Of a stretch of DNA of 64,000 nt, positions 1-64,000 are shown in pieces (the first letter of the stretch is position 1; each line of letters begins with the position of its first letter). The notes beneath the pieces are model-generated. The model was not told the origin of the DNA. It did no database searches and worked only from the letters and a program-made list of their open reading frames with translations. The translations under genes were made by a program, and so were the position numbers. The DNA is taken from positions 1 through 64,000 of the forward strand of contig JAJYLT010000009.1 in NCBI GenBank assembly GCA_021787565.1, read 5' to 3'. This DNA comes from Acidobacteriota bacterium (GTDB lineage Bacteria > Acidobacteriota > UBA4820 > DSQY01).

Positions 1-2268
<2,268 letters not shown>

Positions 2269-2298
2269 AGCGGGGCGCCGCCGGTGAGGAGGGAGCGC

Positions 2299-2937
2299 AT
2301 GAAGATATTTCTGGACACGGCCATCGTCGAGGAGATCCGCGCCGCCCACGCCTGGGGCGTGGTGGACGGGGTCACCACCAACCCGAGCCTCATCGCCCAG
2401 AGCGGGCGCAGGTTCGAGGAGGTCGTGGCGGAGATCTGCTCCATCGTGGATGGCCCCATCTCGGCCGAAGTGACCGCCCCCGGGGCCGAGGCCATGGTGG
2501 CCGAGGCCAGGCCGCTGGCGGCCATCCACAAGAACGTGGTGATCAAGGTGCCCATGACGGCCGAGGGACTGAAGGCGGCCCACGCCCTCAAGGGGCAGGG
2601 TATCCGCACCAACGTCACCCTCATCTTCTCGCCCGCCCAGGCGCTCCTGGCCGCCAAGGCCGGGGCCTCCTTCGTCTCGCCCTTCGTGGGCCGGCTGGAC
2701 GACGTGGGCCACGTGGGCATGGAGCTGGTGGAACAGGTGAGAACCATCTTCGACAATTACGACTACGAGTGCGAGATCATCGCCGCCTCCGTCCGCAGCC
2801 CCCTCCACGTGATCGACGCGGCCCTGGCCGGGGCCGACATCGCCACGGTCCCCTACAAGGTGCTGGAGCAGTGCCTGAAACACCCCCTCACGGACATCGG
2901 TATCGAGCGATTCCTCAAGGACTGGGAGAGAAGATAG
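2299..2937 (+). CDS. Transaldolase / fructose-6-phosphate aldolase family
   Basis: [36 protein letters not shown]...[15 protein letters not shown]...[29 protein letters not shown]. Confidence 0.93.
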
Positions 2938-2980
2938 AAACAGGGAGTCAGAGAGACAGGGAAACAGGGAAGAAGGAAAA

Positions 2981-3007
2981 AGGCCCGGGGCGAGGAGCCC
3001 CGGGCCT
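2981..3007. terminator. Bidirectional intrinsic terminator between convergent genes
   Basis: AGGCCCGGGGCGAGGAGCCCCGGGCCT hairpin between two convergent stop codons. Confidence 0.7.
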
Positions 3008-3034
3008 TCTCCTTTCTGGTGCTATCGCTACCTA

Positions 3035-5803
3035 CTACCGGCGGCGCTTCTTCTTGGTGAAGTACTTCTCGATGCCGAGCTGGTTCCACCAGAGCACGTA
3101 GGGGCTGGCCACGAAGATGGAGGAGTAGGTTCCCACGATGATGCCGACGGTCATGACGAAGGAGAAGGAGTAGAGCACCTCGCCGCCGAAGATCAGCATG
3201 GCCACCACCACGAAGAAGGTGAGCAGCGACGTGATCAGGGTCCGGGAGAGGGTCTCGTTGATGGCCTTGTCGAAGAGCTCGTCGTCCTCCTGCTTTCGCG
3301 TGAGCTTCATGTGCTCGCGGATGCGGTCGAAGACCACGATCGTGTCGTTGATGGAGTAGCCGAGCAGCGTCAGCAGGGCGGCGATGGTGGGCAGGTTCAC
3401 CTCGACCCGGAAGAGCGAGAGGGCGCCGACGGCCATCGCGGTATCGTGCACCAGGGAGAGGATGGCGCCCACGCTGAAACGGAACTGGAACCGGAACCAG
3501 GCGTAGAGCAGAATGCCGATGAGCGAGCCGATGACGGCCTCGATGGCCTTGTTCTTGAGCTCCCGGCCCACGGTCGGGCCCACCATGTTGATGCTCTCGA
3601 TGCCGTAAGTGCCCGTGAAGACGTGCGCCTTCAGGTAGGAGAAGAGCGGGTCGGTCATGCCCTTCACGGTGCGTATGGCGTCGAGGTTGGGCAGCACGCC
3701 GCCGGCATCCCGGCGGGCGTCGGCGATGGCCTGGGCCACGATGCCCGCCTGGTCCTGCGTGCCGGAGATCGTCCCCTTGGTGATGGCCGAGGAAACCAGA
3801 TCCTCGATGGCCTTGGTGTTGACCGTGTTCAGGTCCATCTCTCCGGCCGCGAGCGCCGCGTCATCCTGGGGCGTGCGAAGGCCCGCCAGGATCTGCTGGC
3901 TCCTCTTCGCGATGGCGTCCTCGGAGAGGAGCTGGCCCTTTTCGTTCCTGGCGTCCATCCGGATGAGGATGGTGTTGTCCGCGGCCTTGCCGAACCGCAC
4001 GACGGTGATGGTGCCCTTCACGTTCTTGCTCAGGGCCGCCTCCACCGCTCGGGCGTTGATGGAGTGGTTGAACCGCACCTGGATTTCCTGGCCGCCGCGG
4101 AAGTCGATGCCCCAGTTGATGCCCCGCGTGAAGAGGCTCCACATCCCGATGCTGATGAGAATGAAAGAGGCCACGATGAAGTGGACCTTGTACTTCATGA
4201 AAGGGATCTTGGTGCCGCGGAAGGAGTTCACGGGGCCGATGGAAATGGTGGCGGCCTTCTTACCGCCGCCCGTGCGGAAGTGGGTCTCGATGTCGAACAT
4301 GAGGCGCGAGACGAAGACCGCCGTGAACATGTTGGCCAGCAGGCCCACCGTCAGGGTCACGGCGAAACCGCGCACGGGGCCGGTGCCGAACTGCAGGAGG
4401 AAGAGAGCGGACACCCAGTCCGTGACGTGGGTGTCGAAGATCGTGATGAAGGCCTTGGAGAAGCCGTTGGCAATGGAGGTCAGGACCGTCTTCTTCTCCA
4501 GCATCTCATCCTTGATGCGCTCGAAGACGAGGACGTTGGCGTCGATGGCCATGCCCAGCGTGAGGATCACGCCGGCGATGCCGGGGACGGTGAGGGTGAA
4601 GCCGAAGATGCACATGACGCCGGTGAGGATGACCAGGTTCAGCAGGAGGCAGATGTCCGCGTTGAGTCCGGACAGCCGGTAATAGCCCAGCATGAAGAGG
4701 AGAATGGCGATGAGGCCCACGAGGCCCGAGATCGTGCCCTTCCGGATCGAATCGATGCCCATGCTGGGGCCGATGGTGCGCTCTTCGGCGAACTTCGGGA
4801 TGGCGGGCAGGGCGCCCGATTTGAGCTGGAAGACGAGGTCCTGGGCCTCCTGCGGCGTAAAGCGGCCTTCGATGACGCCGCGGTCCCCGATCTCGGCGTT
4901 GATGGTGGGCGTGGAGATGACCACGCCGTCCAGCACGATGTCGAGGGGCTCGTGGAGATGGGTGCGCGTCAGCTCGCGGAAGCGCTCTCCGGCGGAGGCG
5001 GAGAGCTGGAAGCCGACCACCGGCTCACCGAACTGGCCGGACTCCACCCTGACCTCCTGGATGTCGGCGCCCGTGATGGGGGCCACGCTCTTCACGGCGA
5101 AGTAGACCTTACCGCCGAACTTTTCCTGGCTGCCCGGCAGGATCATGACGTCCGGAGGAAGCGTGCCGCCGTAGTCCTTGAGGATGTCCTCCTTGGTGGC
5201 CGCGCCCTGCGTGGGCTTGACTCCGATGTGCCACTCGAGCTGGGCGGCCTTGCCGATGAGGGCCTTGATGTCGGTGGAATCCTCCACGCCGGGCAGCTCC
5301 ACCACGATCTTGTTGGAGCCGAGCTCTCTGTGGATGGAGGGTTCGGAGACGCCGTACTTGTCGATGCGGTTCCGGATCACCTCCACCGATTGCTGGACGG
5401 CCTGGTCCCGCAGGTTCTGCTCGAAGGCATTCTTGAGCGTCAGCGTGTAGTGGCCGATGCCCTGCGAGGCGAAGGTGTAGTTGTTCAGCTCGTTGTCGGC
5501 CAGGTTCCTGACGGCGAGCCCGAGGTTGGGGTCGCTCCCCTCCACCACGATGGTGTTGATGTCGGGCTTGTTGGAGTACAGCTTGGAGTAGGGAATGTTC
5601 TTCTTCTTCAGCGCGTCCTCGACGGTGCGGATATCGGTCTGGACCCGGTTGTACACGGAGACGTCGGTGTCCATGAGCAGGACCAGGTGGACGCCTCCCT
5701 TCAGGTCGAGGCCCTCCTTGAGGCCGTTGTGGAAGAAGAAAAAGACGCTCAACGCAATGACGGCAAGGGTCAGGAGGAGCCGCCACTTGATGGTGTCACG
5801 CAT
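3035..5803 (-). CDS. secDF: SecD-SecF fusion protein translocase subunit
   Basis: 922 aa; SecD GLDLKGGVHLVL and GMAIDANVLVFERIKDE; SecF GINWGIDFRGGQEIQVRF and YSINDTIVVFDRIREH. Confidence 0.93.
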   Translation of the reverse strand: MRDTIKWRLLLTLAVIALSVFFFFHNGLKEGLDLKGGVHLVLLMDTDVSVYNRVQTDIRTVEDALKKKNIPYSKLYSNKPDINTIVVEGSDPNLGLAVRNLADNELNNYTFASQGIGHYTLTLKNAFEQNLRDQAVQQSVEVIRNRIDKYGVSEPSIHRELGSNKIVVELPGVEDSTDIKALIGKAAQLEWHIGVKPTQGAATKEDILKDYGGTLPPDVMILPGSQEKFGGKVYFAVKSVAPITGADIQEVRVESGQFGEPVVGFQLSASAGERFRELTRTHLHEPLDIVLDGVVISTPTINAEIGDRGVIEGRFTPQEAQDLVFQLKSGALPAIPKFAEERTIGPSMGIDSIRKGTISGLVGLIAILLFMLGYYRLSGLNADICLLLNLVILTGVMCIFGFTLTVPGIAGVILTLGMAIDANVLVFERIKDEMLEKKTVLTSIANGFSKAFITIFDTHVTDWVSALFLLQFGTGPVRGFAVTLTVGLLANMFTAVFVSRLMFDIETHFRTGGGKKAATISIGPVNSFRGTKIPFMKYKVHFIVASFILISIGMWSLFTRGINWGIDFRGGQEIQVRFNHSINARAVEAALSKNVKGTITVVRFGKAADNTILIRMDARNEKGQLLSEDAIAKRSQQILAGLRTPQDDAALAAGEMDLNTVNTKAIEDLVSSAITKGTISGTQDQAGIVAQAIADARRDAGGVLPNLDAIRTVKGMTDPLFSYLKAHVFTGTYGIESINMVGPTVGRELKNKAIEAVIGSLIGILLYAWFRFQFRFSVGAILSLVHDTAMAVGALSLFRVEVNLPTIAALLTLLGYSINDTIVVFDRIREHMKLTRKQEDDELFDKAINETLSRTLITSLLTFFVVVAMLIFGGEVLYSFSFVMTVGIIVGTYSSIFVASPYVLWWNQLGIEKYFTKKKRRR

Positions 5804-5813
5804 GAATGCCCCC

Positions 5814-6119
5814 TTATTCCTTAATGAGCCCGGCGATGGCCGACTTGTTGAAGGTGAGCTTCACGTTCTCGGCCACGCGGAGGACCACCGTGTCCTGATC
5901 CACGGCCGTGACGCTGCCCCGGATTCCGCCGATGGTCACCACCTGGTCCCCCGTCTTGAGGGCATCCAGCATCACCCGGTGGGATTTCGCCCGCTTCTGC
6001 TGTGGGCGGATGAGAAGGAAGTAAAAGACCACGATGATGAGGATGATCGGGATGAAGGCGGCCAGCGGGTTTTGGCTGCCCCCCCCGGCCGGCTGCGCCA
6101 TCAAGAGAAACCAGGGCAT
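5814..6119 (-). CDS. yajC: Preprotein translocase subunit YajC
   Basis: MPWFLLMAQPAGGG...FIPIILIIVVFYFLLIRPQQKRAKSHRVMLDALKTGDQVVTIGGI; start at CAT 6117-6119, adjacent to secDF. Confidence 0.93.
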   Translation of the reverse strand: MPWFLLMAQPAGGGSQNPLAAFIPIILIIVVFYFLLIRPQQKRAKSHRVMLDALKTGDQVVTIGGIRGSVTAVDQDTVVLRVAENVKLTFNKSAIAGLIKE

Positions 6120-6574
6120 TGCACTCCTCCTTCTGGGAACCTCCACCCTACCGCGCCCCGCCTGGGAGGTGCGGTGCCTCCGGCCCGCCTGCCGTGGTTC
6201 CCCTCCGCCCCCGTTACCCCGGGGGTTCTGGACCGCAGGGGGGTCGCAGAAGAAGACCTCCGGAGAGCCCGGAAGTCCCAACGCCGCATTATGCCCTGGA
6301 AGGGCTTATGAGTCAACCTATTATGCCCGAGCAGGGTGGGTTGTGCTCGGAACGCGGGGCCGGCGGCCCCGCGCGTTGACAGCCCGCCTCCGGGGGTTCA
6401 CCATGGGGATTCAGGCCGCCGGCCGCGCCGCGCCGGAGGCCGGTAATGCGGGTGTGGAAACTCGGTCCGAGGAGAGGAGGGGCCGTCCTCCCGCGTTCCC
6501 ATCGCCCCTGTTCCCGTTTTCCCCGGGACGGCGCCGCCGTCCCTCGAACCCCCGAGACCCTGTGGAGAGTGGAT

Positions 6575-7159
6575 ATGAAGAAGCTGTGGATTGCCGCCCT
6601 GGTTGCCCTTCTCGCGCTGGCCGCCGCGACCGTGTACGCGGAGAAGGCCGCCTCCGAAAAGCCCACCAAGAAGAACCCCGTGGTGGTGGTCGTGGACATG
6701 GGCCAGATCGTCCGCGAATCGACGCTGTCGAAGCAGATCCAGGCCAAGCTGCAGAGCTGGGGCGAGGGCATGCGGGCCCAAATGGAGCCCAAGATCAAGG
6801 CCTACCAGGAGAAAGAGGCCGCCTTTAAAAAAGACGAGGCCAAGCTCTCCTCCGCCGACAAGGCGAAGCGCAGCCAGGAGCTGGACGCCCTGCGCGGAGA
6901 GCTCCAGCAGATGCAAACCAAAGCGCAGCAGGAGTATCAGCAGCGCCAGCAGGCCGCGGGCGAGCGCATGCAGGCCGCCTTCGGCCCCCTGATGGACAGC
7001 CTGGCCAAGGAAAAGGGCTGGGACGTGGTTCTGAACAAGGGGCAGCAGGACGTCATCTGGGCCTCGGACGCCGTGGACCAGACCGCCGTGGTCCTGGCCC
7101 GCTTCAATGCCCAGGCACCGGCCGCCCCGGCGGCCGCGGCGCCTTCGGTCACGAAATAG
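6575..7159 (+). CDS. OmpH/Skp family periplasmic chaperone
   Basis: Signal peptide MKKLWIAALVALLALAAATVYA; coiled-coil KIKAYQEKEAAFKKDEAKLS...; C-term VVLARFNAQAPAAP. Confidence 0.85.
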   Translation: MKKLWIAALVALLALAAATVYAEKAASEKPTKKNPVVVVVDMGQIVRESTLSKQIQAKLQSWGEGMRAQMEPKIKAYQEKEAAFKKDEAKLSSADKAKRSQELDALRGELQQMQTKAQQEYQQRQQAAGERMQAAFGPLMDSLAKEKGWDVVLNKGQQDVIWASDAVDQTAVVLARFNAQAPAAPAAAAPSVTK

Positions 7160-7183
7160 CGGCTCGATGACCTGAACTCCTTT

Positions 7184-7208
7184 CGGGCGGGGCCGCCGGC
7201 CCCGCCCG
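7184..7208 (+). terminator. Intrinsic terminator hairpin after ompH-like gene
   Basis: CGGGCGGGGCC-GCC-GGCCCCGCCCG. Confidence 0.6.
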
Positions 7209-7290
7209 TTCCGTCTCCGACGGTGCGGCCGTGGTATCCTGGATCGGTAGCGCGAGCCTTACCGGCGGTTCAGCCCGAGCGGAGGCCCCT

Positions 7291-7740
7291 ATGGACCTGA
7301 TTCTGTGGCGCCATGCGGAAGCGGAGGACGGCTTCCCGGATGATGCCCGGGTGCTCACCCCAAAAGGCAAGAGGCAGGCGGAGCGGATGGCCGCGTGGCT
7401 GGCGCCGAGAATCGAGGGGGCCCGGCTGCTGACCAGTCCCTCGGCCAGGGCCGTGGGGACGGCCACGGCTCTCTCCCCGCACGTCGAAGCTCTCCCTTCG
7501 CTCTCCCCGGGCTCCTCGGTCCGGGTCATCCTGGCCGCGGCTGGCTGGCCCGGGGCGAAAGGGGCCGTGGTGGTGGTGGGACACCAGCCCGACCTGGGCC
7601 TGGCCGCGGCCTTCCTGCTCACCGGACGCGAAGCGCCTCTGAGCATCAAAAAGGGCGCCGCCTGGTGGTTTCAGAGCCGGCCCACGCAGGACGGCTGGGC
7701 CACGGTGCTCCGCGCCGTCCTCTCTCCCGACCTCCTGTAA
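7291..7740 (+). CDS. SixA-like histidine phosphatase family protein
   Basis: MDLILWRHAEAEDGF...DARVLTPKGKRQAERMAAWL...VVVGHQPDLG. Confidence 0.87.
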   Translation: MDLILWRHAEAEDGFPDDARVLTPKGKRQAERMAAWLAPRIEGARLLTSPSARAVGTATALSPHVEALPSLSPGSSVRVILAAAGWPGAKGAVVVVGHQPDLGLAAAFLLTGREAPLSIKKGAAWWFQSRPTQDGWATVLRAVLSPDLL

Positions 7741-7779
7741 ATTCCGCTCCCTCCGGGACCCGGAGTAAGGAGGCGCGGC

Positions 7780-7904
7780 GTGCGTGCCCAGCAGGTCCGG
7801 TTCGAAGGCTCGAAGGGTCAGATCCTGACGGGACTGCTCGACGGCCCCGACGAGGGCGGCGCGCGCGCCTGGTGATCGGCCACTCGCTGGGCGGGCGGCG
7901 CTGA
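7780..7904 (+). pseudogene. Remnant of alpha/beta hydrolase (OsmC-fused hydrolase-like), internally deleted
   Basis: GTG start, VRAQQVRFEGSKGQILTGLLDGPDEGGARAW*, then in another frame LVIGHSLGGRR*. Confidence 0.55.
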
Positions 7905-8081
7905 GAACCGCATACCGCCTTCCCTCGGTGATAGGGGTGGTGATGCTGGCCGCTGCATCGCCGCTTGGGCCACGCGCTGGCTGCCGGGCGGGATCTGTTA
8001 GCGCGCAGAGCCGGGGCGGAGCGGGGGTTTGCGCGGGAGCGGATGGGGGCCTATCGTTTAGCCTTGTGCAGGAGCGAGGCC

Positions 8082-8825
8082 ATGGAGAGCCTGATAGCCG
8101 AGGAGCTCAAGCTCCGCCACCAGCCGGTGGCCATTCTCTTCACCGATGAGAAGCCGGAGGGGGGGGCCCGGTTCAAGGAGCACCGCTGGGGCTGCGTCAT
8201 GTCCATGCTCGCCGCCTCCGCCCGGGGCTTCACGGCCGTCTTCGACCGGAAGACCACGGGATGCATGGGCGGTCAGGTGGGCCTCTGCTTCGGCAACGGC
8301 TACCAGGGGCGGGACATGGCCCGCTTTCTCTCCTCGGGCCCCGGCGAGGGCGACCGAGAGGGGCTCGGCTACCTGGAGAGCCCCGAGGTGGCGCGGGCCT
8401 ACCTCAAAGGTCTTCCCTACACGGATATCTCGGAGAGCTACGTGGTGCTCAAGCCCCTGCGGAAGGTCGATCCCGAACGGGAGGAACCCCGGCTCGTGGT
8501 CCTTCTGCCCAACGCCGACCAGGCCAGCGCCCTGTGGGTCCTGGCCAACTACGACCGCCCCAAGGGGGACGGCGTCGTCGCCCCCTTCGCCTCGGGCTGC
8601 CAGTCCATCTGCCTCCTCCCCTACGCCGAGTCCAAGAAACGGAAGCCCCGTGCCGTGCTGGGCGGCATGGACATTTCGGCTCGCCCCCACCTGGATCCCG
8701 ACCTGCTGACCTTCACCGTGCCCTGGCCGCTCTTTCTGGCCATGGAGGATCGGGTGACGGGCAGCTTCCTCGAGCGGGAGACCTGGCAGAAAATCCGCGA
8801 GCGCATTCCCGGATCCGCTGGATGA
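8082..8825 (+). CDS. DUF169 family protein
   Basis: MESLIAEELKLRHQPVAILFTDEKPEG...GFTAVFDRKTTGCMGGQVGLCFG... Confidence 0.75.
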   Translation: MESLIAEELKLRHQPVAILFTDEKPEGGARFKEHRWGCVMSMLAASARGFTAVFDRKTTGCMGGQVGLCFGNGYQGRDMARFLSSGPGEGDREGLGYLESPEVARAYLKGLPYTDISESYVVLKPLRKVDPEREEPRLVVLLPNADQASALWVLANYDRPKGDGVVAPFASGCQSICLLPYAESKKRKPRAVLGGMDISARPHLDPDLLTFTVPWPLFLAMEDRVTGSFLERETWQKIRERIPGSAG

Positions 8826-8862
8826 GACCGAGTCCCGCCCATCGTTTCCTTCGGAGAATCCC

Positions 8863-9513
8863 ATGAGCGAACGCGTGGCCGATGACGGCCTGATCCTCAC
8901 CATCGGAAGCAAGAGTTACTCCTCCTGGTCGCTGCGGCCATGGCTGGCCCTCAAGCAGGCCGGGGTGGCTTTTTCGGAGATGAAGATCGCCCTTCACCGG
9001 CCGGACACGGAGGAGCAGGTGAGGGCCGTTTCGCCCTCGGGCTACGTGCCGCTGTTCAAGGAGGGCGGCCTGCTGGTCTGGGACTCGCTTTCGATCTGCG
9101 AGTACGTGGCCGAGCGGTTCCCCGCCGCGGGGCTCTGGCCGGCCGATCGCGCCGCCCGCGCCGTGGCCCGCTCCGTGAGCGCCGAGATGCACGCGGGTTT
9201 TCCCGATCTCCGCAAGCATCTCTCCTTCAACTGCCGGACCCGCCTTCCCGGATTCCAGGTGCCGCCCGAAGCGCGGGAGGATGCGGACCGCGTCCTGACC
9301 CTCTGGAGCGACCTCCGGGCCAGGTTCGGAAAGGAGGGGCCGTTCCTCTTCGGCTCCTTCAGCGTGGCGGACGCCATGTACGCCCCCGTGGTCCTCCGGT
9401 TCCAGACCTACGACGTGAAGCTGGAGGGGGCCACGGCGGCCTACGCCTCGGCCGTGCGGGAGCTGCCCGCCATGCAGCAGTGGGTCGCCGAGGCCCGGCT
9501 GGAGACGGAGTAG
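8863..9513 (+). CDS. Glutathione S-transferase family protein
   Basis: ILTIGSKSYSSWSLRPWLALKQAGVAFSEMKIAL...SPSGYVPLFKEGGLLVWDSLSICEYVAERFP. Confidence 0.9.
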   Translation: MSERVADDGLILTIGSKSYSSWSLRPWLALKQAGVAFSEMKIALHRPDTEEQVRAVSPSGYVPLFKEGGLLVWDSLSICEYVAERFPAAGLWPADRAARAVARSVSAEMHAGFPDLRKHLSFNCRTRLPGFQVPPEAREDADRVLTLWSDLRARFGKEGPFLFGSFSVADAMYAPVVLRFQTYDVKLEGATAAYASAVRELPAMQQWVAEARLETE

Positions 9514-9538
9514 GCGCCGGATTCGGGGCCCGCCGGCC

Positions 9539-10240
9539 TCAGGCCCAACCCTCGGCGGCGAGGGCGTCGTGGAGCTCGTCGGGGTGGTGCCGGCAGTGGA
9601 ACTCCACCCGGCTCGATTCCGCGTGGGCCTTGCTGTACGGCCAGCCCGAGGCCATCCGGTTGCGCTCGTGGAGCTCGTGGAGGAGGACGAAGGGGCGCTC
9701 CGCCTCCTCGATGGCGTCGTCGATCCAGACCTCGTTCCGGGGCACGAACTCATAGACGTAGTCGTGCCCGCCCTCGGTGTAGTCGATGTCGAAGGCGCTG
9801 CGCACCAGCCTTCCGTTGACGATCCAGACCGAGACGCCGTTCTCAAGGCGCTTCCAGAGCCGCTCGTGAACCTCTTTCCCCTCGGGAAGCTGTTTCCCGG
9901 AGTGGGTCAGCTTGCGTACGTCGCCGGCCCTCCGGCGCTCCTTCCGTTCCGCTTGGTCGGCCAGCACGATGGCCTTTTCGTAGGGCATGCCCCCGGCCAT
10001 CAATCGGTGCTCCGCGAGGAGGTGGTCGATGAAGAAGCGCCGCTCGTCGTGCTCGGCCTCGCGGTCGATCCAGAACTCTTTCTCGGGGATGTAGGGGAAG
10101 CGGTAGTGCTGGCCGAAGTTCGTGAACTCCTCGTCCAGGTGGCCCCTGATGTAGGGGCCGTCCACGATCCACACCTGGATGTCGCCTCGGGTCTCGTCCC
10201 TTTCCAGGTAGGGCGGCTTCAGGGCCTCGCTCATAGTCAC
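9539..10240 (-). CDS. Uncharacterised protein built from two tandem homologous domains
   Basis: VWIVDGPYIRGHLDEEFTNFGQHYRFPYIPEKEFWIDREA... and VWIVNGRLVRSAFDIDYTEGGHDYVYEFVPRNEVWIDDAI... Confidence 0.85.
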   Translation of the reverse strand: MTMSEALKPPYLERDETRGDIQVWIVDGPYIRGHLDEEFTNFGQHYRFPYIPEKEFWIDREAEHDERRFFIDHLLAEHRLMAGGMPYEKAIVLADQAERKERRRAGDVRKLTHSGKQLPEGKEVHERLWKRLENGVSVWIVNGRLVRSAFDIDYTEGGHDYVYEFVPRNEVWIDDAIEEAERPFVLLHELHERNRMASGWPYSKAHAESSRVEFHCRHHPDELHDALAAEGWA

Positions 10241-10492
10241 CTCCTAGGGCCTGCTTAGCCCCGCGATCCGGGCCGGGCCCTTGGGCCCCAGCATACCAGC
10301 GGAGAGTGGAGGGTGGAGAGGGGAGAGGAGGAAGTTGAGCTCCGCTCGTCGCCATCTCCCTTCGGGATGCTGGGCTCGGCCGCAGGGCGGGGAAAAAATC
10401 CCTGGTGGTGCGCGGACTCCTCTTCCGGGTCCCGTGGAATGAAAGGACGGCCCCGGCCCGTTTCTTGCTAAGGTAAGAGCAGGAGGACGATC

Positions 10493-10723
10493 ATGCGCCG
10501 GAAAGTCATCATCACATTCACCTTTGCCTTGGCCCTGGGCGCCCTCGCCGGCTGCGCCGAGCACCACGGCCCCATGGAGAGGGCGGGCCAGGCCGTCGAC
10601 CACGCGGCCAACAAGACCGCCGACGCCGTCGGCACGGCCCTGGAGAAGACCGGCTCGGCCATCGAGCACGGCGGGCAGAAGATCCAGCAAAAGGTGGACC
10701 AGAAGGCCAACGGGAACGGGTGA
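10493..10723 (+). CDS. Small predicted lipoprotein
   Basis: MRRKVIITFTFALALGALAGCAEHHG, lipobox LAGC, alanine/lysine-rich amphipathic tail. Confidence 0.65.
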   Translation: MRRKVIITFTFALALGALAGCAEHHGPMERAGQAVDHAANKTADAVGTALEKTGSAIEHGGQKIQQKVDQKANGNG

Positions 10724-10873
10724 CGAAGAGGCCGGCCCGCCGGCGGATCCACCGAGGCTCCCCCGTTCGCCCTCCTCCGCCTCGCTCCGGAAGGCAGCCG
10801 CTCAAGAGAGGGCGGGCATTATTTTGGACGGCCGCGGTGGCGATATACTGTCCCCGAATCTGAGGGGGACGAC

Positions 10874-12343
10874 ATGAGCCCGTTGGAAGAGAGCCTGCGC
10901 GAACTCGTCGGCAAGGTGGTGGAGAACAACCTCTGGCGGCAGCGGCGGTGCTTCAACCTGATCCCGTCGGAGAACACGCCGTCGCTCCTGGTGAAACTGT
11001 GCGAGATCAGCGATCCCGCCGGCCGCTACGCCGAACACAAGACGGCCCTCAAGCGGGAGCTGGAGTCCCTCCAGGGATCGGGCGCCCTCAAGGGCGACCA
11101 GGTGTACTACTACCAGGGAACCGACTTCATCTACGAGGTGGAGGAGCGGCTCAAGCGGGAATTCGCGGCCTACGTCGGCGGCAGCGAGGTGGAGACGAGG
11201 CCCGTCAGCGGCCAGATGGCCAACGAGATCGTCTTCAAGGGGGTGGTGAAGTTCCTGGCCGGCGCCCCCGAGGGATTTCAGGCGCTGGGCCCCACGGGCC
11301 GGCTGTCCTCCGTGATGAACAACGACCTGAACGCGGGCGGCCACCTCTCGGCGCAGCCCTTCGGCGCCCTCTTCAACTTCGTCGAGGGGGAGGTGGTGCA
11401 CTTCCCCGTGGAAGCCCACAACGCCTACCGGATCGACGTGCCCCGCATGCTGGAGCTGGTGGAGCGGCACCGTCCGGCGCTGGTGGTCCTCGGCAAGAGC
11501 CTCTTTCTCCACCCGGAGCCCGTGCGTGCCCTGCGGGAGCACCTCGACGCGACCTCCGGGCCCCGGCCGGTGGTCATGTACGACGGAGCCCACGTCCTGG
11601 GCCTTCTCGGTCCCCAGTTTCAGGACCCTCTGGCCGAAGGCGCGGACGTGGTTACCGGCTCGACCCACAAGACCTTCTTCGGCCCCCAGCGGGGGATCAT
11701 CGCCTCCAACCTGGCCAAGGGGACGCCGGCTCGCAAGCTCTGGACGGAGATCGTCGGTCGGGCCTTCCCGGGCTCCACGAGCAACCATCACCTGGGCACG
11801 CAGCTCGCCATGCTGGCGGCCGCCCTTGAGATGAACCACTTTCGAGACGGCTACCAGCGCCAGGTCCTGGCCAACGCCAGGGCCTTCGCCCGTTTCTGCG
11901 CCGATGCCGGCATCCCGGTGGAAGGCGGAGAGGCCGAGGGTTTCACCCACACCCACCAGGTGGTGCTGCGGGTGGCCCCCTTCGGCGACGCGAAGGAGAT
12001 CGCGAGCAGCCTGGAGCGGAACAACCTCATCGTGAACTTCCAGGCCCTGCCCGACGATGAGACCTTCTACCATCCCAGCGGCCTGAGGCTGGGCGTCCAG
12101 GAGATGACCCGGTTCGGCATGGTCGAGGCGGACTTCGAGCCCCTCGCGCGCCTGATCGCCGACGTGGTCGTGCGCCGGAGGCCGGTGGGCGCGGAAGTGG
12201 CGGAGTACCGCGCGCGCTTTGGCTCCATGCGCTTCTGCCTGACGCGGGAGGAAACCCTCGGCCTCCTACCCGCGCTCCTGGTGAGCCTCTTTCCCGACGG
12301 AGACTACGCCGAGGCCTTCGCGAGGGCGCTAGAGAAGGCCTGA
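10874..12343 (+). CDS. Serine hydroxymethyltransferase-like PLP enzyme (divergent)
   Basis: NLIPSENTPS...GRYAEHK...TRPVSGQMANEIVFKG...DVVTGSTHKTFFGPQRGII. Confidence 0.8.
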   Translation: MSPLEESLRELVGKVVENNLWRQRRCFNLIPSENTPSLLVKLCEISDPAGRYAEHKTALKRELESLQGSGALKGDQVYYYQGTDFIYEVEERLKREFAAYVGGSEVETRPVSGQMANEIVFKGVVKFLAGAPEGFQALGPTGRLSSVMNNDLNAGGHLSAQPFGALFNFVEGEVVHFPVEAHNAYRIDVPRMLELVERHRPALVVLGKSLFLHPEPVRALREHLDATSGPRPVVMYDGAHVLGLLGPQFQDPLAEGADVVTGSTHKTFFGPQRGIIASNLAKGTPARKLWTEIVGRAFPGSTSNHHLGTQLAMLAAALEMNHFRDGYQRQVLANARAFARFCADAGIPVEGGEAEGFTHTHQVVLRVAPFGDAKEIASSLERNNLIVNFQALPDDETFYHPSGLRLGVQEMTRFGMVEADFEPLARLIADVVVRRRPVGAEVAEYRARFGSMRFCLTREETLGLLPALLVSLFPDGDYAEAFARALEKA

Positions 12344-12427
12344 GGCGCCGTTTGCGCCGGGGGGCTCCGGGCCCTAGATTGGGGGCAGGCACCCATATCC
12401 AATGACTCGCGTGCCGGGAGGTGCATC

Positions 12428-12610
12428 ATGCCCGGAAAGAAGCACGGGAAGACCATCCAGCACAGAAGTTACCGTGGACCGTGGCCGGAGGAGCACGCCG
12501 CCGTGCCGGGGCAGCCTTCGCGCGTGGGCCGGGAGCGGACCCAGAGCCGCACGGAGACCCCGAGCCAGCCGCCGCAGGTCCACAAGATTCCTCCGCCGGC
12601 CCCCAAATAG
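12428..12610 (+). CDS. Short proline-rich basic hypothetical protein
   Basis: 60 aa ORF MPGKKHGKTIQHRSYRG..., followed by a terminator-like hairpin; no family recognised. Confidence 0.35.
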   Translation: MPGKKHGKTIQHRSYRGPWPEEHAAVPGQPSRVGRERTQSRTETPSQPPQVHKIPPPAPK

Positions 12611-12632
12611 GGGGATTGTGGCGAGCGATCCC

Positions 12633-12664
12633 GGGGCGGCCGTCCGATTGGGGACGGCCGCCCC
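12633..12664 (+). terminator. Intrinsic terminator-like hairpin
   Basis: GGGGCGGCCGTCC-GATTGG-GGACGGCCGCCCC. Confidence 0.6.
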
Positions 12665-12743
12665 ATTTCGGAACGGGCCCATCTCATCCCGCCGTGCCCC
12701 CCGGGCGCCGGTCGGGACGAGGGGGCAGGAAGGGGAGGTAGGC

Positions 12744-13097
12744 ATGGGTCTTCACAGCGTCTGCCACGTGGAATGGTCCTGCACCGATCTCGAGCGGACC
12801 AAGGCCTTCCTCTGGGGGCTCTTCGGGTGGGAGTTCGAGCCCTTTGGGGAGGACTACCTCCTCTTCACGGCGCCCGAGGGTTCGGATGTGGGCATTCAGC
12901 GGGTGGCCGAAGTGCGGCCGGGCGATTCCCCGACCGTCTACGTCGAAGTCCCCTCCGTCGCCACCTGCGGTGAGCAGGCCGAGGAACTGGGTGGGGAGGT
13001 GGTGACGCCGAAGGCCGAGATCCCCGGCGTCGGGTGGTTTTCGCGCGTCAAAGACCCGGACGGAAACGTGATCGGCCTGTTTGAACCCCACCGGTGA
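12744..13097 (+). CDS. VOC (glyoxalase/bleomycin resistance) family protein
   Basis: HVEWSCTDLERTKAFLWGLFGWEFEPFGEDYLLF...WFSRVKDPDGNVIGLFEPHR. Confidence 0.88.
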   Translation: MGLHSVCHVEWSCTDLERTKAFLWGLFGWEFEPFGEDYLLFTAPEGSDVGIQRVAEVRPGDSPTVYVEVPSVATCGEQAEELGGEVVTPKAEIPGVGWFSRVKDPDGNVIGLFEPHR

Positions 13098-13109
13098 TCG
13101 GGTGTCCGA

Positions 13110-13395
13110 GTGATCGTCCCCGAGAGGCCTCCCTTGCGAATGCAGGCCCTTCGAACTCCCGCCGCCCTCGTGGACCTGCGCCGGCTGGAGGCCAACGCGA
13201 CGCGCATGGCTCGGAAGGCATCCCGCCTCGGGGTGGCCCTGCGCCCCCACGTGAAGACGCACAAGTGCGTGGAGATCGGGCTGATCCAGTCGGGCGGTAG
13301 CCCAGGCCCCATTACCGTCTCCACGCTGGCGGAGGCGAGGGGCTTCGCGGAGGCCGGCTTCCGGGACGTCACCTACGCCGTACCACTCGTGTGCG
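13110..13395 (+). pseudogene. 5' fragment of D-threonine aldolase / D-serine dehydratase-like (alanine racemase N-terminal fold)
   Basis: RTPAALVDLRRLEANATRMARKASRLGVALRPHVKTHKCVEIGLIQSGG..ITVSTLAEARGFAEAGFRDVTYAVPL, then similarity stops. Confidence 0.65.
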
Positions 13396-13520
13396 GCGGC
13401 GGCCTGCTTCGATCGGCATGTGGTGTTGAAAGAGGGGGCCGTTACCGGAGAATGGCGCAGGATCGGCGGCCGGTAGAAGAGCCGCCTCGCCAGGACGCCG
13501 GGCCCTGGCCGTCGAGGACC

Positions 13521-13970
13521 TCAGGATTCCGGAGTGCCGCTGGGCTCTTTCCGGAGATCGGATGGATCGATGCCCACCAGGATCGGCGAGTCCGAGTCGG
13601 CCCTGTCGGGATCGCCGGAGCTCAAGCCCGCACAGACCGGCTGCATGACCCGGGCGGAGAGCCGCTCCTCCTCCTCCCCCGAGAGGTCGCGGAATTGCAG
13701 CCCAGCCCGGTAGACCACCACGCGCTCCAGCCGGTCGTTGGTCCCGTACCTCCAGACGCAGCAGCGCTTCACGGTGGCCTGGAGCACCAGTTCGTCCCCG
13801 TTTTCCTGAACCCTGAGGTCACACTTCGTCTTGGGCGGCAGGGGCTGGGTGATCTCCAGCAGAGCCCCGTGGGGAGAGATGTCCACCACCCGGGCGGGGA
13901 TATAGGCCTTCACCTTGGCCCGGATGGGCTTCTCGGGCTTGATACGCAATGCCACCCTACGTTCTGGCAT
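13521..13970 (-). CDS. PilZ domain-containing protein
   Basis: RVALRIKPEKPIRAKV..ARVVDISPHGALLEITQPLPPKTKCDLRV. Confidence 0.75.
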   Translation of the reverse strand: MPERRVALRIKPEKPIRAKVKAYIPARVVDISPHGALLEITQPLPPKTKCDLRVQENGDELVLQATVKRCCVWRYGTNDRLERVVVYRAGLQFRDLSGEEEERLSARVMQPVCAGLSSGDPDRADSDSPILVGIDPSDLRKEPSGTPES

Positions 13971-14161
13971 GACCGGCTCCGATGAGAATCTGACTTACAG
14001 AACAACCATAGGTTCCTCGTGCTTCCTTGTCAAAGGGGGAGGAGCCCGAGCCGCCCCTCCCCGTCGCTTCCACCCATCAAGGCCACTCCCAGGTCAGGGT
14101 CGTCTCCCCAAGGTCGGGATTCACCAAGCGGAAGTCAGTGGGGGTGGTCTTCGGCACCACC

Positions 14162-16483
14162 TCAGCGGAGGAGGTCGAGGAGTCTTCTGGCGGCGGATTC
14201 GGGACTGCCCACGGCGGTGTTGAGGATGAAGCAGGGGGCGGCGGCGAAGAGAGCCTCGAACTGCCGCTGGAGCCCCTCCGAGCGGGCCATGTCGGGGGCA
14301 GGGACGTGGGGGTTCTGGAAGGGTGGCGCGCCTCCTCCCGGCCGGCCCTCCGCGATTAGGCGCGCCGCCTCGCGCGGAGGCAGCTCCTTGAGCGGGGGCA
14401 GGACCGGGTCCTTCGCGAGGAGAACGCAGACCCGCGGGGCGGTCCTGCGGACGTGCCGTGTGGCCCCTCCCAGCCAGTAGGGGTCGAGCATGATGCGGCC
14501 GTCCCTGGAGGCCGGCACGCAGGCCGCGGCTCCCAGATCCAGCGGGCACTGGTCCCCCTCCTTGCAGTACTCCAGGGTGCACTGGTCCCGGCTGGTGACC
14601 CAATTCTCCAGCTTGGAGCGCTCCATGAACCGCTCCAGCTCGGGCAGGTGCTGGACCCATTTGGCCTTGAGGTAGAGCTTGCGCTCCACGAGGTCGGCCA
14701 CGGGCTGTCCCTGGGGCATCCTCACCAGAAGGTTGTCGGTGGAGACCAGGCGCACCCCCTCCTCCCGGAGAGCCGCCGCCAGGATGGAGGTCCGCCCCGA
14801 GCCGGGTCCGCCCCAGATGAGCAGGCCTCGGCCGTCCACGTCGAGGGCGGCGCAGTGGGCGAAGAGGGCTCCCGAGGTGCGCGAGGCCTGCTCGGCCGCC
14901 AGGGCCAGCGCCAGGGAGCGCACCTGGCCGTAGAAAGCGGTGTTGAAGGCGAAGCCGGTGGCCGTCTCCAGGTTCAGGCCGGCCTGGGCCTCGCGCCCCG
15001 GGATGTCCTTCACCGCGTAGAGCACGGCGTGCGGTTCCAGCTCCCCCTCCAGGGGCGCCGGGTAGAAGTTCTCCTGGTAGAAGTCGGCCAGGTGCGGAGA
15101 GTTGGTCCGGAGCTGCACCACGGCCCCGGCGATGGCGGCGTTCCACTCGAAGTAGGCCTCGGGCTTGAGGTGGGCCTGAGCCGCACAGAGGAGGGCGTTA
15201 CGCCCGTCGATGCTGGGGATGGAGCGGGCCTCCACGTAGGCGGAGACCTTGGTGGTGACGTTGTTGAGGGCGCGGGGGCGGATGCGCTTGGGCGTCTCCA
15301 GCCGCCTGAGGGCGTGCTCGATCCGGGCCATGCCCTCCTGCAGGCGCTCCATGGAGGTGGCGAAGGAGAGGCGCAGGTGCTCGGGAGCCTCGAAGGCCTC
15401 GCCGGGCACCACCGCCACGCGGGCCTCCCTGAGCAGGTAGTAGGCGAGGCCGTACGTGTTGCGGATGGGGGCCCCACCGAACTCCTTGTCCAGGTAGGCC
15501 GCCACGTTCGGCATGGCGTAGAAGGCCCCCTGGGGAGAGTTGCAGGAGACGTCGGGCAGGGAGCGCAGGCGGTAGACGACGAAGTTGCGCCGCCTCTCGA
15601 ATTCCGCCCTCATCCGCTCCACCTCGGGCGCGCAGGACCGCAGGGCCTCCACGGCCGCCTTCTGGACGAAGCTCGTGGCGTTGGAGGTGGAGTGGGACTG
15701 GATCTTGGAGCAGGCGGCGATGATCTCCCGCGGGCCCGCCGCGTAGCCGAGGCGCCAGCCCGTCATGGAGTAGGCCTTGGAGAAGCCGTTCACGACGACG
15801 GTGAGCTTCTTGATCTTCTCGTCGAGGCTCGCGATGGAGACGAACCGGAATCCGTCGTACAAGAGCTTCTCGTAGATTTCGTCGGCGATGACCCAGATCT
15901 GCTCCTTCACGCAGAGGGCGGCGATGGCCTCCAGCTCCTCGCGGGAGTAGATGGCCCCCGTCGGGTTGCAGGGATAGTTCAGGAGGAGCGCCTTGGTGTT
16001 GGGGGTGATCGCCGCCTGGAGGTCCTTCGCCTGCAGGTGGAAGCCCTCCTCCTCGCGGGTGGGCACCAGCACGGGGTTTCCCCCCGCCATGCGCACCTGG
16101 TCTGGGTAGGAGACCCAGCAGGGCGAGGGAATCAGCACGTCGTCGCCCGGCCCGAAGAGGGAGAGGGCGATGTTCAGCAGCGAGTGCTTGGCGCCCGTGG
16201 AGACGATGATCTCGTTGAGGTCGTAAGCGAGGTCGTTGTCCCGGAGCAGCTTCTCGCGGATGGCGTCCTTCAGCTCGGGGATGCCGTCGTTGGCTACGTA
16301 CTTGGTGAAGTTGGCGTCGATGGCCGCCTTGGCGGCCCGCTTCACGGCTTCGGGCGAGGGGAAGTCGGGCTCGCCCGCGGAGAAGTCCACCACGTCGATG
16401 CCCTGGGCGCGCATCTCCAGGGCCCGCGCGGAGATCCGCAGCGTGGGGGAGAGGGAGATCCGGTTCACCCGATCCGACAGCAT
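14162..16483 (-). CDS. Class I aminotransferase fused to a C-terminal HprK/PEPCK-like P-loop kinase-like domain
   Basis: AspC-type N-term (FSAGEPDFPSPEAVK, YPCNPTGAIYSREE, NGFSKAYSMTGWRLGYAAGP); C-term GLLIWGGPGSGRTSILAAALREEGVRLVSTDNLLV. Confidence 0.8.
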   Translation of the reverse strand: MLSDRVNRISLSPTLRISARALEMRAQGIDVVDFSAGEPDFPSPEAVKRAAKAAIDANFTKYVANDGIPELKDAIREKLLRDNDLAYDLNEIIVSTGAKHSLLNIALSLFGPGDDVLIPSPCWVSYPDQVRMAGGNPVLVPTREEEGFHLQAKDLQAAITPNTKALLLNYPCNPTGAIYSREELEAIAALCVKEQIWVIADEIYEKLLYDGFRFVSIASLDEKIKKLTVVVNGFSKAYSMTGWRLGYAAGPREIIAACSKIQSHSTSNATSFVQKAAVEALRSCAPEVERMRAEFERRRNFVVYRLRSLPDVSCNSPQGAFYAMPNVAAYLDKEFGGAPIRNTYGLAYYLLREARVAVVPGEAFEAPEHLRLSFATSMERLQEGMARIEHALRRLETPKRIRPRALNNVTTKVSAYVEARSIPSIDGRNALLCAAQAHLKPEAYFEWNAAIAGAVVQLRTNSPHLADFYQENFYPAPLEGELEPHAVLYAVKDIPGREAQAGLNLETATGFAFNTAFYGQVRSLALALAAEQASRTSGALFAHCAALDVDGRGLLIWGGPGSGRTSILAAALREEGVRLVSTDNLLVRMPQGQPVADLVERKLYLKAKWVQHLPELERFMERSKLENWVTSRDQCTLEYCKEGDQCPLDLGAAACVPASRDGRIMLDPYWLGGATRHVRRTAPRVCVLLAKDPVLPPLKELPPREAARLIAEGRPGGGAPPFQNPHVPAPDMARSEGLQRQFEALFAAAPCFILNTAVGSPESAARRLLDLLR

Positions 16484-16497
16484 GAAAGCCCCTAAAG

Positions 16498-16582
16498 CAT
16501 CACCACCAAGACACGAAGACACCAACCATTCTTTCCTTTATCCAAGAAGGGTTCTTGGTGTCTTGGTGCCTTCGTGGTTCAT
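16498..16582. repeat. Dispersed 'CCAAGACACGAAGGCACCAAG'-type hairpin repeat
   Basis: CACCACCAAGACACGAAGACACCAA...TTGGTGTCTTGGTGCCTTCGTGGT inverted arms; a second single arm at 18083-18112. Confidence 0.7.
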
Positions 16583-17970
16583 TCTTTTTCCTTTTTCTCC
16601 GGTTTGACCTTGCGGATGAGGTCCTGGAGCTTGAGGCCGGTAAGGTTCTCGATGACGGGCGGAAGCTGGGCGAGGACGGAAGCCACCTGGCCCGTGATCT
16701 TGGGCGCCCCATCGGCATCGCCCACCATGATGATCTTGTCCACCTTGGCGAGCGGCTCGGCCACGGCGCGGGCCAAGTCGGGAAGGGCCTTGATGACCAT
16801 CTCCGCGAGGGCGGCGTCGGTGTACTGTTTCCACGCCTCCGCCTTCAGCCTCATGGCGTCGGCCTCGGCCTTGCCGCGCGCAAGGAGGGCTTCGGCCTGG
16901 GACGCGCCCTCGAGCCGCACGCCGGCGGCCCTGCCCTTGGCCTCCAACTCCTTCTGGAAAGCCTCCGTTTCCGCCTCCAGCTTGGCCTGGTAGGCCATGG
17001 CTTCGGCGGGCCGCTTCACGGTGGATTCCAGCTCTTTCTCGCGGCGGGCGATCTCCTTCTCCTCCAGCTGGGCGGCGAGCTCTTTCTCGGCGAGCCGCAC
17101 GCCGTACTCCTGGCGCTTGAGCGCCTCGGAGAGCTTGGCCCGTTCCAGGTCGTAGGCGATGTCCGCCCGCGCCCGCCGGACGTTCACGGCGGCCTGGTAC
17201 TCGGCGCGCTGCACCTCGAAGTCGCGGGTGGCCTCGGCCAGCTCGGTCTCGGCCGCGAGGCGGGCCACGTCGCCCTCCTTGCGCGCCTGCGAGGCGTTGA
17301 TGGCCGCGTCCCTCTCGGTTTCGGCCTGGGCGATGGTGGCGTCGCGCTTCACCTCGGCGATGCGCCGGGCGCCCAGGGCGGCGATGTACCCCTGGCTGTC
17401 CGAGATGTCCTTGAGCGAGAAGGAGACCAGATCCAAACCCAGCCGACCGAAATCTTCCTGGGCGGCCACCCGCACCCGGTGGGCGAACTCCTCCCGCTGG
17501 GCGTAGATCTCCTCCACGGTGAGCGTGCCCAGGATGCCTCGCATGTGGCCCTCGAGCACCTCCTGCGCCACGTAGGTGATGCCCGAGGAGCCCTTGGAGA
17601 GAAAGTTCTCCACGGCGCGGTGGAGGAGGGGCTCTTCGCCGCAGGCCTTCACCTGGCCTTGGGCCTCGGCCGAGATGAGCACGCCTTGGGCGGTGAGGAC
17701 CTCGGGGCAGCGCAGGGAGATGGAGAAGACCTCCAGCGGAAAGACCTCGGCGGTCTCCATGAGGGGCATCACGAAGGTGCCTCCTCCGACCTGGAGGCGG
17801 TAGCCCACCTTCTGTTTCCGGCCCTCGGCATCCAGAACGGTGGAGGTGCGGCCCGAGATCACGAGCACCTGGTTGGGGCCCACCCTTCGGTAGTTCCGAG
17901 CCCAGAGCACGACCAGCGCGACCACGAGGACGACAGCGACGGCTGCGACGATCCAGGGCATCAATGGCAT
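16579..17970 (-). CDS. Flotillin family (SPFH/Band 7) protein
   Basis: N-terminal TM helix, RRVGPNQVLVISGRTSTVLD...; long EKE-rich coiled-coil; C-terminal ALPDLARAVAEPLAKVDKIIMVG. Confidence 0.88.
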   Translation of the reverse strand: MPLMPWIVAAVAVVLVVALVVLWARNYRRVGPNQVLVISGRTSTVLDAEGRKQKVGYRLQVGGGTFVMPLMETAEVFPLEVFSISLRCPEVLTAQGVLISAEAQGQVKACGEEPLLHRAVENFLSKGSSGITYVAQEVLEGHMRGILGTLTVEEIYAQREEFAHRVRVAAQEDFGRLGLDLVSFSLKDISDSQGYIAALGARRIAEVKRDATIAQAETERDAAINASQARKEGDVARLAAETELAEATRDFEVQRAEYQAAVNVRRARADIAYDLERAKLSEALKRQEYGVRLAEKELAAQLEEKEIARREKELESTVKRPAEAMAYQAKLEAETEAFQKELEAKGRAAGVRLEGASQAEALLARGKAEADAMRLKAEAWKQYTDAALAEMVIKALPDLARAVAEPLAKVDKIIMVGDADGAPKITGQVASVLAQLPPVIENLTGLKLQDLIRKVKPEKKEKE

Positions 17971-18082
17971 GGTTCCCTCCGCTTCCTCCGCCCCCCGAAG
18001 CAGGCGAGACTTCGAGCTTATGCCATTTGTCCGTTGGCCTCAAGCCGGGGACGATGGGAGAACAAGGAAAGCGGAAAAAGAT

Positions 18083-18112
18083 TCACCACCAAGACACGAA
18101 GGCACAAAGAGA
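18083..18112. repeat. Second copy of CCAAGACACGAAGGCAC repeat
   Basis: TTCACCACCAAGACACGAAGGCACAAAGAG. Confidence 0.65.
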
Positions 18113-18409
18113 TTGGGGATTTGGGATGGATAGACCCTGCGGACGATCCCTCATCTATCATCTATCATCCATCATCCAGTCAGCCCCTCCACCCTCCACC
18201 GGCCGGCGGCCGCTCCCGTCTCGCGTCCACGCCGAGATGAGGAAATGAGGAGATGCCGAAAGGAACCAACAGACGGCGTCCCCTTCACTTCTTACTTCTC
18301 GCCCCTCACTCCTCACTCCTCACTCCTCACTCAGCTTCCCCTCATTGCCAGCGCCGGCGGCCGGAGGCTATGCTGGGGGGTAGAGCGGCGTGCCGCCGCG
18401 GGGGAAAAC

Positions 18410-20284
18410 ATGAGCGAGGGTCCGTACGATCCCGACGTCTACCGGCGCTTCGCCGAGAACCTGAAGGGGGCCCTTTCCGGCTCCAACATCCAGCACCCCT
18501 CCATGCGCCGCCTCCGCCGCCTAGCGCTCAAGAGCGCCAGGAAGACGGCCAACGGCTCGGCCCTCTGGACCTCGGCCATCTCCTCGCGGCAGGCGGCCAG
18601 GACCGTCTACCTGGGTGACGAGTCGGTGCGGGTTCCCAGGCCCACGGCCCAACAGCTCGCCATCGTGGAGAAGGCCCCCGAACAGATCCACAAGGTCCTC
18701 CAGCTCCTGAAGACGCAGCCCTTCGTCCACGTTCGTCGCCAGATGGGAGATAACGCCGAGTTCAACCCCGTCTGCAACCTCTACGTGAGCGTTTCCGATC
18801 CGAAGAACTATCGCCTGGCCTACGAATGGGCCATGACCATGGGGCCCGCGAAGCGCGGACGAAGGGGGCCGGATTTCACCATGATCCACGTCCCCGAGGA
18901 GCACCAGCTCCGCATGCAGATCCTGGTTCTCCCCCAGCACGGCATCAACATCGCCATGGGGACCGACTACACGGGCGAGTGCAAGAAGGGCTTCCTTCGC
19001 CAGGCCATGGTCAGCGCCGACATGCAGGGCATGCTGGGCCTGCACGCGGGCACCAAGGTGGTCCGCGTGAGGGACTCCCGGACGGGCCAGCTCAAGTCCT
19101 GCGGCGTCTTCATGTTCGGCCTCACGGCCACGGGCAAGTCCACCTGGTCCTGCCACCAGCTCGGCCTCGATCCGGCCCTCGGCGAGGGCACCTGGGTGGC
19201 GCAGGACGACATCGTCATGCTCCGGCGCGACGGCTCGGCCCTGGGCACGGAGCAGGGCTTCTACGTGAAGACCGACGTGGACCCGGCCCTTCAGGAGGCC
19301 ATGTACCACGCCCTCGCCCACAAGTCGGCGCTCCTGGAGAACGTCATGGTGGACGGCCGGGGGAAGATCAGCTTCCTCGACGAGCGCCTGGGCGAAAACG
19401 GCCGGGGCGTCCTGGACCGCCGCCAACTCAAGGTGAAGCGGGGCGGCAAGCTGGTCTCCATCTGCGCCGACTCCATCAATCTGCCCACCCTCGAACACCT
19501 GGACGGCCTGGTCTTCGCCTTCATCACGCGGCGCGGCACCATCATGCCCTTCGCTCAGCGCCTCACGCCCGAGCAGGGCGTGCTCGCCTACCTCTGGGGC
19601 GAGTCCACGCACTCCTTCGCCACGGTGCCCGAGAAGGCCGGCGAGTCGGTGCGCATCGTGGGCATGGACGACTTCATCGTGGGCCCCCAGGGCCGGAAGG
19701 TGAACGCCTTCCACGACATCGTGATGGGCCTGGTGCAGAGGTATCCTGGCAAGGTCCACTTCTTCCAGTACAACACGGGCGGCGTGGGCGAGATCATCGA
19801 GAAGGACCCGGCCACCGGGAAGCGGAAGCTCATCCGCAAGGTGCAGCGCGTTCCCCTGGACCTCATGGCCGCCCTGCAGCGGGGCGACCTGCGGGGAACC
19901 AACGAGTACCGCCAGGGCCGCCTGGGAACCGAGGAGGTAGTGAAGTGCGAGGGGGCCGACCTGGGCCAGTACGACCCCGAGAACTTCTACTCCGAGGAGC
20001 AGATCGCCGCCTACGTGGCGGACCTCGTGGAGGGACGGAGGGCCTTCACCGAGCTGATCGCCCAGGAGGGGCTCCGGAAGGAGATCCGGGAGATGGCCCA
20101 CCGCGAGCTCGATGCCATCGAGGGGGTGCGCCGGAAGGCCGAGCCCTGGGCCCCCCCCGAACCGAAGACACCAACCGAGGCCGCCGAGGACCGGCTGCCC
20201 CTCTCCCCGCACATCACGCCGTGGGACCACCGCCGGCCCAGCCGCGATCTTGTCCTCTTCCGCGGCAGAGGGGGCGGAAAGTAG
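18410..20284 (+). CDS. PEPCK (ATP)-like P-loop protein
   Basis: CGVFMFGLTATGKSTWSCHQLGLD (P-loop), EGTWVAQDDIVML, GTDYTGECKKGFLRQAMV; conserved PEPCK-like layout. Confidence 0.7.
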   Translation: MSEGPYDPDVYRRFAENLKGALSGSNIQHPSMRRLRRLALKSARKTANGSALWTSAISSRQAARTVYLGDESVRVPRPTAQQLAIVEKAPEQIHKVLQLLKTQPFVHVRRQMGDNAEFNPVCNLYVSVSDPKNYRLAYEWAMTMGPAKRGRRGPDFTMIHVPEEHQLRMQILVLPQHGINIAMGTDYTGECKKGFLRQAMVSADMQGMLGLHAGTKVVRVRDSRTGQLKSCGVFMFGLTATGKSTWSCHQLGLDPALGEGTWVAQDDIVMLRRDGSALGTEQGFYVKTDVDPALQEAMYHALAHKSALLENVMVDGRGKISFLDERLGENGRGVLDRRQLKVKRGGKLVSICADSINLPTLEHLDGLVFAFITRRGTIMPFAQRLTPEQGVLAYLWGESTHSFATVPEKAGESVRIVGMDDFIVGPQGRKVNAFHDIVMGLVQRYPGKVHFFQYNTGGVGEIIEKDPATGKRKLIRKVQRVPLDLMAALQRGDLRGTNEYRQGRLGTEEVVKCEGADLGQYDPENFYSEEQIAAYVADLVEGRRAFTELIAQEGLRKEIREMAHRELDAIEGVRRKAEPWAPPEPKTPTEAAEDRLPLSPHITPWDHRRPSRDLVLFRGRGGGK

Positions 20285-20318
20285 CGTCCCCACGGGGCGG
20301 AGAAAGAGGAGAGACGGG

Positions 20319-20344
20319 AAAGAGCGGGCTTGCGGCCCGCTCTT
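20319..20344. terminator. Bidirectional terminator between convergent genes
   Basis: AAAGAGCGGGC-TTGC-GGCCCGCTCTTT. Confidence 0.7.
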
Positions 20345-20374
20345 TCGTTTGGTGTCTTGTTCAGACGCGAGCCG

Positions 20375-23300
20375 TTACCAGGTGAAGCTGAAGGGTGTGG
20401 AGACGCCTCCGTCGTCGTTGTTGGTGATGGTGATCTGGACGGTCACCCCCTTGGGCACCATCGCCTTGAGGGCGGCGCCCTTCTTGGCGATCACCAGGCT
20501 GGGGCTCTTGTATTTGGAGAGGGGAACGGACGCCCCGTTGACCTTGACCGTGCAGTTGCCGTGGAAGTTGCTGCCGTAGACCTTAAGCCGGAAGGGATTG
20601 CCCACCTTGGTGACGCTGCTGATAGAGGGCGGGTTGATGGCCTGGACGGTGGTGGTGGCCGAGGCCGTCACGCTAGCCGAATCGGTCACCGTGGCGTGAA
20701 CGGTGAAGGTCCCGCCCGCCGTGTAGGTGTGGGTCGCCGTGAGACCGGTGCCCGTCGTGCTGTCCCCGAAGTCCCAGGTGAGGGTATAGGGCGGAATGCC
20801 TCCGGCCGGCGTCGCCGTGAAGCTGACGGCGAGGGGGATCTGCCCCGAGGAGGGTGAGGCCGCGATCGACAACGTGAGGGGCAGCGGGGGCGCGACGGAG
20901 AGACTGAGGTGGCTGTCGGTGGCGGTGACGGAGGCGGAGTCGGCGACGGTCACGCTGACGGGGTAAGTCCCCGCCGCGTTGTAGGTGTGGTTCGGGCTCT
21001 GGCCCGTGCCGGTGGAGCTGTCGCCGAAGCTCCAGGCGAAGGTGTAGGGGGGAATGCCGCCGGCGGCGGCGGCGGAGAAGGCGACGGTGAGAGGGGCGTT
21101 GCCGGAGGTGGGGGTCGCGGTGGCGTTGACCGTGAGCGTAGCGGGTGGAGCCACGGTGATCACGAGGTGGTTGTCCTGGGCGGTGCCCGCGGCGGAGTCG
21201 GTGACGGTGAGCTTGGCGTTGAAGCTGCCGCCGGCGTTGTAGGTGTGGGTGGCGGTGGCGCCGGCGCCGGTTGTACTGTCACCGAAATCCCAAAAGTAGT
21301 TGTAGGGCGGGGAGCCGGTGGAGGCCGTGCCCGTAAAGGCGACGGTGAGAGGTGCGCTTCCCGAGGTGGGTGTAGCGGAGGCGGAGCAGCCCAGGACGGG
21401 GCCGATCTTGGCCACGAAGGCGTCCGTGCCACCGGCGTTGATCCCTTGGTAGGGCGCGGCGACGGGAAAGTTGACCGATGTCGTGGAGCCCGCCAGATAG
21501 ACGGCGCCGAGGGAATCGAGCGCCACGGTGTAGCCGGTCTCAGCGCCCGAACCGCCCAGGTAGGTCGAGTATGCCCAGCCCGTGCCCGAGGGGTTGACCC
21601 TCGTGAGAAAAGCGTCCGACGGACCGGACAGGGCGGCCTGAAGGGGAGAGAGGACGGGGAAATTGGGCGAGGCCGTCACACCAGCCACGTAGGCGCTGTC
21701 CAGGCCGTCCAGGGCGATACCGGTGGCGTAGTCGTTCCCGCTGCCGCCCAAATAGGTCGAATAAAGGAGCGCCGTTCCCGGCTGGCTGACCTTGCTCACG
21801 AAGGCGTCAAGACCGCCGCCGTTGAGGGGCTGGGCCGGAGTGGCCAGGGGAAAGTTGGTGGAGGTGGTGGCGCCCGCCACGTAGGCGTTTCCCCCCGAAT
21901 CGAGAGCGATCCCAAAGCCGACCTCCAGGCCGCTGCCCCCCAGATAGGAGGAGTAGAGGAGGGCGTTCCCCGCCGGGCTGATCTTGGTGACGAAGGCGTC
22001 GTTGGCGCCGCCGTATGTGCCCTGGAAGGGGCTCGCCGTCGGGTAGTTGGAGGAGGAGGTCGTCCCCGTGATGGTGACGGCCCGTGTGGCGTCCAGCGTG
22101 AGGGCGAAGGCCGACTCGTCGCCGCTGCCTCCCAGGTAGGTGGAGAAGACCAGCGCGCTCCCCGCGGGATTGAGCTTGGCCACGAAGGCGTCGCTGGTGC
22201 CCAAGAGGGCCGCCTGGAGGGGGAGGACCGTGGGCCAATTGGGGGAGGCAGTGCTCCCAACGACGTAGGCGTCACCGGAGCTATCGATGGCCAGGCCATA
22301 GGCGTAGTCGTTGCCCGTGCCCCCGAGGTAGGTGGCGTAATCCAACGTGCCAGCGCTGTTGATCTTGGCGAGGAAGACATCGGATCCGCCGGCGTTCGCG
22401 CCCTGAATGGGGGCCATGGTCCAGAGGTTGGTGGAGGTAGTGGAGCCCGCCAGGTAGATGGCACCCGTAGCGTCCACCGCGATGCCCATCCCGAAGTCGT
22501 CGCCGTTGCCGCCGTAATAGGTAGAGTAGAGCAGGGCATTACCGGCGGCGTTGAAATGCGAGACGAAGGCGTCCCAGGAGCCTCTGTTCACGGCCTGGCC
22601 CGGGTTGAACAGGGGGAAATTGAGCGAGAGGGTCTGCCCCGTCACGAAGGCCTCGCCCGAAGGCGTAACGAACACGCGGGCCGCGAGGTCGTTGCCGGCA
22701 CCCCCGAGATAGGTGGAGTAGACCAGGACCGGGTCGATGACGAGGGGCTTGCGCCGGTCGTAGGTGCCCAACTCGATCCCCACGCGGCCCTCTTTCAGCC
22801 GAAAGCGTCCCTCCACCTTCACCCGCTGTCCCCGGACCTCTTGGTAACAAACCGGCTTCTGAAATCGGAAGTCGGTGTGGCCCACGCGGAGCATCAGATC
22901 TCCGGACGGCGACAGGGAAGTGCGGTCCGCCCCCGTCGGCGCAAGGCCGATGAGCGAGGGATCCGCCCCCGGTTTCACGAGGAAATCAAACTCGAGCTGG
23001 CGCTCCCGTCCATAGAAGAGCACATCGATGCCCGGGTAGGCCTCGGACCAGCGGACCTTCGCGAAGGAGGGCACGTCTCTTTGCCAGCGCCCCGGATCGT
23101 TGCCCAGGAAGTAGGAACTCCTGCCCGGCAGGAGGTCGGCCCCGCTCATGGGCGCGCCCTGGTTCGCCCCTGCCAACGCGATGCGGGCCAAATCGAGCTC
23201 GGGTCCCTCCATGGGCGGCTGGGTAAGGAGGTCGTCCAGGCTTGGCTGGGCCGTCAGCCTTTCCGCCACCAGAATCACCTCGCCCGGCGCGAGGAAGACG

Positions 23301-23506
23301 AGCCTTCCCGGCGCCCTGGCCACGAAGCGGGCGTGGAGATCGGCCTGCCCCACATTGGGTTCGAAGGCCAACGGTAGCTGGCCGTAAGAAGCCTGGAGCG
23401 ACGGTGGCGCTCCCGGCCCCCCGCCTTGGTCGGCCCGAACTACGCCCCCCCACCCGGAAGCCAGCGCGAGGGAGACGACGATGGCAACACACACCTGTTT
23501 CACCAT
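20375..23506 (-). CDS. Secreted SBBP-repeat / PKD-domain protein with C-terminal IPT-like domain
   Basis: Signal peptide MVKQVCVAIVVSLALASG; multiple STYLGGSGNDYATGIALD..GNAYVAGATTS repeats; three PKD repeats (FGDSTTGTG..THTY..GGTF). Confidence 0.9.
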   Translation of the reverse strand: MVKQVCVAIVVSLALASGWGGVVRADQGGGPGAPPSLQASYGQLPLAFEPNVGQADLHARFVARAPGRLVFLAPGEVILVAERLTAQPSLDDLLTQPPMEGPELDLARIALAGANQGAPMSGADLLPGRSSYFLGNDPGRWQRDVPSFAKVRWSEAYPGIDVLFYGRERQLEFDFLVKPGADPSLIGLAPTGADRTSLSPSGDLMLRVGHTDFRFQKPVCYQEVRGQRVKVEGRFRLKEGRVGIELGTYDRRKPLVIDPVLVYSTYLGGAGNDLAARVFVTPSGEAFVTGQTLSLNFPLFNPGQAVNRGSWDAFVSHFNAAGNALLYSTYYGGNGDDFGMGIAVDATGAIYLAGSTTSTNLWTMAPIQGANAGGSDVFLAKINSAGTLDYATYLGGTGNDYAYGLAIDSSGDAYVVGSTASPNWPTVLPLQAALLGTSDAFVAKLNPAGSALVFSTYLGGSGDESAFALTLDATRAVTITGTTSSSNYPTASPFQGTYGGANDAFVTKISPAGNALLYSSYLGGSGLEVGFGIALDSGGNAYVAGATTSTNFPLATPAQPLNGGGLDAFVSKVSQPGTALLYSTYLGGSGNDYATGIALDGLDSAYVAGVTASPNFPVLSPLQAALSGPSDAFLTRVNPSGTGWAYSTYLGGSGAETGYTVALDSLGAVYLAGSTTSVNFPVAAPYQGINAGGTDAFVAKIGPVLGCSASATPTSGSAPLTVAFTGTASTGSPPYNYFWDFGDSTTGAGATATHTYNAGGSFNAKLTVTDSAAGTAQDNHLVITVAPPATLTVNATATPTSGNAPLTVAFSAAAAGGIPPYTFAWSFGDSSTGTGQSPNHTYNAAGTYPVSVTVADSASVTATDSHLSLSVAPPLPLTLSIAASPSSGQIPLAVSFTATPAGGIPPYTLTWDFGDSTTGTGLTATHTYTAGGTFTVHATVTDSASVTASATTTVQAINPPSISSVTKVGNPFRLKVYGSNFHGNCTVKVNGASVPLSKYKSPSLVIAKKGAALKAMVPKGVTVQITITNNDDGGVSTPFSFTW

Positions 23507-23762
23507 GGCCCTAACCTCCCATTGAAAGACGGACATCCCACCCACTCACGGGCGAGCCCTCGCCCGAGCGGGGACAAAATGAAACCCACAGCCCAGATCT
23601 CTGAACGAATTGTAAGTCCCGAATGGCTAGGCTTCAACATCGGCCCCCGGATGCCCGGAAAGCCGGTGCGCGCTCCGAAGACTAAACCGAATGGGGATGG
23701 GGTACAGAAAGAGGGAGCGGACTCGCGCCCGCCCCTGGGGGGAAAACCGGAGGATTCCGCGT

Positions 23763-23835
23763 TCACCACGTGAAGCTGAAGGCGACGGCGACGCCCCCGG
23801 CGTCGTTGTTGGTGACGGTGATCTGGTAAGCTATG
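23763..23835 (-). pseudogene. Orphan 3' terminus of a second IPT/PKD-type protein gene
   Basis: AYQITVTNNDAGGVAVAFSFTW* matches the VQITITNNDDGGVSTPFSFTW* end of 20375-23506. Confidence 0.65.
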
Positions 23836-23901
23836 CTGATTAGGCACGGGGAGCCGGAGCCCCCGGCGCGGGCGGGAACGCGTAGGGAGAAGGAGGCGGT
23901 C

Positions 23902-25032
23902 ATGAAGATAGTGGTATTGGGCGCCGGGCGGGTGGGCAGCGCCATCGCCCGGGACCTGGCGGCCGAGGGCGAATTCGAGGTGGTGGCGGCCGACCTCGCC
24001 CAGGGAGCGCTCGATCGTCTCGCGGAGAGCTCCGGCATCGCGACCCGCCGGGTGGACCTCGGCGATCCGGCGGAGGTGGCGGCCGTCGTGCGGCCTGCGG
24101 ACTTGGTGGTGGGGGCCGTGCCGGGCTCCATGGGCTTCGCCACCGTGAAGCGGGTCATCGAGTGCGGCAAGCCCGTGGTGGACATCTCCTTCTTCGAGGA
24201 GGACCCCTTCCTCCTGGACGATCTGGCCAGGGACAAGGGGGTCACCGCGGTGGTGGACTGCGGCATCGCCCCCGGCTGCGGCAACATCATCCTCGGGTAC
24301 CTGGAGACGGTCCTGGAGCGCCTGCACAGCTTCGAGTGCCTCGTGGGCGGACTGCCCGTGGTGCGGACCTGGCCGTACGAGTACAAGGCGGTCTTCTCAC
24401 CGGCGGACGTGATCGAGGAGTACACGCGGCCGGCGCGCTACATCTCGCACGGCCGGGTGGTGTCCATGCCGGCCCTGTCCGAGCCCGAGTACATCGATTT
24501 CCCCGGCGTCGGGACGCTGGAGGCCTTCAACACGGACGGCCTGCGCTCCCTCATCACGACGGTCAAGGCTCCCTTCATGAAGGAGAGGACCCTCCGTTAC
24601 CCGGGCCACATCGAGAAGATGAGGATGCTCCGGGAGACCGGCTTTTTCCGCAAGGAGCCCGTGGATCTTCCCGGGGGGCGCGTCAGCCCCCTGGAGCTCA
24701 CCGCCAAGCTGCTCTTCCACGAGTGGCGGCTCGGGGAGGGCGAGGAGGACATCACGGTGATGCGCGTCACCGTGGAGGGGGAGAAGGAGGGGCGGAAGGT
24801 CCGCCACGTCTTCGACCTGCTGGACCGCTACGACCCGGCCACGGGCATCACCTCCATGGCCCGCGCCACGGGCTACACCTGCACGGCGGGGGTGCGCGCC
24901 GTAGCGCGGGGGCTCTACCGCCGCCCCGGCATCTCCCCGCCCGAGTTCCTGGGCCGGGAGCCGGGCTGCTACCTCTTCGTCATGCAAGAGCTGGCCAATC
25001 GGGGCGTGGTCTTCCGGGAGAGCGTGACCTGA
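23902..25032 (+). CDS. Saccharopine dehydrogenase family protein
   Basis: MKIVVLGAGRVGSAIARDLAAEGEFEVVAADL...VVDCGIAPGCGNIILGYLE...YIDFPGVGTLEAFNTDGLRSL. Confidence 0.92.
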   Translation: MKIVVLGAGRVGSAIARDLAAEGEFEVVAADLAQGALDRLAESSGIATRRVDLGDPAEVAAVVRPADLVVGAVPGSMGFATVKRVIECGKPVVDISFFEEDPFLLDDLARDKGVTAVVDCGIAPGCGNIILGYLETVLERLHSFECLVGGLPVVRTWPYEYKAVFSPADVIEEYTRPARYISHGRVVSMPALSEPEYIDFPGVGTLEAFNTDGLRSLITTVKAPFMKERTLRYPGHIEKMRMLRETGFFRKEPVDLPGGRVSPLELTAKLLFHEWRLGEGEEDITVMRVTVEGEKEGRKVRHVFDLLDRYDPATGITSMARATGYTCTAGVRAVARGLYRRPGISPPEFLGREPGCYLFVMQELANRGVVFRESVT

Positions 25033-25039
25033 GGTGCCG

Positions 25040-25408
25040 CTACTCTTCGGGCTGTTCGGGCTCCTCGTCCTCCACCTCGAGGTGGAAGCGGTGGAGAAAG
25101 CGGTGGAAGAGGGGGGCGAAGACGATCCCCACGGCCACGATGAGCACCAGGCCGCAGTAGAGCGCGTAGAAGCTGGCGAAGAGCTTGCCCGCGGTGGTGT
25201 GCAGATCGCCCACGGGGCCCATGCCGCCCAGCAGCATGGAGGCGTTCACCAGGGCGTCGATCCAGGATTGGCCCTCCAGGAGGTGGTAGCCGAGGACGCC
25301 GGTGGCCAGGGAGAAGGCCACCAGGCCGAAGGCCGCCGCGGCGCTCGCCGCCATGCGCCGCAGGAAGGCGTTGCGCGACAGCAGCGGTTCGTTCCGGTGC
25401 TCGAACAT
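25040..25408 (-). CDS. Small membrane protein, ion-channel-like (2TM)
   Basis: TM-ASMLLGGMGPVGD-TM arrangement resembling a 2TM pore protein without canonical TVGYG filter. Confidence 0.5.
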   Translation of the reverse strand: MFEHRNEPLLSRNAFLRRMAASAAAAFGLVAFSLATGVLGYHLLEGQSWIDALVNASMLLGGMGPVGDLHTTAGKLFASFYALYCGLVLIVAVGIVFAPLFHRFLHRFHLEVEDEEPEQPEE

Positions 25409-25426
25409 GGCCTCCTCCCTCGGGGC

Positions 25427-25768
25427 TCAGCCCCCCGATTCGGCGTTTCCCGGTTCCGGCCGGCGAAGCAGCGCCGCCAGCCTCCGCTCGGCGGCCCCCC
25501 GAGGGACCACTTCCCCGGCGCCCGCCTCGCGGGCCGCGGCCAGAAGTTCGGTCTGAACGTGCGGCCCGAAGGCCAGGATGAGGGCGGAGGGATGGCCGGC
25601 CTTCCAGGAGGCGATGGCCTCCAGCGCGCCCAGGGCGCTGAGGTCCACGGCCACCAGATCGGGCACGCACTCCGATCCTCTGGCCAGCACCTCGGCCCCG
25701 GCCGCCCGAGCGGCCGTTTCCAGCCGCGCCCTCGTCATGAGGTTGTCCGTCAGCAGGAGGAAGGTCAC
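25427..25768 (-). CDS. Receiver-like (degenerate REC) protein
   Basis: LLLTDNLMTRARLETAARAAGAEV...DLVAVDLSALGALEAIASWKAGHPSALILAFGPHV. Confidence 0.5.
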   Translation of the reverse strand: MTFLLLTDNLMTRARLETAARAAGAEVLARGSECVPDLVAVDLSALGALEAIASWKAGHPSALILAFGPHVQTELLAAAREAGAGEVVPRGAAERRLAALLRRPEPGNAESGG

Positions 25769-25770
25769 GC

Positions 25771-26343
25771 TCAGCCCTCCTTCGGATTGACGAGGGAGGT
25801 CAGGACGTGGTCGCGCCAGGCCCCGTCGAGGAAGAGGTAGCTCTTGGCCTGGCCCTCCACCGTGAATCCCAGGCGTTGAAGCAGCCTGGCGCTCCGCTCG
25901 TTGTGGGGCATGTAGTTGGCCATGACCCGGTGGAGGCCCAGCTCCTCGAACACGTGGGCGATGGCCGCCGTCAGGGCCTCCTGCATGAGGCCACGCCCCT
26001 GGAAGCGGTGGTCCAGGCTGTAGCCCAGGTGGCAGGCCTGGAAGACTCCCCGAACGATGTTGCGGAAGTTGGCGGTGCCGACGATGGGGCTGCCCGAATC
26101 GCCGCTCTCCACGAGCGCGAGCCTGAGCGAGAGGCCATCCAGGTACTCCCGCTGGGCCGAGGCCAGCTCCTGGCGCCAGAACTCCTCCGTGAAGTATGCC
26201 TGGAACCGCACCGGCTCCCAGGGCGCCAGGTGGTCCCGGTTCTCCAGCACGTACCAGAGCATGTGCCGGGCGTCCTTGGGCCCCGGAACCAGGAGGTGGA
26301 GCCGCTCGGTCGTCAGCAGGGGCGTCTTGATCTTGGCCGCCAC
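25771..26343 (-). CDS. GNAT family (RimJ-like) N-acetyltransferase
   Basis: LLTTERLHLLVPGPKDARHML...LGYSLDHRFQGRGLMQEALTAAIAHVFEELGLHRVMANYMPHNERSARLLQRLGF. Confidence 0.92.
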   Translation of the reverse strand: MAAKIKTPLLTTERLHLLVPGPKDARHMLWYVLENRDHLAPWEPVRFQAYFTEEFWRQELASAQREYLDGLSLRLALVESGDSGSPIVGTANFRNIVRGVFQACHLGYSLDHRFQGRGLMQEALTAAIAHVFEELGLHRVMANYMPHNERSARLLQRLGFTVEGQAKSYLFLDGAWRDHVLTSLVNPKEG

Positions 26344-26353
26344 GGGGGCTCCC

Positions 26354-26935
26354 TCAGGTCCTCCGCCCGTTCAGGCGGGGCTCCCCCTCGGGCGGGCGGT
26401 AGGCCTCCAGGGCGGCGAGGAGGGGGCGGACCTCGCGCTCCACGATGGCCATGCTCCGGTGGCGCGGCTTCAGGAAACCGCGCTCGACCATGCCGTCCAG
26501 GAAGGTCACGAGCGGGTCGTAGTAGCCCTCCGCGTTGAGCAGGCCGCACGGTTTGTGGTGGACCCCGAGCTGGGCCCACGTCCAGATCTCGAAGAACTCC
26601 TCGAGGGTGCCGATGCCTCCGGGCAGGGCCGCGAAGCCATCGGAGAGCTCGGCCATCAGGGCCTTGCGCTCGTGCATGGAGTCCACCACGCGCAGGTCGG
26701 TGAGCCCCAGGTGGCCCACCTCCCACTCCATGAGCGCCTTGGGGATGACGCCGATGACCTCGCCGCCGGCCCGAAGCGCCGCGTCGGCCAGGACGCCCAT
26801 GAGCCCCACGTTGCCGCCGCCGTAAACCAGCGTGATCCGGCGCTCGGCCAGGGCCCTGCCCACGGCCGCGGCGGCCTCGGCGAAGGCGGGGTCATCGCCC
26901 GCGCTCGAGCCGCAGAAGACGCAGAGGCGTTTCAC
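26354..26935 (-). CDS. LOG family (TIGR00730 Rossmann-fold) protein
   Basis: GTG start; [12 protein letters not shown]...[20 protein letters not shown]...[22 protein letters not shown]. Confidence 0.92.
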
Positions 26936-27612
26936 TGAAACTCCTGGCGGAAGGCCTCGAGCTCGCTCCTCAGCTCGGCCAGCTCCTCGCGCAGCCGCCG
27001 GAGCTCCTCGCGGAGCCCGGAGAGCGCCTCTTCTTGCTCGGCCAAGCGATCGGTCACCCGAAGCGGCTGGGTCTCGAAGGCGGGCGGCGCCTCGGCGCCG
27101 GGCTCCTGGGCGGGGATCCCCTCCAGCGCATGGGCGTAGCGGTGCTCCTTCCGGCCGGGCTGGCGCGGAAGGCGCACGGCCAGCGGCCCGCCGGAGCGTT
27201 CGGAGAGCCCCCGCAGGACGGCCTCCACCTCCTCCAGCCCGGAGAAGCGGTAGAGCCGTTCGGTCCGGCCCCGCAGCTCGCCCGGGGTCTGGGGGCCCCT
27301 CAGCATGAGGACCGAGAGGACCGCCACCTCGGGCGGCGAGAGGTCGAGCGCCTCGGGGAAGCGGTGCTGGAACTTGGAGACGCGCGCCTCGGCGGGGCTG
27401 ACCACCCAGAGCAGGTGCTTGTCCCGCAGACCATCGAGGGCCTCCTGCACCGTGGCGTCGTCGTAGGCCACCACGGGGTCGCGCCCCGACTTCTGGTTGC
27501 AGGCGTTTCGCACGGCGTTCAGGCTGAGGGGGTAGTACTCCGGCGTGGTGACCGCCTTCTCCACGAGGCATCCCAGCACGCGCGTCTCTTCGGGGGTCAG
27601 CAGAATCTCCAT
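26932..27612 (-). CDS. yceH: YceH family (UPF0502/DUF480) protein
   Basis: [56 protein letters not shown]...[19 protein letters not shown]. Confidence 0.92.
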
Positions 27613-27665
27613 GGGTGCTCCACGCCCTGCACTGTACCGCCCCGGCGCGCCGCGGCGCAAGCCGT

Positions 27666-28154
27666 CTACCCGGCCTGTGCGACGCGCACCTCGACGGGGG
27701 CTAGAAGGGTCCGCAGGGCGGCCGGATCGAGTGCGACGAGAAACCCCCGCCGGCCGCCGTTCAGGTAGATCGCCGGCAGGTCGAAGATCGTGGCTTCGGC
27801 GTAGACGGACATGGGCCGGCGGGTGCCCAGGGGGCTGATGCCGCCCACCTGGTAGCCGGTGGCGCGCTCGGCCTCCTCCCGGCTGAGCGGGGCCACCTCC
27901 TTGACGTCAAGCAGCCGGGCCAGCGCCTTCGTGGAGACTTCGCGGTCCCCGTGCATGAGGACGAGGAAAGGGCGCCTCGGATCGGCCGCCATGACGAGGG
28001 TCTTGATCACGGCGTGCTCCTCCACGCCCAGGGCCTGGGCCGCGTGGCGCGCCACGTCGTGGGCCTGGAAGGGGTAGAGGTGGGGCGCGAAGGGGACCCC
28101 TCTCGCCCTCAGCAGGCGGGTGGCCGGGGTGACGGGCGGGTCGTCGTGGCCCAC
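27666..28154 (-). CDS. ybaK: Cys-tRNA(Pro)/Cys-tRNA(Cys) deacylase YbaK/EbsC family
   Basis: [65 protein letters not shown]. Confidence 0.9.
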
Positions 28155-28158
28155 CGCC

Positions 28159-28467
28159 TCACCTCCCCGCGGGAGGCGCGGCCAGGAAGGGCTCGATCCC
28201 CCCGGCGTGCATGGTGGGCTCGAAGGCGAGGAACTCGTACTCGGCCACCCCCGCCACGGCGAACGGGTCCCTGGCGAAGAGGGCCCGCAGCTCCTCGATG
28301 CTCCCGGAGCGGGCGAGGATGAGTCCCCCCTCGGTGCGCGGGGTGCGCGGACCGGAGAGGAGCAGCAGCCCCTGCCGGTAGTATTCGGCCAGGAAGGCCT
28401 TGTGGGAGAGGACGAGCCGGTCCACCTCTTCCAGCGGCTTCACGTAGTGAACGAGGATGACGACCAT
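28159..28467 (-). CDS. YCII family protein
   Basis: MVVILVHYVKPLEEVDRLVLSHKAFLAEYYRQGLLLLSGPRTPRTEGGLILA. Confidence 0.85.
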   Translation of the reverse strand: MVVILVHYVKPLEEVDRLVLSHKAFLAEYYRQGLLLLSGPRTPRTEGGLILARSGSIEELRALFARDPFAVAGVAEYEFLAFEPTMHAGGIEPFLAAPPAGR

Positions 28468-28596
28468 GGGGACCTCCTTGACTTGCCCAGCCTCGATCAT
28501 GGAACGGGCGCCTCGGGGGATCAAGCGGAGGGCATCCCCATCCAGGGCTCCGTGGTTTATCCTGACCGAGGGGAGGGGGAGGGCTTTCTGAAGGAG

Positions 28597-28902
28597 ATGG
28601 CCATGGCCGACCCGATTCTGAATCCCGCCACCACCGCCGTCGTCGTCATCGATCTGCAGAAGGGCATCGTGGGCCGAGCCACGGCGCCGCACCCGGCGGC
28701 CACCGTGGTGGCCAACACGGTGCGCCTCCTGCGCGCGGCCCGCCGAGCCGGCGCGACGCCCGTCCTCGTCCACGTGGGCGGCTTCCCCGACGGCCGGGAC
28801 CGCCTGAACCCCACGGCCCACGAGCATTGCCTCACGCGGATCTTCCCGCGCATGGGGCGCGTTCGGGACACCCAGGCCGTGGCCGCCGCCCTGGGCGGCT
28901 GA
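28597..28902 (+). pseudogene. Truncated isochorismatase-family hydrolase (N-terminal half only)
   Basis: LNPATTAVVVIDLQKGIVGRATAPHPAATVVANTVRLLRAARRAGATPVLVHVG...AVAAALGG* ends before the catalytic-Cys region. Confidence 0.6.
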
Positions 28903-29003
28903 TCCGCGGGCCTCCCTCCGTGAAACTTCGCCGTGGCCCCCTGCGTCCCAAGAAGCTTGAGCCGTGGCGTTCCTGCACCTCGCCCTCACCGGTAGGAGGA
29001 ATC

Positions 29004-32000
29004 ATGCGCAAGACCGTGCTCGTGGCCCTCGTTCTCCTGACCGCCTCGCTCTGCCTGGCGGCCGCCGCTCCCCCCCTGCTCCTTCGGGAGCCCGCCCTCT
29101 CCAAGACGCAGATCGCCTTCGTCTACGGCGGCGACATCTGGATCGCGAGCCGCGAAGGCGGCGATGCCCACCGCCTGGTGACGGGGATGGACCTCGAGAG
29201 CCGCCCCATCTTCTCTCCCGACGGCTCGCTCGTGGCCTTCTCGGGCGAGTACGACGGCAACGTGGACGTCTACGTCGTGCCCGCCTCGGGGGGCGAGCCG
29301 CGCCGCCTGACGTGGCACCCCGATCCCGACGTGGCCGTGGGCTGGAGCCCCGACGGCAAACAGGTGCTCTTCCGCTCCCACCGGGATGCCACGAACGATT
29401 CGGACCAGCTCTTCCTCGTGCCGCTGACGGGCGGCCTGCCCGCGCCCCTGCCCCTCCCCATGGCGGAGGACGGCTCCTTCTCGCCCGACGGCAGCCACAT
29501 CGCCTACAGCCCCGTCTTCCAGTGGGAGCCCGACTGGCGCGACTACCGGGGCGGCCAGACCACGCCCATCTGGATCGCGCGCCTGTCCGATTCGAGCGTC
29601 ATCAAGATCCCGCGGGAGAACTCCAACGACCGCGACCCCATGTGGGTGGGCGACACGGTCTACTTCCTCTCGGACCGCAGCGGCCCCGTGACCCTCTTCG
29701 CCTACGACACCAAGAGCAACACGGTCGCGAAGCTCATCGACAACCAGGGCTTCGACATCGACTCCGCCTCGGCGGGCCCCGGCGCCATCGTCTACTCGCA
29801 GATGGGCAGGCTTTTCCTGTACGACCTCGCCACCCGGCAGACCTCTCCCGTCTCGGTCCGCGTGGCGGGCGACATGCCGCAGGTGCGGCCGCACTTCGAG
29901 AAGGTCGCCAAGCAGATCGCCGGCGCCGACCTCTCGCCCACCGGCGCCCGCGCCGTCTTCGAGGCCCACGGCGACATCCTCACGGTGCCCGCCGAGAAGG
30001 GCGACGTGCGGGACATCACCTCGACGCCGGGGGTCATGGAGCGCAGCCCCGCCTGGTCGCCCGACGGCCAGTCCATCGCCTACTTCTCCGACGCCTCCGG
30101 CGAGTACGCCCTCCACATCTCCAGCCAGAACGGCCTGGGGCCCGTGCGCGTCATCCCGCTCGGCGAGCCGCCGTCGTTTTTCTACGATCCCGTCTGGTCG
30201 CCCGATGGCAAGAAGATCGCCTACAGCGACAAGCGCCTGAACCTGTGGTTCGTGGACCTCGACCACCCCGTCCCGGTGAAGGTGGACACGGATCTCTACG
30301 ACACGCCCGCCCACGAGTTCGACCAGGAATGGTCGCCGGACAGCCGCTGGATCACCTACACCAAGCAGCTCCCCAACCACCTCCACGCCGTCTTCGTCTA
30401 CTCCCTGGCCGCGGGCAAGGCCACGCAGGTCACCGACGGCATGAGCGACTGCCTCTACCCCGTCTTCGACCGGAGCGGCAAGTACCTCTTCTTCACGGCG
30501 AGCACCGACACGGGGCTGGCCGCCGGTTGGCTGGACATGACGAGCGAAGCCCGCCCGGTGACGAGCAGCGTCTATGTGGCCGTCCTGCGCTCCGATCTCC
30601 CCTCGCCCCTGGCGCCCCAGAGCGACGACGAGAAGGCCCCCAAACCCAAGGAGGGTGAGAAGAAGGAGGGCGCCTCCCCGGCCAAGGACGCGGCGAAGCA
30701 GGAGAGCGAGAAGCCGCCCGAGGTGCGCATCGACTTCGGCGGCCTGCTCCAGCGGACCCTCACCCTGCCCGTCCCCGCGGCCAATTACGCGGGGCTGTAT
30801 GCCGGCAAGGCCGGCGAGCTCTTCCTCGCGAAGGCGCCTCTCGTGCAGATGGACGAGGGCCGGCCCGAGCTCACGGTGGAGAGGTTCGATCTCGAGAAGC
30901 GAAAGACCGTGCCCCTGCTCGAACAGGTGAACGACTTCGTGCTCTCCTTCAACGGCGAGAAGATGCTCTATCAGTCCAAGGGCGGCTGGTTCATCGCCAA
31001 GACCGACGCGGCGCCCAAGCCCGGCGAGGGCAAGATCGACACGGCCGCCATGCGGGTCTACATGGTGCCCCGAGAGGAGTGGGCCCAGATGTACCGGGAG
31101 GTCTGGCGCATCGAGCGGGACTTCTTCTACGACCCCCACTACCACGGCCTGGACCTGGCCGCCGCCGAGAAGACCTTCGCCCCCTACCTCCCGGGCATCG
31201 CCAGCCGGGACGACCTGACCTTCCTCTTCCGGCGGATGCTCTCCTACCTGTCGGTGGGCCACATGTTCGTGCGGGGCGGAACGGAGCCGAAGGAGCACAA
31301 GGTCTCCGTGGGCCTGCTGGGGGCGGACTACACCATCGCTGGCGGCCGCTACCGCTTCGCCAAGATCTACAGCGGGGAGAACTGGAACCCCAAGCTCCAG
31401 GCGCCCCTCACCCAGCCCGGCGTCGACGTGAAGGCGGGCGACTACCTGCTGGCCGTGAACGGCCGGAACCTGACCGCATCGGACGACGTCTTCAGCTTCT
31501 TCCAGGGGACGGCGGGCCGGCAGACCGTGATCCGCGTGGGCCCCAACCCCGACGGCACGGGCGCCCGCGACGTCACGGTGGTGCCCGTGGAGAGCGAGTT
31601 CGCGCTGCGCCACGAGGACTGGGTCGAGGCCAACCGGCGGAAGGTGGACGCCCTGAGCGGCGGCAGGCTGGCCTACGTCTACCTGCCCGACACCCAGTTC
31701 GGCGGCTTCACGAACTTCAACCGCTACTACTTCGCCCAGGGCGGCAAGGAGGGGGCGGTGCTCGACGAGCGCTACAACCACGGCGGCCAGCTCGCCGACT
31801 ACATCATCGACTACCTGGGCCGCGTCCCCATGAGCCGGGTGATGACGCGAGAAGGCGAGGCCTACACCGAGCCGACGGAGGCCATCTACGGCCCTAAGGC
31901 GATGATCATCAACCAGTTCGCCGGGTCGGGCGGGGACGCCATGCCCTGGTACTTCCGCAAGGCCCACATCGGCCCCCTCGTGGGCGAGCGCACCTGGGGC

Positions 32001-32288
32001 GGCCTCGTGGGCATCGGCGACTACCCGCCCCTCATGGACGGCGGCATGGTCACGGCGCCGCGCTGGGCCATCTACGGCCTGAGCGGCCACTGGGATGTGG
32101 AGAACCACGGCATCGCGCCGGACGTGACGGTCTGGCAGGATCCCAAGCTCTTGCGCGAGGGCCACGACCCGCAGCTCGAAAAGACGGTGGAACTCCTGAT
32201 GGAGAAGCTCAAGGAGAACCCGGCTCCGCATTACGAGAGGCCGCCCTACCCCAACTACCACCCCGTCCTGCCCCCGCCGGGGCCGTGA
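29004..32288 (+). CDS. Tricorn-type S41 family peptidase
   Basis: N-terminal WD/PD40 propeller repeats (SPDGSLVAFSGEYDGNVDVYVVP), C-term S41 NQFAGSGGDAMPWYFRKAHIGPLVGERTWGGLVG. Confidence 0.93.
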   Translation: MRKTVLVALVLLTASLCLAAAAPPLLLREPALSKTQIAFVYGGDIWIASREGGDAHRLVTGMDLESRPIFSPDGSLVAFSGEYDGNVDVYVVPASGGEPRRLTWHPDPDVAVGWSPDGKQVLFRSHRDATNDSDQLFLVPLTGGLPAPLPLPMAEDGSFSPDGSHIAYSPVFQWEPDWRDYRGGQTTPIWIARLSDSSVIKIPRENSNDRDPMWVGDTVYFLSDRSGPVTLFAYDTKSNTVAKLIDNQGFDIDSASAGPGAIVYSQMGRLFLYDLATRQTSPVSVRVAGDMPQVRPHFEKVAKQIAGADLSPTGARAVFEAHGDILTVPAEKGDVRDITSTPGVMERSPAWSPDGQSIAYFSDASGEYALHISSQNGLGPVRVIPLGEPPSFFYDPVWSPDGKKIAYSDKRLNLWFVDLDHPVPVKVDTDLYDTPAHEFDQEWSPDSRWITYTKQLPNHLHAVFVYSLAAGKATQVTDGMSDCLYPVFDRSGKYLFFTASTDTGLAAGWLDMTSEARPVTSSVYVAVLRSDLPSPLAPQSDDEKAPKPKEGEKKEGASPAKDAAKQESEKPPEVRIDFGGLLQRTLTLPVPAANYAGLYAGKAGELFLAKAPLVQMDEGRPELTVERFDLEKRKTVPLLEQVNDFVLSFNGEKMLYQSKGGWFIAKTDAAPKPGEGKIDTAAMRVYMVPREEWAQMYREVWRIERDFFYDPHYHGLDLAAAEKTFAPYLPGIASRDDLTFLFRRMLSYLSVGHMFVRGGTEPKEHKVSVGLLGADYTIAGGRYRFAKIYSGENWNPKLQAPLTQPGVDVKAGDYLLAVNGRNLTASDDVFSFFQGTAGRQTVIRVGPNPDGTGARDVTVVPVESEFALRHEDWVEANRRKVDALSGGRLAYVYLPDTQFGGFTNFNRYYFAQGGKEGAVLDERYNHGGQLADYIIDYLGRVPMSRVMTREGEAYTEPTEAIYGPKAMIINQFAGSGGDAMPWYFRKAHIGPLVGERTWGGLVGIGDYPPLMDGGMVTAPRWAIYGLSGHWDVENHGIAPDVTVWQDPKLLREGHDPQLEKTVELLMEKLKENPAPHYERPPYPNYHPVLPPPGP

Positions 32289-32311
32289 CCGGGACGCTTC
32301 CCGTACGCAAG

Positions 32312-32338
32312 AAGGGCCGCCCATCGGGGCGGCCCTTT
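32312..32338 (+). terminator. Intrinsic terminator after tricorn-like gene
   Basis: AAGGGCCGCC-CATCGG-GGCGGCCCTTT. Confidence 0.65.
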
Positions 32339-32406
32339 GCTTGAGACGTGCGGCCGGGTCCAGCGGCGGATCCCTCGGTGACCTCGCCGAGCGGCCGGCT
32401 GGCGCC

Positions 32407-32691
32407 TCAACCGTGGGCCTTGACTTCTCCCTGGAGAACCTCGAGGGTGCCGAGCAGACCGGGGAGGTGGTGGTCCACCTAGAACTTCGCCACGGAGACC
32501 GAACCTTCGACGCCTGCCTTGCTCTCCAACACGGTCATGGACTCCCCAACCCCGTTCCCGTTGTCCAGCCAGTAGTAGGCAACGAAGCCCGGGGCCCTTT
32601 TCAGCAGGGGGACGAAGCTTTCCTGGATCTCGTGGTCGATCTTCTCGGAGTTGGCGGGGTCGAAGCGGTAGCGGCGGCTGACGGCGTACAT
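32407..32691 (-). pseudogene. Antibiotic biosynthesis monooxygenase (ABM)-like gene with single in-frame TAG
   Basis: MYAVSRRYRF..VPLLKRAPGFVAYYWLDNGNG..SVSVAKF(TAG)VDHHLPGLLGTLEVLQGEVKAHG*; same frame both sides of TAG. Confidence 0.65.
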
Positions 32692-33013
32692 GGCGGCCTC
32701 CTAAAGAAGGCGAGAATGTAAGGCGCCGCGGAAGGACACGCCAGGAAAGCAGGTGCTTTTCGCGTCTCCCGCCCCCGTCGTCGTCATTCTGAGGACTGCT
32801 TCGAGGGAGTGCCCCCGAAGAATCTCCATCGCCGGACGTGTACGGCCATCGCCCGAGATCCCCCAGGGGAGAAGCTTCGAAGGAGGCTTCAGCGGATGAC
32901 GTGCACAAGAGCCTTTGCGTCCAGCGTTTCGCGCCTCGCCTTTCACGTCTGGCGTCTCCCGCCTTGCTAATCGCATCTCACCTCACACGCACTTCCTTCG
33001 AAGGCACCCGTTC

Positions 33014-33061
33014 ACCCTACTCACCTACTCACCTAACCACCTAATCACCTACTCACCCCCC

Positions 33062-33067
<6 letters not shown>
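33014..33067 (+). repeat. Degenerate octamer array (CTACTCAC)n
   Basis: CTACTCAC CTACTCAC CTAACCAC CTAATCAC CTACTCAC. Confidence 0.8.
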
Positions 33068-34744
<1,677 letters not shown>

Positions 34745-34847
34745 GGGCGGTGAAACCTCCGGGGCGATTGTAGCAACGGGAAGGCCAAAGGCGAAGAGCG
34801 ACGGGGAAGGGGCCTCACCGCGGAGAAAGACCGGATTCTAAAAACTC

Positions 34848-34935
34848 TGTAGGAGCGCTCTCCAGAGCGCGATACCGTGATGAGGTGAGTAGGTGATGAG
34901 GTGATGAGGGCGCGGGGAGGTCTTCGAAGGCGAGG
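34848..34935 (-). repeat. Composite intergenic repeat copy: REP-like hairpin + (GTGATGAG)n + TTCGAA-block
   Basis: TGTAGGAGCGCTCTCCAGAGCGCGAT, octamers 34877-34909, then GCGCGGGGAGGTCTTCGAAGGCGAGGCATTCGG. Confidence 0.8.
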
Positions 34936-35323
34936 CATTCGGCCGGCGCCGTTTCTCCTCAGGTCGCCGTCGCCGGACCGGGCTTCCGGGGGCGAACTTT
35001 CGGAGGGTGCCCTGCCGATTGTTGATAGGGGGGACCGGCGCCCGCACGACGGCCAGGAGCCCTGCCAACTCGACGACGGGCACCCGCCACCTTGGGCTCC
35101 GAGCCCGCTAAAATCTGGAGCCAGTGTACTGGACTCCGTGGAGGTCGGCCTCCTCATCCCATCTCTGTGGGAGGCGAAGCCCTTCGCCGATCCTTCGAAG
35201 GCAGTCCTCCATACGCACTCCCGACTGTTCTTGCCCCACCGATCACGCCACGCCTTCAGCGTGGCGCCAGACCCGCACCGGCTGCATGGAACCCCTGTGG
35301 CATTGCAAGACCTGACCCTAAGT

Positions 35324-35378
35324 GCCCAAGCGCGGCCGCTTCGGACTGGCCGACCTGATAGGCGGAGGTGTTGGGCCC
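35324..35378. repeat. Direct repeat flanking cassette segment, left copy (possible degenerate attC)
   Basis: GCCCAAGCGCGGCCGCTTCGGACTGGCCGACCTGATAGGCGGAGGTGTTGGGC. Confidence 0.6.
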
Positions 35379-35449
35379 AACGTGGTGGGCCTAACAAAGA
35401 CGATGCCCACCGCCACGCGGCTTCTCCGTCTGTTCTCTGCACCCGCTCG

Positions 35450-36541
35450 TCACCATGGGAAGAGAGAGCCTTTGACTTCCACGTTCCTTTGGTAGTGGTA
35501 GTTGGCGCCTTCGCGGCCGACGACCCTCCATTCGGCCCCGTCCCTGCTGGTCACGATATAGCGGTAGTCTCCCAAAGCGACGAACTGACTTCCGTCCCAG
35601 GTCACCGCGTTGAGTCCGGGATAGGGGAGGTCCTCTCGGGGAATTTCGAGCCGCGCGGGGCGCCAGGTTATGGCGTCCGTGCTCGTCATGATGTAGTGAT
35701 GGACGTTTCCGACCTTGAACCCGCCCACGGCGACGTATGTCCGGCCATCGAAGGACACATCAGAGGGGGCAAAGTAATCCTCCCCTCCCGCGTTCTCTAG
35801 GATACAGGACCAATGGCGGAGGTCCCGGCTCACCGCGCATTCCCGCCGGCGATTGAGATCCGTTAGGGCGAAATACCAGTCCCCGCATTTTGTCAGCGTC
35901 TTCAAGGTGAGGGGTTGATCCCCGCCGTCGATCCGCCTGTTGTGAAAGGGTCCGTCGAACTCCTCCCAGGAGCCGTCGGGTTTTCTGGCGTAGATGTCCT
36001 TTCGGTCGAAGAGGAGGACCTCGCCGGCATCGCAATAGATCCCACAGTACTGTCCATAGCGGACAGGGAGCTTTTCGACGCGGTGCCATTTTTTGGCATC
36101 AGCGCTTTCCAGCACCTCGTACTCCTCCGTCGGCACCAGGTAGTTCTTGCCGTCGAAGCAGATTCCCATGGCGGACCCGTCGCCGACCAGTTTGTCCACC
36201 ACCATCGGCCGCTCCCAATCGAGCCCGTTCCGACTGAACGACACCGCTGCCAGTCCCACCCCCGCAAAGGAGCCCTCGAGCCACGCGATGGTGTCGCATT
36301 GATCATATTCCGGGGTCCGCAGTATCTTGCCCCCCTCCTTCACGCGGGGCATGCCCTGGGCGTCGAAGGAAATGACGAAGCTGTGCTCGCCGTCGTGAGT
36401 GACGGTGAGCCCGTCGTGGCTCGCTGCTTGCAGGTATGGTCGCCGCGACCGGTAAGGCCCAGTGTAGTAGGTTCGGGCACATGCCAGCGAGAACAGGACG
36501 ACGACTCCCAGCCCGACGATGAAACTGCTCCGAACTCCCAT
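35450..36541 (-). CDS. Predicted secreted/lipoprotein beta-propeller-like protein (integron cassette ORF)
   Basis: Lipobox-like VVVLFSLACART; repeated S.DG..W / GKNYLVPTEEYEVLESADAKKWH blades. Confidence 0.65.
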   Translation of the reverse strand: MGVRSSFIVGLGVVVLFSLACARTYYTGPYRSRRPYLQAASHDGLTVTHDGEHSFVISFDAQGMPRVKEGGKILRTPEYDQCDTIAWLEGSFAGVGLAAVSFSRNGLDWERPMVVDKLVGDGSAMGICFDGKNYLVPTEEYEVLESADAKKWHRVEKLPVRYGQYCGIYCDAGEVLLFDRKDIYARKPDGSWEEFDGPFHNRRIDGGDQPLTLKTLTKCGDWYFALTDLNRRRECAVSRDLRHWSCILENAGGEDYFAPSDVSFDGRTYVAVGGFKVGNVHHYIMTSTDAITWRPARLEIPREDLPYPGLNAVTWDGSQFVALGDYRYIVTSRDGAEWRVVGREGANYHYQRNVEVKGSLFPW

Positions 36542-36743
36542 CGCCTCGCTCCTTTCGTAGCGACTTCCTCAGAGGGCCCCGCGCGGCCGGCGGCCCCATT
36601 GCAGGGGAAGCCGTTGAGGGCGGTCTTTGTGTTAGCGCCCCGAGACTCCGACAGTAACGACGTGACCCCGGCCCCTGCGTTCGCTCCCGAGAAAGCGCAC
36701 CGGCTGCACTTCCTGCCACTGCGACACCATGGGCAGCTCTGTT

Positions 36744-36848
36744 GCCCAACGCTTGCGTTCAGCAGCCGGGCAACCGCTTACAAGCCTGCACGGCGTCCAG
36801 CGGACCAGCATCCGCCAGGACCCGGTCCGCTGCAACGGCCTGTTAGAC
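36744..36848 (-). mobile_element. Integron attC recombination site (no integrase in window)
   Basis: Minus strand: R'' GTCTAAC, L'' CGTTGCAGC, L' GCTGAACG (pairs with L'' leaving one extrahelical G), spacer CAAGC, R' GTTGGGC; stop codon of the upstream ORF lies inside R''. Confidence 0.8.
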
Positions 36849-37970
36849 CTGCGTTTTGAATTTCCGTCGGACGGCTTCCATTTGCGGCCTCAGTTGCTCC
36901 ATAATTCGCTGCTTCGCTTCTGGAGTGAGTTCAATATCCCGATAGTTGGCTCTCGGCTCCATGTGCTTAGTCCAAACCTGGTTGACAAAGGAATCGGACC
37001 AGTCCGGTGGATATGGCCCAAGACTCTTGTGGAACATAGAGCGCTCTTTATCTGATTTGGAGGACCAGAAATCTACGAGTTTTTTCAGTTCGGCTTTAAG
37101 ATTCGCCTTTTCAATATAGTCTTGCTCGGGGGTGAGCAGAAGAGGAGCCAAGCTTGTGTGCACCTTGTCACCGGATGAGAACACCTTGCAGAATGGGAGG
37201 TAGAGGAGATACTCAAGATCAACCCGATTTGTTGGCCGGTGGCCGATGAGTCTGTTGGCAAGGGCAACGTAAAACAGCAGAAATACGGCTAGGCAATAGG
37301 ATGCATAGGGAGCGTAATCACACAAGCGTGGCATATGTTGGCTTAGCCAGTAGTGGTAAACTCGATTCGACCACTCTCGGGATACCGCTGCTTGGGCCAA
37401 GATAAATCGAAGATTCTCAAACTGACTTTCTGGGTTCGTGGCGATAGATTGGCTTAGCTTGAGAGCCTGATCGAGAGTTTCTGCTTTGGGGACGTTACTC
37501 TTTGTTGATAGCCAAGACTCAAGGTTGATGCTTCTGGTGGAACCACGCCACCGCCCTGATAATACCTGTTCTGCTTCGTAAAATTGTCCTTTAGACCATC
37601 GGCGCAGTGCTTCTCTTTCAGGCTCCTCCTCGAAGAAGACGCCTTCATGGCCACTTGAATCACGAATGGCCCGGCCATCTATCCTAATCGGACGACCGTC
37701 CATGACCACTTGGTTGCCCAGAAGGTTCGAAACTAACAGGATTCTATAGTGGGCGGTAAAGCACGAATCTATGGGGTGAATCTTCCTTGAGTAGTCTGCA
37801 ACCGTCTTCTTAGAGTGGTCGATGTCTTCTGAATATTTATGCAGATCGCCGAGAATCTCGATAAACAGCACTGGTGCGTAAACGAGCATGAAGTATTGGT
37901 GCGCAGAGTAGACCTCTGCGTGTGAGAGAGAATGCAAAACCGATTTGTCTAGAAGAAGCTGCGGGCCCAT
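36843..37970 (-). CDS. Integron-cassette hypothetical protein, possibly PIN-like
   Basis: 375 aa; LLLDKSVLHSLSHAEVYSAHQYFMLVYAPVLFIEILGDL and DLEYLLYLPFCKVFSSGDKVH; visibly lower GC than flanks. Confidence 0.7.
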   Translation of the reverse strand: MGPQLLLDKSVLHSLSHAEVYSAHQYFMLVYAPVLFIEILGDLHKYSEDIDHSKKTVADYSRKIHPIDSCFTAHYRILLVSNLLGNQVVMDGRPIRIDGRAIRDSSGHEGVFFEEEPEREALRRWSKGQFYEAEQVLSGRWRGSTRSINLESWLSTKSNVPKAETLDQALKLSQSIATNPESQFENLRFILAQAAVSREWSNRVYHYWLSQHMPRLCDYAPYASYCLAVFLLFYVALANRLIGHRPTNRVDLEYLLYLPFCKVFSSGDKVHTSLAPLLLTPEQDYIEKANLKAELKKLVDFWSSKSDKERSMFHKSLGPYPPDWSDSFVNQVWTKHMEPRANYRDIELTPEAKQRIMEQLRPQMEAVRRKFKTQV

Positions 37971-38104
37971 GTTATCTCAATCAGGTCTGAGGCACATCAA
38001 CCGGACTTGTTATGCGGACTCCATTCCGCCTATCAAGGAAACTCAGCGGCCTATCATGGTTCACCGTTGCAATTGCAGTCATGGCTGACCCCGAGAAAAT
38101 CCTA

Positions 38105-38158
38105 CCACAAGCGCGTCTGCTTCTGAGAGGCCGACGTGATAGGGGGCGGTGTTAGGGT
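38105..38158. repeat. Direct repeat flanking cassette segment, right copy
   Basis: CACAAGCGCGTCTGCTTCTGAGAGGCCGACGTGATAGGGGGCGGTGTTAGGG. Confidence 0.6.
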
Positions 38159-38275
38159 GCCATGGTGCGCGTGAGGCTCTTGAGCGCCTCACGACCTGGA
38201 GGCCGCTCCCCCAGCGGCAGGCCTGAGGGGCGACGGCGCCGGCCATGGCGAGCATGGGCCGCTACGGCTGGACGC

Positions 38276-38340
38276 TTCTCGCCTTCGAAGGCCTCCCCCC
38301 GCCCTCCTCACCTCATCACCTCATCACCTCATCACCTCCT
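38276..38340 (+). repeat. Composite intergenic repeat copy: TTCGAA block + (CTCATCAC)n
   Basis: CTTCTCGCCTTCGAAGGCCTCCCCCCGCC + CTCCTCAC CTCATCAC x3. Confidence 0.85.
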
Positions 38341-39025
38341 CGCCCCTTTCGCCCTCCGTCTTCGTGGTCTTCTATGAGGCCTTTCTCTTTTTCCATCGAG
38401 AGGCCCCCGACCGTCGGGTTCGGACCGGGGGGCGGGGGCTGCTCTTGGTCCTTCTCTGGATCCTTCTCTTGATCTCCTGATCTCCCTGTGGATCTATTGT
38501 GCCGCTGCCGGCCCCACGGCCGCGACGGGAAAGGGTGACACACGTCTCCGCAGAGGACGGCGCGGAATTCGGAAACGGGTCGCGCACGCGGTATCGGACC
38601 GTTTCCGCCTCTGGAACCGCCTCCTGCATGCGTGTTTCTGCCGTTTCGGCGATGGTCCGCGCCCAAGGCGCGGCTTGAAGCCCCCCACGTCCCCTCTCCA
38701 CGAGACAGCCCCGGCGAACGCGCTTCGGTGATGGCATCAGTATACGGCCAGCGCGATGGTGAACGGAAGGGGGAGGCTGACAAAGGCGGGGAGAGCCAGG
38801 CGAGGGGAGGGGCGAGGGCTCCGCACGGGACGGGGGCCATCGCGAGCTTGCCAAGCCGCCCCTGCGCTATAATGCCCCACGGAGGGATTCCCGAAATGGC
38901 CATGGAGACGAACGGGCGGAGCAAGCTCTATGTCGGCGACGACCGGGGTATCCCGCGGGAGCATGCAGCGGATGGGAGCGTGGACCTGGGCGCCGCGGGC
39001 GCCGCTTCGGCCCCGGGAGGCGCGG

Positions 39026-39766
39026 ATGCCTGATCTCTCCATGGCCCTGCGCGATCTCGACGCCCGCGTGGGAGAGGCGGTGCGGCACTTCTGGAGGACC
39101 CGCGAGAGGCAGGCCCGCAGGCAGGGCGCTACGGGGCAGAAGGATCAGGGCGCCCGCAGCGCGGTCACGGGGGGCGCGCAGATGGACGGCTTCATCGGGC
39201 TCCTGACCGGGGTGATCCTCGCCACGGGCCTGGAGGCGCGGCACATCTACTACCAAAGGGCCCTCGAGCTGCCGGGCTTCTTCAGGCCCACGAAGGAGTG
39301 GGACCTTCTGGTCGTGAAAGATGGCCAGCTCGTGGCGGTCATCGAGGCCAAGTCGCAGGTCGGCCCTTCCTTCGGCAACAACTTCAACAACCGCACCGAG
39401 GAGGCCATGGGGAGCGCCATGGACCTGTGGACCGCCTACCGCGAAGGCGCCTTCAACCGGACCGCCCGCCCCTGGCTGGGGTACCTCTTCCTGCTGGAGG
39501 ACTGCGCGGGCTCCCGCCGGCCCGTCTCCGTCCAGGAGCCGCACTTCCAGGTCTTCCCCGAATTCAAGGGGGCCTCCTACGCGCGGCGGTACGAACTCTT
39601 CTGTCGGAAACTCGTCAGGGAGCGCCATTACAGCGCGGCGGCTTTTCTGACCTCGGACGCGGAGAGCGGCCTGCAAGGCCGGTATGCCTGTCCCGCCGAG
39701 GATTTGACCTTCGACCTGTTTGCCCGTTCGCTGGCGGCCCAGATCGCCGGCCACGCGACGAGCTAG
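39026..39766 (+). CDS. PaeR7I (XhoI)-family type II restriction endonuclease
   Basis: GGAQMDGFIGLLTGVILATGL..IYYQRALELPGFFRPTKEWDLLVVKDGQLVAVIEAKSQVGPSFGNNFNNRTEEAMGSAMDLWTAYREGAF. Confidence 0.92.
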   Translation: MPDLSMALRDLDARVGEAVRHFWRTRERQARRQGATGQKDQGARSAVTGGAQMDGFIGLLTGVILATGLEARHIYYQRALELPGFFRPTKEWDLLVVKDGQLVAVIEAKSQVGPSFGNNFNNRTEEAMGSAMDLWTAYREGAFNRTARPWLGYLFLLEDCAGSRRPVSVQEPHFQVFPEFKGASYARRYELFCRKLVRERHYSAAAFLTSDAESGLQGRYACPAEDLTFDLFARSLAAQIAGHATS

Positions 39767-39767
39767 G

Positions 39768-40724
39768 ATGGCCGCCATGCCCGACGAGCCTCTCGATCCC
39801 TCCCGCCACCAGCTCATCCTGGGCGATTCGCGCGCCATGCCCTACCTTCCCGACGGGTCGGTCCACCTCGTGGTGACTTCGCCCCCCTACTGGACGCTGA
39901 AGCGCTACAACGAGGTGGAGGGGCAGCTCGGCCACGTGGCCGATTACGAAGAGTTTCTGGAAGCTCTGCGCCAGGTGTGGCGGGAGGTCTTCCGGGTGCT
40001 CGTGCCCGGCGGCCGGCTCGTGTGCGTTGTGGGGGACGTCTGCCTCTCCCGCCGGGCCTTCGGGCGGCACGTGGTCGTGCCCCTGCACGCCGACATCGCG
40101 GTGCTCTGCCGGAAGATCGGCTTCGACAACCTGAATCCCATCATCTGGCACAAGATCGCCAATGCCAACTACGAGGTGAGCAACGGCAGCACCTTCCTCG
40201 GCAAGCCCTACGAGCCGAACGCCATCATCAAGAACGACATCGAGTTCATCCTGATGCAGCGCAAGCCGGGGGGTTATCGCAAGCCCACCCAGGAGCAGAG
40301 GGACCTCAGCCGCATGACCAAGGAGGAGCACGCCGAGTGGTTCCAGCAGTTCTGGAACCTGACGGGCGCCTCCACCAAGCAGCACCCGGCGCCCTTCCCG
40401 TTCGAGCTGGCGCACCGGCTGGTACGGATGTTCTCCTTCCACGGCGACACGGTCCTCGACCCTTTCTGCGGCACGGGCACCACGCTCCTCGCGGCCATGA
40501 AGACGGGGCGCCGCGGCGTCGGCGTGGACGTGGACATCGACTACCTCCGCATGGCGTGGCGGCGGCTTCATCATGAGATGAGCGGCCTCTTCGACCGCGC
40601 CGACGTGGCCTTCTACCGGTCCGTTCCCGATGAGCCCCAGCACGTCGTCCGGGAAGAGTTCCCGCCCGCCTACCACGGCCGGTCCACCGAGAAGCCGAAG
40701 CGAAAGCGCGGCGCCGCCCGATAG
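39768..40724 (+). CDS. Type II DNA methyltransferase, TSPPY-first (beta-like) motif order
   Basis: LILGDSRAMPYLPDGSVHLVVTSPPYWTLKRY (motif IV) ... TVLDPFCGTGTTLLAAMKTGRRGVGVDVD (motif I). Confidence 0.92.
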   Translation: MAAMPDEPLDPSRHQLILGDSRAMPYLPDGSVHLVVTSPPYWTLKRYNEVEGQLGHVADYEEFLEALRQVWREVFRVLVPGGRLVCVVGDVCLSRRAFGRHVVVPLHADIAVLCRKIGFDNLNPIIWHKIANANYEVSNGSTFLGKPYEPNAIIKNDIEFILMQRKPGGYRKPTQEQRDLSRMTKEEHAEWFQQFWNLTGASTKQHPAPFPFELAHRLVRMFSFHGDTVLDPFCGTGTTLLAAMKTGRRGVGVDVDIDYLRMAWRRLHHEMSGLFDRADVAFYRSVPDEPQHVVREEFPPAYHGRSTEKPKRKRGAAR

Positions 40725-40778
40725 GCCCGCAGCCGGACATGGCCGCTCCACCCTCCATCGCGCCGGACCTGTCGCGCC

Positions 40779-40911
40779 CTCCTCACCTCATCACCTCCTC
40801 ACGGTGTCGCTCTGTGGAGAGCGCTCCTGCGGCTGAATGCCTCGCCTTCGAAGGCCTCCCCCCGCCTTCATCACCTCATCACCTCATCACCTCATCACCT
40901 CATCACCTCCC
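40779..40911 (+). repeat. Composite intergenic repeat copy: octamers + REP-like hairpin + TTCGAA block + octamers
   Basis: (CTCCTCAC/CTCATCAC)3, GTCGCTCTGTGGAGAGCGCTCCTGC, TGAATGCCTCGCCTTCGAAGGCCTCCCCCCGCC, (CTCATCAC)4-5. Confidence 0.85.
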
Positions 40912-41073
40912 CCCCCAGCCCCCTTGCAACAAAGAGAGCCTCCGTGGTGTTATCATTGGCGCATAGCACAGGGTTGACCGGGGCCGTTGGGAGACGGTGA
41001 AGGTGGCGGTGGACGAGACGGGGCGGCTGGGCGCGGGGGTTCGCCGGCCGCGGACGGCTCCCGAGGAGGTCCC

Positions 41074-41922
41074 ATGAGCGACGGCGTCCAGAACCAGCCC
41101 GGCGCGGCCCAGGCCCCGTTGGAGCGGATCCAGTGTCAGTGGTGTCAGGGGCAGAACGAGAAGACGGCCACGAGCTGCCGCTTCTGCGGGGCGCCCCTGG
41201 ACGTGCGGAACCTGGTGAGCGAGTCCGGCTGGCGCGAGGCGCCCCGGCTTCGCGACATGACCGAGATCCACTTCGGCGAGAGCACCTGCCAGGTGGAGGG
41301 AGAGATCGTCCCCGTGGCGGAGATCCACATCGCCTCGGGCGACTCGGTCTACTTCGAGCACCACGTCATGCTCTGGAAGGAGGAGTCTGTTCCTCTCACG
41401 ACCCTCCAGCTCCCCGGCGGCATCAAGCGGGTGCTGGCCGGCATGCCCTTCATCATCAGCGTGGCCTCGGGACAGGGCCGCATCGCCTTCTCGCGCGACG
41501 CCACCGGCGAGCTGGTGGTGCTGCCGCTCCACCCGGGCATGGAGCTGGACGTGCGGGAGCACTCCTTCCTCCTGGCCTCGCACACCATCCAGTACTCCTT
41601 CGTGCGGATCAAGGGGCTGGCCAACATCCTCTTCGGCGGGCAGGGCATGTTCATGGACCGCTTCGTCACCGCCAGCGCCCCGGGCCTGCTGATTCTCCAC
41701 GGTTACGGCAACGTCTTCGAGCGGACCCTGAAGGCGGGCGAGAGCATCCTCCTGGAGCCGGGCGCCTTCCTCTACAAGGACTCGACGGTGACCATGGCGG
41801 TCCAGCAGCAGAAGCTCACCTCGGGCTTCTTCGGCGGCTTCGGCATGAGCCTGGCGAAGATGACGGGCCCCGGGCGGGTGGGCATCCAGTCCATGTACGT
41901 GCACCACGCCTCGGGCGAATAG
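41074..41922 (+). CDS. Zinc ribbon + AIM24 family protein (paralog 1)
   Basis: CQWCQGQNEKTATSCRFCGAPLDVR..; AIM24-like ASGDSVYFEHHVMLWKE..GRIAFSRDATGELVVLPLHPG. Confidence 0.85.
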   Translation: MSDGVQNQPGAAQAPLERIQCQWCQGQNEKTATSCRFCGAPLDVRNLVSESGWREAPRLRDMTEIHFGESTCQVEGEIVPVAEIHIASGDSVYFEHHVMLWKEESVPLTTLQLPGGIKRVLAGMPFIISVASGQGRIAFSRDATGELVVLPLHPGMELDVREHSFLLASHTIQYSFVRIKGLANILFGGQGMFMDRFVTASAPGLLILHGYGNVFERTLKAGESILLEPGAFLYKDSTVTMAVQQQKLTSGFFGGFGMSLAKMTGPGRVGIQSMYVHHASGE

Positions 41923-41931
41923 GAGGGGGCC

Positions 41932-42849
41932 ATGGCGGACCAGAACGCACCGGCCGCCGGCCGGACCTACACCTGCCCTTACTGCGGCGCCGCGGGCGAC
42001 GGCACGGCCCTCTCCTGCCCGGGCTGCGGCTCGCCCATCGACGTGCGCTCCATCGTCTCCCCCGCGCACTGGAGCGAGGCCCCGGGGCAGAAGGACATGG
42101 CCAAGCTCAAGTTCGGCGACTCCATCTGCCAGATCGAGGGGACCTACGTGCCCGTGGCCGACCTTCAGCTCGCCGCGGGCGACGGCGTCTACTTCGCCCA
42201 CCACGTGCTCCTCTGGATGGACGGCCAGGTCCAGGTGGGCGCCATGCCCCTCAAGGGGGCCTTCAAGCGCATGCTCGCCGGCATGCCCATCGTCATGACC
42301 GAGGCCAAAGGGCCGGGGCGCATCGCCTTCTCGCGGGACGCGCCCGGCGAACTGCTGGCCCTGCCCCTGCAGAAGGGGGACGCGGTGGACGTGCGCGAGC
42401 ACCTGCTCGTGGTGGCGACCCACTCGGTGGCCTACGACTGGTTCCAGACGAACATCTGGTACAAGGTCCGCATCCAGAAGGGCAACGAGACGGAGACCGA
42501 GACCTTCTATCCCGTGGGCATGCTCATGGACCGCTTCACCGCCTCCGCCGGCCCCGGCTTCCTCCTGATCCACGCCTCGGGCAACGTCTTCGTGCGCAAC
42601 CTCCGGCAGGGAGAGACCATCCTCATCAAACCCACCTCGCTCCTCTACAAGGACCCGAGCGTGCAGATGCAGCTCCACTTCGAGCACCCGAGCCAGACCT
42701 TCAGCTTCTTCGGCGGCTACGGCCAGCGCTACACGTGGCTGAGGCTGCACGGCCCCGGCCGCGTGGGCGTCATGTCGGCCTTCGAGCCCGTCGAGGGCGA
42801 GCACGCCCAGCTCGTGGGCTTCTCCCCCGCCACCGAGACGAGGTGGTAG
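41932..42849 (+). CDS. Zinc ribbon + AIM24 family protein (paralog 2)
   Basis: CPYCGAAGDGTALSCPGCGSPIDVRSIV..; GDGVYFAHHVLLWMDGQVQ..GRIAFSRDAPGELLALPLQKG. Confidence 0.85.
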   Translation: MADQNAPAAGRTYTCPYCGAAGDGTALSCPGCGSPIDVRSIVSPAHWSEAPGQKDMAKLKFGDSICQIEGTYVPVADLQLAAGDGVYFAHHVLLWMDGQVQVGAMPLKGAFKRMLAGMPIVMTEAKGPGRIAFSRDAPGELLALPLQKGDAVDVREHLLVVATHSVAYDWFQTNIWYKVRIQKGNETETETFYPVGMLMDRFTASAGPGFLLIHASGNVFVRNLRQGETILIKPTSLLYKDPSVQMQLHFEHPSQTFSFFGGYGQRYTWLRLHGPGRVGVMSAFEPVEGEHAQLVGFSPATETRW

Positions 42850-42895
42850 GGCGGGCGCGCCTCTTCTGGCCGCCTCATGGCATGCGATCCGGCGA

Positions 42896-42927
42896 GCAAG
42901 GCCCGTCCCCGGCGGGACGGGCCTTGC
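42896..42927 (+). terminator. Strong intrinsic terminator after AIM24 pair
   Basis: GCAAGGCCCGTCCC-CGGC-GGGACGGGCCTTGC. Confidence 0.75.
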
Positions 42928-43056
42928 TCCGTCCGAAGCCCCTCTTGCCGGAAGGAGCATTCCGGCGCGTCTCGCGGGGGCGGGAACGGCGGGACCCCGT
43001 GCCGGAAGCCCGCTGAAGGAGGCCACGGGGTGACAGACGGTGAAGGGGCGCCGGCG

Positions 43057-43240
43057 GGAGTCAGAGAAAGAGCCCGCCTCCCCGATCTCCCTGTGATAAC
43101 CCCTGGCCCTCCACATGCAGAGCGGTGACTCCGGTCACGCCGGGGAAGTCAGAGGAAGAGCCCACCTCCCCGATCTCCCCGATCTCCCTGTGAGAACCCC
43201 TGGCCCTCCCCATGCAGAGCGGTGATTCCGGTTACGCCGG
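43057..43240 (+). repeat. Tandem direct repeat, two ~85-97 bp units
   Basis: GGAGTCAGAGAAAGAGCCC..CATGCAGAGCGGTGACTCCGGTCACGCCGG and GGAAGTCAGAGGAAGAGCCC..CATGCAGAGCGGTGATTCCGGTTACGCCGG. Confidence 0.85.
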
Positions 43241-43455
43241 CGCGGCCAAGGGCCGGCCGCGGGCTGAGGCGGGTGGGTGCGTCCATTGGGGAGCGCCGTG
43301 CGCCTGGGGCATCTGGCGCTCGGCGGGATCGCCCTGGCCATGGCGGCGGGCCACTGGCGCAACGGCATCGGCCGGGAGGAGTACCTGCGGATCGTGCCGC
43401 CCGCCATGCAGCGCTACCCGGTTCAGGAAGGGGAGGGAGACGGTACGCGCTCTCC

Positions 43456-43761
43456 CTAGAACGGAATCTTGCCGGTGAGGATGGAGAAGAACATCACCCA
43501 GTCGCCCGCCAGGCTGTAGAGCGGGTAGGTGAAGGTGGCCGGCCGGTTCTTCTCGAAAACGAAGTGGCCCAGCCAGGCGAAGCCGTAGCCCGCCACGGGC
43601 ATGAGGAGCAGAAGCCACCAGATTCTCGTGATCGCGGCCGAGGCCAGGAGGGCGAGCACCAGGAGGCTACCGATGAAGTGGAGCCTCCGGCAGGTGCGGT
43701 TGCCGTGCTCCGAGAGGTAGAAGGGGTAGAACTCCGCGAAGCTCGCGTACCGCTGGGCCAT
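43456..43761 (-). CDS. DUF962 (Mpo1-like) membrane protein
   Basis: FAEFYPFYLSEHGNRTCRRLHFIGSLLVLAL...GYGFAWLGHFVFEKNRPATFTYPLYSLAGDWVMF. Confidence 0.9.
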   Translation of the reverse strand: MAQRYASFAEFYPFYLSEHGNRTCRRLHFIGSLLVLALLASAAITRIWWLLLLMPVAGYGFAWLGHFVFEKNRPATFTYPLYSLAGDWVMFFSILTGKIPF

Positions 43762-43770
43762 GGTCGCCTC

Positions 43771-44175
43771 TCAGCCCGGGGCCGGGCCCTCGACGCGGGT
43801 GCCCGTGCCCTCCCCGCCCTCCAGCGGAGCCAGGGCGAAGAGGTAGTCCTTCACGGGGCGTCCCGACAGGAGGTGCTCCTGGATGATGCGCTCCAGGACC
43901 TCGGGCGTGCAGGAGTGGTACCAGGCGCCCTCGGGGTAGACCACGGCGATGGGGCCCCGGCGGCAGATCTTCAGGCAGTTGGCCTTGGTCCGGCGGACCC
44001 CGCCCGGCCCCGCCAGCTTCAGCTCGTCGAGCCGGCGCTTGAGGTAGGCCCAGGACTCGAGCCCGGCCTCCTTCTGGCAGCACTTCGGCTTGGTCTGGTC
44101 GCAGCAGAGGAAGATGTGGTGACGCAGGCGGGGGATGCCCAGCGCCTCGGTGATCCGCTCCAGTGTCTCGTCCAT
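43771..44175 (-). CDS. Thioredoxin-like [2Fe-2S] ferredoxin family protein
   Basis: [34 protein letters not shown]...[41 protein letters not shown]. Confidence 0.9.
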
Positions 44176-44235
44176 GGGTCCGCTCCTGGCGCAAGGAACA
44201 TGGGAAGGCGGCCAAATCTTCCAGCCTGCCGCTGA

Positions 44236-44850
44236 CTAGGCCCGGCACCTCGCGCACAGCACCGTCACGTCATCGCGCAGGGCGGCACCCGACACGAAGG
44301 CCGCGACGGCCGCGTGGAGGGCCTGCACCGCCAGCCACCACGAGCCGTCCTTCCCGGGGATGAGGTCGTAGCAGTCTCCACCCACCTCCAGGCAGGGCTT
44401 CCAGAGCACGGCCAGCTCCAGCTCCCGCACCCGGTTCAGGTCCTTCGGGCAGAGGGCGCGCTGGATGTCGGTGGCGAGCTGCAGCTCCTTGCGCATGCGC
44501 TCGCGCTCCAGGATGGCGCGATGCTGGCGCGCCGTCTCCAGGGCCAGGGCGAAGGGGACCCCCAGCTCCGCCAGGAACCGGACGTCCTCCCGGCCGAATC
44601 CGTTTCGGCGGCGGTTCAGGGGTTGCAGGACCGCCACGAGCTCCCCGTCGCGGTCCCGGAGGAAGAGGCTGCCGCGCTCGGCCCCGATGCGCTCGGCGGC
44701 CATGGCCACGATGCGCTCGGCGATCACGTGCAGGTCGAGGGTCTGGTGGGTGAGGGCGCCCGCCTCCACCACGGCCCCCAGGCGGCGCACCCGCTCGCGG
44801 AGGGCGGCGACGCCCCGGGCTCCCCTGGATGGATTGGATGATCGGCTCAT
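44236..44850 (-). CDS. GAF - SpoIIE-type phosphatase with apparent internal deletions
   Basis: GAF SLFLRDRDGELVAVLQPLN; RMRKELQLATDIQRALCPKD; GGDCYDLIPGKDGSWWLAVQ directly joined to ALRDDVTVLCARCRA. Confidence 0.65.
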   Translation of the reverse strand: MSRSSNPSRGARGVAALRERVRRLGAVVEAGALTHQTLDLHVIAERIVAMAAERIGAERGSLFLRDRDGELVAVLQPLNRRRNGFGREDVRFLAELGVPFALALETARQHRAILERERMRKELQLATDIQRALCPKDLNRVRELELAVLWKPCLEVGGDCYDLIPGKDGSWWLAVQALHAAVAAFVSGAALRDDVTVLCARCRA

Positions 44851-44926
44851 GGCGCTCCCAGCATCACCGACGGGCGTATGGCTCCACCCTACCGCGGGCG
44901 GTCACTCGGGCGCAACGACAGCCCGC

Positions 44927-45817
44927 TCAGGCCTCCCCCGCCACCGGCCGGAAGCCCTCGCCGAGCACCTCGTGGGCCTCGGACACCACGACGAAGGCCA
45001 GGGGGTCCACCTCGGCGATGATCCTCTTGAGGGCCATGATCTGGACGCGGGAGACCACCACGTAGAGGACGGGCCTCGGCTCGCGGCTGTAGCCCCCCCA
45101 GCCCTGGAGCACGGTCACTCCCCGGCCCACCTGGTTGAGGATGGCCTCCCGGACCTCCTCCGTCTTCTTGCTCACGATGAGCACCGACCGGGCGTAGCCG
45201 AGCCCCTCCACGACCGTGTCGAGCACGCGGCTGGAGATGTAGTTCACGATGAGCGCGTAGAGCACCGGCACGAGGCCGACCACGGGGATGGCGGCCAGTA
45301 GGATCAACGTGTTGCTCACGAGGAAGACCTGGCCGAAGGGGATGCGGCGGTAGCGGTGGAGGAGCTGGGCGATGATGTCCGTGCCGCCGGTGGTGCCGCG
45401 CCCCCGCAGCACCAGCCCGATGCCGAAGCCGTCCACCAGCCCCCCGAAGATCGTGTAGATGAGCGGATCGCCGTGAATGGCCGGCAGGAGGGGCTGGAGC
45501 AGGTCGATGCCGAAGCTCATCACCACCGTGGCGTAGATGGTCCTCAGAAGGACCTTGTAGCCGCCGCCCCACCGGAGGCCCGCCACGAGCAGGGGCACGT
45601 TGAGCGCCAGGGTGACGAGCCCCACCGGCCACTTCCAGAGGAAGAAGGCGAGCATGGCGAGGCCCGTCACGCCGGCCGAGACCACGTGGTTCGGCGTCAG
45701 GAACAGGTCCACCCCCGCCGCCACGATGAGCGCGCCCGCGGTCAGGAGCAGGTAGTCCCCCGCCAGGCGGAATCCCCTTCGCACCAGGATGCGCCGCACG
45801 GCCTTCCTCATGAGCAC
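44927..45817 (-). CDS. YitT family (DUF2179) membrane protein
   Basis: DYLLLTAGALIVAAGVDLFLTPNHVVSAGVTGLAML...RGTTGGTDIIAQLLHRY..C-terminal DUF2179 VVVSRVQIMALKRIIAEVDPLAFVVVSEAHEVLGEGF. Confidence 0.9.
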   Translation of the reverse strand: MLMRKAVRRILVRRGFRLAGDYLLLTAGALIVAAGVDLFLTPNHVVSAGVTGLAMLAFFLWKWPVGLVTLALNVPLLVAGLRWGGGYKVLLRTIYATVVMSFGIDLLQPLLPAIHGDPLIYTIFGGLVDGFGIGLVLRGRGTTGGTDIIAQLLHRYRRIPFGQVFLVSNTLILLAAIPVVGLVPVLYALIVNYISSRVLDTVVEGLGYARSVLIVSKKTEEVREAILNQVGRGVTVLQGWGGYSREPRPVLYVVVSRVQIMALKRIIAEVDPLAFVVVSEAHEVLGEGFRPVAGEA

Positions 45818-45925
45818 CTCCGCAGTGTGTAATCAGTTGCTGCGGGCATCCTATACCCGCCGGGGGAACTGGCCCACGGGTCCGGAACGGGCATTCGGGT
45901 GCGGCCCGTCCCCCGAAACCGGGCT

Positions 45926-47614
45926 TCACCGCACGGGCGCGTTCAGGGCCGCAAGGAACTCCACGAAGCTGCCCGCGCCTCCGGCCTTGTCCGTGGCCTC
46001 CTGGCGGCCGAACCGGGTCTCGATGTCGCCCATGACATCCAACAGCGACTGCGAGTCCCCCCCGGGCGTCAAGACGAGGAAAATCACGCGGGCGGGCTTG
46101 CCATCGGGGGAGTTGAAATCGATGCCCTCCTCGCTCAGCCCCGCGGCCACGGCCGGCTTTTCCAAGCCGGGGACGGCTGCGTACGCTGCGGCCACCCCGT
46201 TTTCCAGCCCGATGGCCGTCACCTTCGCGTTGTTCCAGGCGATTCGGAAGAGGGTCTCTGGAGAACATCCGGTCGCCTCCCCCGCCAGCGCGCACAATTC
46301 CCTAAGCGTTCCATGCCGCGTCCTGGAAACCATGCCCGGCAGGAAGAGCTTCGCTGAGACCACCTCCTGCAGGCGGGTCACGCGGCGGCGGCGGAGCAGG
46401 AGGGTGAGGGCGGGCCCGGACAAGAGGGAGGTGGCGATGGCCATGATGACCAGCGCCACGAACATTTTATCCCGGATGATGTCGGCGCGAAGGGCGAGGA
46501 TTCCAAGGATGATTTCCATGGCTCCCCTGGCGTTCATGGCGAAGGCGACCGCCCAGGCGGAGCGCGGTCTCATGCCGGCGATCCTGGCTCCGAGCCACCC
46601 GCCCGCGAGCTTGCCGACGCAGGCCAGGAGAAAGATCACCAGGACGGTAGGAGCGTTGAAGTGCGCGAGGAAATCGAGCCGCAGGCCGATACCGGCGAAG
46701 AAGAGGGGGGCGAAGACGTTGGTCACGATCTGGTGAATGTGTTCCCGCGTCTGTTCCCGGAGGTGGCTCGACTCGCCGATGGCAATGCCCATGATGAACG
46801 CGCCAAAGATGGCGTCGATCCCCACGAACTCCGTAAACGCGGCGGCCGCCAGCGTCAGCGTAAAGATGAATCCCAACACGCCTCCTGGCCAGGAAGCGTG
46901 GGCCTGGATCCACGGAAGCGCCCGGTGGATCAGCCACCGGCCCGCGGTCAGCACCACCACCACGAATAGGACGGTAAGCCCGATTCCCGCCAAGGTGGCG
47001 GAAGGCGATGCGGCGTTCACCATGCCCATTACGAGCGCGAAGAGGGTCCAGCCCACGAGGTCGTTGGCCATGGCCGACGTCATGATCAACGCCCCCAGGT
47101 CCGTCTTCATCAGCTTCAGATCCATGAGGACCTTCGCGATCACCGGCAGAGCCGAGATGGAGAGGGCCGTGCCGATGAAGAGCGCGAAGATCAGCGGATC
47201 CGCCCCTGCGTCTATTCCCACGAGGCGAGGGAAAAACCAGGCCATCGCGATTCCAAACGTGAAGGGTATGATGATGCCGAAGAAGCTGACGGAGAGAGCC
47301 CGCTTGCCCTGGCGGAAGACCTTGCTCAGGTCCACCTCGATCCCCGCCACCAGCAGGAAGAGCACGACTCCGACGTTCTCGATGGCGCTCAGTCCCAGCG
47401 CCGCCGGCCCTGCCTTGGGAAAGAGCCACGATCCATAAGCGGGCAAGAAATGGCCCAGCACGGTCGGCCCGAGCAGGATGCCCGCCAGGATTTCACCCAG
47501 CACGGAGGGCTGGCGCACCTTGCGGGCGAGTTCCCCCGCAAGCCTGGCGCCGCCCAGCAGAACGGCCAAGGAGAGAAACATGACGGTTATGTCGGGCGGG
47601 GTAAAGTGCGACAT
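45926..47614 (-). CDS. Cation:proton antiporter (CPA2/Kef-type)
   Basis: MSHFTPPDITVMFLSLAVLLGGARLAGELARKVRQPSVLGEILAGILLGPTVLG, ~12 TM, C-term soluble domain. Confidence 0.92.
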   Translation of the reverse strand: MSHFTPPDITVMFLSLAVLLGGARLAGELARKVRQPSVLGEILAGILLGPTVLGHFLPAYGSWLFPKAGPAALGLSAIENVGVVLFLLVAGIEVDLSKVFRQGKRALSVSFFGIIIPFTFGIAMAWFFPRLVGIDAGADPLIFALFIGTALSISALPVIAKVLMDLKLMKTDLGALIMTSAMANDLVGWTLFALVMGMVNAASPSATLAGIGLTVLFVVVVLTAGRWLIHRALPWIQAHASWPGGVLGFIFTLTLAAAAFTEFVGIDAIFGAFIMGIAIGESSHLREQTREHIHQIVTNVFAPLFFAGIGLRLDFLAHFNAPTVLVIFLLACVGKLAGGWLGARIAGMRPRSAWAVAFAMNARGAMEIILGILALRADIIRDKMFVALVIMAIATSLLSGPALTLLLRRRRVTRLQEVVSAKLFLPGMVSRTRHGTLRELCALAGEATGCSPETLFRIAWNNAKVTAIGLENGVAAAYAAVPGLEKPAVAAGLSEEGIDFNSPDGKPARVIFLVLTPGGDSQSLLDVMGDIETRFGRQEATDKAGGAGSFVEFLAALNAPVR

Positions 47615-47897
47615 AACCCTGAACTCCTCCCGAAAGATCGCCGGTTCGGTACCCGCGGGTAGCAACCGAGGTACGCACAGGCCGGCCAGAGGCACCCAGG
47701 CCCTCGGCCGGCCGCCGATAGAAGGAAGTCTACCATGAGGCCCATCGGCGCCGGGACGCCGTGTTTCGCCGGGGGCGAAACACGAAGCGCATCGGTACCC
47801 GTCGAAGGGGCGCGGATCATGAAAAAAGAGGGGCGGAACGGGTCCGCCCCTCACGCAAAAGGAGAGTCAGCTCTTTGCAAAGGCCATCCGGGCCCAC

Positions 47898-49868
47898 TCA
47901 CCTCATCTTCTTGAGGCTTCCCCGGATGAGCGTGGTCTGCCGGCCGGTGGCCGGGTCCACGCGCACGAGGGAGCCGTCGGGCGCGAGGGCGAGAAGCGCG
48001 GCGGGACCGGTGGGCAGCGTCCGGCCCGAGGGCCACCAGGCCCAGAAAAGGGGAACGAGCCCGGCGGCCACGAGGCGGCTGGAGCCCGTGGCGCACTCCA
48101 CCGAGACCAGCGACAGGTGTCGGTACCACTCATGGACGGCGGGAGCGGTCCCCACGAAAAGCTCTCCCGGCCTGGGCTCCGAGCCGAACACCACCTGGCC
48201 GGCGTGTTCCAAGTCTGCCGTGGTTTTCAGGGCCCCGTCGTCCCCGTAGAACCAGAGCTCGGACGCCCCATTCGGGCGGCCCCACGCGACCACGCCACCC
48301 TCGTGAAGAAAGGCCGTCCGAAAGGCGCTCCCGTTCGGCCCCAGAGGGGCGATCAGAGCCCCCGTGATTCCGTCGCGCAGGGAGGTCGTCCAGTGGCCCC
48401 CGCTGACCTGACTCACGATGAGCCGGGAGCCCGTCCGGCCGGGCGTCACGAAGATGGAACCGGTGAGGCCGCCGATCTCTCCCGTGGTCTCTAGGGTTCG
48501 GGAGGCCACGTCGAGCCGCTGGATCGTGACGCTGCTCGGGGACTGATTCGCTTTGGGGCTCAGGACCCCGAAGAGGGCCACGTGTCCCTCGTCGGGGAAG
48601 AGCATCCGGCTCTTCCAAAAGACTTCGTCTCGCGGATTCTCTCCGGTCCGGTTCAAGACGCGGGCCGAGGCGAGCAGCCTCCCTTCCGCCAGCTTGTAGA
48701 CCGCGAGGGTGCCATTCGACAGCAGGGCCAGCCGCTGTCCGCTGGGCGAGAGGGCCAGGCGCCAGTCCACGCCGGCCACCTCGATGCCCGTGCGGTCGGC
48801 CACGGGATGGGCGGCCGTGAGGTCCGCGGTCATGATCTCCCGCCGGTCGCGTCCCTCGACCCAGACGCACCGGCTGCCGTTGCCCGAGAAGGCGGGATTC
48901 GCCCACCACAACTGCGGCCGAAGCTGAAGGAAGGCACCGGTGGTGGGATTGTAGAGAAAGCGGAACGGGAGGTCTCGGCGGTGGCGAGCGGGTCCTTCCA
49001 TACAGACCCACCGGCCATCGGGCGAAGCCTGGCCGGCGTAGACTCCTGCCAGATCCGAGGGGGAGACGTGGGTGAACCAACTAGCGTAGCCCGCGAAGCC
49101 CAGGGCGCCCACGGCGCAGAGGGACCAGAGGGTGGCCGAGAGGGCCCGGTGGCCGGCCCGCCCGTCGGTTCGGCCGCGAGCCACCTGCGCGGCCCCCGCC
49201 GCCAGGAGGGCAGCCAGCACGACGATCACCAGAAACAGGGATCCGTCGATCAGGCCGAAGAGGGCCTCCGCGCGGTAGAGCGCCCGGCCGGTCAGGAAGA
49301 CCACGACGCCAAGGGTCACGAAGATCGCCGCATCCAGGAGCAGCCACGGTGAGCGGGAGCGGCCCAGGGTCCCCAGGACGTGGGCCAGGGCCGCCAGGAA
49401 GAGCACGGTCACAACGTACAGCAGGACCAGACCCAGCGGGTGCGGTGCGGGCAGATACCAGGGCACCTCCGAGCGCACGGCGGCTCTTGCCGCGAGCGCC
49501 GCGAGTCCTCCTCCGGCCAGCGTGGCGGGCAGGAGGATCACGAGGGCGGACCCCAGCGAGAGGATGAGCACCGCTCCCATGCGCCCGGCCCAGATGGCGA
49601 GGCCGCCGATGGGGCGGGCAAAATCGAAAGAGAGGCGTCGCTCGGCCAGCTCCCGGCCCAGGACGGTGGCGCCCAAGACCAGCGCCAGCAGCTCGCCCGA
49701 GCCCACGGCGATGGCCAGGGCGCTGGCGTCCCGCACCTCGGCGTACCCGTAGGTCATGCCCGGCAGGGCCGCCAGGAGGAAGGGCAGGAGGCCCGCCACG
49801 AGGGCCGCGGCCCAGATCGCCTTTCTCAGACCCAGCTCGCGCGACAACACGGCGGTGAAGCCTCTCAT
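47898..49868 (-). CDS. ABC-2-type permease with large C-terminal beta-propeller-like domain
   Basis: N-term ~6 TM region GFTAVLSRELGLRKAIW..LGRELAERRLSFDFARPI; C-term SPDGRWVCMEG, LSPSGQRLALLSNGT repeats. Confidence 0.8.
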   Translation of the reverse strand: MRGFTAVLSRELGLRKAIWAAALVAGLLPFLLAALPGMTYGYAEVRDASALAIAVGSGELLALVLGATVLGRELAERRLSFDFARPIGGLAIWAGRMGAVLILSLGSALVILLPATLAGGGLAALAARAAVRSEVPWYLPAPHPLGLVLLYVVTVLFLAALAHVLGTLGRSRSPWLLLDAAIFVTLGVVVFLTGRALYRAEALFGLIDGSLFLVIVVLAALLAAGAAQVARGRTDGRAGHRALSATLWSLCAVGALGFAGYASWFTHVSPSDLAGVYAGQASPDGRWVCMEGPARHRRDLPFRFLYNPTTGAFLQLRPQLWWANPAFSGNGSRCVWVEGRDRREIMTADLTAAHPVADRTGIEVAGVDWRLALSPSGQRLALLSNGTLAVYKLAEGRLLASARVLNRTGENPRDEVFWKSRMLFPDEGHVALFGVLSPKANQSPSSVTIQRLDVASRTLETTGEIGGLTGSIFVTPGRTGSRLIVSQVSGGHWTTSLRDGITGALIAPLGPNGSAFRTAFLHEGGVVAWGRPNGASELWFYGDDGALKTTADLEHAGQVVFGSEPRPGELFVGTAPAVHEWYRHLSLVSVECATGSSRLVAAGLVPLFWAWWPSGRTLPTGPAALLALAPDGSLVRVDPATGRQTTLIRGSLKKMR

Positions 49869-50785
49869 GGCCGTCCTCCCTCTTCGCCGCAGAGGGCGAT
49901 GAAGATCTCTTCCAGGGACAGGGGCGATGCCTCGGCGTCGCTCACGCCCGGCGCCGCGGCGAAGCGGGCGAAGGCCTCCTCGGAAAAAGCGGAGACCACC
50001 GCCTCCGCGCCCCAGGAGGCCTGCTTCAGCGCCAGCGGATCAAGCGCCTTCATGGTTTCGGACCCGCGCGGGGTGGCATCGGACTGGCCGAAGCTCACCC
50101 GGCGGAAGCGGGCCTTGAGGTCATCCAGCGGCTCGTCCACGAGCAGCCTCCCTTCCTTCAGAATTCCCACCCGGTCGGCCATGGACTCCACGCCGCCGAG
50201 GTCGTGGCTCGTCAGGAGCACGGTGGTGCCGCGCTCGGCCAGCTCCTCCACGAGCTCCTCGAAGAGCGCCTTGCGGGCCACCACGTCGAGGCCCAGCGTG
50301 GGGTCGTCCAACACCAACAGCTCGGGCAGGCCGCCGAGGGCCAGGGCCAGGGCGAGCTGTCCCTTCTGGCCCTTGGAGAGGCGGGCGAAGGGTACGCTGT
50401 CGGGGACCGCGAACCGCCGGAGCCTCGTCTCCACGCCCTTGCCGTCCCAGGAGGGATAGAGGCGGGAGCAGAAGGCGGCGAGCTGGCGTGCCGTCATGTC
50501 GGGGGGCGCGTCCGGCTCCTCGGGCACCACGCCGAGGCGGGCCATCAACCTGGCGCGGTTGGACCAGGGGTCTTCGCCGAAGATCGTCACCTCTCCCTCC
50601 TGGGGCTTCCGCTGGCCGAGGAGGCAGCGGATGAGGGAGCTCTTGCCCGCGCCGTTGCGCCCCAGCAGGGCGTAGACCGAACCTCGGGGAACCGAGAAGC
50701 TCACGGTCTCCGCCGCGGTGGCCTTCCCGTAGCGCACCGTCACGTGATCGAGGCACAGGGCCTTCTGTCCGTCATGGCTGCTCAC
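49865..50785 (-). CDS. ABC transporter ATP-binding protein
   Basis: GTG start; LGRNGAGKSSLIRCLLGQRKPQEGEVTIFGEDPW; LSKGQKGQLALALALGGLPELLVLDDPTLGLD. Confidence 0.93.
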   Translation of the reverse strand: MSSHDGQKALCLDHVTVRYGKATAAETVSFSVPRGSVYALLGRNGAGKSSLIRCLLGQRKPQEGEVTIFGEDPWSNRARLMARLGVVPEEPDAPPDMTARQLAAFCSRLYPSWDGKGVETRLRRFAVPDSVPFARLSKGQKGQLALALALGGLPELLVLDDPTLGLDVVARKALFEELVEELAERGTTVLLTSHDLGGVESMADRVGILKEGRLLVDEPLDDLKARFRRVSFGQSDATPRGSETMKALDPLALKQASWGAEAVVSAFSEEAFARFAAAPGVSDAEASPLSLEEIFIALCGEEGGRP

Positions 50786-51183
50786 GAGCGGCCTCCCTTC
50801 TCGCCCAGGCCGTCCCAGGCGGTCGTCACGGCGCCCAGCGCCTCCTGCTTCGCCGCACCCAGCGTCAGGGCCAGGCTGGCGTATCGCTCGGCCCCCTCCC
50901 GCAGCGTGCGCCTTCTCTCCCCCGAGGCCAGGGCGGGCGCGTCGGCCGCCACGAAGGTGCCCTCGCCGCGCCGGACCGCCAGGACCCCCGCCTCGGTGAG
51001 GCGCTGGTAAGCCTTGGCCACCGTGGCGGGGTTGATCCTGAGATCCTTGGCCAGCTCCCGCACCGACGGCACGGGCGCCCCGCGCGCGAGGGCCCCCGAG
51101 GCCACCAGCCGCCGGAGCCCCTCCTCGATCTGCCTCCAGATCGGGACGGCGTCCGCCGGGTCCACCGTCAGTCGTCTCTTCAT
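50782..51183 (-). CDS. GntR family (YtrA-like) transcriptional regulator
   Basis: PIWRQIEEGLRRLVASGALARGAPVPSVRELAKDLRINPATVAKAYQRLTEAGVLAVRRGEGTFVA. Confidence 0.92.
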   Translation of the reverse strand: MKRRLTVDPADAVPIWRQIEEGLRRLVASGALARGAPVPSVRELAKDLRINPATVAKAYQRLTEAGVLAVRRGEGTFVAADAPALASGERRRTLREGAERYASLALTLGAAKQEALGAVTTAWDGLGEKGGRS

Positions 51184-51260
51184 CGCGAATCCTCCCTGCA
51201 GGGGCCCCGCCCAATCGTTTCGCGGGACTTCACCGGGGGCAACCCGGGCGCCCTCTGCAT

Positions 51261-51278
51261 TACTGTATCGGTACAGTA
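51261..51278. promoter_or_regulatory. Palindromic operator upstream of GntR-ABC operon
   Basis: TACTGTA-TCGG-TACAGTA perfect 7-bp inverted repeat. Confidence 0.75.
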
Positions 51279-51397
51279 GTACACTGCGCCCCAAAAGTCA
51301 AGCCCCGGATACAGATCCCAAGAGGCATCGCTTGACGGGAGAGTCTGGTGCCCGCTTCCATGGGCAGGATGGGCCAGCAACGAATGATCGGAGGTTT

Positions 51398-52090
51398 TCA
51401 AGGCCCCGGTGCCAAATGGCGCCAGGACAACGGTTCATAGGCCTGTACGGGTTCGCTGACTGACCACCGGATGGCCTCGGCGGTCTTTCTTCCGACTCCG
51501 GGAACCTTCGCCAAAGAAATCGCATCCGCCCTGCACACGCCCTCCACCGAGCCGAAGGCCGCAAGGAGACTCTTTGCCTTGGCCGGGCCGATGCCGGGCA
51601 AACCCTGAAGGAGAAATAGCTGCCGCCGCCTCTTCCCCTTGGGGCGATAGCCCGGGCGCGGCAAAGCCCCCGAGGCGCCTGCCCTCCTTTGGTCCTCAGC
51701 GAACAGAATCAACCGAGCGGTCTCCTCTGGATTCAAGGATCTCAGAACGGGGATCCCGTAGATCAACGAGATCGTGATCAGCGCGCCCTGAATCGCCTCC
51801 CTTCGAAGCCCGCTGCCCGCCAAGCCCGATGCCGGCCCCTCGAGGATCATCAGGCTCCTCTGGCCGGAATTGGCCAGCGCCGAGGCCTGAGAAAACAGGC
51901 GCCCGTCTATCACCGAGAGAGCGAAGTCTCGGAGGCTCTTTCGCTCCACCAGGAGTTGGTCCCCGACGAGGAAATCGCCAACCGGCAGCCGCGCCACGGA
52001 CACTTCAGCCCCGGGCAAGGCCCGGATCGCAGCGAGGACGACACCCGGCTCCCGGTCATCCGCAACGATCCGAATGAGATCGCGTCTCAT
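51398..52090 (-). CDS. ERCC4-type nuclease domain + helix-hairpin-helix protein
   Basis: IVADDREPGVVLAAI..LPVGDFLVGDQLLVERKSLRDFALSVIDGRLFSQ (ERCC4 D..ERKSxxD); LQGLPGIGPAKAKSLLAAFGSVEGV / LAKVPGVGRKTAEAI (HhH2). Confidence 0.9.
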   Translation of the reverse strand: MRRDLIRIVADDREPGVVLAAIRALPGAEVSVARLPVGDFLVGDQLLVERKSLRDFALSVIDGRLFSQASALANSGQRSLMILEGPASGLAGSGLRREAIQGALITISLIYGIPVLRSLNPEETARLILFAEDQRRAGASGALPRPGYRPKGKRRRQLFLLQGLPGIGPAKAKSLLAAFGSVEGVCRADAISLAKVPGVGRKTAEAIRWSVSEPVQAYEPLSWRHLAPGP

Positions 52091-52539
52091 GCATCTTCTC
52101 CCTTTCGCCGGCGCCGGCCGAAGCATCCACCCGCCGAGATCCGAGCTGATTCCTGGATACCCATTAGGCCATTCGGCAGATAGGCCTTCATGAGGCTCTT
52201 GAAAAGCTTTCCATGGTTGGGAACGAGGCAGTGAATGAGTTCGTGAACGATGACGACTTCGCGAAAGGCGCGGGGTTCTGCCAGCAGGTCCGCGCTGAAG
52301 CAGATTCGGCCGGAAGACGACCAGGAGGCCCACTTTCGGGTCATGCGTTGAATCTGAACGCGCCTGGGCTGGACGCCGATCTTCCGCGCCCAGGCCTGGA
52401 CCTCCCGGTGAAAGGTTTCCCGGTCGCAATCGCCAACGATGTGGGAGGCCATCGCGCCGGGGGCGGCGCTCCTATGCGGCGGCGAAGATTCGTTTGTAGG
52501 AGCGGCGCCGTGCCGCGATGCGCCCTTCACGCTGGTCAT
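52087..52539 (-). CDS. YgjP/WLM-like zinc metallohydrolase (M48-like), start uncertain
   Basis: HREVQAWARKIGVQPRRVQIQRMTRKWASWSSSGRICFSADLLAEPRAFREVVIVHELIHCLVPNHGKLF; HELIH zinc motif. Confidence 0.85.
   Translation of the reverse strand: MTSVKGASRHGAAPTNESSPPHRSAAPGAMASHIVGDCDRETFHREVQAWARKIGVQPRRVQIQRMTRKWASWSSSGRICFSADLLAEPRAFREVVIVHELIHCLVPNHGKLFKSLMKAYLPNGLMGIQESARISAGGCFGRRRRKGEDA
52451..52519. repeat. 69-bp REPIN (inverted REP pair), copy 1
   Basis: ATCGCGCCGGGGGCGGCGCTCCTA-N20-TGTAGGAGCGGCGCCGTGCCGCGAT. Confidence 0.85.
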
Positions 52540-55500
52540 GCGTTCCCCAACCGGAGAATGCGTTCGGCAAGGGGGACCATCGTCTCTTTGGCGCCGGCCT
52601 TCAAGAAGACCTTGTAGAGATCGGCCTTGAGGCGCCGCATCTCATCGGGGTTGTCGCGATGGTTGGGAAAGCGCTGCAGCACGCCACAGACCTCTGCGGC
52701 GACGGCTTCGGGCGAGGCAATCCCCTGCTGCTTGAGAATCCAGTAAACCGTGAAGGTCCGTACGTCAAGCCCCATCCGTTCCCGCTCTTGCCGGGCTTCC
52801 ACGTACTCCCTGAGCAGTTTTTCCAACTGGCTCAGCGTCTCTTGCGTACTGACCTGGTGCTCGTCGTAAAGGGTGAGGACCTGCTCGGCCCGTTCACCGA
52901 TGGGGATGAGGTAGGGCTCGCGGCCTCCGTCTTCGAGAGCTGATTGAACCAGGCTCTTTCCGCAGTTGATGATCTTGTTGGTGTCCGATGAGTCGGGCGA
53001 CCGCAACGCCTCCAGGGCCTTCTCGTCGATGCGGACCAGGGGCAACGTCTGCGTCAGCCCATAGACACCGGCGTGCTCCTGGACCAGGCGCTCGGTCTTT
53101 TTCATCAGGTCTTTGAGAAGGAGGGTCCTGGGGCTGAATGCGTTGATCACGACCTGGTAGAGCACCGAGATCTGCCCGTAGGGCTCGATGTAGGGCCGCA
53201 GGACCACGTCGGGAGAAACGATCTCATAGAGGTTCTCCAGCTCCCGATAGAACTCATAGAAGCGCTCGCGCTCCTCTTTGTGCGCAAAGGTCTCGATGGC
53301 GGCCTCCACGGACTTGTCGTTCATCACCCAGGGCGGGGAGGGCCCTACTTCTTCCCTCTCCGGACGGGCAAAGCCCGATCCTTCGAGGATTGCCCTCTGG
53401 GGCCCCGCTCCACGGGCAAAGCCCGATGGAGCCTCACCCCTCCCTTGGGGCTCCCTTCGCCCGGAGTCTGCCCTGATGTAGCCCCTCGAAGGGCTCCCAT
53501 GGAAGGGGCTCGGGGGCTCCCCGATTCCGCTGGAATCGGGGCGTGGCGGCCGGCAAAGAGCCAGATAGGGCGGTGCCTTCTCGCGCATGAGTGTCTCGAA
53601 GCGACCCTTGAGCACGTCGATGTTCTGGATGACGCTGGCCACCTCGTCCGAATCGAAGGCCAGGGCCTTCTCCAGCTTGTCGAAGATGCCCACGAAATCC
53701 ACCACGAACCCCACGGGTTTCTTGATCCCGTTCTCGTCCTCGAAAGGGCGGTTCACGCGGGCGATGGCCTGGAGCAGCGTGTGGTCCCGCATGGGCTTGT
53801 CCAGATACATGCAGTAGAGGATGGGGGCGTCGAAGCCCGTGAGGAGCTTCTCCGTGACGATGAGGATCTTGGGAACCGTGTCCCGCTGGACGAAGGTCCG
53901 GCGGAGCTTGGTCTCCTCCTGCTCCTCCAGCTTGAACTCGGTCAACAGCTCGCTGTCATTGTGGGCCGAGGTGTAGACCACCGCCGAGTACTCGGGTGGA
54001 AGGACCTTGTCCAGGGCATGCTTGTAGAGGGCGCACGCCTCGCGGTCCACGCCCACGAGGAAGGCCTTGTAGCCCAGGGGCTCGACTTTTTCTTTGAAGT
54101 CCTTGGCCACGAACCGGGCGACCTTGTCCACCCGGTCCGCGGCCTTGAGGAATGTCTTGAGATTCACGGCCCGTTCAAGAATCTTGTTCAGCTCGGCGAT
54201 GTCGCTGACGCCCTCGGCTTCGACGAGGGCCAGGAATTCCTTCTCCAAAAGGTCCATGGGGACGCGGATCTCGTTGGGCGCCAGGGTGTACTTCAGGGGG
54301 AGGGTGGTTCCGTCCTCGATGGACTCGGCGATGGAGTATTTGTCCAGATAGCCTTTCGGGGCATCGTCCTTGCCGAAGACCTTGAAGGTGCCCTGTCCGT
54401 ACGCCGTACGGTCAATGGGCGTCCCCGTGAATCCGAGAATCGTGGCATTGGGCAGGGCCGCCACGAGGTAGTTCCCCAGGTCGCCGCCCGTGGAACGGTG
54501 GGCCTCGTCCACGAAGACGAAGACGTTGTCCCGAGGGCAGAGGCCCTCGTCGGCCCCGTCGAATTTGTGGATCGTGGAGACCACCAGGCCCCGGTAGTCG
54601 CTGCTCAGGAGTTCCCGCAGGTCCGCCTTGCTCTCGGCGAAGCGGGCCTCCAGCCCGTAGGCGGAGAGGTTCTGGAAGAGCTGGCTCTCCAGCTCGTTCC
54701 GGTCCACGAGCATGAGGACCGTGGGCTTGCCGAAGGCGCCGTGGCGGAGAATCTGCTCGGCGGCCTTGATCATGGTGAAGGTCTTTCCTGAGCCCTGGGT
54801 GTGCCAGACCAGGCCCCGCTTGCGCTCAGGATCGAGGGCCCGCTCCACCACCTTGTCCACGGCGCGGGTCTGATGCTGGCGGAGGATGATCTTCTTCAGG
54901 TCGTCGTCCCGCTTGAAGAAGACGATCCACTCCTCCAGCATCTTCAGAAAGCGCTCGCGGGCAAAGAAACGCTTCACCTTCCGCTCGAAGTCCAATCGCG
55001 CCGGGGGCGGCGCTCCTACGGCAGAACCGGAGAGACCTTGTAGGAGCGGCGCCTCGCCGCGATTCGTCTCGCCGCCAGGCTCATCCTTCCACGGGTAGAT
55101 GTTCTTGCGCTCCAGGCTCCACGTGCCGCCGTAATAGAAGTCCAGGATGTGCGTCACGTCGAATACCTGGGGGGCGGTGACCAGTTCGGGCGTCTCGGTG
55201 TGGTAGCGACGCACCTGCGTGACGGCCTCGTCGATGCCTTCCCGCTTCTTGGCGCTCTTGGTTTCCACCAGAGCCACGGGGATGCCGTTCACAAGAAACA
55301 TCACGTCGGCCCGGTTCGTGAAGCGACCGTTGGTGTATTCCCATTCGTCCGTGACGTGAAAGATGTTACGTCCTGTCTGGCCCGGGTCGAAATCCACTAC
55401 GGACACGTTGCGGGTGCGCTTCTCCGCGGGGACGTACACCATCCGTTCGCCCCGAATCCAGGCCAGGACCTCGGCGTTGCCCTCGATGGAGGTGCGGGCG

Positions 55501-55760
55501 CTCTCGATGGTCGCGATGATGGCGTCCACGTTCTCCACCGACACCACGCCAGGGTTCAGCGCAATGAGCTTTTCGCGGAGGACCGAATAGAGCAGCGTCC
55601 CTCCCGCGCCTCGCCGAAGGGTCAACGCCTCGTCGGGGGACAGGTAAGCCCAGCCGATCTCCACGGCATACCGGATCAGGGGATTCTGGACCGTCGTGCG
55701 TTCCGTGCCGAGGGTGGGGGTCATCGCCTCTCTTTCCTCCAGTGCCACCGCCGGTGGCAC
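52536..55760 (-). CDS. hsdR: Type I restriction enzyme R subunit
   Basis: VDFDPGQTGRNIFHVTDEWEYTN..FMLVNGIPVALVETKSAKKREGIDEA; VWHTQGSGKTFTMIKAAEQIL; FVDEAHRSTGGDLGNYL. Confidence 0.95.
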   Translation of the reverse strand: MPPAVALEEREAMTPTLGTERTTVQNPLIRYAVEIGWAYLSPDEALTLRRGAGGTLLYSVLREKLIALNPGVVSVENVDAIIATIESARTSIEGNAEVLAWIRGERMVYVPAEKRTRNVSVVDFDPGQTGRNIFHVTDEWEYTNGRFTNRADVMFLVNGIPVALVETKSAKKREGIDEAVTQVRRYHTETPELVTAPQVFDVTHILDFYYGGTWSLERKNIYPWKDEPGGETNRGEAPLLQGLSGSAVGAPPPARLDFERKVKRFFARERFLKMLEEWIVFFKRDDDLKKIILRQHQTRAVDKVVERALDPERKRGLVWHTQGSGKTFTMIKAAEQILRHGAFGKPTVLMLVDRNELESQLFQNLSAYGLEARFAESKADLRELLSSDYRGLVVSTIHKFDGADEGLCPRDNVFVFVDEAHRSTGGDLGNYLVAALPNATILGFTGTPIDRTAYGQGTFKVFGKDDAPKGYLDKYSIAESIEDGTTLPLKYTLAPNEIRVPMDLLEKEFLALVEAEGVSDIAELNKILERAVNLKTFLKAADRVDKVARFVAKDFKEKVEPLGYKAFLVGVDREACALYKHALDKVLPPEYSAVVYTSAHNDSELLTEFKLEEQEETKLRRTFVQRDTVPKILIVTEKLLTGFDAPILYCMYLDKPMRDHTLLQAIARVNRPFEDENGIKKPVGFVVDFVGIFDKLEKALAFDSDEVASVIQNIDVLKGRFETLMREKAPPYLALCRPPRPDSSGIGEPPSPFHGSPSRGYIRADSGRREPQGRGEAPSGFARGAGPQRAILEGSGFARPEREEVGPSPPWVMNDKSVEAAIETFAHKEERERFYEFYRELENLYEIVSPDVVLRPYIEPYGQISVLYQVVINAFSPRTLLLKDLMKKTERLVQEHAGVYGLTQTLPLVRIDEKALEALRSPDSSDTNKIINCGKSLVQSALEDGGREPYLIPIGERAEQVLTLYDEHQVSTQETLSQLEKLLREYVEARQERERMGLDVRTFTVYWILKQQGIASPEAVAAEVCGVLQRFPNHRDNPDEMRRLKADLYKVFLKAGAKETMVPLAERILRLGNA
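53333..53560. repeat. Palindrome-rich repetitive insertion inside hsdR
   Basis: Two ACGGGCAAAGCCCGAT hairpins, GAGCCCCT/CGAAGGGCTC and CCCCGATTCC-GCT-GGAATCGGGG palindromes within the reading frame. Confidence 0.65.
54995..55063. repeat. 69-bp REPIN, copy 2, in-frame within hsdR
   Basis: ATCGCGCCGGGGGCGGCGCTCCTA-N20-TGTAGGAGCGGCGCCTCGCCGCGAT, same 24/20/25 layout as copy 1. Confidence 0.85.
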
Positions 55761-55804
55761 TTATGAACCCACTAAGATAAACTCCCTATTGGGGAGGCAA
55801 GCAG

Positions 55805-56392
55805 GTGAGGGTGATACCACGCGTGCGCTCGCATCAACCAGAGAAACACTTCCCTGGCCGTTCTCCGGGCGTACCAACCGGTGAGGATCGCTTCACTATT
55901 GCATTTGCTCGGAGTTACATTGAAGGCTTGGCTCTGAAAGACCCAGACACTGAAATTGCATGCGCCCGCCAAGTAACGGTGAACGGCTACGGAATTGCCG
56001 ATCTGGTGGCGGTTGCCTGGAGGCAGAAGACTGCGCCAGGGAAAAACCGTGCGGCAAGCCATGCGACTGATTTCCGCGGAGCTCGAATTCGGGCCTTCGA
56101 AATCAAATTGTCGGATTGGCGAAGGGGGATGGTCCAGGCTCATAGGTACAGGTATTTCGCCGATGTAGCGATTCTTGTTCTTCCAGAGGAGCGGTGTGCA
56201 TCGGCGCTTCCATACATGGATACCTTCCGAAAGATCCATGTCGGGCTTTGGGGGTACGATGCGGCCAGCGGAAGAATCTTGGCACACTACACCCCTCGTC
56301 CCAGCGTACCCCTTGCACCAAAATATAGGGCACACGCATTTCAACAGGTTCTTCATGCTGCTAGAGCTCCGCTCTTTCTCGAAAGTGCTTGA
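55805..56392 (+). CDS. PD-(D/E)XK-like hypothetical protein
   Basis: GIADLVAVAW ... IRAFEIKLSDWRRGMVQAHRYRYFADVAILVLPEE: D..ExK layout. Confidence 0.65.
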   Translation: MRVIPRVRSHQPEKHFPGRSPGVPTGEDRFTIAFARSYIEGLALKDPDTEIACARQVTVNGYGIADLVAVAWRQKTAPGKNRAASHATDFRGARIRAFEIKLSDWRRGMVQAHRYRYFADVAILVLPEERCASALPYMDTFRKIHVGLWGYDAASGRILAHYTPRPSVPLAPKYRAHAFQQVLHAARAPLFLESA

Positions 56393-57572
56393 GCCCCCCG
56401 CTCAGGGCATCTAGATACTCTCTGTTTGCTTCATATCTTTCCGTAAAGCCGCTGGACACCAGTTCTTGATAGCAGGCCTTCGCAGTTTCGATCCGTTGTC
56501 CGAATCTCGCGAGGTCCGCCACGATATCCCCTGAAGCCGCCCCTTCACTTAGTGACGCGATGGCCTGCCAGCTTTGGAGGGATTCTTCCGTTTGGCTTGG
56601 CTCCCGGCCTTCGTAGCAAGCATCCATGCTTAATCCATTTGCGATTTCAGGAATCAGCGCCACGAACGCCTCTCTCTCGTTGACCGTCACCCGGTTGAGC
56701 AGCCTGGTGCTGATATAGCGCCTTAGGGGTTGTCGCCCTCCTCCTTCATTCCGGATATACCTTCCCATTGAAAAATATTGGAGGTTTGACCACCACCCTG
56801 AGGCTCCTGCCTCGGCGCCGGCTATTGCCAGGAGCGGCGATAGAAGATCCGAACATCCATTGATGACCCGCATGCCATTCAATGCGAGGCTGTAGTTTAA
56901 GAGCATCCAATTGCCGATCACTTCCGGAATAATGATGTCCGACCGAGAACTTTTTCCTTGTTCATCTGCGCTTCCGGCGCTGACCAGCAAGTAAATCCCG
57001 TCAGGCTTGGGCTCAATGGCGGTCAACGTCGTGAGAAACGCCTCAAACTCCTGCTGGTTCATTAGCGCGTCCCGCGTCACGCATAATGTGGCAAGGATGG
57101 GCGACCCGAGTGCCATGTCCATGGAGATTGCCTTTGATTGGGTGATGAAACTGAGCGCAACCGCCGATTCGATGGAATCGAACGAGCGGCTGATGTAGAT
57201 ATTCGGAGCTATGAAGTAAGTGCAACCAACGATACGTTGCGCCTGGTAAGCAGCTTGGAGCACAGTCTGAATATGCGCCGGCTTCGCAAGAAACTCGCTT
57301 GGGCGATGAGACACAAAATGGGGCCATAGCCCTTCTTCGTCCAGCTTTCCCAGTTGCGCGTTTGGCATGCCTAGTTGCAACATTGCGTAGTATTCGGGGT
57401 CAAGGAGAACGTCGAACTCCGCGTTGATGCCACGGAGTTCTTCGGCAGATTTCGCTGCGGCGTCCGGGGTGAGATGTCTCGAACTGAGGATTACCCCATC
57501 AATAAGCCGATCCTTGGCACCTCGCGTCAGTTTGTCCGAAGGTCCAAATCCGTGTTGCGCATAGAGCTTCAT
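56361..57572 (-). CDS. Uncharacterised 403-aa protein, coupled to kinase gene
   Basis: MKLYAQHGFGPSDKLTRGAKDRLIDGVILSSRHLTPDAAAKSAEELRGINAEFDVLLDPEYYAM...; 4-nt overlap with kinase ORF. Confidence 0.75.
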   Translation of the reverse strand: MKLYAQHGFGPSDKLTRGAKDRLIDGVILSSRHLTPDAAAKSAEELRGINAEFDVLLDPEYYAMLQLGMPNAQLGKLDEEGLWPHFVSHRPSEFLAKPAHIQTVLQAAYQAQRIVGCTYFIAPNIYISRSFDSIESAVALSFITQSKAISMDMALGSPILATLCVTRDALMNQQEFEAFLTTLTAIEPKPDGIYLLVSAGSADEQGKSSRSDIIIPEVIGNWMLLNYSLALNGMRVINGCSDLLSPLLAIAGAEAGASGWWSNLQYFSMGRYIRNEGGGRQPLRRYISTRLLNRVTVNEREAFVALIPEIANGLSMDACYEGREPSQTEESLQSWQAIASLSEGAASGDIVADLARFGQRIETAKACYQELVSSGFTERYEANREYLDALSGGLKHFRERAEL

Positions 57573-58453
57573 AGAAACGCCTCCAAAGTCCTCAGTAGGG
57601 ACTCCAATCCCGCAGGACGCAGTGCGGGGTTCTTTCTCATTAGCTGGTCAACCAACCGGCAAAGGGCTACAGGAAAGTCCGCCCGATGCTCCTGCAATGG
57701 TCGTGGTACCATCCCTACAACCCGGGACATTGTCGTGTAGTCATCTTCATGCCTTCGCGCGATCGGATGAACACCCGTAGCGCCTTCGTATGCCGTCACT
57801 GCGGCAGAGTACAGGTCACTGCGGTAATCAAGAATTTCACGGAACCTCGGGTTGAACATTTCTGGAGCCATGTAAGGCAGGGTCCCTTGGCGAAAGTCAG
57901 GGTTACGGGTTATGGGTGTGCTATGCAGCTTGAACGCTACTCCCAAGTCCAGGAGGACGTAAGGCCGTTCTGCGTTCTCCAAAGCGATAATGTTGTCGGG
58001 CTTAATGTCACGGTGTATCAGGTCTTTCACTTTCATTTCCGCGATGGCGCGGATCAGGCAGCACAGGAGAGTGGCGCATGCCGCTGTGCTCAACCGTTGA
58101 CCTGCACGTATGTTCTCGCGAAGCGAGGGACCTTGAAGCAGCTCTTCTGAGTAGGCTACATAATGGTGCTCTCCGATCTCGCAGACGCGAGGTGCCAGTG
58201 AGCCCAGTTTCACTACGTATGGGCTCTCGATGGTAGCGAGGGATTCAATCTCTCTGCGCACGCGACCAACGATTTCCGCATGGGCTTCGGGCGCATCCTC
58301 CTCGGGTGGGACGAAAAGGACTTTCAATGCCTCAAGGCGGCCTCCAACCATGGCCCTGTAAGCCAGCTTGAAGCCGCCTTCTCCCAAGGGTTCGATATTC
58401 TGGGCTTCCGGAACGGCTGCCGCCAGGGCAGTAAGGATCGGTGGGTTCTGCAT
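57569..58453 (-). CDS. Eukaryotic-like Ser/Thr protein kinase
   Basis: PLGEGGFKLAYRA, LEALKVLF, LIHRDIKPDNII, LLDLGVAF, GTLPYMAPE. Confidence 0.92.
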   Translation of the reverse strand: MQNPPILTALAAAVPEAQNIEPLGEGGFKLAYRAMVGGRLEALKVLFVPPEEDAPEAHAEIVGRVRREIESLATIESPYVVKLGSLAPRVCEIGEHHYVAYSEELLQGPSLRENIRAGQRLSTAACATLLCCLIRAIAEMKVKDLIHRDIKPDNIIALENAERPYVLLDLGVAFKLHSTPITRNPDFRQGTLPYMAPEMFNPRFREILDYRSDLYSAAVTAYEGATGVHPIARRHEDDYTTMSRVVGMVPRPLQEHRADFPVALCRLVDQLMRKNPALRPAGLESLLRTLEAFL

Positions 58454-58560
58454 GGGTCTATTGTCCTTTCTTTACCTTGAGGTCAAGTTTCTAGCGCGCG
58501 AACTTCGTCGGTCATAAAGAATCCATACGCTTGGTGCCGAGTATCGCTGCAAGTATGTTC

Positions 58561-59097
58561 TCATTTCTTCGCGCCCGTCTTTTCGCCCCACAATGCGTTT
58601 ATCAAGAGGGCGCCATCTCTGATTCTTTGGGCGGAGTCTATTGGTGTGAGAATGGTCAGCCCTTTTGGGTGCGCGAAGTGATCACGGAGACGCCGCAAGG
58701 CTTCCATTTGCTTCTTGCTGGCGATCCCTGATAGCGCACCCGAATTTTCGACGTGTGCAAGTAGACTTTGCAATCCAGATGGCGTCTTCTTCGTCTGGTG
58801 CCTCTCTGCGAACCATAGCCGCAGGGCTCCTTCAAGGAGGAAGAGCATCTGGCTAAAGGCTATGGTGAAAAATTCATAGACAAAGAAGCCGTGGACGTGG
58901 AGCATGCATATGGTATCGAATTGCTTTCTCAAGTCGTCTGGAACTTTTTCGTCAAGCAGGCAATCCTTGATCAAGCCCTGCACGAACTCAAGGGACGCCT
59001 CCGGCTTTAGCGTCCCTTGGAGTGAGAACCCCTGCGGAGTGAAGCGAAGCGTACGGGCGTCAGGTTGGATCAGTCTCTCCAGCGGCTGTATTTTCAT
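58561..59097 (-). CDS. HEPN-like hypothetical protein
   Basis: Predominantly helical 178 aa with RRLRDHFAHPKG (R-x4-H) motif; 4-nt overlap with hsdS. Confidence 0.6.
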   Translation of the reverse strand: MKIQPLERLIQPDARTLRFTPQGFSLQGTLKPEASLEFVQGLIKDCLLDEKVPDDLRKQFDTICMLHVHGFFVYEFFTIAFSQMLFLLEGALRLWFAERHQTKKTPSGLQSLLAHVENSGALSGIASKKQMEALRRLRDHFAHPKGLTILTPIDSAQRIRDGALLINALWGEKTGAKK

Positions 59098-60281
59098 TGG
59101 AGGTTCACCCGCAATTCACCGGTCATGAGAAGGTGGAGCATTGATGCGAAAAGGCGGTTAGCCAAATCGCGCTCTGCTTCAGTCAGACTGATCCTCATTT
59201 CGATGGCTCGCAGACTAGCGCCAATTGCTATCTGTTCTTCGATTGAGGGCTTGCCGACTGGGATGATATGGAGAGAGTTCCGGTTCACACCGGGAACGGC
59301 TGACTTGTCGTTATGGTCGCCCATCTGAAGCGTTTGAAGGAGATAACTCACGAAAAGTGGGTTGTTGCCCTTAAAGTCCTTGGCAAAGAGAGTAGTGTTT
59401 AGGGGCCAGAAGTCTTCTTCGACATAGAAGACTTGTCCTAATGTTCCGTAGCGCCCGGTCACAACCCCCGGCCCCTTCACCATTGCAGATTCATGTGTGC
59501 CCGTAACGCCCGAGGACGAGACCACCGGCACATTTCCTGCCTTGCGCAGTCGGCTTGGGAGGTCGAAGCCACGTTGAAGTTCCACAACTTCCTTTAACGG
59601 CACGACCTCCCAACTCTCTGGTATCTCGCCGATTTCGGTTTCTTTGAGGGGCTCGCCGCGGAGGCCTTCGCGGAAGAGCTTGGCGAGGGTGGCGGCCTTG
59701 AGTTCCTTGAGGGTGGCGATGATCTTGTCCCGCGTTTCCACCGCCTCCTGGAGCTTGGACAACACCCCCGCAATGGCCTGCTGTTCGGGAAGCGGCGGAA
59801 GCAGAATCTCTTGCTCCAAGATGTTGCCATCGCTTACGGCAGGATAGCTTGCACCTCGCTGGAGGTTCTCCATTCGCGCAGTGAAATCCTCCGTGAGGAG
59901 CGAATAGTATAAAAATTGGTTGTTAAGTTTTTCTGGAACTGACCGCAGGATGCAGAAGGCGGTGGAAGCCACCTGCCCGTCGCGACTACCTGGAATTAGG
60001 GCTACTCGCTTAAGTGTCGGCCGTACGGTCGCGAAGATCACATCACCTCCTCGAACGAGCTTCCGTGCCCGACTCGGCGCCTGCGAACCTTGGTACGTTG
60101 TCGAGCCGGTGATCGACCACGATTCATTGCTGATCGCCGATACATCGATGTAATCAAAGGTTGCTCGTGGCTGGCGTGCAGGGTTCACGTTCTCCGTTCG
60201 GGTACAAAGAGATCCAATCGGAGCAATGGCCCATCCCTCCGGAACTTCACCGTTTGCCATTTCTGGAAGGTCTCCGCTCAA
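59094..60281 (-). CDS. hsdS: Type I restriction enzyme specificity subunit
   Basis: Two TRD-type halves: LPPLPEQQAIAGVLSKLQEAVETRDKIIATLKELKAATLAKLFREGLRGE; IGEIPESWEVVPLKEVVE. Confidence 0.95.
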   Translation of the reverse strand: MSGDLPEMANGEVPEGWAIAPIGSLCTRTENVNPARQPRATFDYIDVSAISNESWSITGSTTYQGSQAPSRARKLVRGGDVIFATVRPTLKRVALIPGSRDGQVASTAFCILRSVPEKLNNQFLYYSLLTEDFTARMENLQRGASYPAVSDGNILEQEILLPPLPEQQAIAGVLSKLQEAVETRDKIIATLKELKAATLAKLFREGLRGEPLKETEIGEIPESWEVVPLKEVVELQRGFDLPSRLRKAGNVPVVSSSGVTGTHESAMVKGPGVVTGRYGTLGQVFYVEEDFWPLNTTLFAKDFKGNNPLFVSYLLQTLQMGDHNDKSAVPGVNRNSLHIIPVGKPSIEEQIAIGASLRAIEMRISLTEAERDLANRLFASMLHLLMTGELRVNLQ

Positions 60282-60910
60282 GGTTTGCCCCCGGTCCGGT
60301 AATCGGTGGGATCCAGGCAGGCATCGTAAAGGGCTTTATCCATGGGTATCCAGTCTGTCCTGTTGATTCCGCGGGTGTTGGTGTAGGTGGGGCTCACGGG
60401 AAATGCGCAGGCCATTTTAATCCAGCGGTTCTGAGCCATGGAAATGGCTCTAACCTCATCGGCTACTTCGGAGAGATCCTGATTCTGGCTGAAGAGCAGG
60501 GCTACATCCAGTTCATTGGCGCGGGCCATGCGCACCACATCGAGCGCAAGGCGGACGTCGATCCCCTTCTCGCGGCCCACGGAGACCGTGGCTTCTTTGC
60601 CGTCCGACAAAGTTACCGTCTCGTTGCGGTACCGCAGAGGCCGCGAGAAGGTCCAGAGACCCATCTTGCCCATCGTCGTGAGCTTGCGAACCCAGAAATC
60701 ATGCCAAAAAGGTTTCACGCGAGGGTCCGCAATGCCCGTGTAGAATCGGACTTGAGCGAGCCCCCAACCCCGCGGCGTACAGACCTGTTGGGCAAGCGCA
60801 TGCGGGTCGTAGTTCGGGTAAGTGTACCCGAAGGCGTCCCTTGCAGCGTAGAACAGGTTTTGGCCGTCAAAGAAGGCAATGGTCCGCTTGACCGAGGGTT
60901 CTACTGGCAT
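60278..60910 (-). CDS. NYN (PIN-like) domain protein
   Basis: IAFFDGQNLFYAARDAFGYTYPNYDP...EKGIDVRLALDVVRMARANELDVALLFSQNQDLSEVADEVR. Confidence 0.9.
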   Translation of the reverse strand: MPVEPSVKRTIAFFDGQNLFYAARDAFGYTYPNYDPHALAQQVCTPRGWGLAQVRFYTGIADPRVKPFWHDFWVRKLTTMGKMGLWTFSRPLRYRNETVTLSDGKEATVSVGREKGIDVRLALDVVRMARANELDVALLFSQNQDLSEVADEVRAISMAQNRWIKMACAFPVSPTYTNTRGINRTDWIPMDKALYDACLDPTDYRTGGKP

Positions 60911-61257
60911 AGAACCCCCGTAAAAGCAAAACCCCGCCGGAGGCCTTGCGGCAAGTCCAGCGGGGAGCAGATCAAGATATCAATATAGTCCTTGAAAGAG
61001 ACTCCGTCAAGCGGTCCGCCCTTTGAGGTGCCAAATTGGCGCCTCAAGTCCTGAAACTCTTCCGGAGAAAGCTGGAACATGAAATCTCCGGGGAAGCGGT
61101 CGAGATTGCGTTTGACGGCCCGCAGGAGCACCTTCGTTTCCACCCCGTACAAGCGGGCGATGTCTTCGTCCAAGATGACCTTGACGGATCGGATGGATCG
61201 GATGAGCAATGCTACTTCGGTGACCTGCCGTGCGAGAGCATTGGGGGCCTTGGTCAT
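60901..61257 (-). CDS. ORF6N-domain protein, C-terminally truncated/replaced
   Basis: LLIRSIRSVKVILDEDIARLYGVETKVLLRAVKRNLDRFPGDFMFQLSPEEFQDLRRQFGTSKGG; remainder encoded by repeat element. Confidence 0.75.
   Translation of the reverse strand: MTKAPNALARQVTEVALLIRSIRSVKVILDEDIARLYGVETKVLLRAVKRNLDRFPGDFMFQLSPEEFQDLRRQFGTSKGGPLDGVSFKDYIDILICSPLDLPQGLRRGFAFTGVLCQ
60911..61050 (-). promoter_or_regulatory. Duplicated promoter-hairpin leader, copy 1 (upstream of NYN gene)
   Basis: Minus strand: GGCGCCAATTTGGCACC dyad; TTGACG-N17-TATATT; CCCCGCTGGA..GGCCTCCGGCGGGGTTTTGCTTTT hairpin; then ATG. Confidence 0.7.
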
Positions 61258-62399
61258 TTCTTTCTCCGCTCCTCCAGCATTTTCCGGGTCGCCTCCAGCT
61301 CCCGAACGATGACCTTCTCCTCGGGCAGGATCATCTTGTATTCGGCGGCGAGGACCTTGTTGGGCAGGCCCTCCAGGGCGTATTTGGCGACGGCCTCGTC
61401 CTTCTGGGCGCAGAGGATGAGGCCCACGGGCGGATTCTCGCCCTCGCGCATCCAGTGCTCGCGGGCGTAGTTCAGGTAGAGGTGCATCTGGCCCGCGTCG
61501 GCGTGGGTGAACTTACCGGTCTTGAGGTCAATGACCATAAGGCACTTGAGGCGGCGGTGGAAGAAGAGCAGGTCCACCCGGTACCACTCGTCGCCCACCC
61601 GCAGGCGGCGCTGGCGGCCCATGAAGGCGAAGTCTTCCCCGAGCTCCAAGAGGAAGTGCTCCAGATGCTGGATGAGGGCCTCCTCGATGTCGCTCTCGGA
61701 GTACTCATCCTTCAGGCCGAGGAACTCCAGGACGAAGGGGTCCTTGATCTCCTCCTCCGGCTGCACCGCGTCCTGGGGAAGAGCCCTGGCGCCCTTGGTG
61801 AGCAAGGCGGCCTTGTTCTTGGACAGAGTCGTCCGTTCGTAGAAGAGGGACTGGATCTGGCGGTCGAGCTGGCGCACGGACCATCCCGAGCGAAGGGCTT
61901 CCTCCTCGTAGAAGCGCCGCCCGGCCTCGTCCTTCACCGAGAGGAGGCGCACGTAGGCCGACCAGGGTAAGGGGAAGCGCCGAGACAGGTCACTCAGGCT
62001 TGGCAGTGGCGACGCCGCCTTGGATTTCCGAGACGGTGTCTCGGTTTTCTTTTGGCCCAATTTCCGAGACGGTGTCTCGGAAATTTCAACAGTATCGAAC
62101 GCGAGATAGAAGCGGCGCATATTCTCGATGTTGTCCGGTGAAAAGCCACGACCGAATCGGGATGTCAGGTCGTCGGATAGGCGCTTTAAGAGGGCATCTC
62201 CGTAACCTGCCCGGCGGAGGCCCGCTTGTTCGCTCTGAACGACTCTGCGACCGATTTCCCAGTAGGTCGCGGTCATGATCGCATTGACGGTTCTAGCAGA
62301 GCACCGCCGCGCCTCCTCAATGAGGGAAACCATGCTGGCGAGAAGTCCACCATAGTCTTGAAAAGCGGTCGCGTTCTTGGCAGAGGGGTCTAGTGGCAT
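61254..62399 (-). CDS. YhcG-type PDDEXK nuclease (DUF1016) protein
   Basis: TATYWEIGRRVVQSEQAGLRRAGYGDALLKRLSDDLTSRFGRGFSPDNIENMRRFYL..DLLFFHRRLKCLMVIDLKTGKFTHADAGQMHLYLNY. Confidence 0.93.
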   Translation of the reverse strand: MPLDPSAKNATAFQDYGGLLASMVSLIEEARRCSARTVNAIMTATYWEIGRRVVQSEQAGLRRAGYGDALLKRLSDDLTSRFGRGFSPDNIENMRRFYLAFDTVEISETPSRKLGQKKTETPSRKSKAASPLPSLSDLSRRFPLPWSAYVRLLSVKDEAGRRFYEEEALRSGWSVRQLDRQIQSLFYERTTLSKNKAALLTKGARALPQDAVQPEEEIKDPFVLEFLGLKDEYSESDIEEALIQHLEHFLLELGEDFAFMGRQRRLRVGDEWYRVDLLFFHRRLKCLMVIDLKTGKFTHADAGQMHLYLNYAREHWMREGENPPVGLILCAQKDEAVAKYALEGLPNKVLAAEYKMILPEEKVIVRELEATRKMLEERRKK

Positions 62400-62545
62400 C
62401 GGACCCCCCTAAAAGCAAAACCCCGCCGGAGGCCTTTCGGCTGATCCAACGGGGAGCAGAGTACACAGGGAATATAGCCCTCTGAACAGTAAGGGTCAAG
62501 GGCGCTCTTTAAGGTGCCAATGTGGCGCCTTGAAGGGCTGGACTC
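62400..62545 (-). promoter_or_regulatory. Duplicated promoter-hairpin leader, copy 2 (upstream of YhcG gene)
   Basis: Minus strand: GGCGCCACATTGGCACC dyad; TTGACC-N17-TATATT; CCCCGTTGGA..GGCCTCCGGCGGGGTTTTGCTTTT; then ATG. Confidence 0.7.
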
Positions 62546-62577
62546 CTTGAGAATCTGGCTGTGCAGACGATGGTTGG

Positions 62578-64000
<1,423 letters not shown>

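What the first reader, a model, noticed from the sequence alone, without database searches (positions are those of the whole stretch)
34848..40911. Composite intergenic repeat: TTCGAA block + (CTCATCAC)n + REP-like hairpin
At 34848-34935 (reverse), 38276-38340 and 40779-40911 the same modules recur in consistent order: [GAATGCCTCGCCTTCGAAGGCCTCCCCCCGCC][CTCATCAC]n[GGTATCGC-GCTCT-GGAGAGCGCTCCTACAG]. A degenerate octamer array is also at 33014-33067. Octamer copy number varies (3-6), as in a VNTR. The 34.8 and 40.8 kb copies carry the REP hairpin after TCAC at the same position.
Basis: seen in the sequence. Interest (0 to 1): 0.7.

Follow-up and report, generated by a model that had tools for sequence, protein, structure and literature searches.

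The report
Mosaic repeats between genes, strand-oriented
The gaps between genes in this uncultured Acidobacteriota genome are filled with a patchwork of a known kind of jumping hairpin repeat and short tandem repeats, and the tandem repeats, here and in other bacterial phyla, nearly always point the same way relative to the nearest gene edge, which suggests an unexplained general rule for how such repeats form or survive.

Summary
The window (Acidobacteriota, 3.47 Mb genome) carries a mosaic of three modules: a TTCGAAGG block (A), octamer arrays (CTCATCAC)n (B), and a hairpin (C). All three recur genome-wide and in a second species of the genus. C is a GTAG-tagged REP with 41 copies (<=3 mismatches). 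Some copies form REPIN-type inverted pairs. RAYT transposase homologues in this genome and in three other genera of the family are flanked by REPs of the same architecture. GTAG REPs were previously listed for other phyla (PMC3733652), so this is a new member of a known kind. The octamers are not a simple VNTR: at the window's loci the sister species lacks them, and elsewhere units and copy numbers are replaced. The unexpected result is polarity. Intergenic 7-9-mer arrays of many unrelated sequences lie with the G-rich strand reading outward from the adjacent gene: 50/51 within 30 nt of a stop, about 90% within 120 nt before a start, random further away. It held in unselected DNA (25/28 within 30 nt) and in loci from other phyla (93/107). 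Rehm 2015 reported the same bias for GGGAATC heptamers as G-quadruplexes; here arrays without GGG obey too. The cause is unproven.

The parts
32995..33006 (+). A-like block (CCTTCGAAGGCA) before a degenerate octamer array
33017..33056 (+). Degenerate octamer array (CTACTCAC type), ending 5 nt from the EttA-like gene's stop; outward strand is G-rich
   Evidence: absent at the orthologous place in G001
34849..34872 (+). REP, GTAGGAGCGCTCTCCAGAGCGCGA (perfect 7-bp stem, CC loop)
   Evidence: conserved at the orthologous place in G001 C3:30201
34877..34908 (-). Octamer array, 4 units, starting 4 nt after the REP
34907..34945 (-). A-block (GGCCGAATGCCTCGCCTTCGAAGACCTCCCCGCGCCCT)
38278..38305 (+). 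A-block (CTCGCCTTCGAAGGCCTCCCCCCGCCCT)
38304..38343 (+). Octamer array, 4 units plus a decayed one; no REP
40779..40802 (+). Octamer array, 3 units
40807..40830 (-). REP (GCAGGAGCGCTCTCCACAGAGCGA, 3 mismatches), 4 nt from the array
40831..40868 (+). Spacer GGCTGAATGCCTCGC plus A-block CTTCGAAGGCCTCCCCCCGCCTT
40867..40906 (+). Octamer array, 5 units
33062..34744 (-). ABC-F ATPase gene (EttA-like), flanked on both sides by arrays
   Evidence: PF00005, PF12848
38930..40724 (+). XhoI-family endonuclease and N6/N4 DNA methylase cassette between two direct composite copies; absent from G001

Best explanation
It is a BIME-like mosaic with three ingredients. (1) The hairpin is a GTAG-tagged REP, a solo half of a REPIN, belonging to a REP family whose RAYT (Y1 HUH transposase) is encoded in this genome. 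Shown: sequence, structure, inverted pairs, RAYTs flanked by same-architecture REPs. Inferred: RAYT single-strand nicking and rejoining spread it. (2) The octamers and other 7-9-mer arrays arise and turn over by slippage or repair synthesis in intergenic DNA. Shown: different units and numbers at orthologous sites. Inferred: slippage. (3) The A-block and the D and E modules are linkers copied with their neighbours by recombination (inferred). Near a gene edge an array is kept almost only when its G-rich strand reads away from the gene (shown), in all four gene arrangements. My best mechanism for this polarity is selection at gene edges on C/G strand asymmetry of the transcripts. G-rich, Shine-Dalgarno-like RNA is not tolerated just before a start. 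C-rich, G-poor, Rho-loadable RNA is not tolerated in the naked RNA just after a stop, while such RNA entering a gene from outside is tolerated or useful against antisense transcription. That last step is inferred and not tested.
For: Copies genome-wide with zero in reversed controls; octamer arrays near-absent in the rest of the phylum sample. REPIN-type pairs at 21-23 nt spacing. RAYT at C48 with REP pairs on both sides; homologues in G002, G008 and G004 at 43-52% identity are flanked by REPs GTRGGAG-stem-CGA, in G008 with the same CTCTCC..AGAG core as the window REP. REP kept but neighbour array swapped in the sister species; orthologous gaps keep R...Y polarity but swap units. Polarity: 21/22 octamers within 30 nt; G001 18/19 within 60 nt; 25/28 within 30 nt in 751 kb unselected, p=2.7e-5; other phyla 77/90 within 30 nt. 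Stop side 50/51 within 30 nt and random beyond; start side about 0.9 to 120 nt and random beyond. Non-repeat intergenic DNA shows no such bias beyond 0.57. Dependence on G>C, not purine alone. Rho present. Rehm 2015 saw the same placement for GGGAATC repeats with real annotation (PMC4692102).
Against: No transcript data. Selection needs two separate reasons (5' and 3') for what looks like one symmetric rule. The start-side rule is weaker for units without SD-like motifs (38/49 against 58/64) but does not vanish. C-rich arrays in a gene's own 5' leader might harm it. The REP subtype in the window (CTCTCC core) has no directly adjacent RAYT in this genome. The first unselected sample alone (396 kb) was not significant (9/11 within 60 nt). 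Gene calls are from a crude codon-usage script, and the 30/120 nt cut-offs were fixed after seeing data.
Confidence: 0.5

Rival explanations
1. Polarity is made, not selected. Arrays are synthesised outward from free 3' ends in intergenic DNA (breaks, or 3'-OH ends left by RAYT nicks), G-rich strand growing 5' to 3', and the two extended ends are then joined, giving R...Y gaps like two short telomeres facing each other.
For: One symmetric rule holds equally in ++, --, +-, -+ gaps (0.87-0.92). Gaps with two arrays are RY 27 and YR 0 in the selected loci, and RY 16, YR 2 in unselected DNA. Arrays begin exactly 4 nt after REPs with the G-rich strand leading away, also for a different array in G001. 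R and Y arrays of one gap share unit type more than by permutation (17 against 8).
Against: Polarity disappears beyond 30 nt from stops and 120 nt from starts, which a break-end model does not predict. No polymerase or repair genes were examined.
Confidence: 0.2
2. The composite REP-4 nt-(GTGATGAG)n-A-block is one mobile unit (MITE-like), with the REP hairpin at one end and the TTCGAAGG palindrome at the other, moved whole by the RAYT.
For: Exact 4-nt REP-array spacing in 6 of 74 REPs checked with different sequence upstream of GTAG; A-49 nt-REP spacing also recurs in both species.
Against: Most REPs lack arrays, and many arrays lack REP and A. Different arrays sit beside one orthologous REP. 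No constant outer ends or target duplication were seen.
Confidence: 0.15
3. The arrays act as G-quadruplexes, as discussed for Xanthomonas/Nostoc GGGAATC repeats.
For: Same gene-edge placement and polarity as in PMC4692102.
Against: Units without any GGG obey the rule (84/95 in the genus, 79/100 elsewhere within 60 nt); the octamer has at most GG runs.
Confidence: 0.04
4. The stop-side rule is an ascertainment effect: G-rich units contain stop codons and so create the gene end, whereas C-rich arrays are read through.
For: TGA/TAG occur in most R units; MacGregor 2015 used this argument for TAACTGA repeats (PMC4679880).
Against: Units with no stop codon obey (12/13 at 1-30 nt). No octamer arrays were found inside genes (0 of 68). 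The start side also obeys.
Confidence: 0.06

Closest known systems
GTAG-1-type REPs and REPINs with RAYT (Pseudomonas, Stenotrophomonas, E. coli; PMC3733652, PMC3116915, PMC8266576)
   Same: GTRG tag, unpaired GA, perfect short stem, short loop, conserved tail, intergenic, inverted pairs about 22 nt apart, RAYT genes flanked by REPs.
   Different: Found in Acidobacteriota, a phylum not in the 2013 list of GTAG-REP phyla (only TIR-flanked RAYT-like genes in Koribacter). Low copy number (about 40). Often solo and fused to tandem arrays.
BIMEs (bacterial interspersed mosaic elements)
   Same: Mosaic of REPs and other short motifs in fixed orders between genes.
   Different: The other motifs are tandem octamer arrays and a TTCGAAGG block, not the E. 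coli BIME linkers.
Intergenic heptamer arrays GGGAATC of Xanthomonas and Nostoc (PMC4692102)
   Same: Short-period intergenic arrays near gene edges, inverted pairs, G-rich strand on the coding strand after stops and on the non-coding strand before starts, length variation between species.
   Different: Here many unrelated 7- and 8-mers follow the rule, most without G-tracts, and some are joined to REPs.
TAACTGA repeats of Beggiatoaceae and cyanobacteria (PMC4679880)
   Same: Abundant short intergenic direct repeats with an orientation preference relative to genes.
   Different: Single unit sequence with G=C, oriented TAACTGA toward the start codon; no REP association reported.

Membership tests
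GTAG-tagged REP | GT[AG]G tag next to a perfect short palindrome with short loop and conserved tail | tested here: met
   GTAG-GA-GCGCTCT-CC-AGAGCGC-GA; 175 related copies and 59 variants with GC/CG/AT/TA exchanges at stem positions (copies were pre-filtered for >=6 of 7 pairs, so the paired fraction itself is not independent)
GTAG-tagged REP | Many dispersed intergenic copies | tested here: met
   41 copies <=3 mismatches in G000, 42 in G001, 0 in controls; intergenic or at contig edges by crude gene calls
REPIN | Two REPs in inverted orientation at fixed spacing | tested here: met
   Six pairs at 21-23 nt elsewhere in the genome; the window copies themselves are solo REPs
REP-RAYT system | RAYT (Y1 HUH transposase) gene flanked by the cognate REPs | tested here: met
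   C48 RAYT homologue (HFH and YMNLNPVRAGLV motifs; Pfam Y1_Tnp E=4.6e-4, below cut-off) with REP pairs on both sides; homologues in G002, G008, G004 likewise. Those REPs are the same family but not the identical subtype as the window REP
REP-RAYT system | RAYT cleaves and rejoins the REP strand | not testable with these tools
   needs biochemistry
VNTR locus | Same array with different copy number at the same locus in related genomes | tested here: inconclusive
   Window arrays absent in G001; in one orthologous gap of C62/C115 copy number and unit both differ; no strains of one species compared
MITE | Terminal inverted repeats and constant ends of the whole composite | tested here: not met
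   No constant outer ends in aligned flanks of A and REP copies; target duplications not tested
G-quadruplex heptamer arrays | Runs of at least three G per unit | tested here: not met
   GTGATGAG has none; most obeying units have none
G-quadruplex heptamer arrays | G-rich strand outward from gene edges | tested here: met

The most novel reading that the evidence does not exclude
Across bacterial phyla, intergenic short tandem arrays of unrelated sequence are laid down or kept with the G-rich strand running 5' to 3' away from the adjacent gene, whatever its direction. This would be a general strand law of bacterial intergenic DNA, made either by 3'-end-directed array synthesis or by a transcription-level filter, and not by G-quadruplexes or any single repeat family.
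Probability: 0.5. Interest if true: 0.8.

Novelty: new variant of a known kind. Interest (0 to 1): 0.55.

Why it matters
It extends GTAG REP/RAYT systems to Acidobacteriota in a form fused with tandem arrays. It also exposes a strand-polarity rule for intergenic short tandem repeats that holds across unrelated units and phyla. If general, the rule constrains how such repeats are born or filtered, weakens the G-quadruplex reading of a published case, and can be tested directly in any annotated genome collection or in Rho-inhibition and mutation-accumulation data.

Tried and rejected
Chance alignment in low complexity: rejected by zero control hits and genome-wide copies. Known ncRNA: no Rfam match above threshold in 32-42 kb. 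Octamers as a phylum-wide feature: 3 of 119 genomes. A first REP pattern with wrong spacing gave only background (my error). A 23-nt A-block pattern gave no hit in genome contigs. G-quadruplex cause: not needed. Stop-codon ascertainment: units without stops obey. General purine bias of intergenic DNA: too weak. RNA hairpin between the R and Y arrays of one gap: duplex energy only slightly better than permuted (P=0.03), unit sharing significant, so not the general driver.
Full report
OBSERVATION. With A = TTCGAAGG-TCCCC-GCGCCCT block, B = octamers and REP = hairpin, they read: 34.8 kb A-B-4 nt-REP (minus strand); 38.3 kb A-B; 40.8 kb B-4 nt-REP-15 nt-A-B; 33.0 kb A-like block plus degenerate B. 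Similarity extends over 69 nt at 91%, so it is not confined to the octamers. In the host genome (G000, 3.47 Mb, 77 contigs) the composite has 72 matches, the doubled octamer 114 hits against 0 for the reversed pattern, and the REP 24-mer 41 copies at <=3 mismatches against 0.

WHERE. The phylum is Acidobacteriota. Octamer arrays are common in G000 and G001, rare in one further genome of the family and absent in the other phylum genomes sampled. The REP is also present in three of the family's other genera.

THE HAIRPIN. GTAG-GA-GCGCTCT-CC-AGAGCGC-GA has the tag, unpaired dinucleotide, perfect stem and tail that Di Nocera et al. give for GTAG-1/2 REPs (PMC3733652). Six inverted pairs with 21-23 nt spacing, one arm GCGCTCT and the other GGCCTCT, have REPIN architecture. 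The genome holds 6 Y1_Tnp genes above cut-off and one below it. The weakest match, at C48, is a 182-aa RAYT-like protein with HFH and YMNLNPVRAGLV motifs, lying between two pairs of REPs of the type GTGGGAGCGATCGCC..GATCGCGA. Its homologues in G002 (52%), G008 (50%) and G004 (43%) are likewise beside REPs of the form GTRGGAG-stem-CGA, and in G008 the REP core is GGGCTCTCCAGAGCCC, close to the window's. Related REPs show stem changes on both sides (pre-filtered for pairing). Di Nocera et al. listed GTAG REPs for Proteobacteria, Cyanobacteria, Chloroflexi and the PVC group; for the acidobacterium Koribacter only TIR-flanked RAYT-like genes are mentioned in the passages I read. I therefore file the hairpin as a new member of the GTAG REP kind. 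Movement by RAYT is inferred.

THE MOSAIC. A, B and REP combine with a D element (GTCATCCTGAAG..CAGGATGACC, about 170 bp) and an E array (CACGGAG type). Units A-B-D repeat in tandem at C49, C71, C30 and C77. In both species octamers start exactly 4 nt after the REP in 6 of 74 REPs checked (expected about 0.04), and an A-49 nt-REP spacing recurs. In G001 the REP upstream of the EttA-like gene is conserved, but the neighbour is a CACGGAG array and not octamers. The arrays at 33.0, 38.3 and 40.8 kb and the XhoI cassette are absent although the flanking genes are 91-94% identical. The mosaic therefore turns over faster than the genes.

POLARITY. A codon-usage gene caller placed module clusters almost only between genes. 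Octamer arrays within 30 nt of a gene edge had the GTGATGAG strand reading outward in 21 of 22 cases, at stops and at starts. The rule extends to other 5-11-mer arrays in G000 (20/22 non-octamer within 30 nt) and to G001 (18/19 within 60 nt). Non-repeat intergenic DNA never exceeds 0.57-0.58 purine outward. Gaps with two arrays are ordered R then Y 27 times and never Y then R. I then fetched unselected stretches. The first 396 kb was suggestive only (re-counted). The next 751 kb gave 25/28 within 30 nt (p=2.7e-5) and 31/40 within 60 nt. In 8-kb loci from other phyla (Bacteroidota, Cyanobacteria, Chloroflexi, Spirochaetes and others; chosen for holding the octamer) the counts were 77/90 within 30 nt for all arrays and 36/39 for the octamer type. 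Pooled: after stops 50/51 within 30 nt and random at 31-60; before starts about 0.9 out to 120 nt and random beyond 120. All four gene arrangements give 0.87-0.92. Units without GGG, without stop codons or without SD-like motifs still obey, but units that are A-rich without G>C do not (7/13), so the relevant asymmetry is G over C. Orthologous gaps keep the polarity while the unit sequence is replaced, e.g. GCGATTGA-type against GTGATGAG arrays after the same stop.

LITERATURE. Rehm et al. 2015 (PMC4692102) report the same placement for GGGAATC-type heptamers in Xanthomonas and Nostoc, with inverted pairs, discussed as G-quadruplexes. My data suggest that this is a case of a broader rule that does not need G-quadruplexes. 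MacGregor 2015 (PMC4679880) describes TAACTGA repeats with another orientation preference; that unit has G=C. I found no earlier statement of the general rule in the papers searched, a limited library.

MECHANISM. Supply: RAYT-type REP movement, slippage and recombination. Filter: I prefer selection on strand asymmetry of RNA at gene edges (SD-like RNA before starts, Rho-loadable C-rich RNA after stops; Rho is present). The strongest rival is outward 3'-end-directed synthesis, which explains the symmetry better but the distance limits worse. Neither was tested.

CAVEATS. The gene calls are crude. Selected loci were chosen by octamer, REP or RAYT. The other-phyla loci are octamer-selected. The distance cut-offs of 30 and 120 nt were set on the data, while the 30/60-nt counts in the second unselected set used cut-offs fixed beforehand. 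Arrays within one contig may not be independent.

Noticed in passing
window 38930-40724: XhoI-family endonuclease plus N6/N4 methylase cassette lies between two direct composite repeats and is absent from the syntenic sister genome; a repeat-bounded gain or loss of a restriction-modification system.
   Followed up: partly
G000 C62 about 44840-45220 (in L105): A small gene resembling the S23/four-helix-bundle (23S intervening-sequence) family sits between an R array and a Y array; the sister genome has only a 77-nt gap there. Identified by eye only.
   Followed up: partly
G000 C62 and other contigs (seen): An inverted-repeat element of about 165 bp, AATTCCGCGAT...ATCGCGGAATT, with a REP pair (GTAGGAGCGCCGCCCCCGGCGCGA) inside; a TIR-plus-REP hybrid.
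   Followed up: no
G000 C33:89340-90180 and C24:28400-29650: Two further Y1_Tnp genes surrounded by their own palindromes (GTGGGGCGGGCGCCCTCGCCCGCC; GTAGCGGCCGGCGGAAGCCGGCC), so at least three REP-RAYT-like families coexist.
   Followed up: partly
window 60887-60971 and 62376-62460: Two copies (86%) of an intergenic hairpin-like repeat, CCCCGCCGGAGGCCTT..CCAGCGGGG.
   Followed up: no
window 43049-43242: Tandem duplication of a unit of about 97 bp (two copies) in an intergenic region.
   Followed up: no
window 16499 and 18082: TTCACCACCAAGACACGAAG repeats, another intergenic array type, also found as complementary pairs in one gap.
   Followed up: no
octamer unit, all arrays: The C-rich unit contains ATCACCTC, which as recalled from general knowledge equals part of the 16S rRNA 3' tail (anti-Shine-Dalgarno); the variable positions spare the AGGTGA core. 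May be coincidence.
   Followed up: no

Follow-up and report, generated by a model that had tools for sequence, protein, structure and literature searches.

The window analysed here, a stretch of 64 kb that forms the beginning of the 101,034-bp contig C44, carries a solitary attC-like element, and it raises the question of whether this is a true attC site and, if so, how a single integron cassette came to lie there. An initial annotation had called it a bona fide attC site, CALIN-like and without an integrase. The 105-bp site occupies 36744-36848 on the minus strand and marks the 3' end of a cassette. Its boxes, read from the sequence on that strand, are R'' GTCTAAC (36842-36848), L'' CGTTGCAGC with one extrahelical base (36829-36837), L' GCTGAACG (36756-36763) and R' G^TTGGGC, with the crossover after the G (36744-36750), and they pair in the order R''-L''...L'-R' as imperfect inverted repeats of the form RYYYAAC / GTTRRRY. 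The boxes, coordinates and strand are all present in the sequence as first described.

The L''/L' helix comprises 8 bp and one extra base (CGTT-G-CAGC against GCTGAACG), and the single extrahelical G reported for it is there on the cassette strand, and so reads as C on the bottom strand, the one through which an attC site recombines. This extra base is unchanged in 10 of 10 sister attCs from the same genome, and TTGCA is likewise invariant. The pairing claimed for R'' and R' holds for five of the seven positions as Watson-Crick pairs; the other two read as G.T on the minus strand and as an A/C mismatch on the bottom strand. Imperfect R''/R' pairing is usual in an inserted attC because the R' then belongs to the flank.

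We built a covariance model from the 10 sister attCs, which were first located by pattern and scan, using the R and L stems as the structure and holding out the window site. With filters off, the model recovered the window attC at exactly 36744-36848 on the minus strand with 83.2 bits (E = 2.3e-24), and the runner-up in the 64 kb scored 12.3 bits. The structure is borne out by the training sites themselves (n = 10), in which four stem pairs are altered on both sides, the L helix is 97% paired and the whole structure is 92% paired, against 19 to 44% when the partners were slid as a control. The window attC is of the same 105-bp subtype as an array attC at C44:99418-99522, and an Rfam scan of the window gave no match at gathering thresholds. 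The site is a true attC, as the initial annotation had proposed; the covariance-model check that it suggested returned a high score and other attCs exist in the genome, the reverse on both counts of the subthreshold score and lack of further sites that it had named as grounds for abandoning the call.

The cassette around the site has the expected form. A gene for a 375-aa protein runs from 36843 to 37970 on the minus strand, and its TAA stop codon was confirmed to sit within the R'' box. The cassette body (36849-38110, minus strand, right edge approximate) has a GC content of about 49% against a background of about 65%; in the composition profile, values of 46 to 53% contrast with 62 to 72% on both flanks, and the island spans about one cassette. 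A low-GC island ending at an attC is what a cassette would show. A chance palindrome, or another repeat such as a REP-like element mimicking an attC, has almost no probability left, for while dispersed repeats of other kinds are numerous in the genome and the single-strand folding energy of the site is unremarkable (z = −1.15) and does not single it out, this reading is opposed by the held-out E value, by sister sites standing in arrays beside intI, and by a stop codon and a GC island in register with the attC.

The absence of intI is true of the 64 kb and false for the genome. About 61 kb from the window attC, on the same contig, a search of the remaining sequence found a 366-aa integron integrase (C44:97623-98723), so the genome is not integrase-less. 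This protein scores 473 bits against TIGR02249 (cut-off 265) with 313 of 315 positions covered, aligns from end to end with the Vibrio integron integrase of known structure, 2a3v (E = 3e-94), and contains the insertion specific to IntI as well as the catalytic part of the C-terminus (HTFRH, GHSD, IYTH). Between intI and the first cassette lies an attI (C44:98715-98898, GCGTTAGGT) with a G^TTRRRY crossover, complementary to the R'' ACCTAAC of the first attC; the array attCs follow this leader at 99418-99522 and 100830-100889, and intI, leader and cassettes are co-oriented over C44:97.6-101.0 kb. The genome holds what defines a complete integron, a full-length IntI with the IntI-specific domain and an attI with G^TTRRRY.

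A genome-wide covariance scan placed attCs at E < 0.01 on six contigs (C30, C34, C44, C60, C71 and C77), and at least 13 attCs are present besides that of the window. With intI on the same contig and attCs on six contigs, the window attC is an outlier of the resident integron, and there is no sign of an integrase-free genome. One intI above the family cut-off was found in the window genome (G000) and one in G008, a family member of another genus whose integrase is 75% identical to that of C44, and none genome-wide in the sister species G001; these are draft assemblies of 77 to 500 contigs, in which a second intI could be missing. The loci on C30 and C77 lie close to contig ends. The ends of C30 and C71 (L040:1-117 and L041:1-117) share the start of one cassette, MAEYGEWNRKG..., the probable cause of the assembly breaking at these places. 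On C34, a degenerate attC of 23.9 bits (C34:27222-27320; L094:3223-3321) is probably a fossil cassette site.

What several of these loci share is the leader between the intI stop codon and the first cassette, a promoter-like stretch of about 180 bp ending in G^TTAGGY. The form found beside the C44 intI, type 1, occurs in seven copies. Four are in the window genome, on C44 beside intI (L011:14698-14907), twice on C30 (L040:611-819 and 6084-6293) and on C71 (L041:3177-3384); three are in the sister species, on C168, C125 and C80 (L203, L204 and L205). The seven can be aligned along their whole extent, TGGAC and GTGCTACAA being identical in all of them, and their likeness ends at GCGTTAG, where unrelated cassettes start. 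The copies read TGGACA-17-TACAAG, a pair that a simple promoter scan did not call, and conservation suggests that the type-1 leader acts as a promoter.

Type-2 leaders were found on C80 of the sister species, twice in G004, in G007 and on C77 of the window genome. One of the G004 copies directly follows intI. The other (L207:3925-4126, on C11) lies just downstream of a decayed 72-aa piece of the intI C-terminus with a stop, and about 7 kb from an intact intI-leader unit. G008 has a leader set of its own, with five copies, one beside intI (L256) and four, 79 to 95% identical, at intI-less loci (L257, L259, L260 and L261); they retain a promoter-like TTGACT-17-TATCAT, and the intI-adjacent copy has two strong hairpins (fold z = −5.5). 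Not every member of the family shows repeated leaders, because the leaders of G002, G003 and G005 had no copies among the loci examined, except that those of G002 and G005 match each other.

A cassette inserted by IntI has half of its own R' at its 5' end, and this half is expected to complement the cassette's own R''. Among 12 leader-borne modules, a count that includes G001 C80b, 11 show perfect complementarity between the R box of the leader and the R'' of the first attC, and the twelfth is off by one. Six different sequences are involved, and 8 of one million shuffles matched this result. At the in-place attCs, none of eight R' boxes is complementary to its own R''. Since the R box of the leaders complements the first R'' and the in-place R' does not, there are strong grounds for regarding the leaders as recombined attI sites. 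The intI-less modules of G008 passed the test in three of four cases and failed it in one.

Three leaders of the window genome retain about 10 C-terminal intI codons in frame (GTVGVLGPFDRG against GARGVLSPIDRG, each ending in a stop). Given these codon scars and the decayed intI of G004, the intI-less loci probably derive from intI-attI units, either through copying of a truncated unit or through loss of intI in place.

Directly before the window cassette we find a candidate for such a leader, in a decayed state, at 37985-38142 on the minus strand. A type-2 leader profile had its top match in the whole window at this place, on the correct strand and in register, with 9.2 bits and an E value of 0.018, and one of 500 shuffles gave an equally good full-length alignment; 167 kb of control DNA held no place above 4.3 bits. 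The score is sensitive to the composition of the profile, as dropping single members moves it from 17 to about 1 bits, and four of five leave-one-out subsets give 1 to 2 bits or no match at this position. The alignment ends at CTCAGAC (37985-37991, minus strand), the candidate attI-cassette junction, which agrees at five of seven positions with the GTTAGAC expected from R''; five places in 360 bp match as well, so CTCAGAC alone is not significant. Before the cassette, BLAST and type-1 profiles showed no type-1 leader, a consensus search no promoter, and no intI remnant was seen. The upstream match is suggestive of a decayed type-2 leader, and on balance we lean slightly towards entry of the window cassette by way of a leader.

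We consider it likely that the window locus is a single cassette of a scattered integron, placed by IntI and most probably received through a type-2 leader that has since decayed. In such a system, the folded bottom strand of the attC in a circular cassette would be joined at G^TT to a double-stranded target, so that gene, attC and R' end up in the chromosome. One intI is accompanied by copies of the attI/promoter leader at other loci, with one to a few cassettes behind each; the remote leaders would be served by IntI in trans and would each act as the promoter of the first cassette behind them. The intI-less loci would probably have arisen through copying, or through loss of intI, with the leader being kept, and the window cassette would be an old single-cassette locus among them. 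Extended to Candidatus Aminicenantes, to a family of which the window genome probably belongs, the proposal is that one integrase serves several attI/promoter leaders in trans, each of them an expression and capture site, with the window locus as an old member; we put this forward tentatively, with a little less than even confidence.

The other readings differ in how the cassette came to stand alone. It may have been placed by IntI directly into a chromosomal site that is not an attI (attG), with no leader involved. There is one attC here, BLAST shows no clear leader, the R' GTTGGGC has the G^TT core, and IntI1 is known to carry out insertions of this kind (Loot et al. 2024, doi 10.1038/s41564-023-01548-y, as cited in PMC12444791 and PMC12901181). 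The G^TTAGAC that a simple insertion should leave at the 5' junction was nevertheless not found; instead, the 160 bp upstream look like a type-2 leader at the expected position and in register, and leaders accompany those outlying cassettes that were inspected in the sister species. We regard direct insertion as a serious but unlikely alternative.

Improbable, and more so than direct insertion, is that the locus is a CALIN proper, that is, an old multicassette array whose integrase was lost and whose attCs have all decayed but one. Arrays do decay, as the degraded attC at C34:27222 (23.9 bits) indicates, and decay of intI is visible in G004. In the window, by contrast, no second attC rises above chance with filters off, the R'' and L boxes of the remaining site are intact, and the GC island is only about one cassette long.

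The label CALIN-like, given to the locus at the outset, fits in one respect and fails in another. A CALIN comprises at least two attC sites (IntegronFinder 2, PMC9024848) that lie less than 4 kb apart (PMC9024848, PMC9668308). As in a CALIN, the window attC and its cassette gene have no intI nearby, the nearest being about 61 kb off on the same contig, and they could in principle use IntI in trans; unlike in a CALIN, a single attC exceeds the chance level across the 64 kb, and an intact intI shares its contig. Many sibling loci moreover retain an attI/promoter leader, which has no place in the CALIN definition. The window locus is best described as locally integrase-less in a genome with a resident integron.

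Returning to the scattered integron, several known systems resemble it in part. In Treponema chromosomal integrons, intI is transcribed toward attI, as in the common direction of intI, leader and cassettes on C44, but there is one attI per integron (PMC3607928), whereas the leader here is repeated at several intI-less loci. Xanthomonas has CALINs at secondary loci (PMC12444791), comparable to the cassettes found here at several chromosomal loci distant from intI; leader copies with attI-type junctions, as seen here, are not described in the available text of that source. Insertions at attG (Loot et al. 2024, as far as the citing papers convey it) likewise yield a solitary cassette and attC distant from intI, but an attG site is not an attI copy, and most outlying cassettes here sit behind attI-like leader copies. 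Searches of the open-licence literature gave no paper that treats Aminicenantes integrons and none in which a single integrase is paired with several attI leaders at scattered places, which does not prove novelty.

The accepted picture of an integron has a single integrase, a single attI and a single array, with expression limited to the first cassettes. Scattered leaders, if real, would depart from this rule: with one IntI feeding many leaders, many cassettes would at once be first behind a promoter. Some of the loci counted as integrase-less CALINs or stray attCs would then be parts of a working multisite system, which tools that need a nearby intI or two attCs would miss. The window attC by itself is an ordinary true positive, and the interest lies in the scattered leaders.

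The 375-aa protein has no Pfam, NCBIfam or PADLOC match, no PDB match, and no relatives among 59 related genomes, GTDB or viral contigs; the sole relative found, a distant one, comes from a plasmid fragment of Granulicella, with 35% identity across 41%. An AlphaFold model made without an alignment was unusable (pLDDT 36.7), and a PIN-like nuclease was considered from motifs picked out by eye. The sister species is syntenic with the window at 91 to 94% on both sides of the cassette region and has other genes in the interval 34.9-38.5 kb, with no clean empty site or boundary readable; because of these other genes at the same place, the region is a variable spot.

Other features of the surroundings are recorded here as separate observations. 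An XhoI-family restriction endonuclease (PF04555) and an N6/N4 methyltransferase lie at 38930-40724 on the plus strand and are absent from the syntenic spot of the sister species. Dispersed gatgaggtgatgagg tandem repeats occur in the window at 34849-34930, 38257-38359 and 40843-40924 and at many loci of the sister species, including upstream of its leaders on C168, C125 and C80. A REP-like palindromic repeat, GTAGGAGCGCTCTCCAGAGCGCGATG, is found at 34841-34872 in the window, before the leaders in L204 and L205, and elsewhere. Finally, a 51-bp hairpin-like stretch at 35372-35422, which adjoins the end of a 363-aa ORF and includes GTTAGGC and GTTGGGC, is 84% kept in the sister species though the surrounding interval has been replaced.
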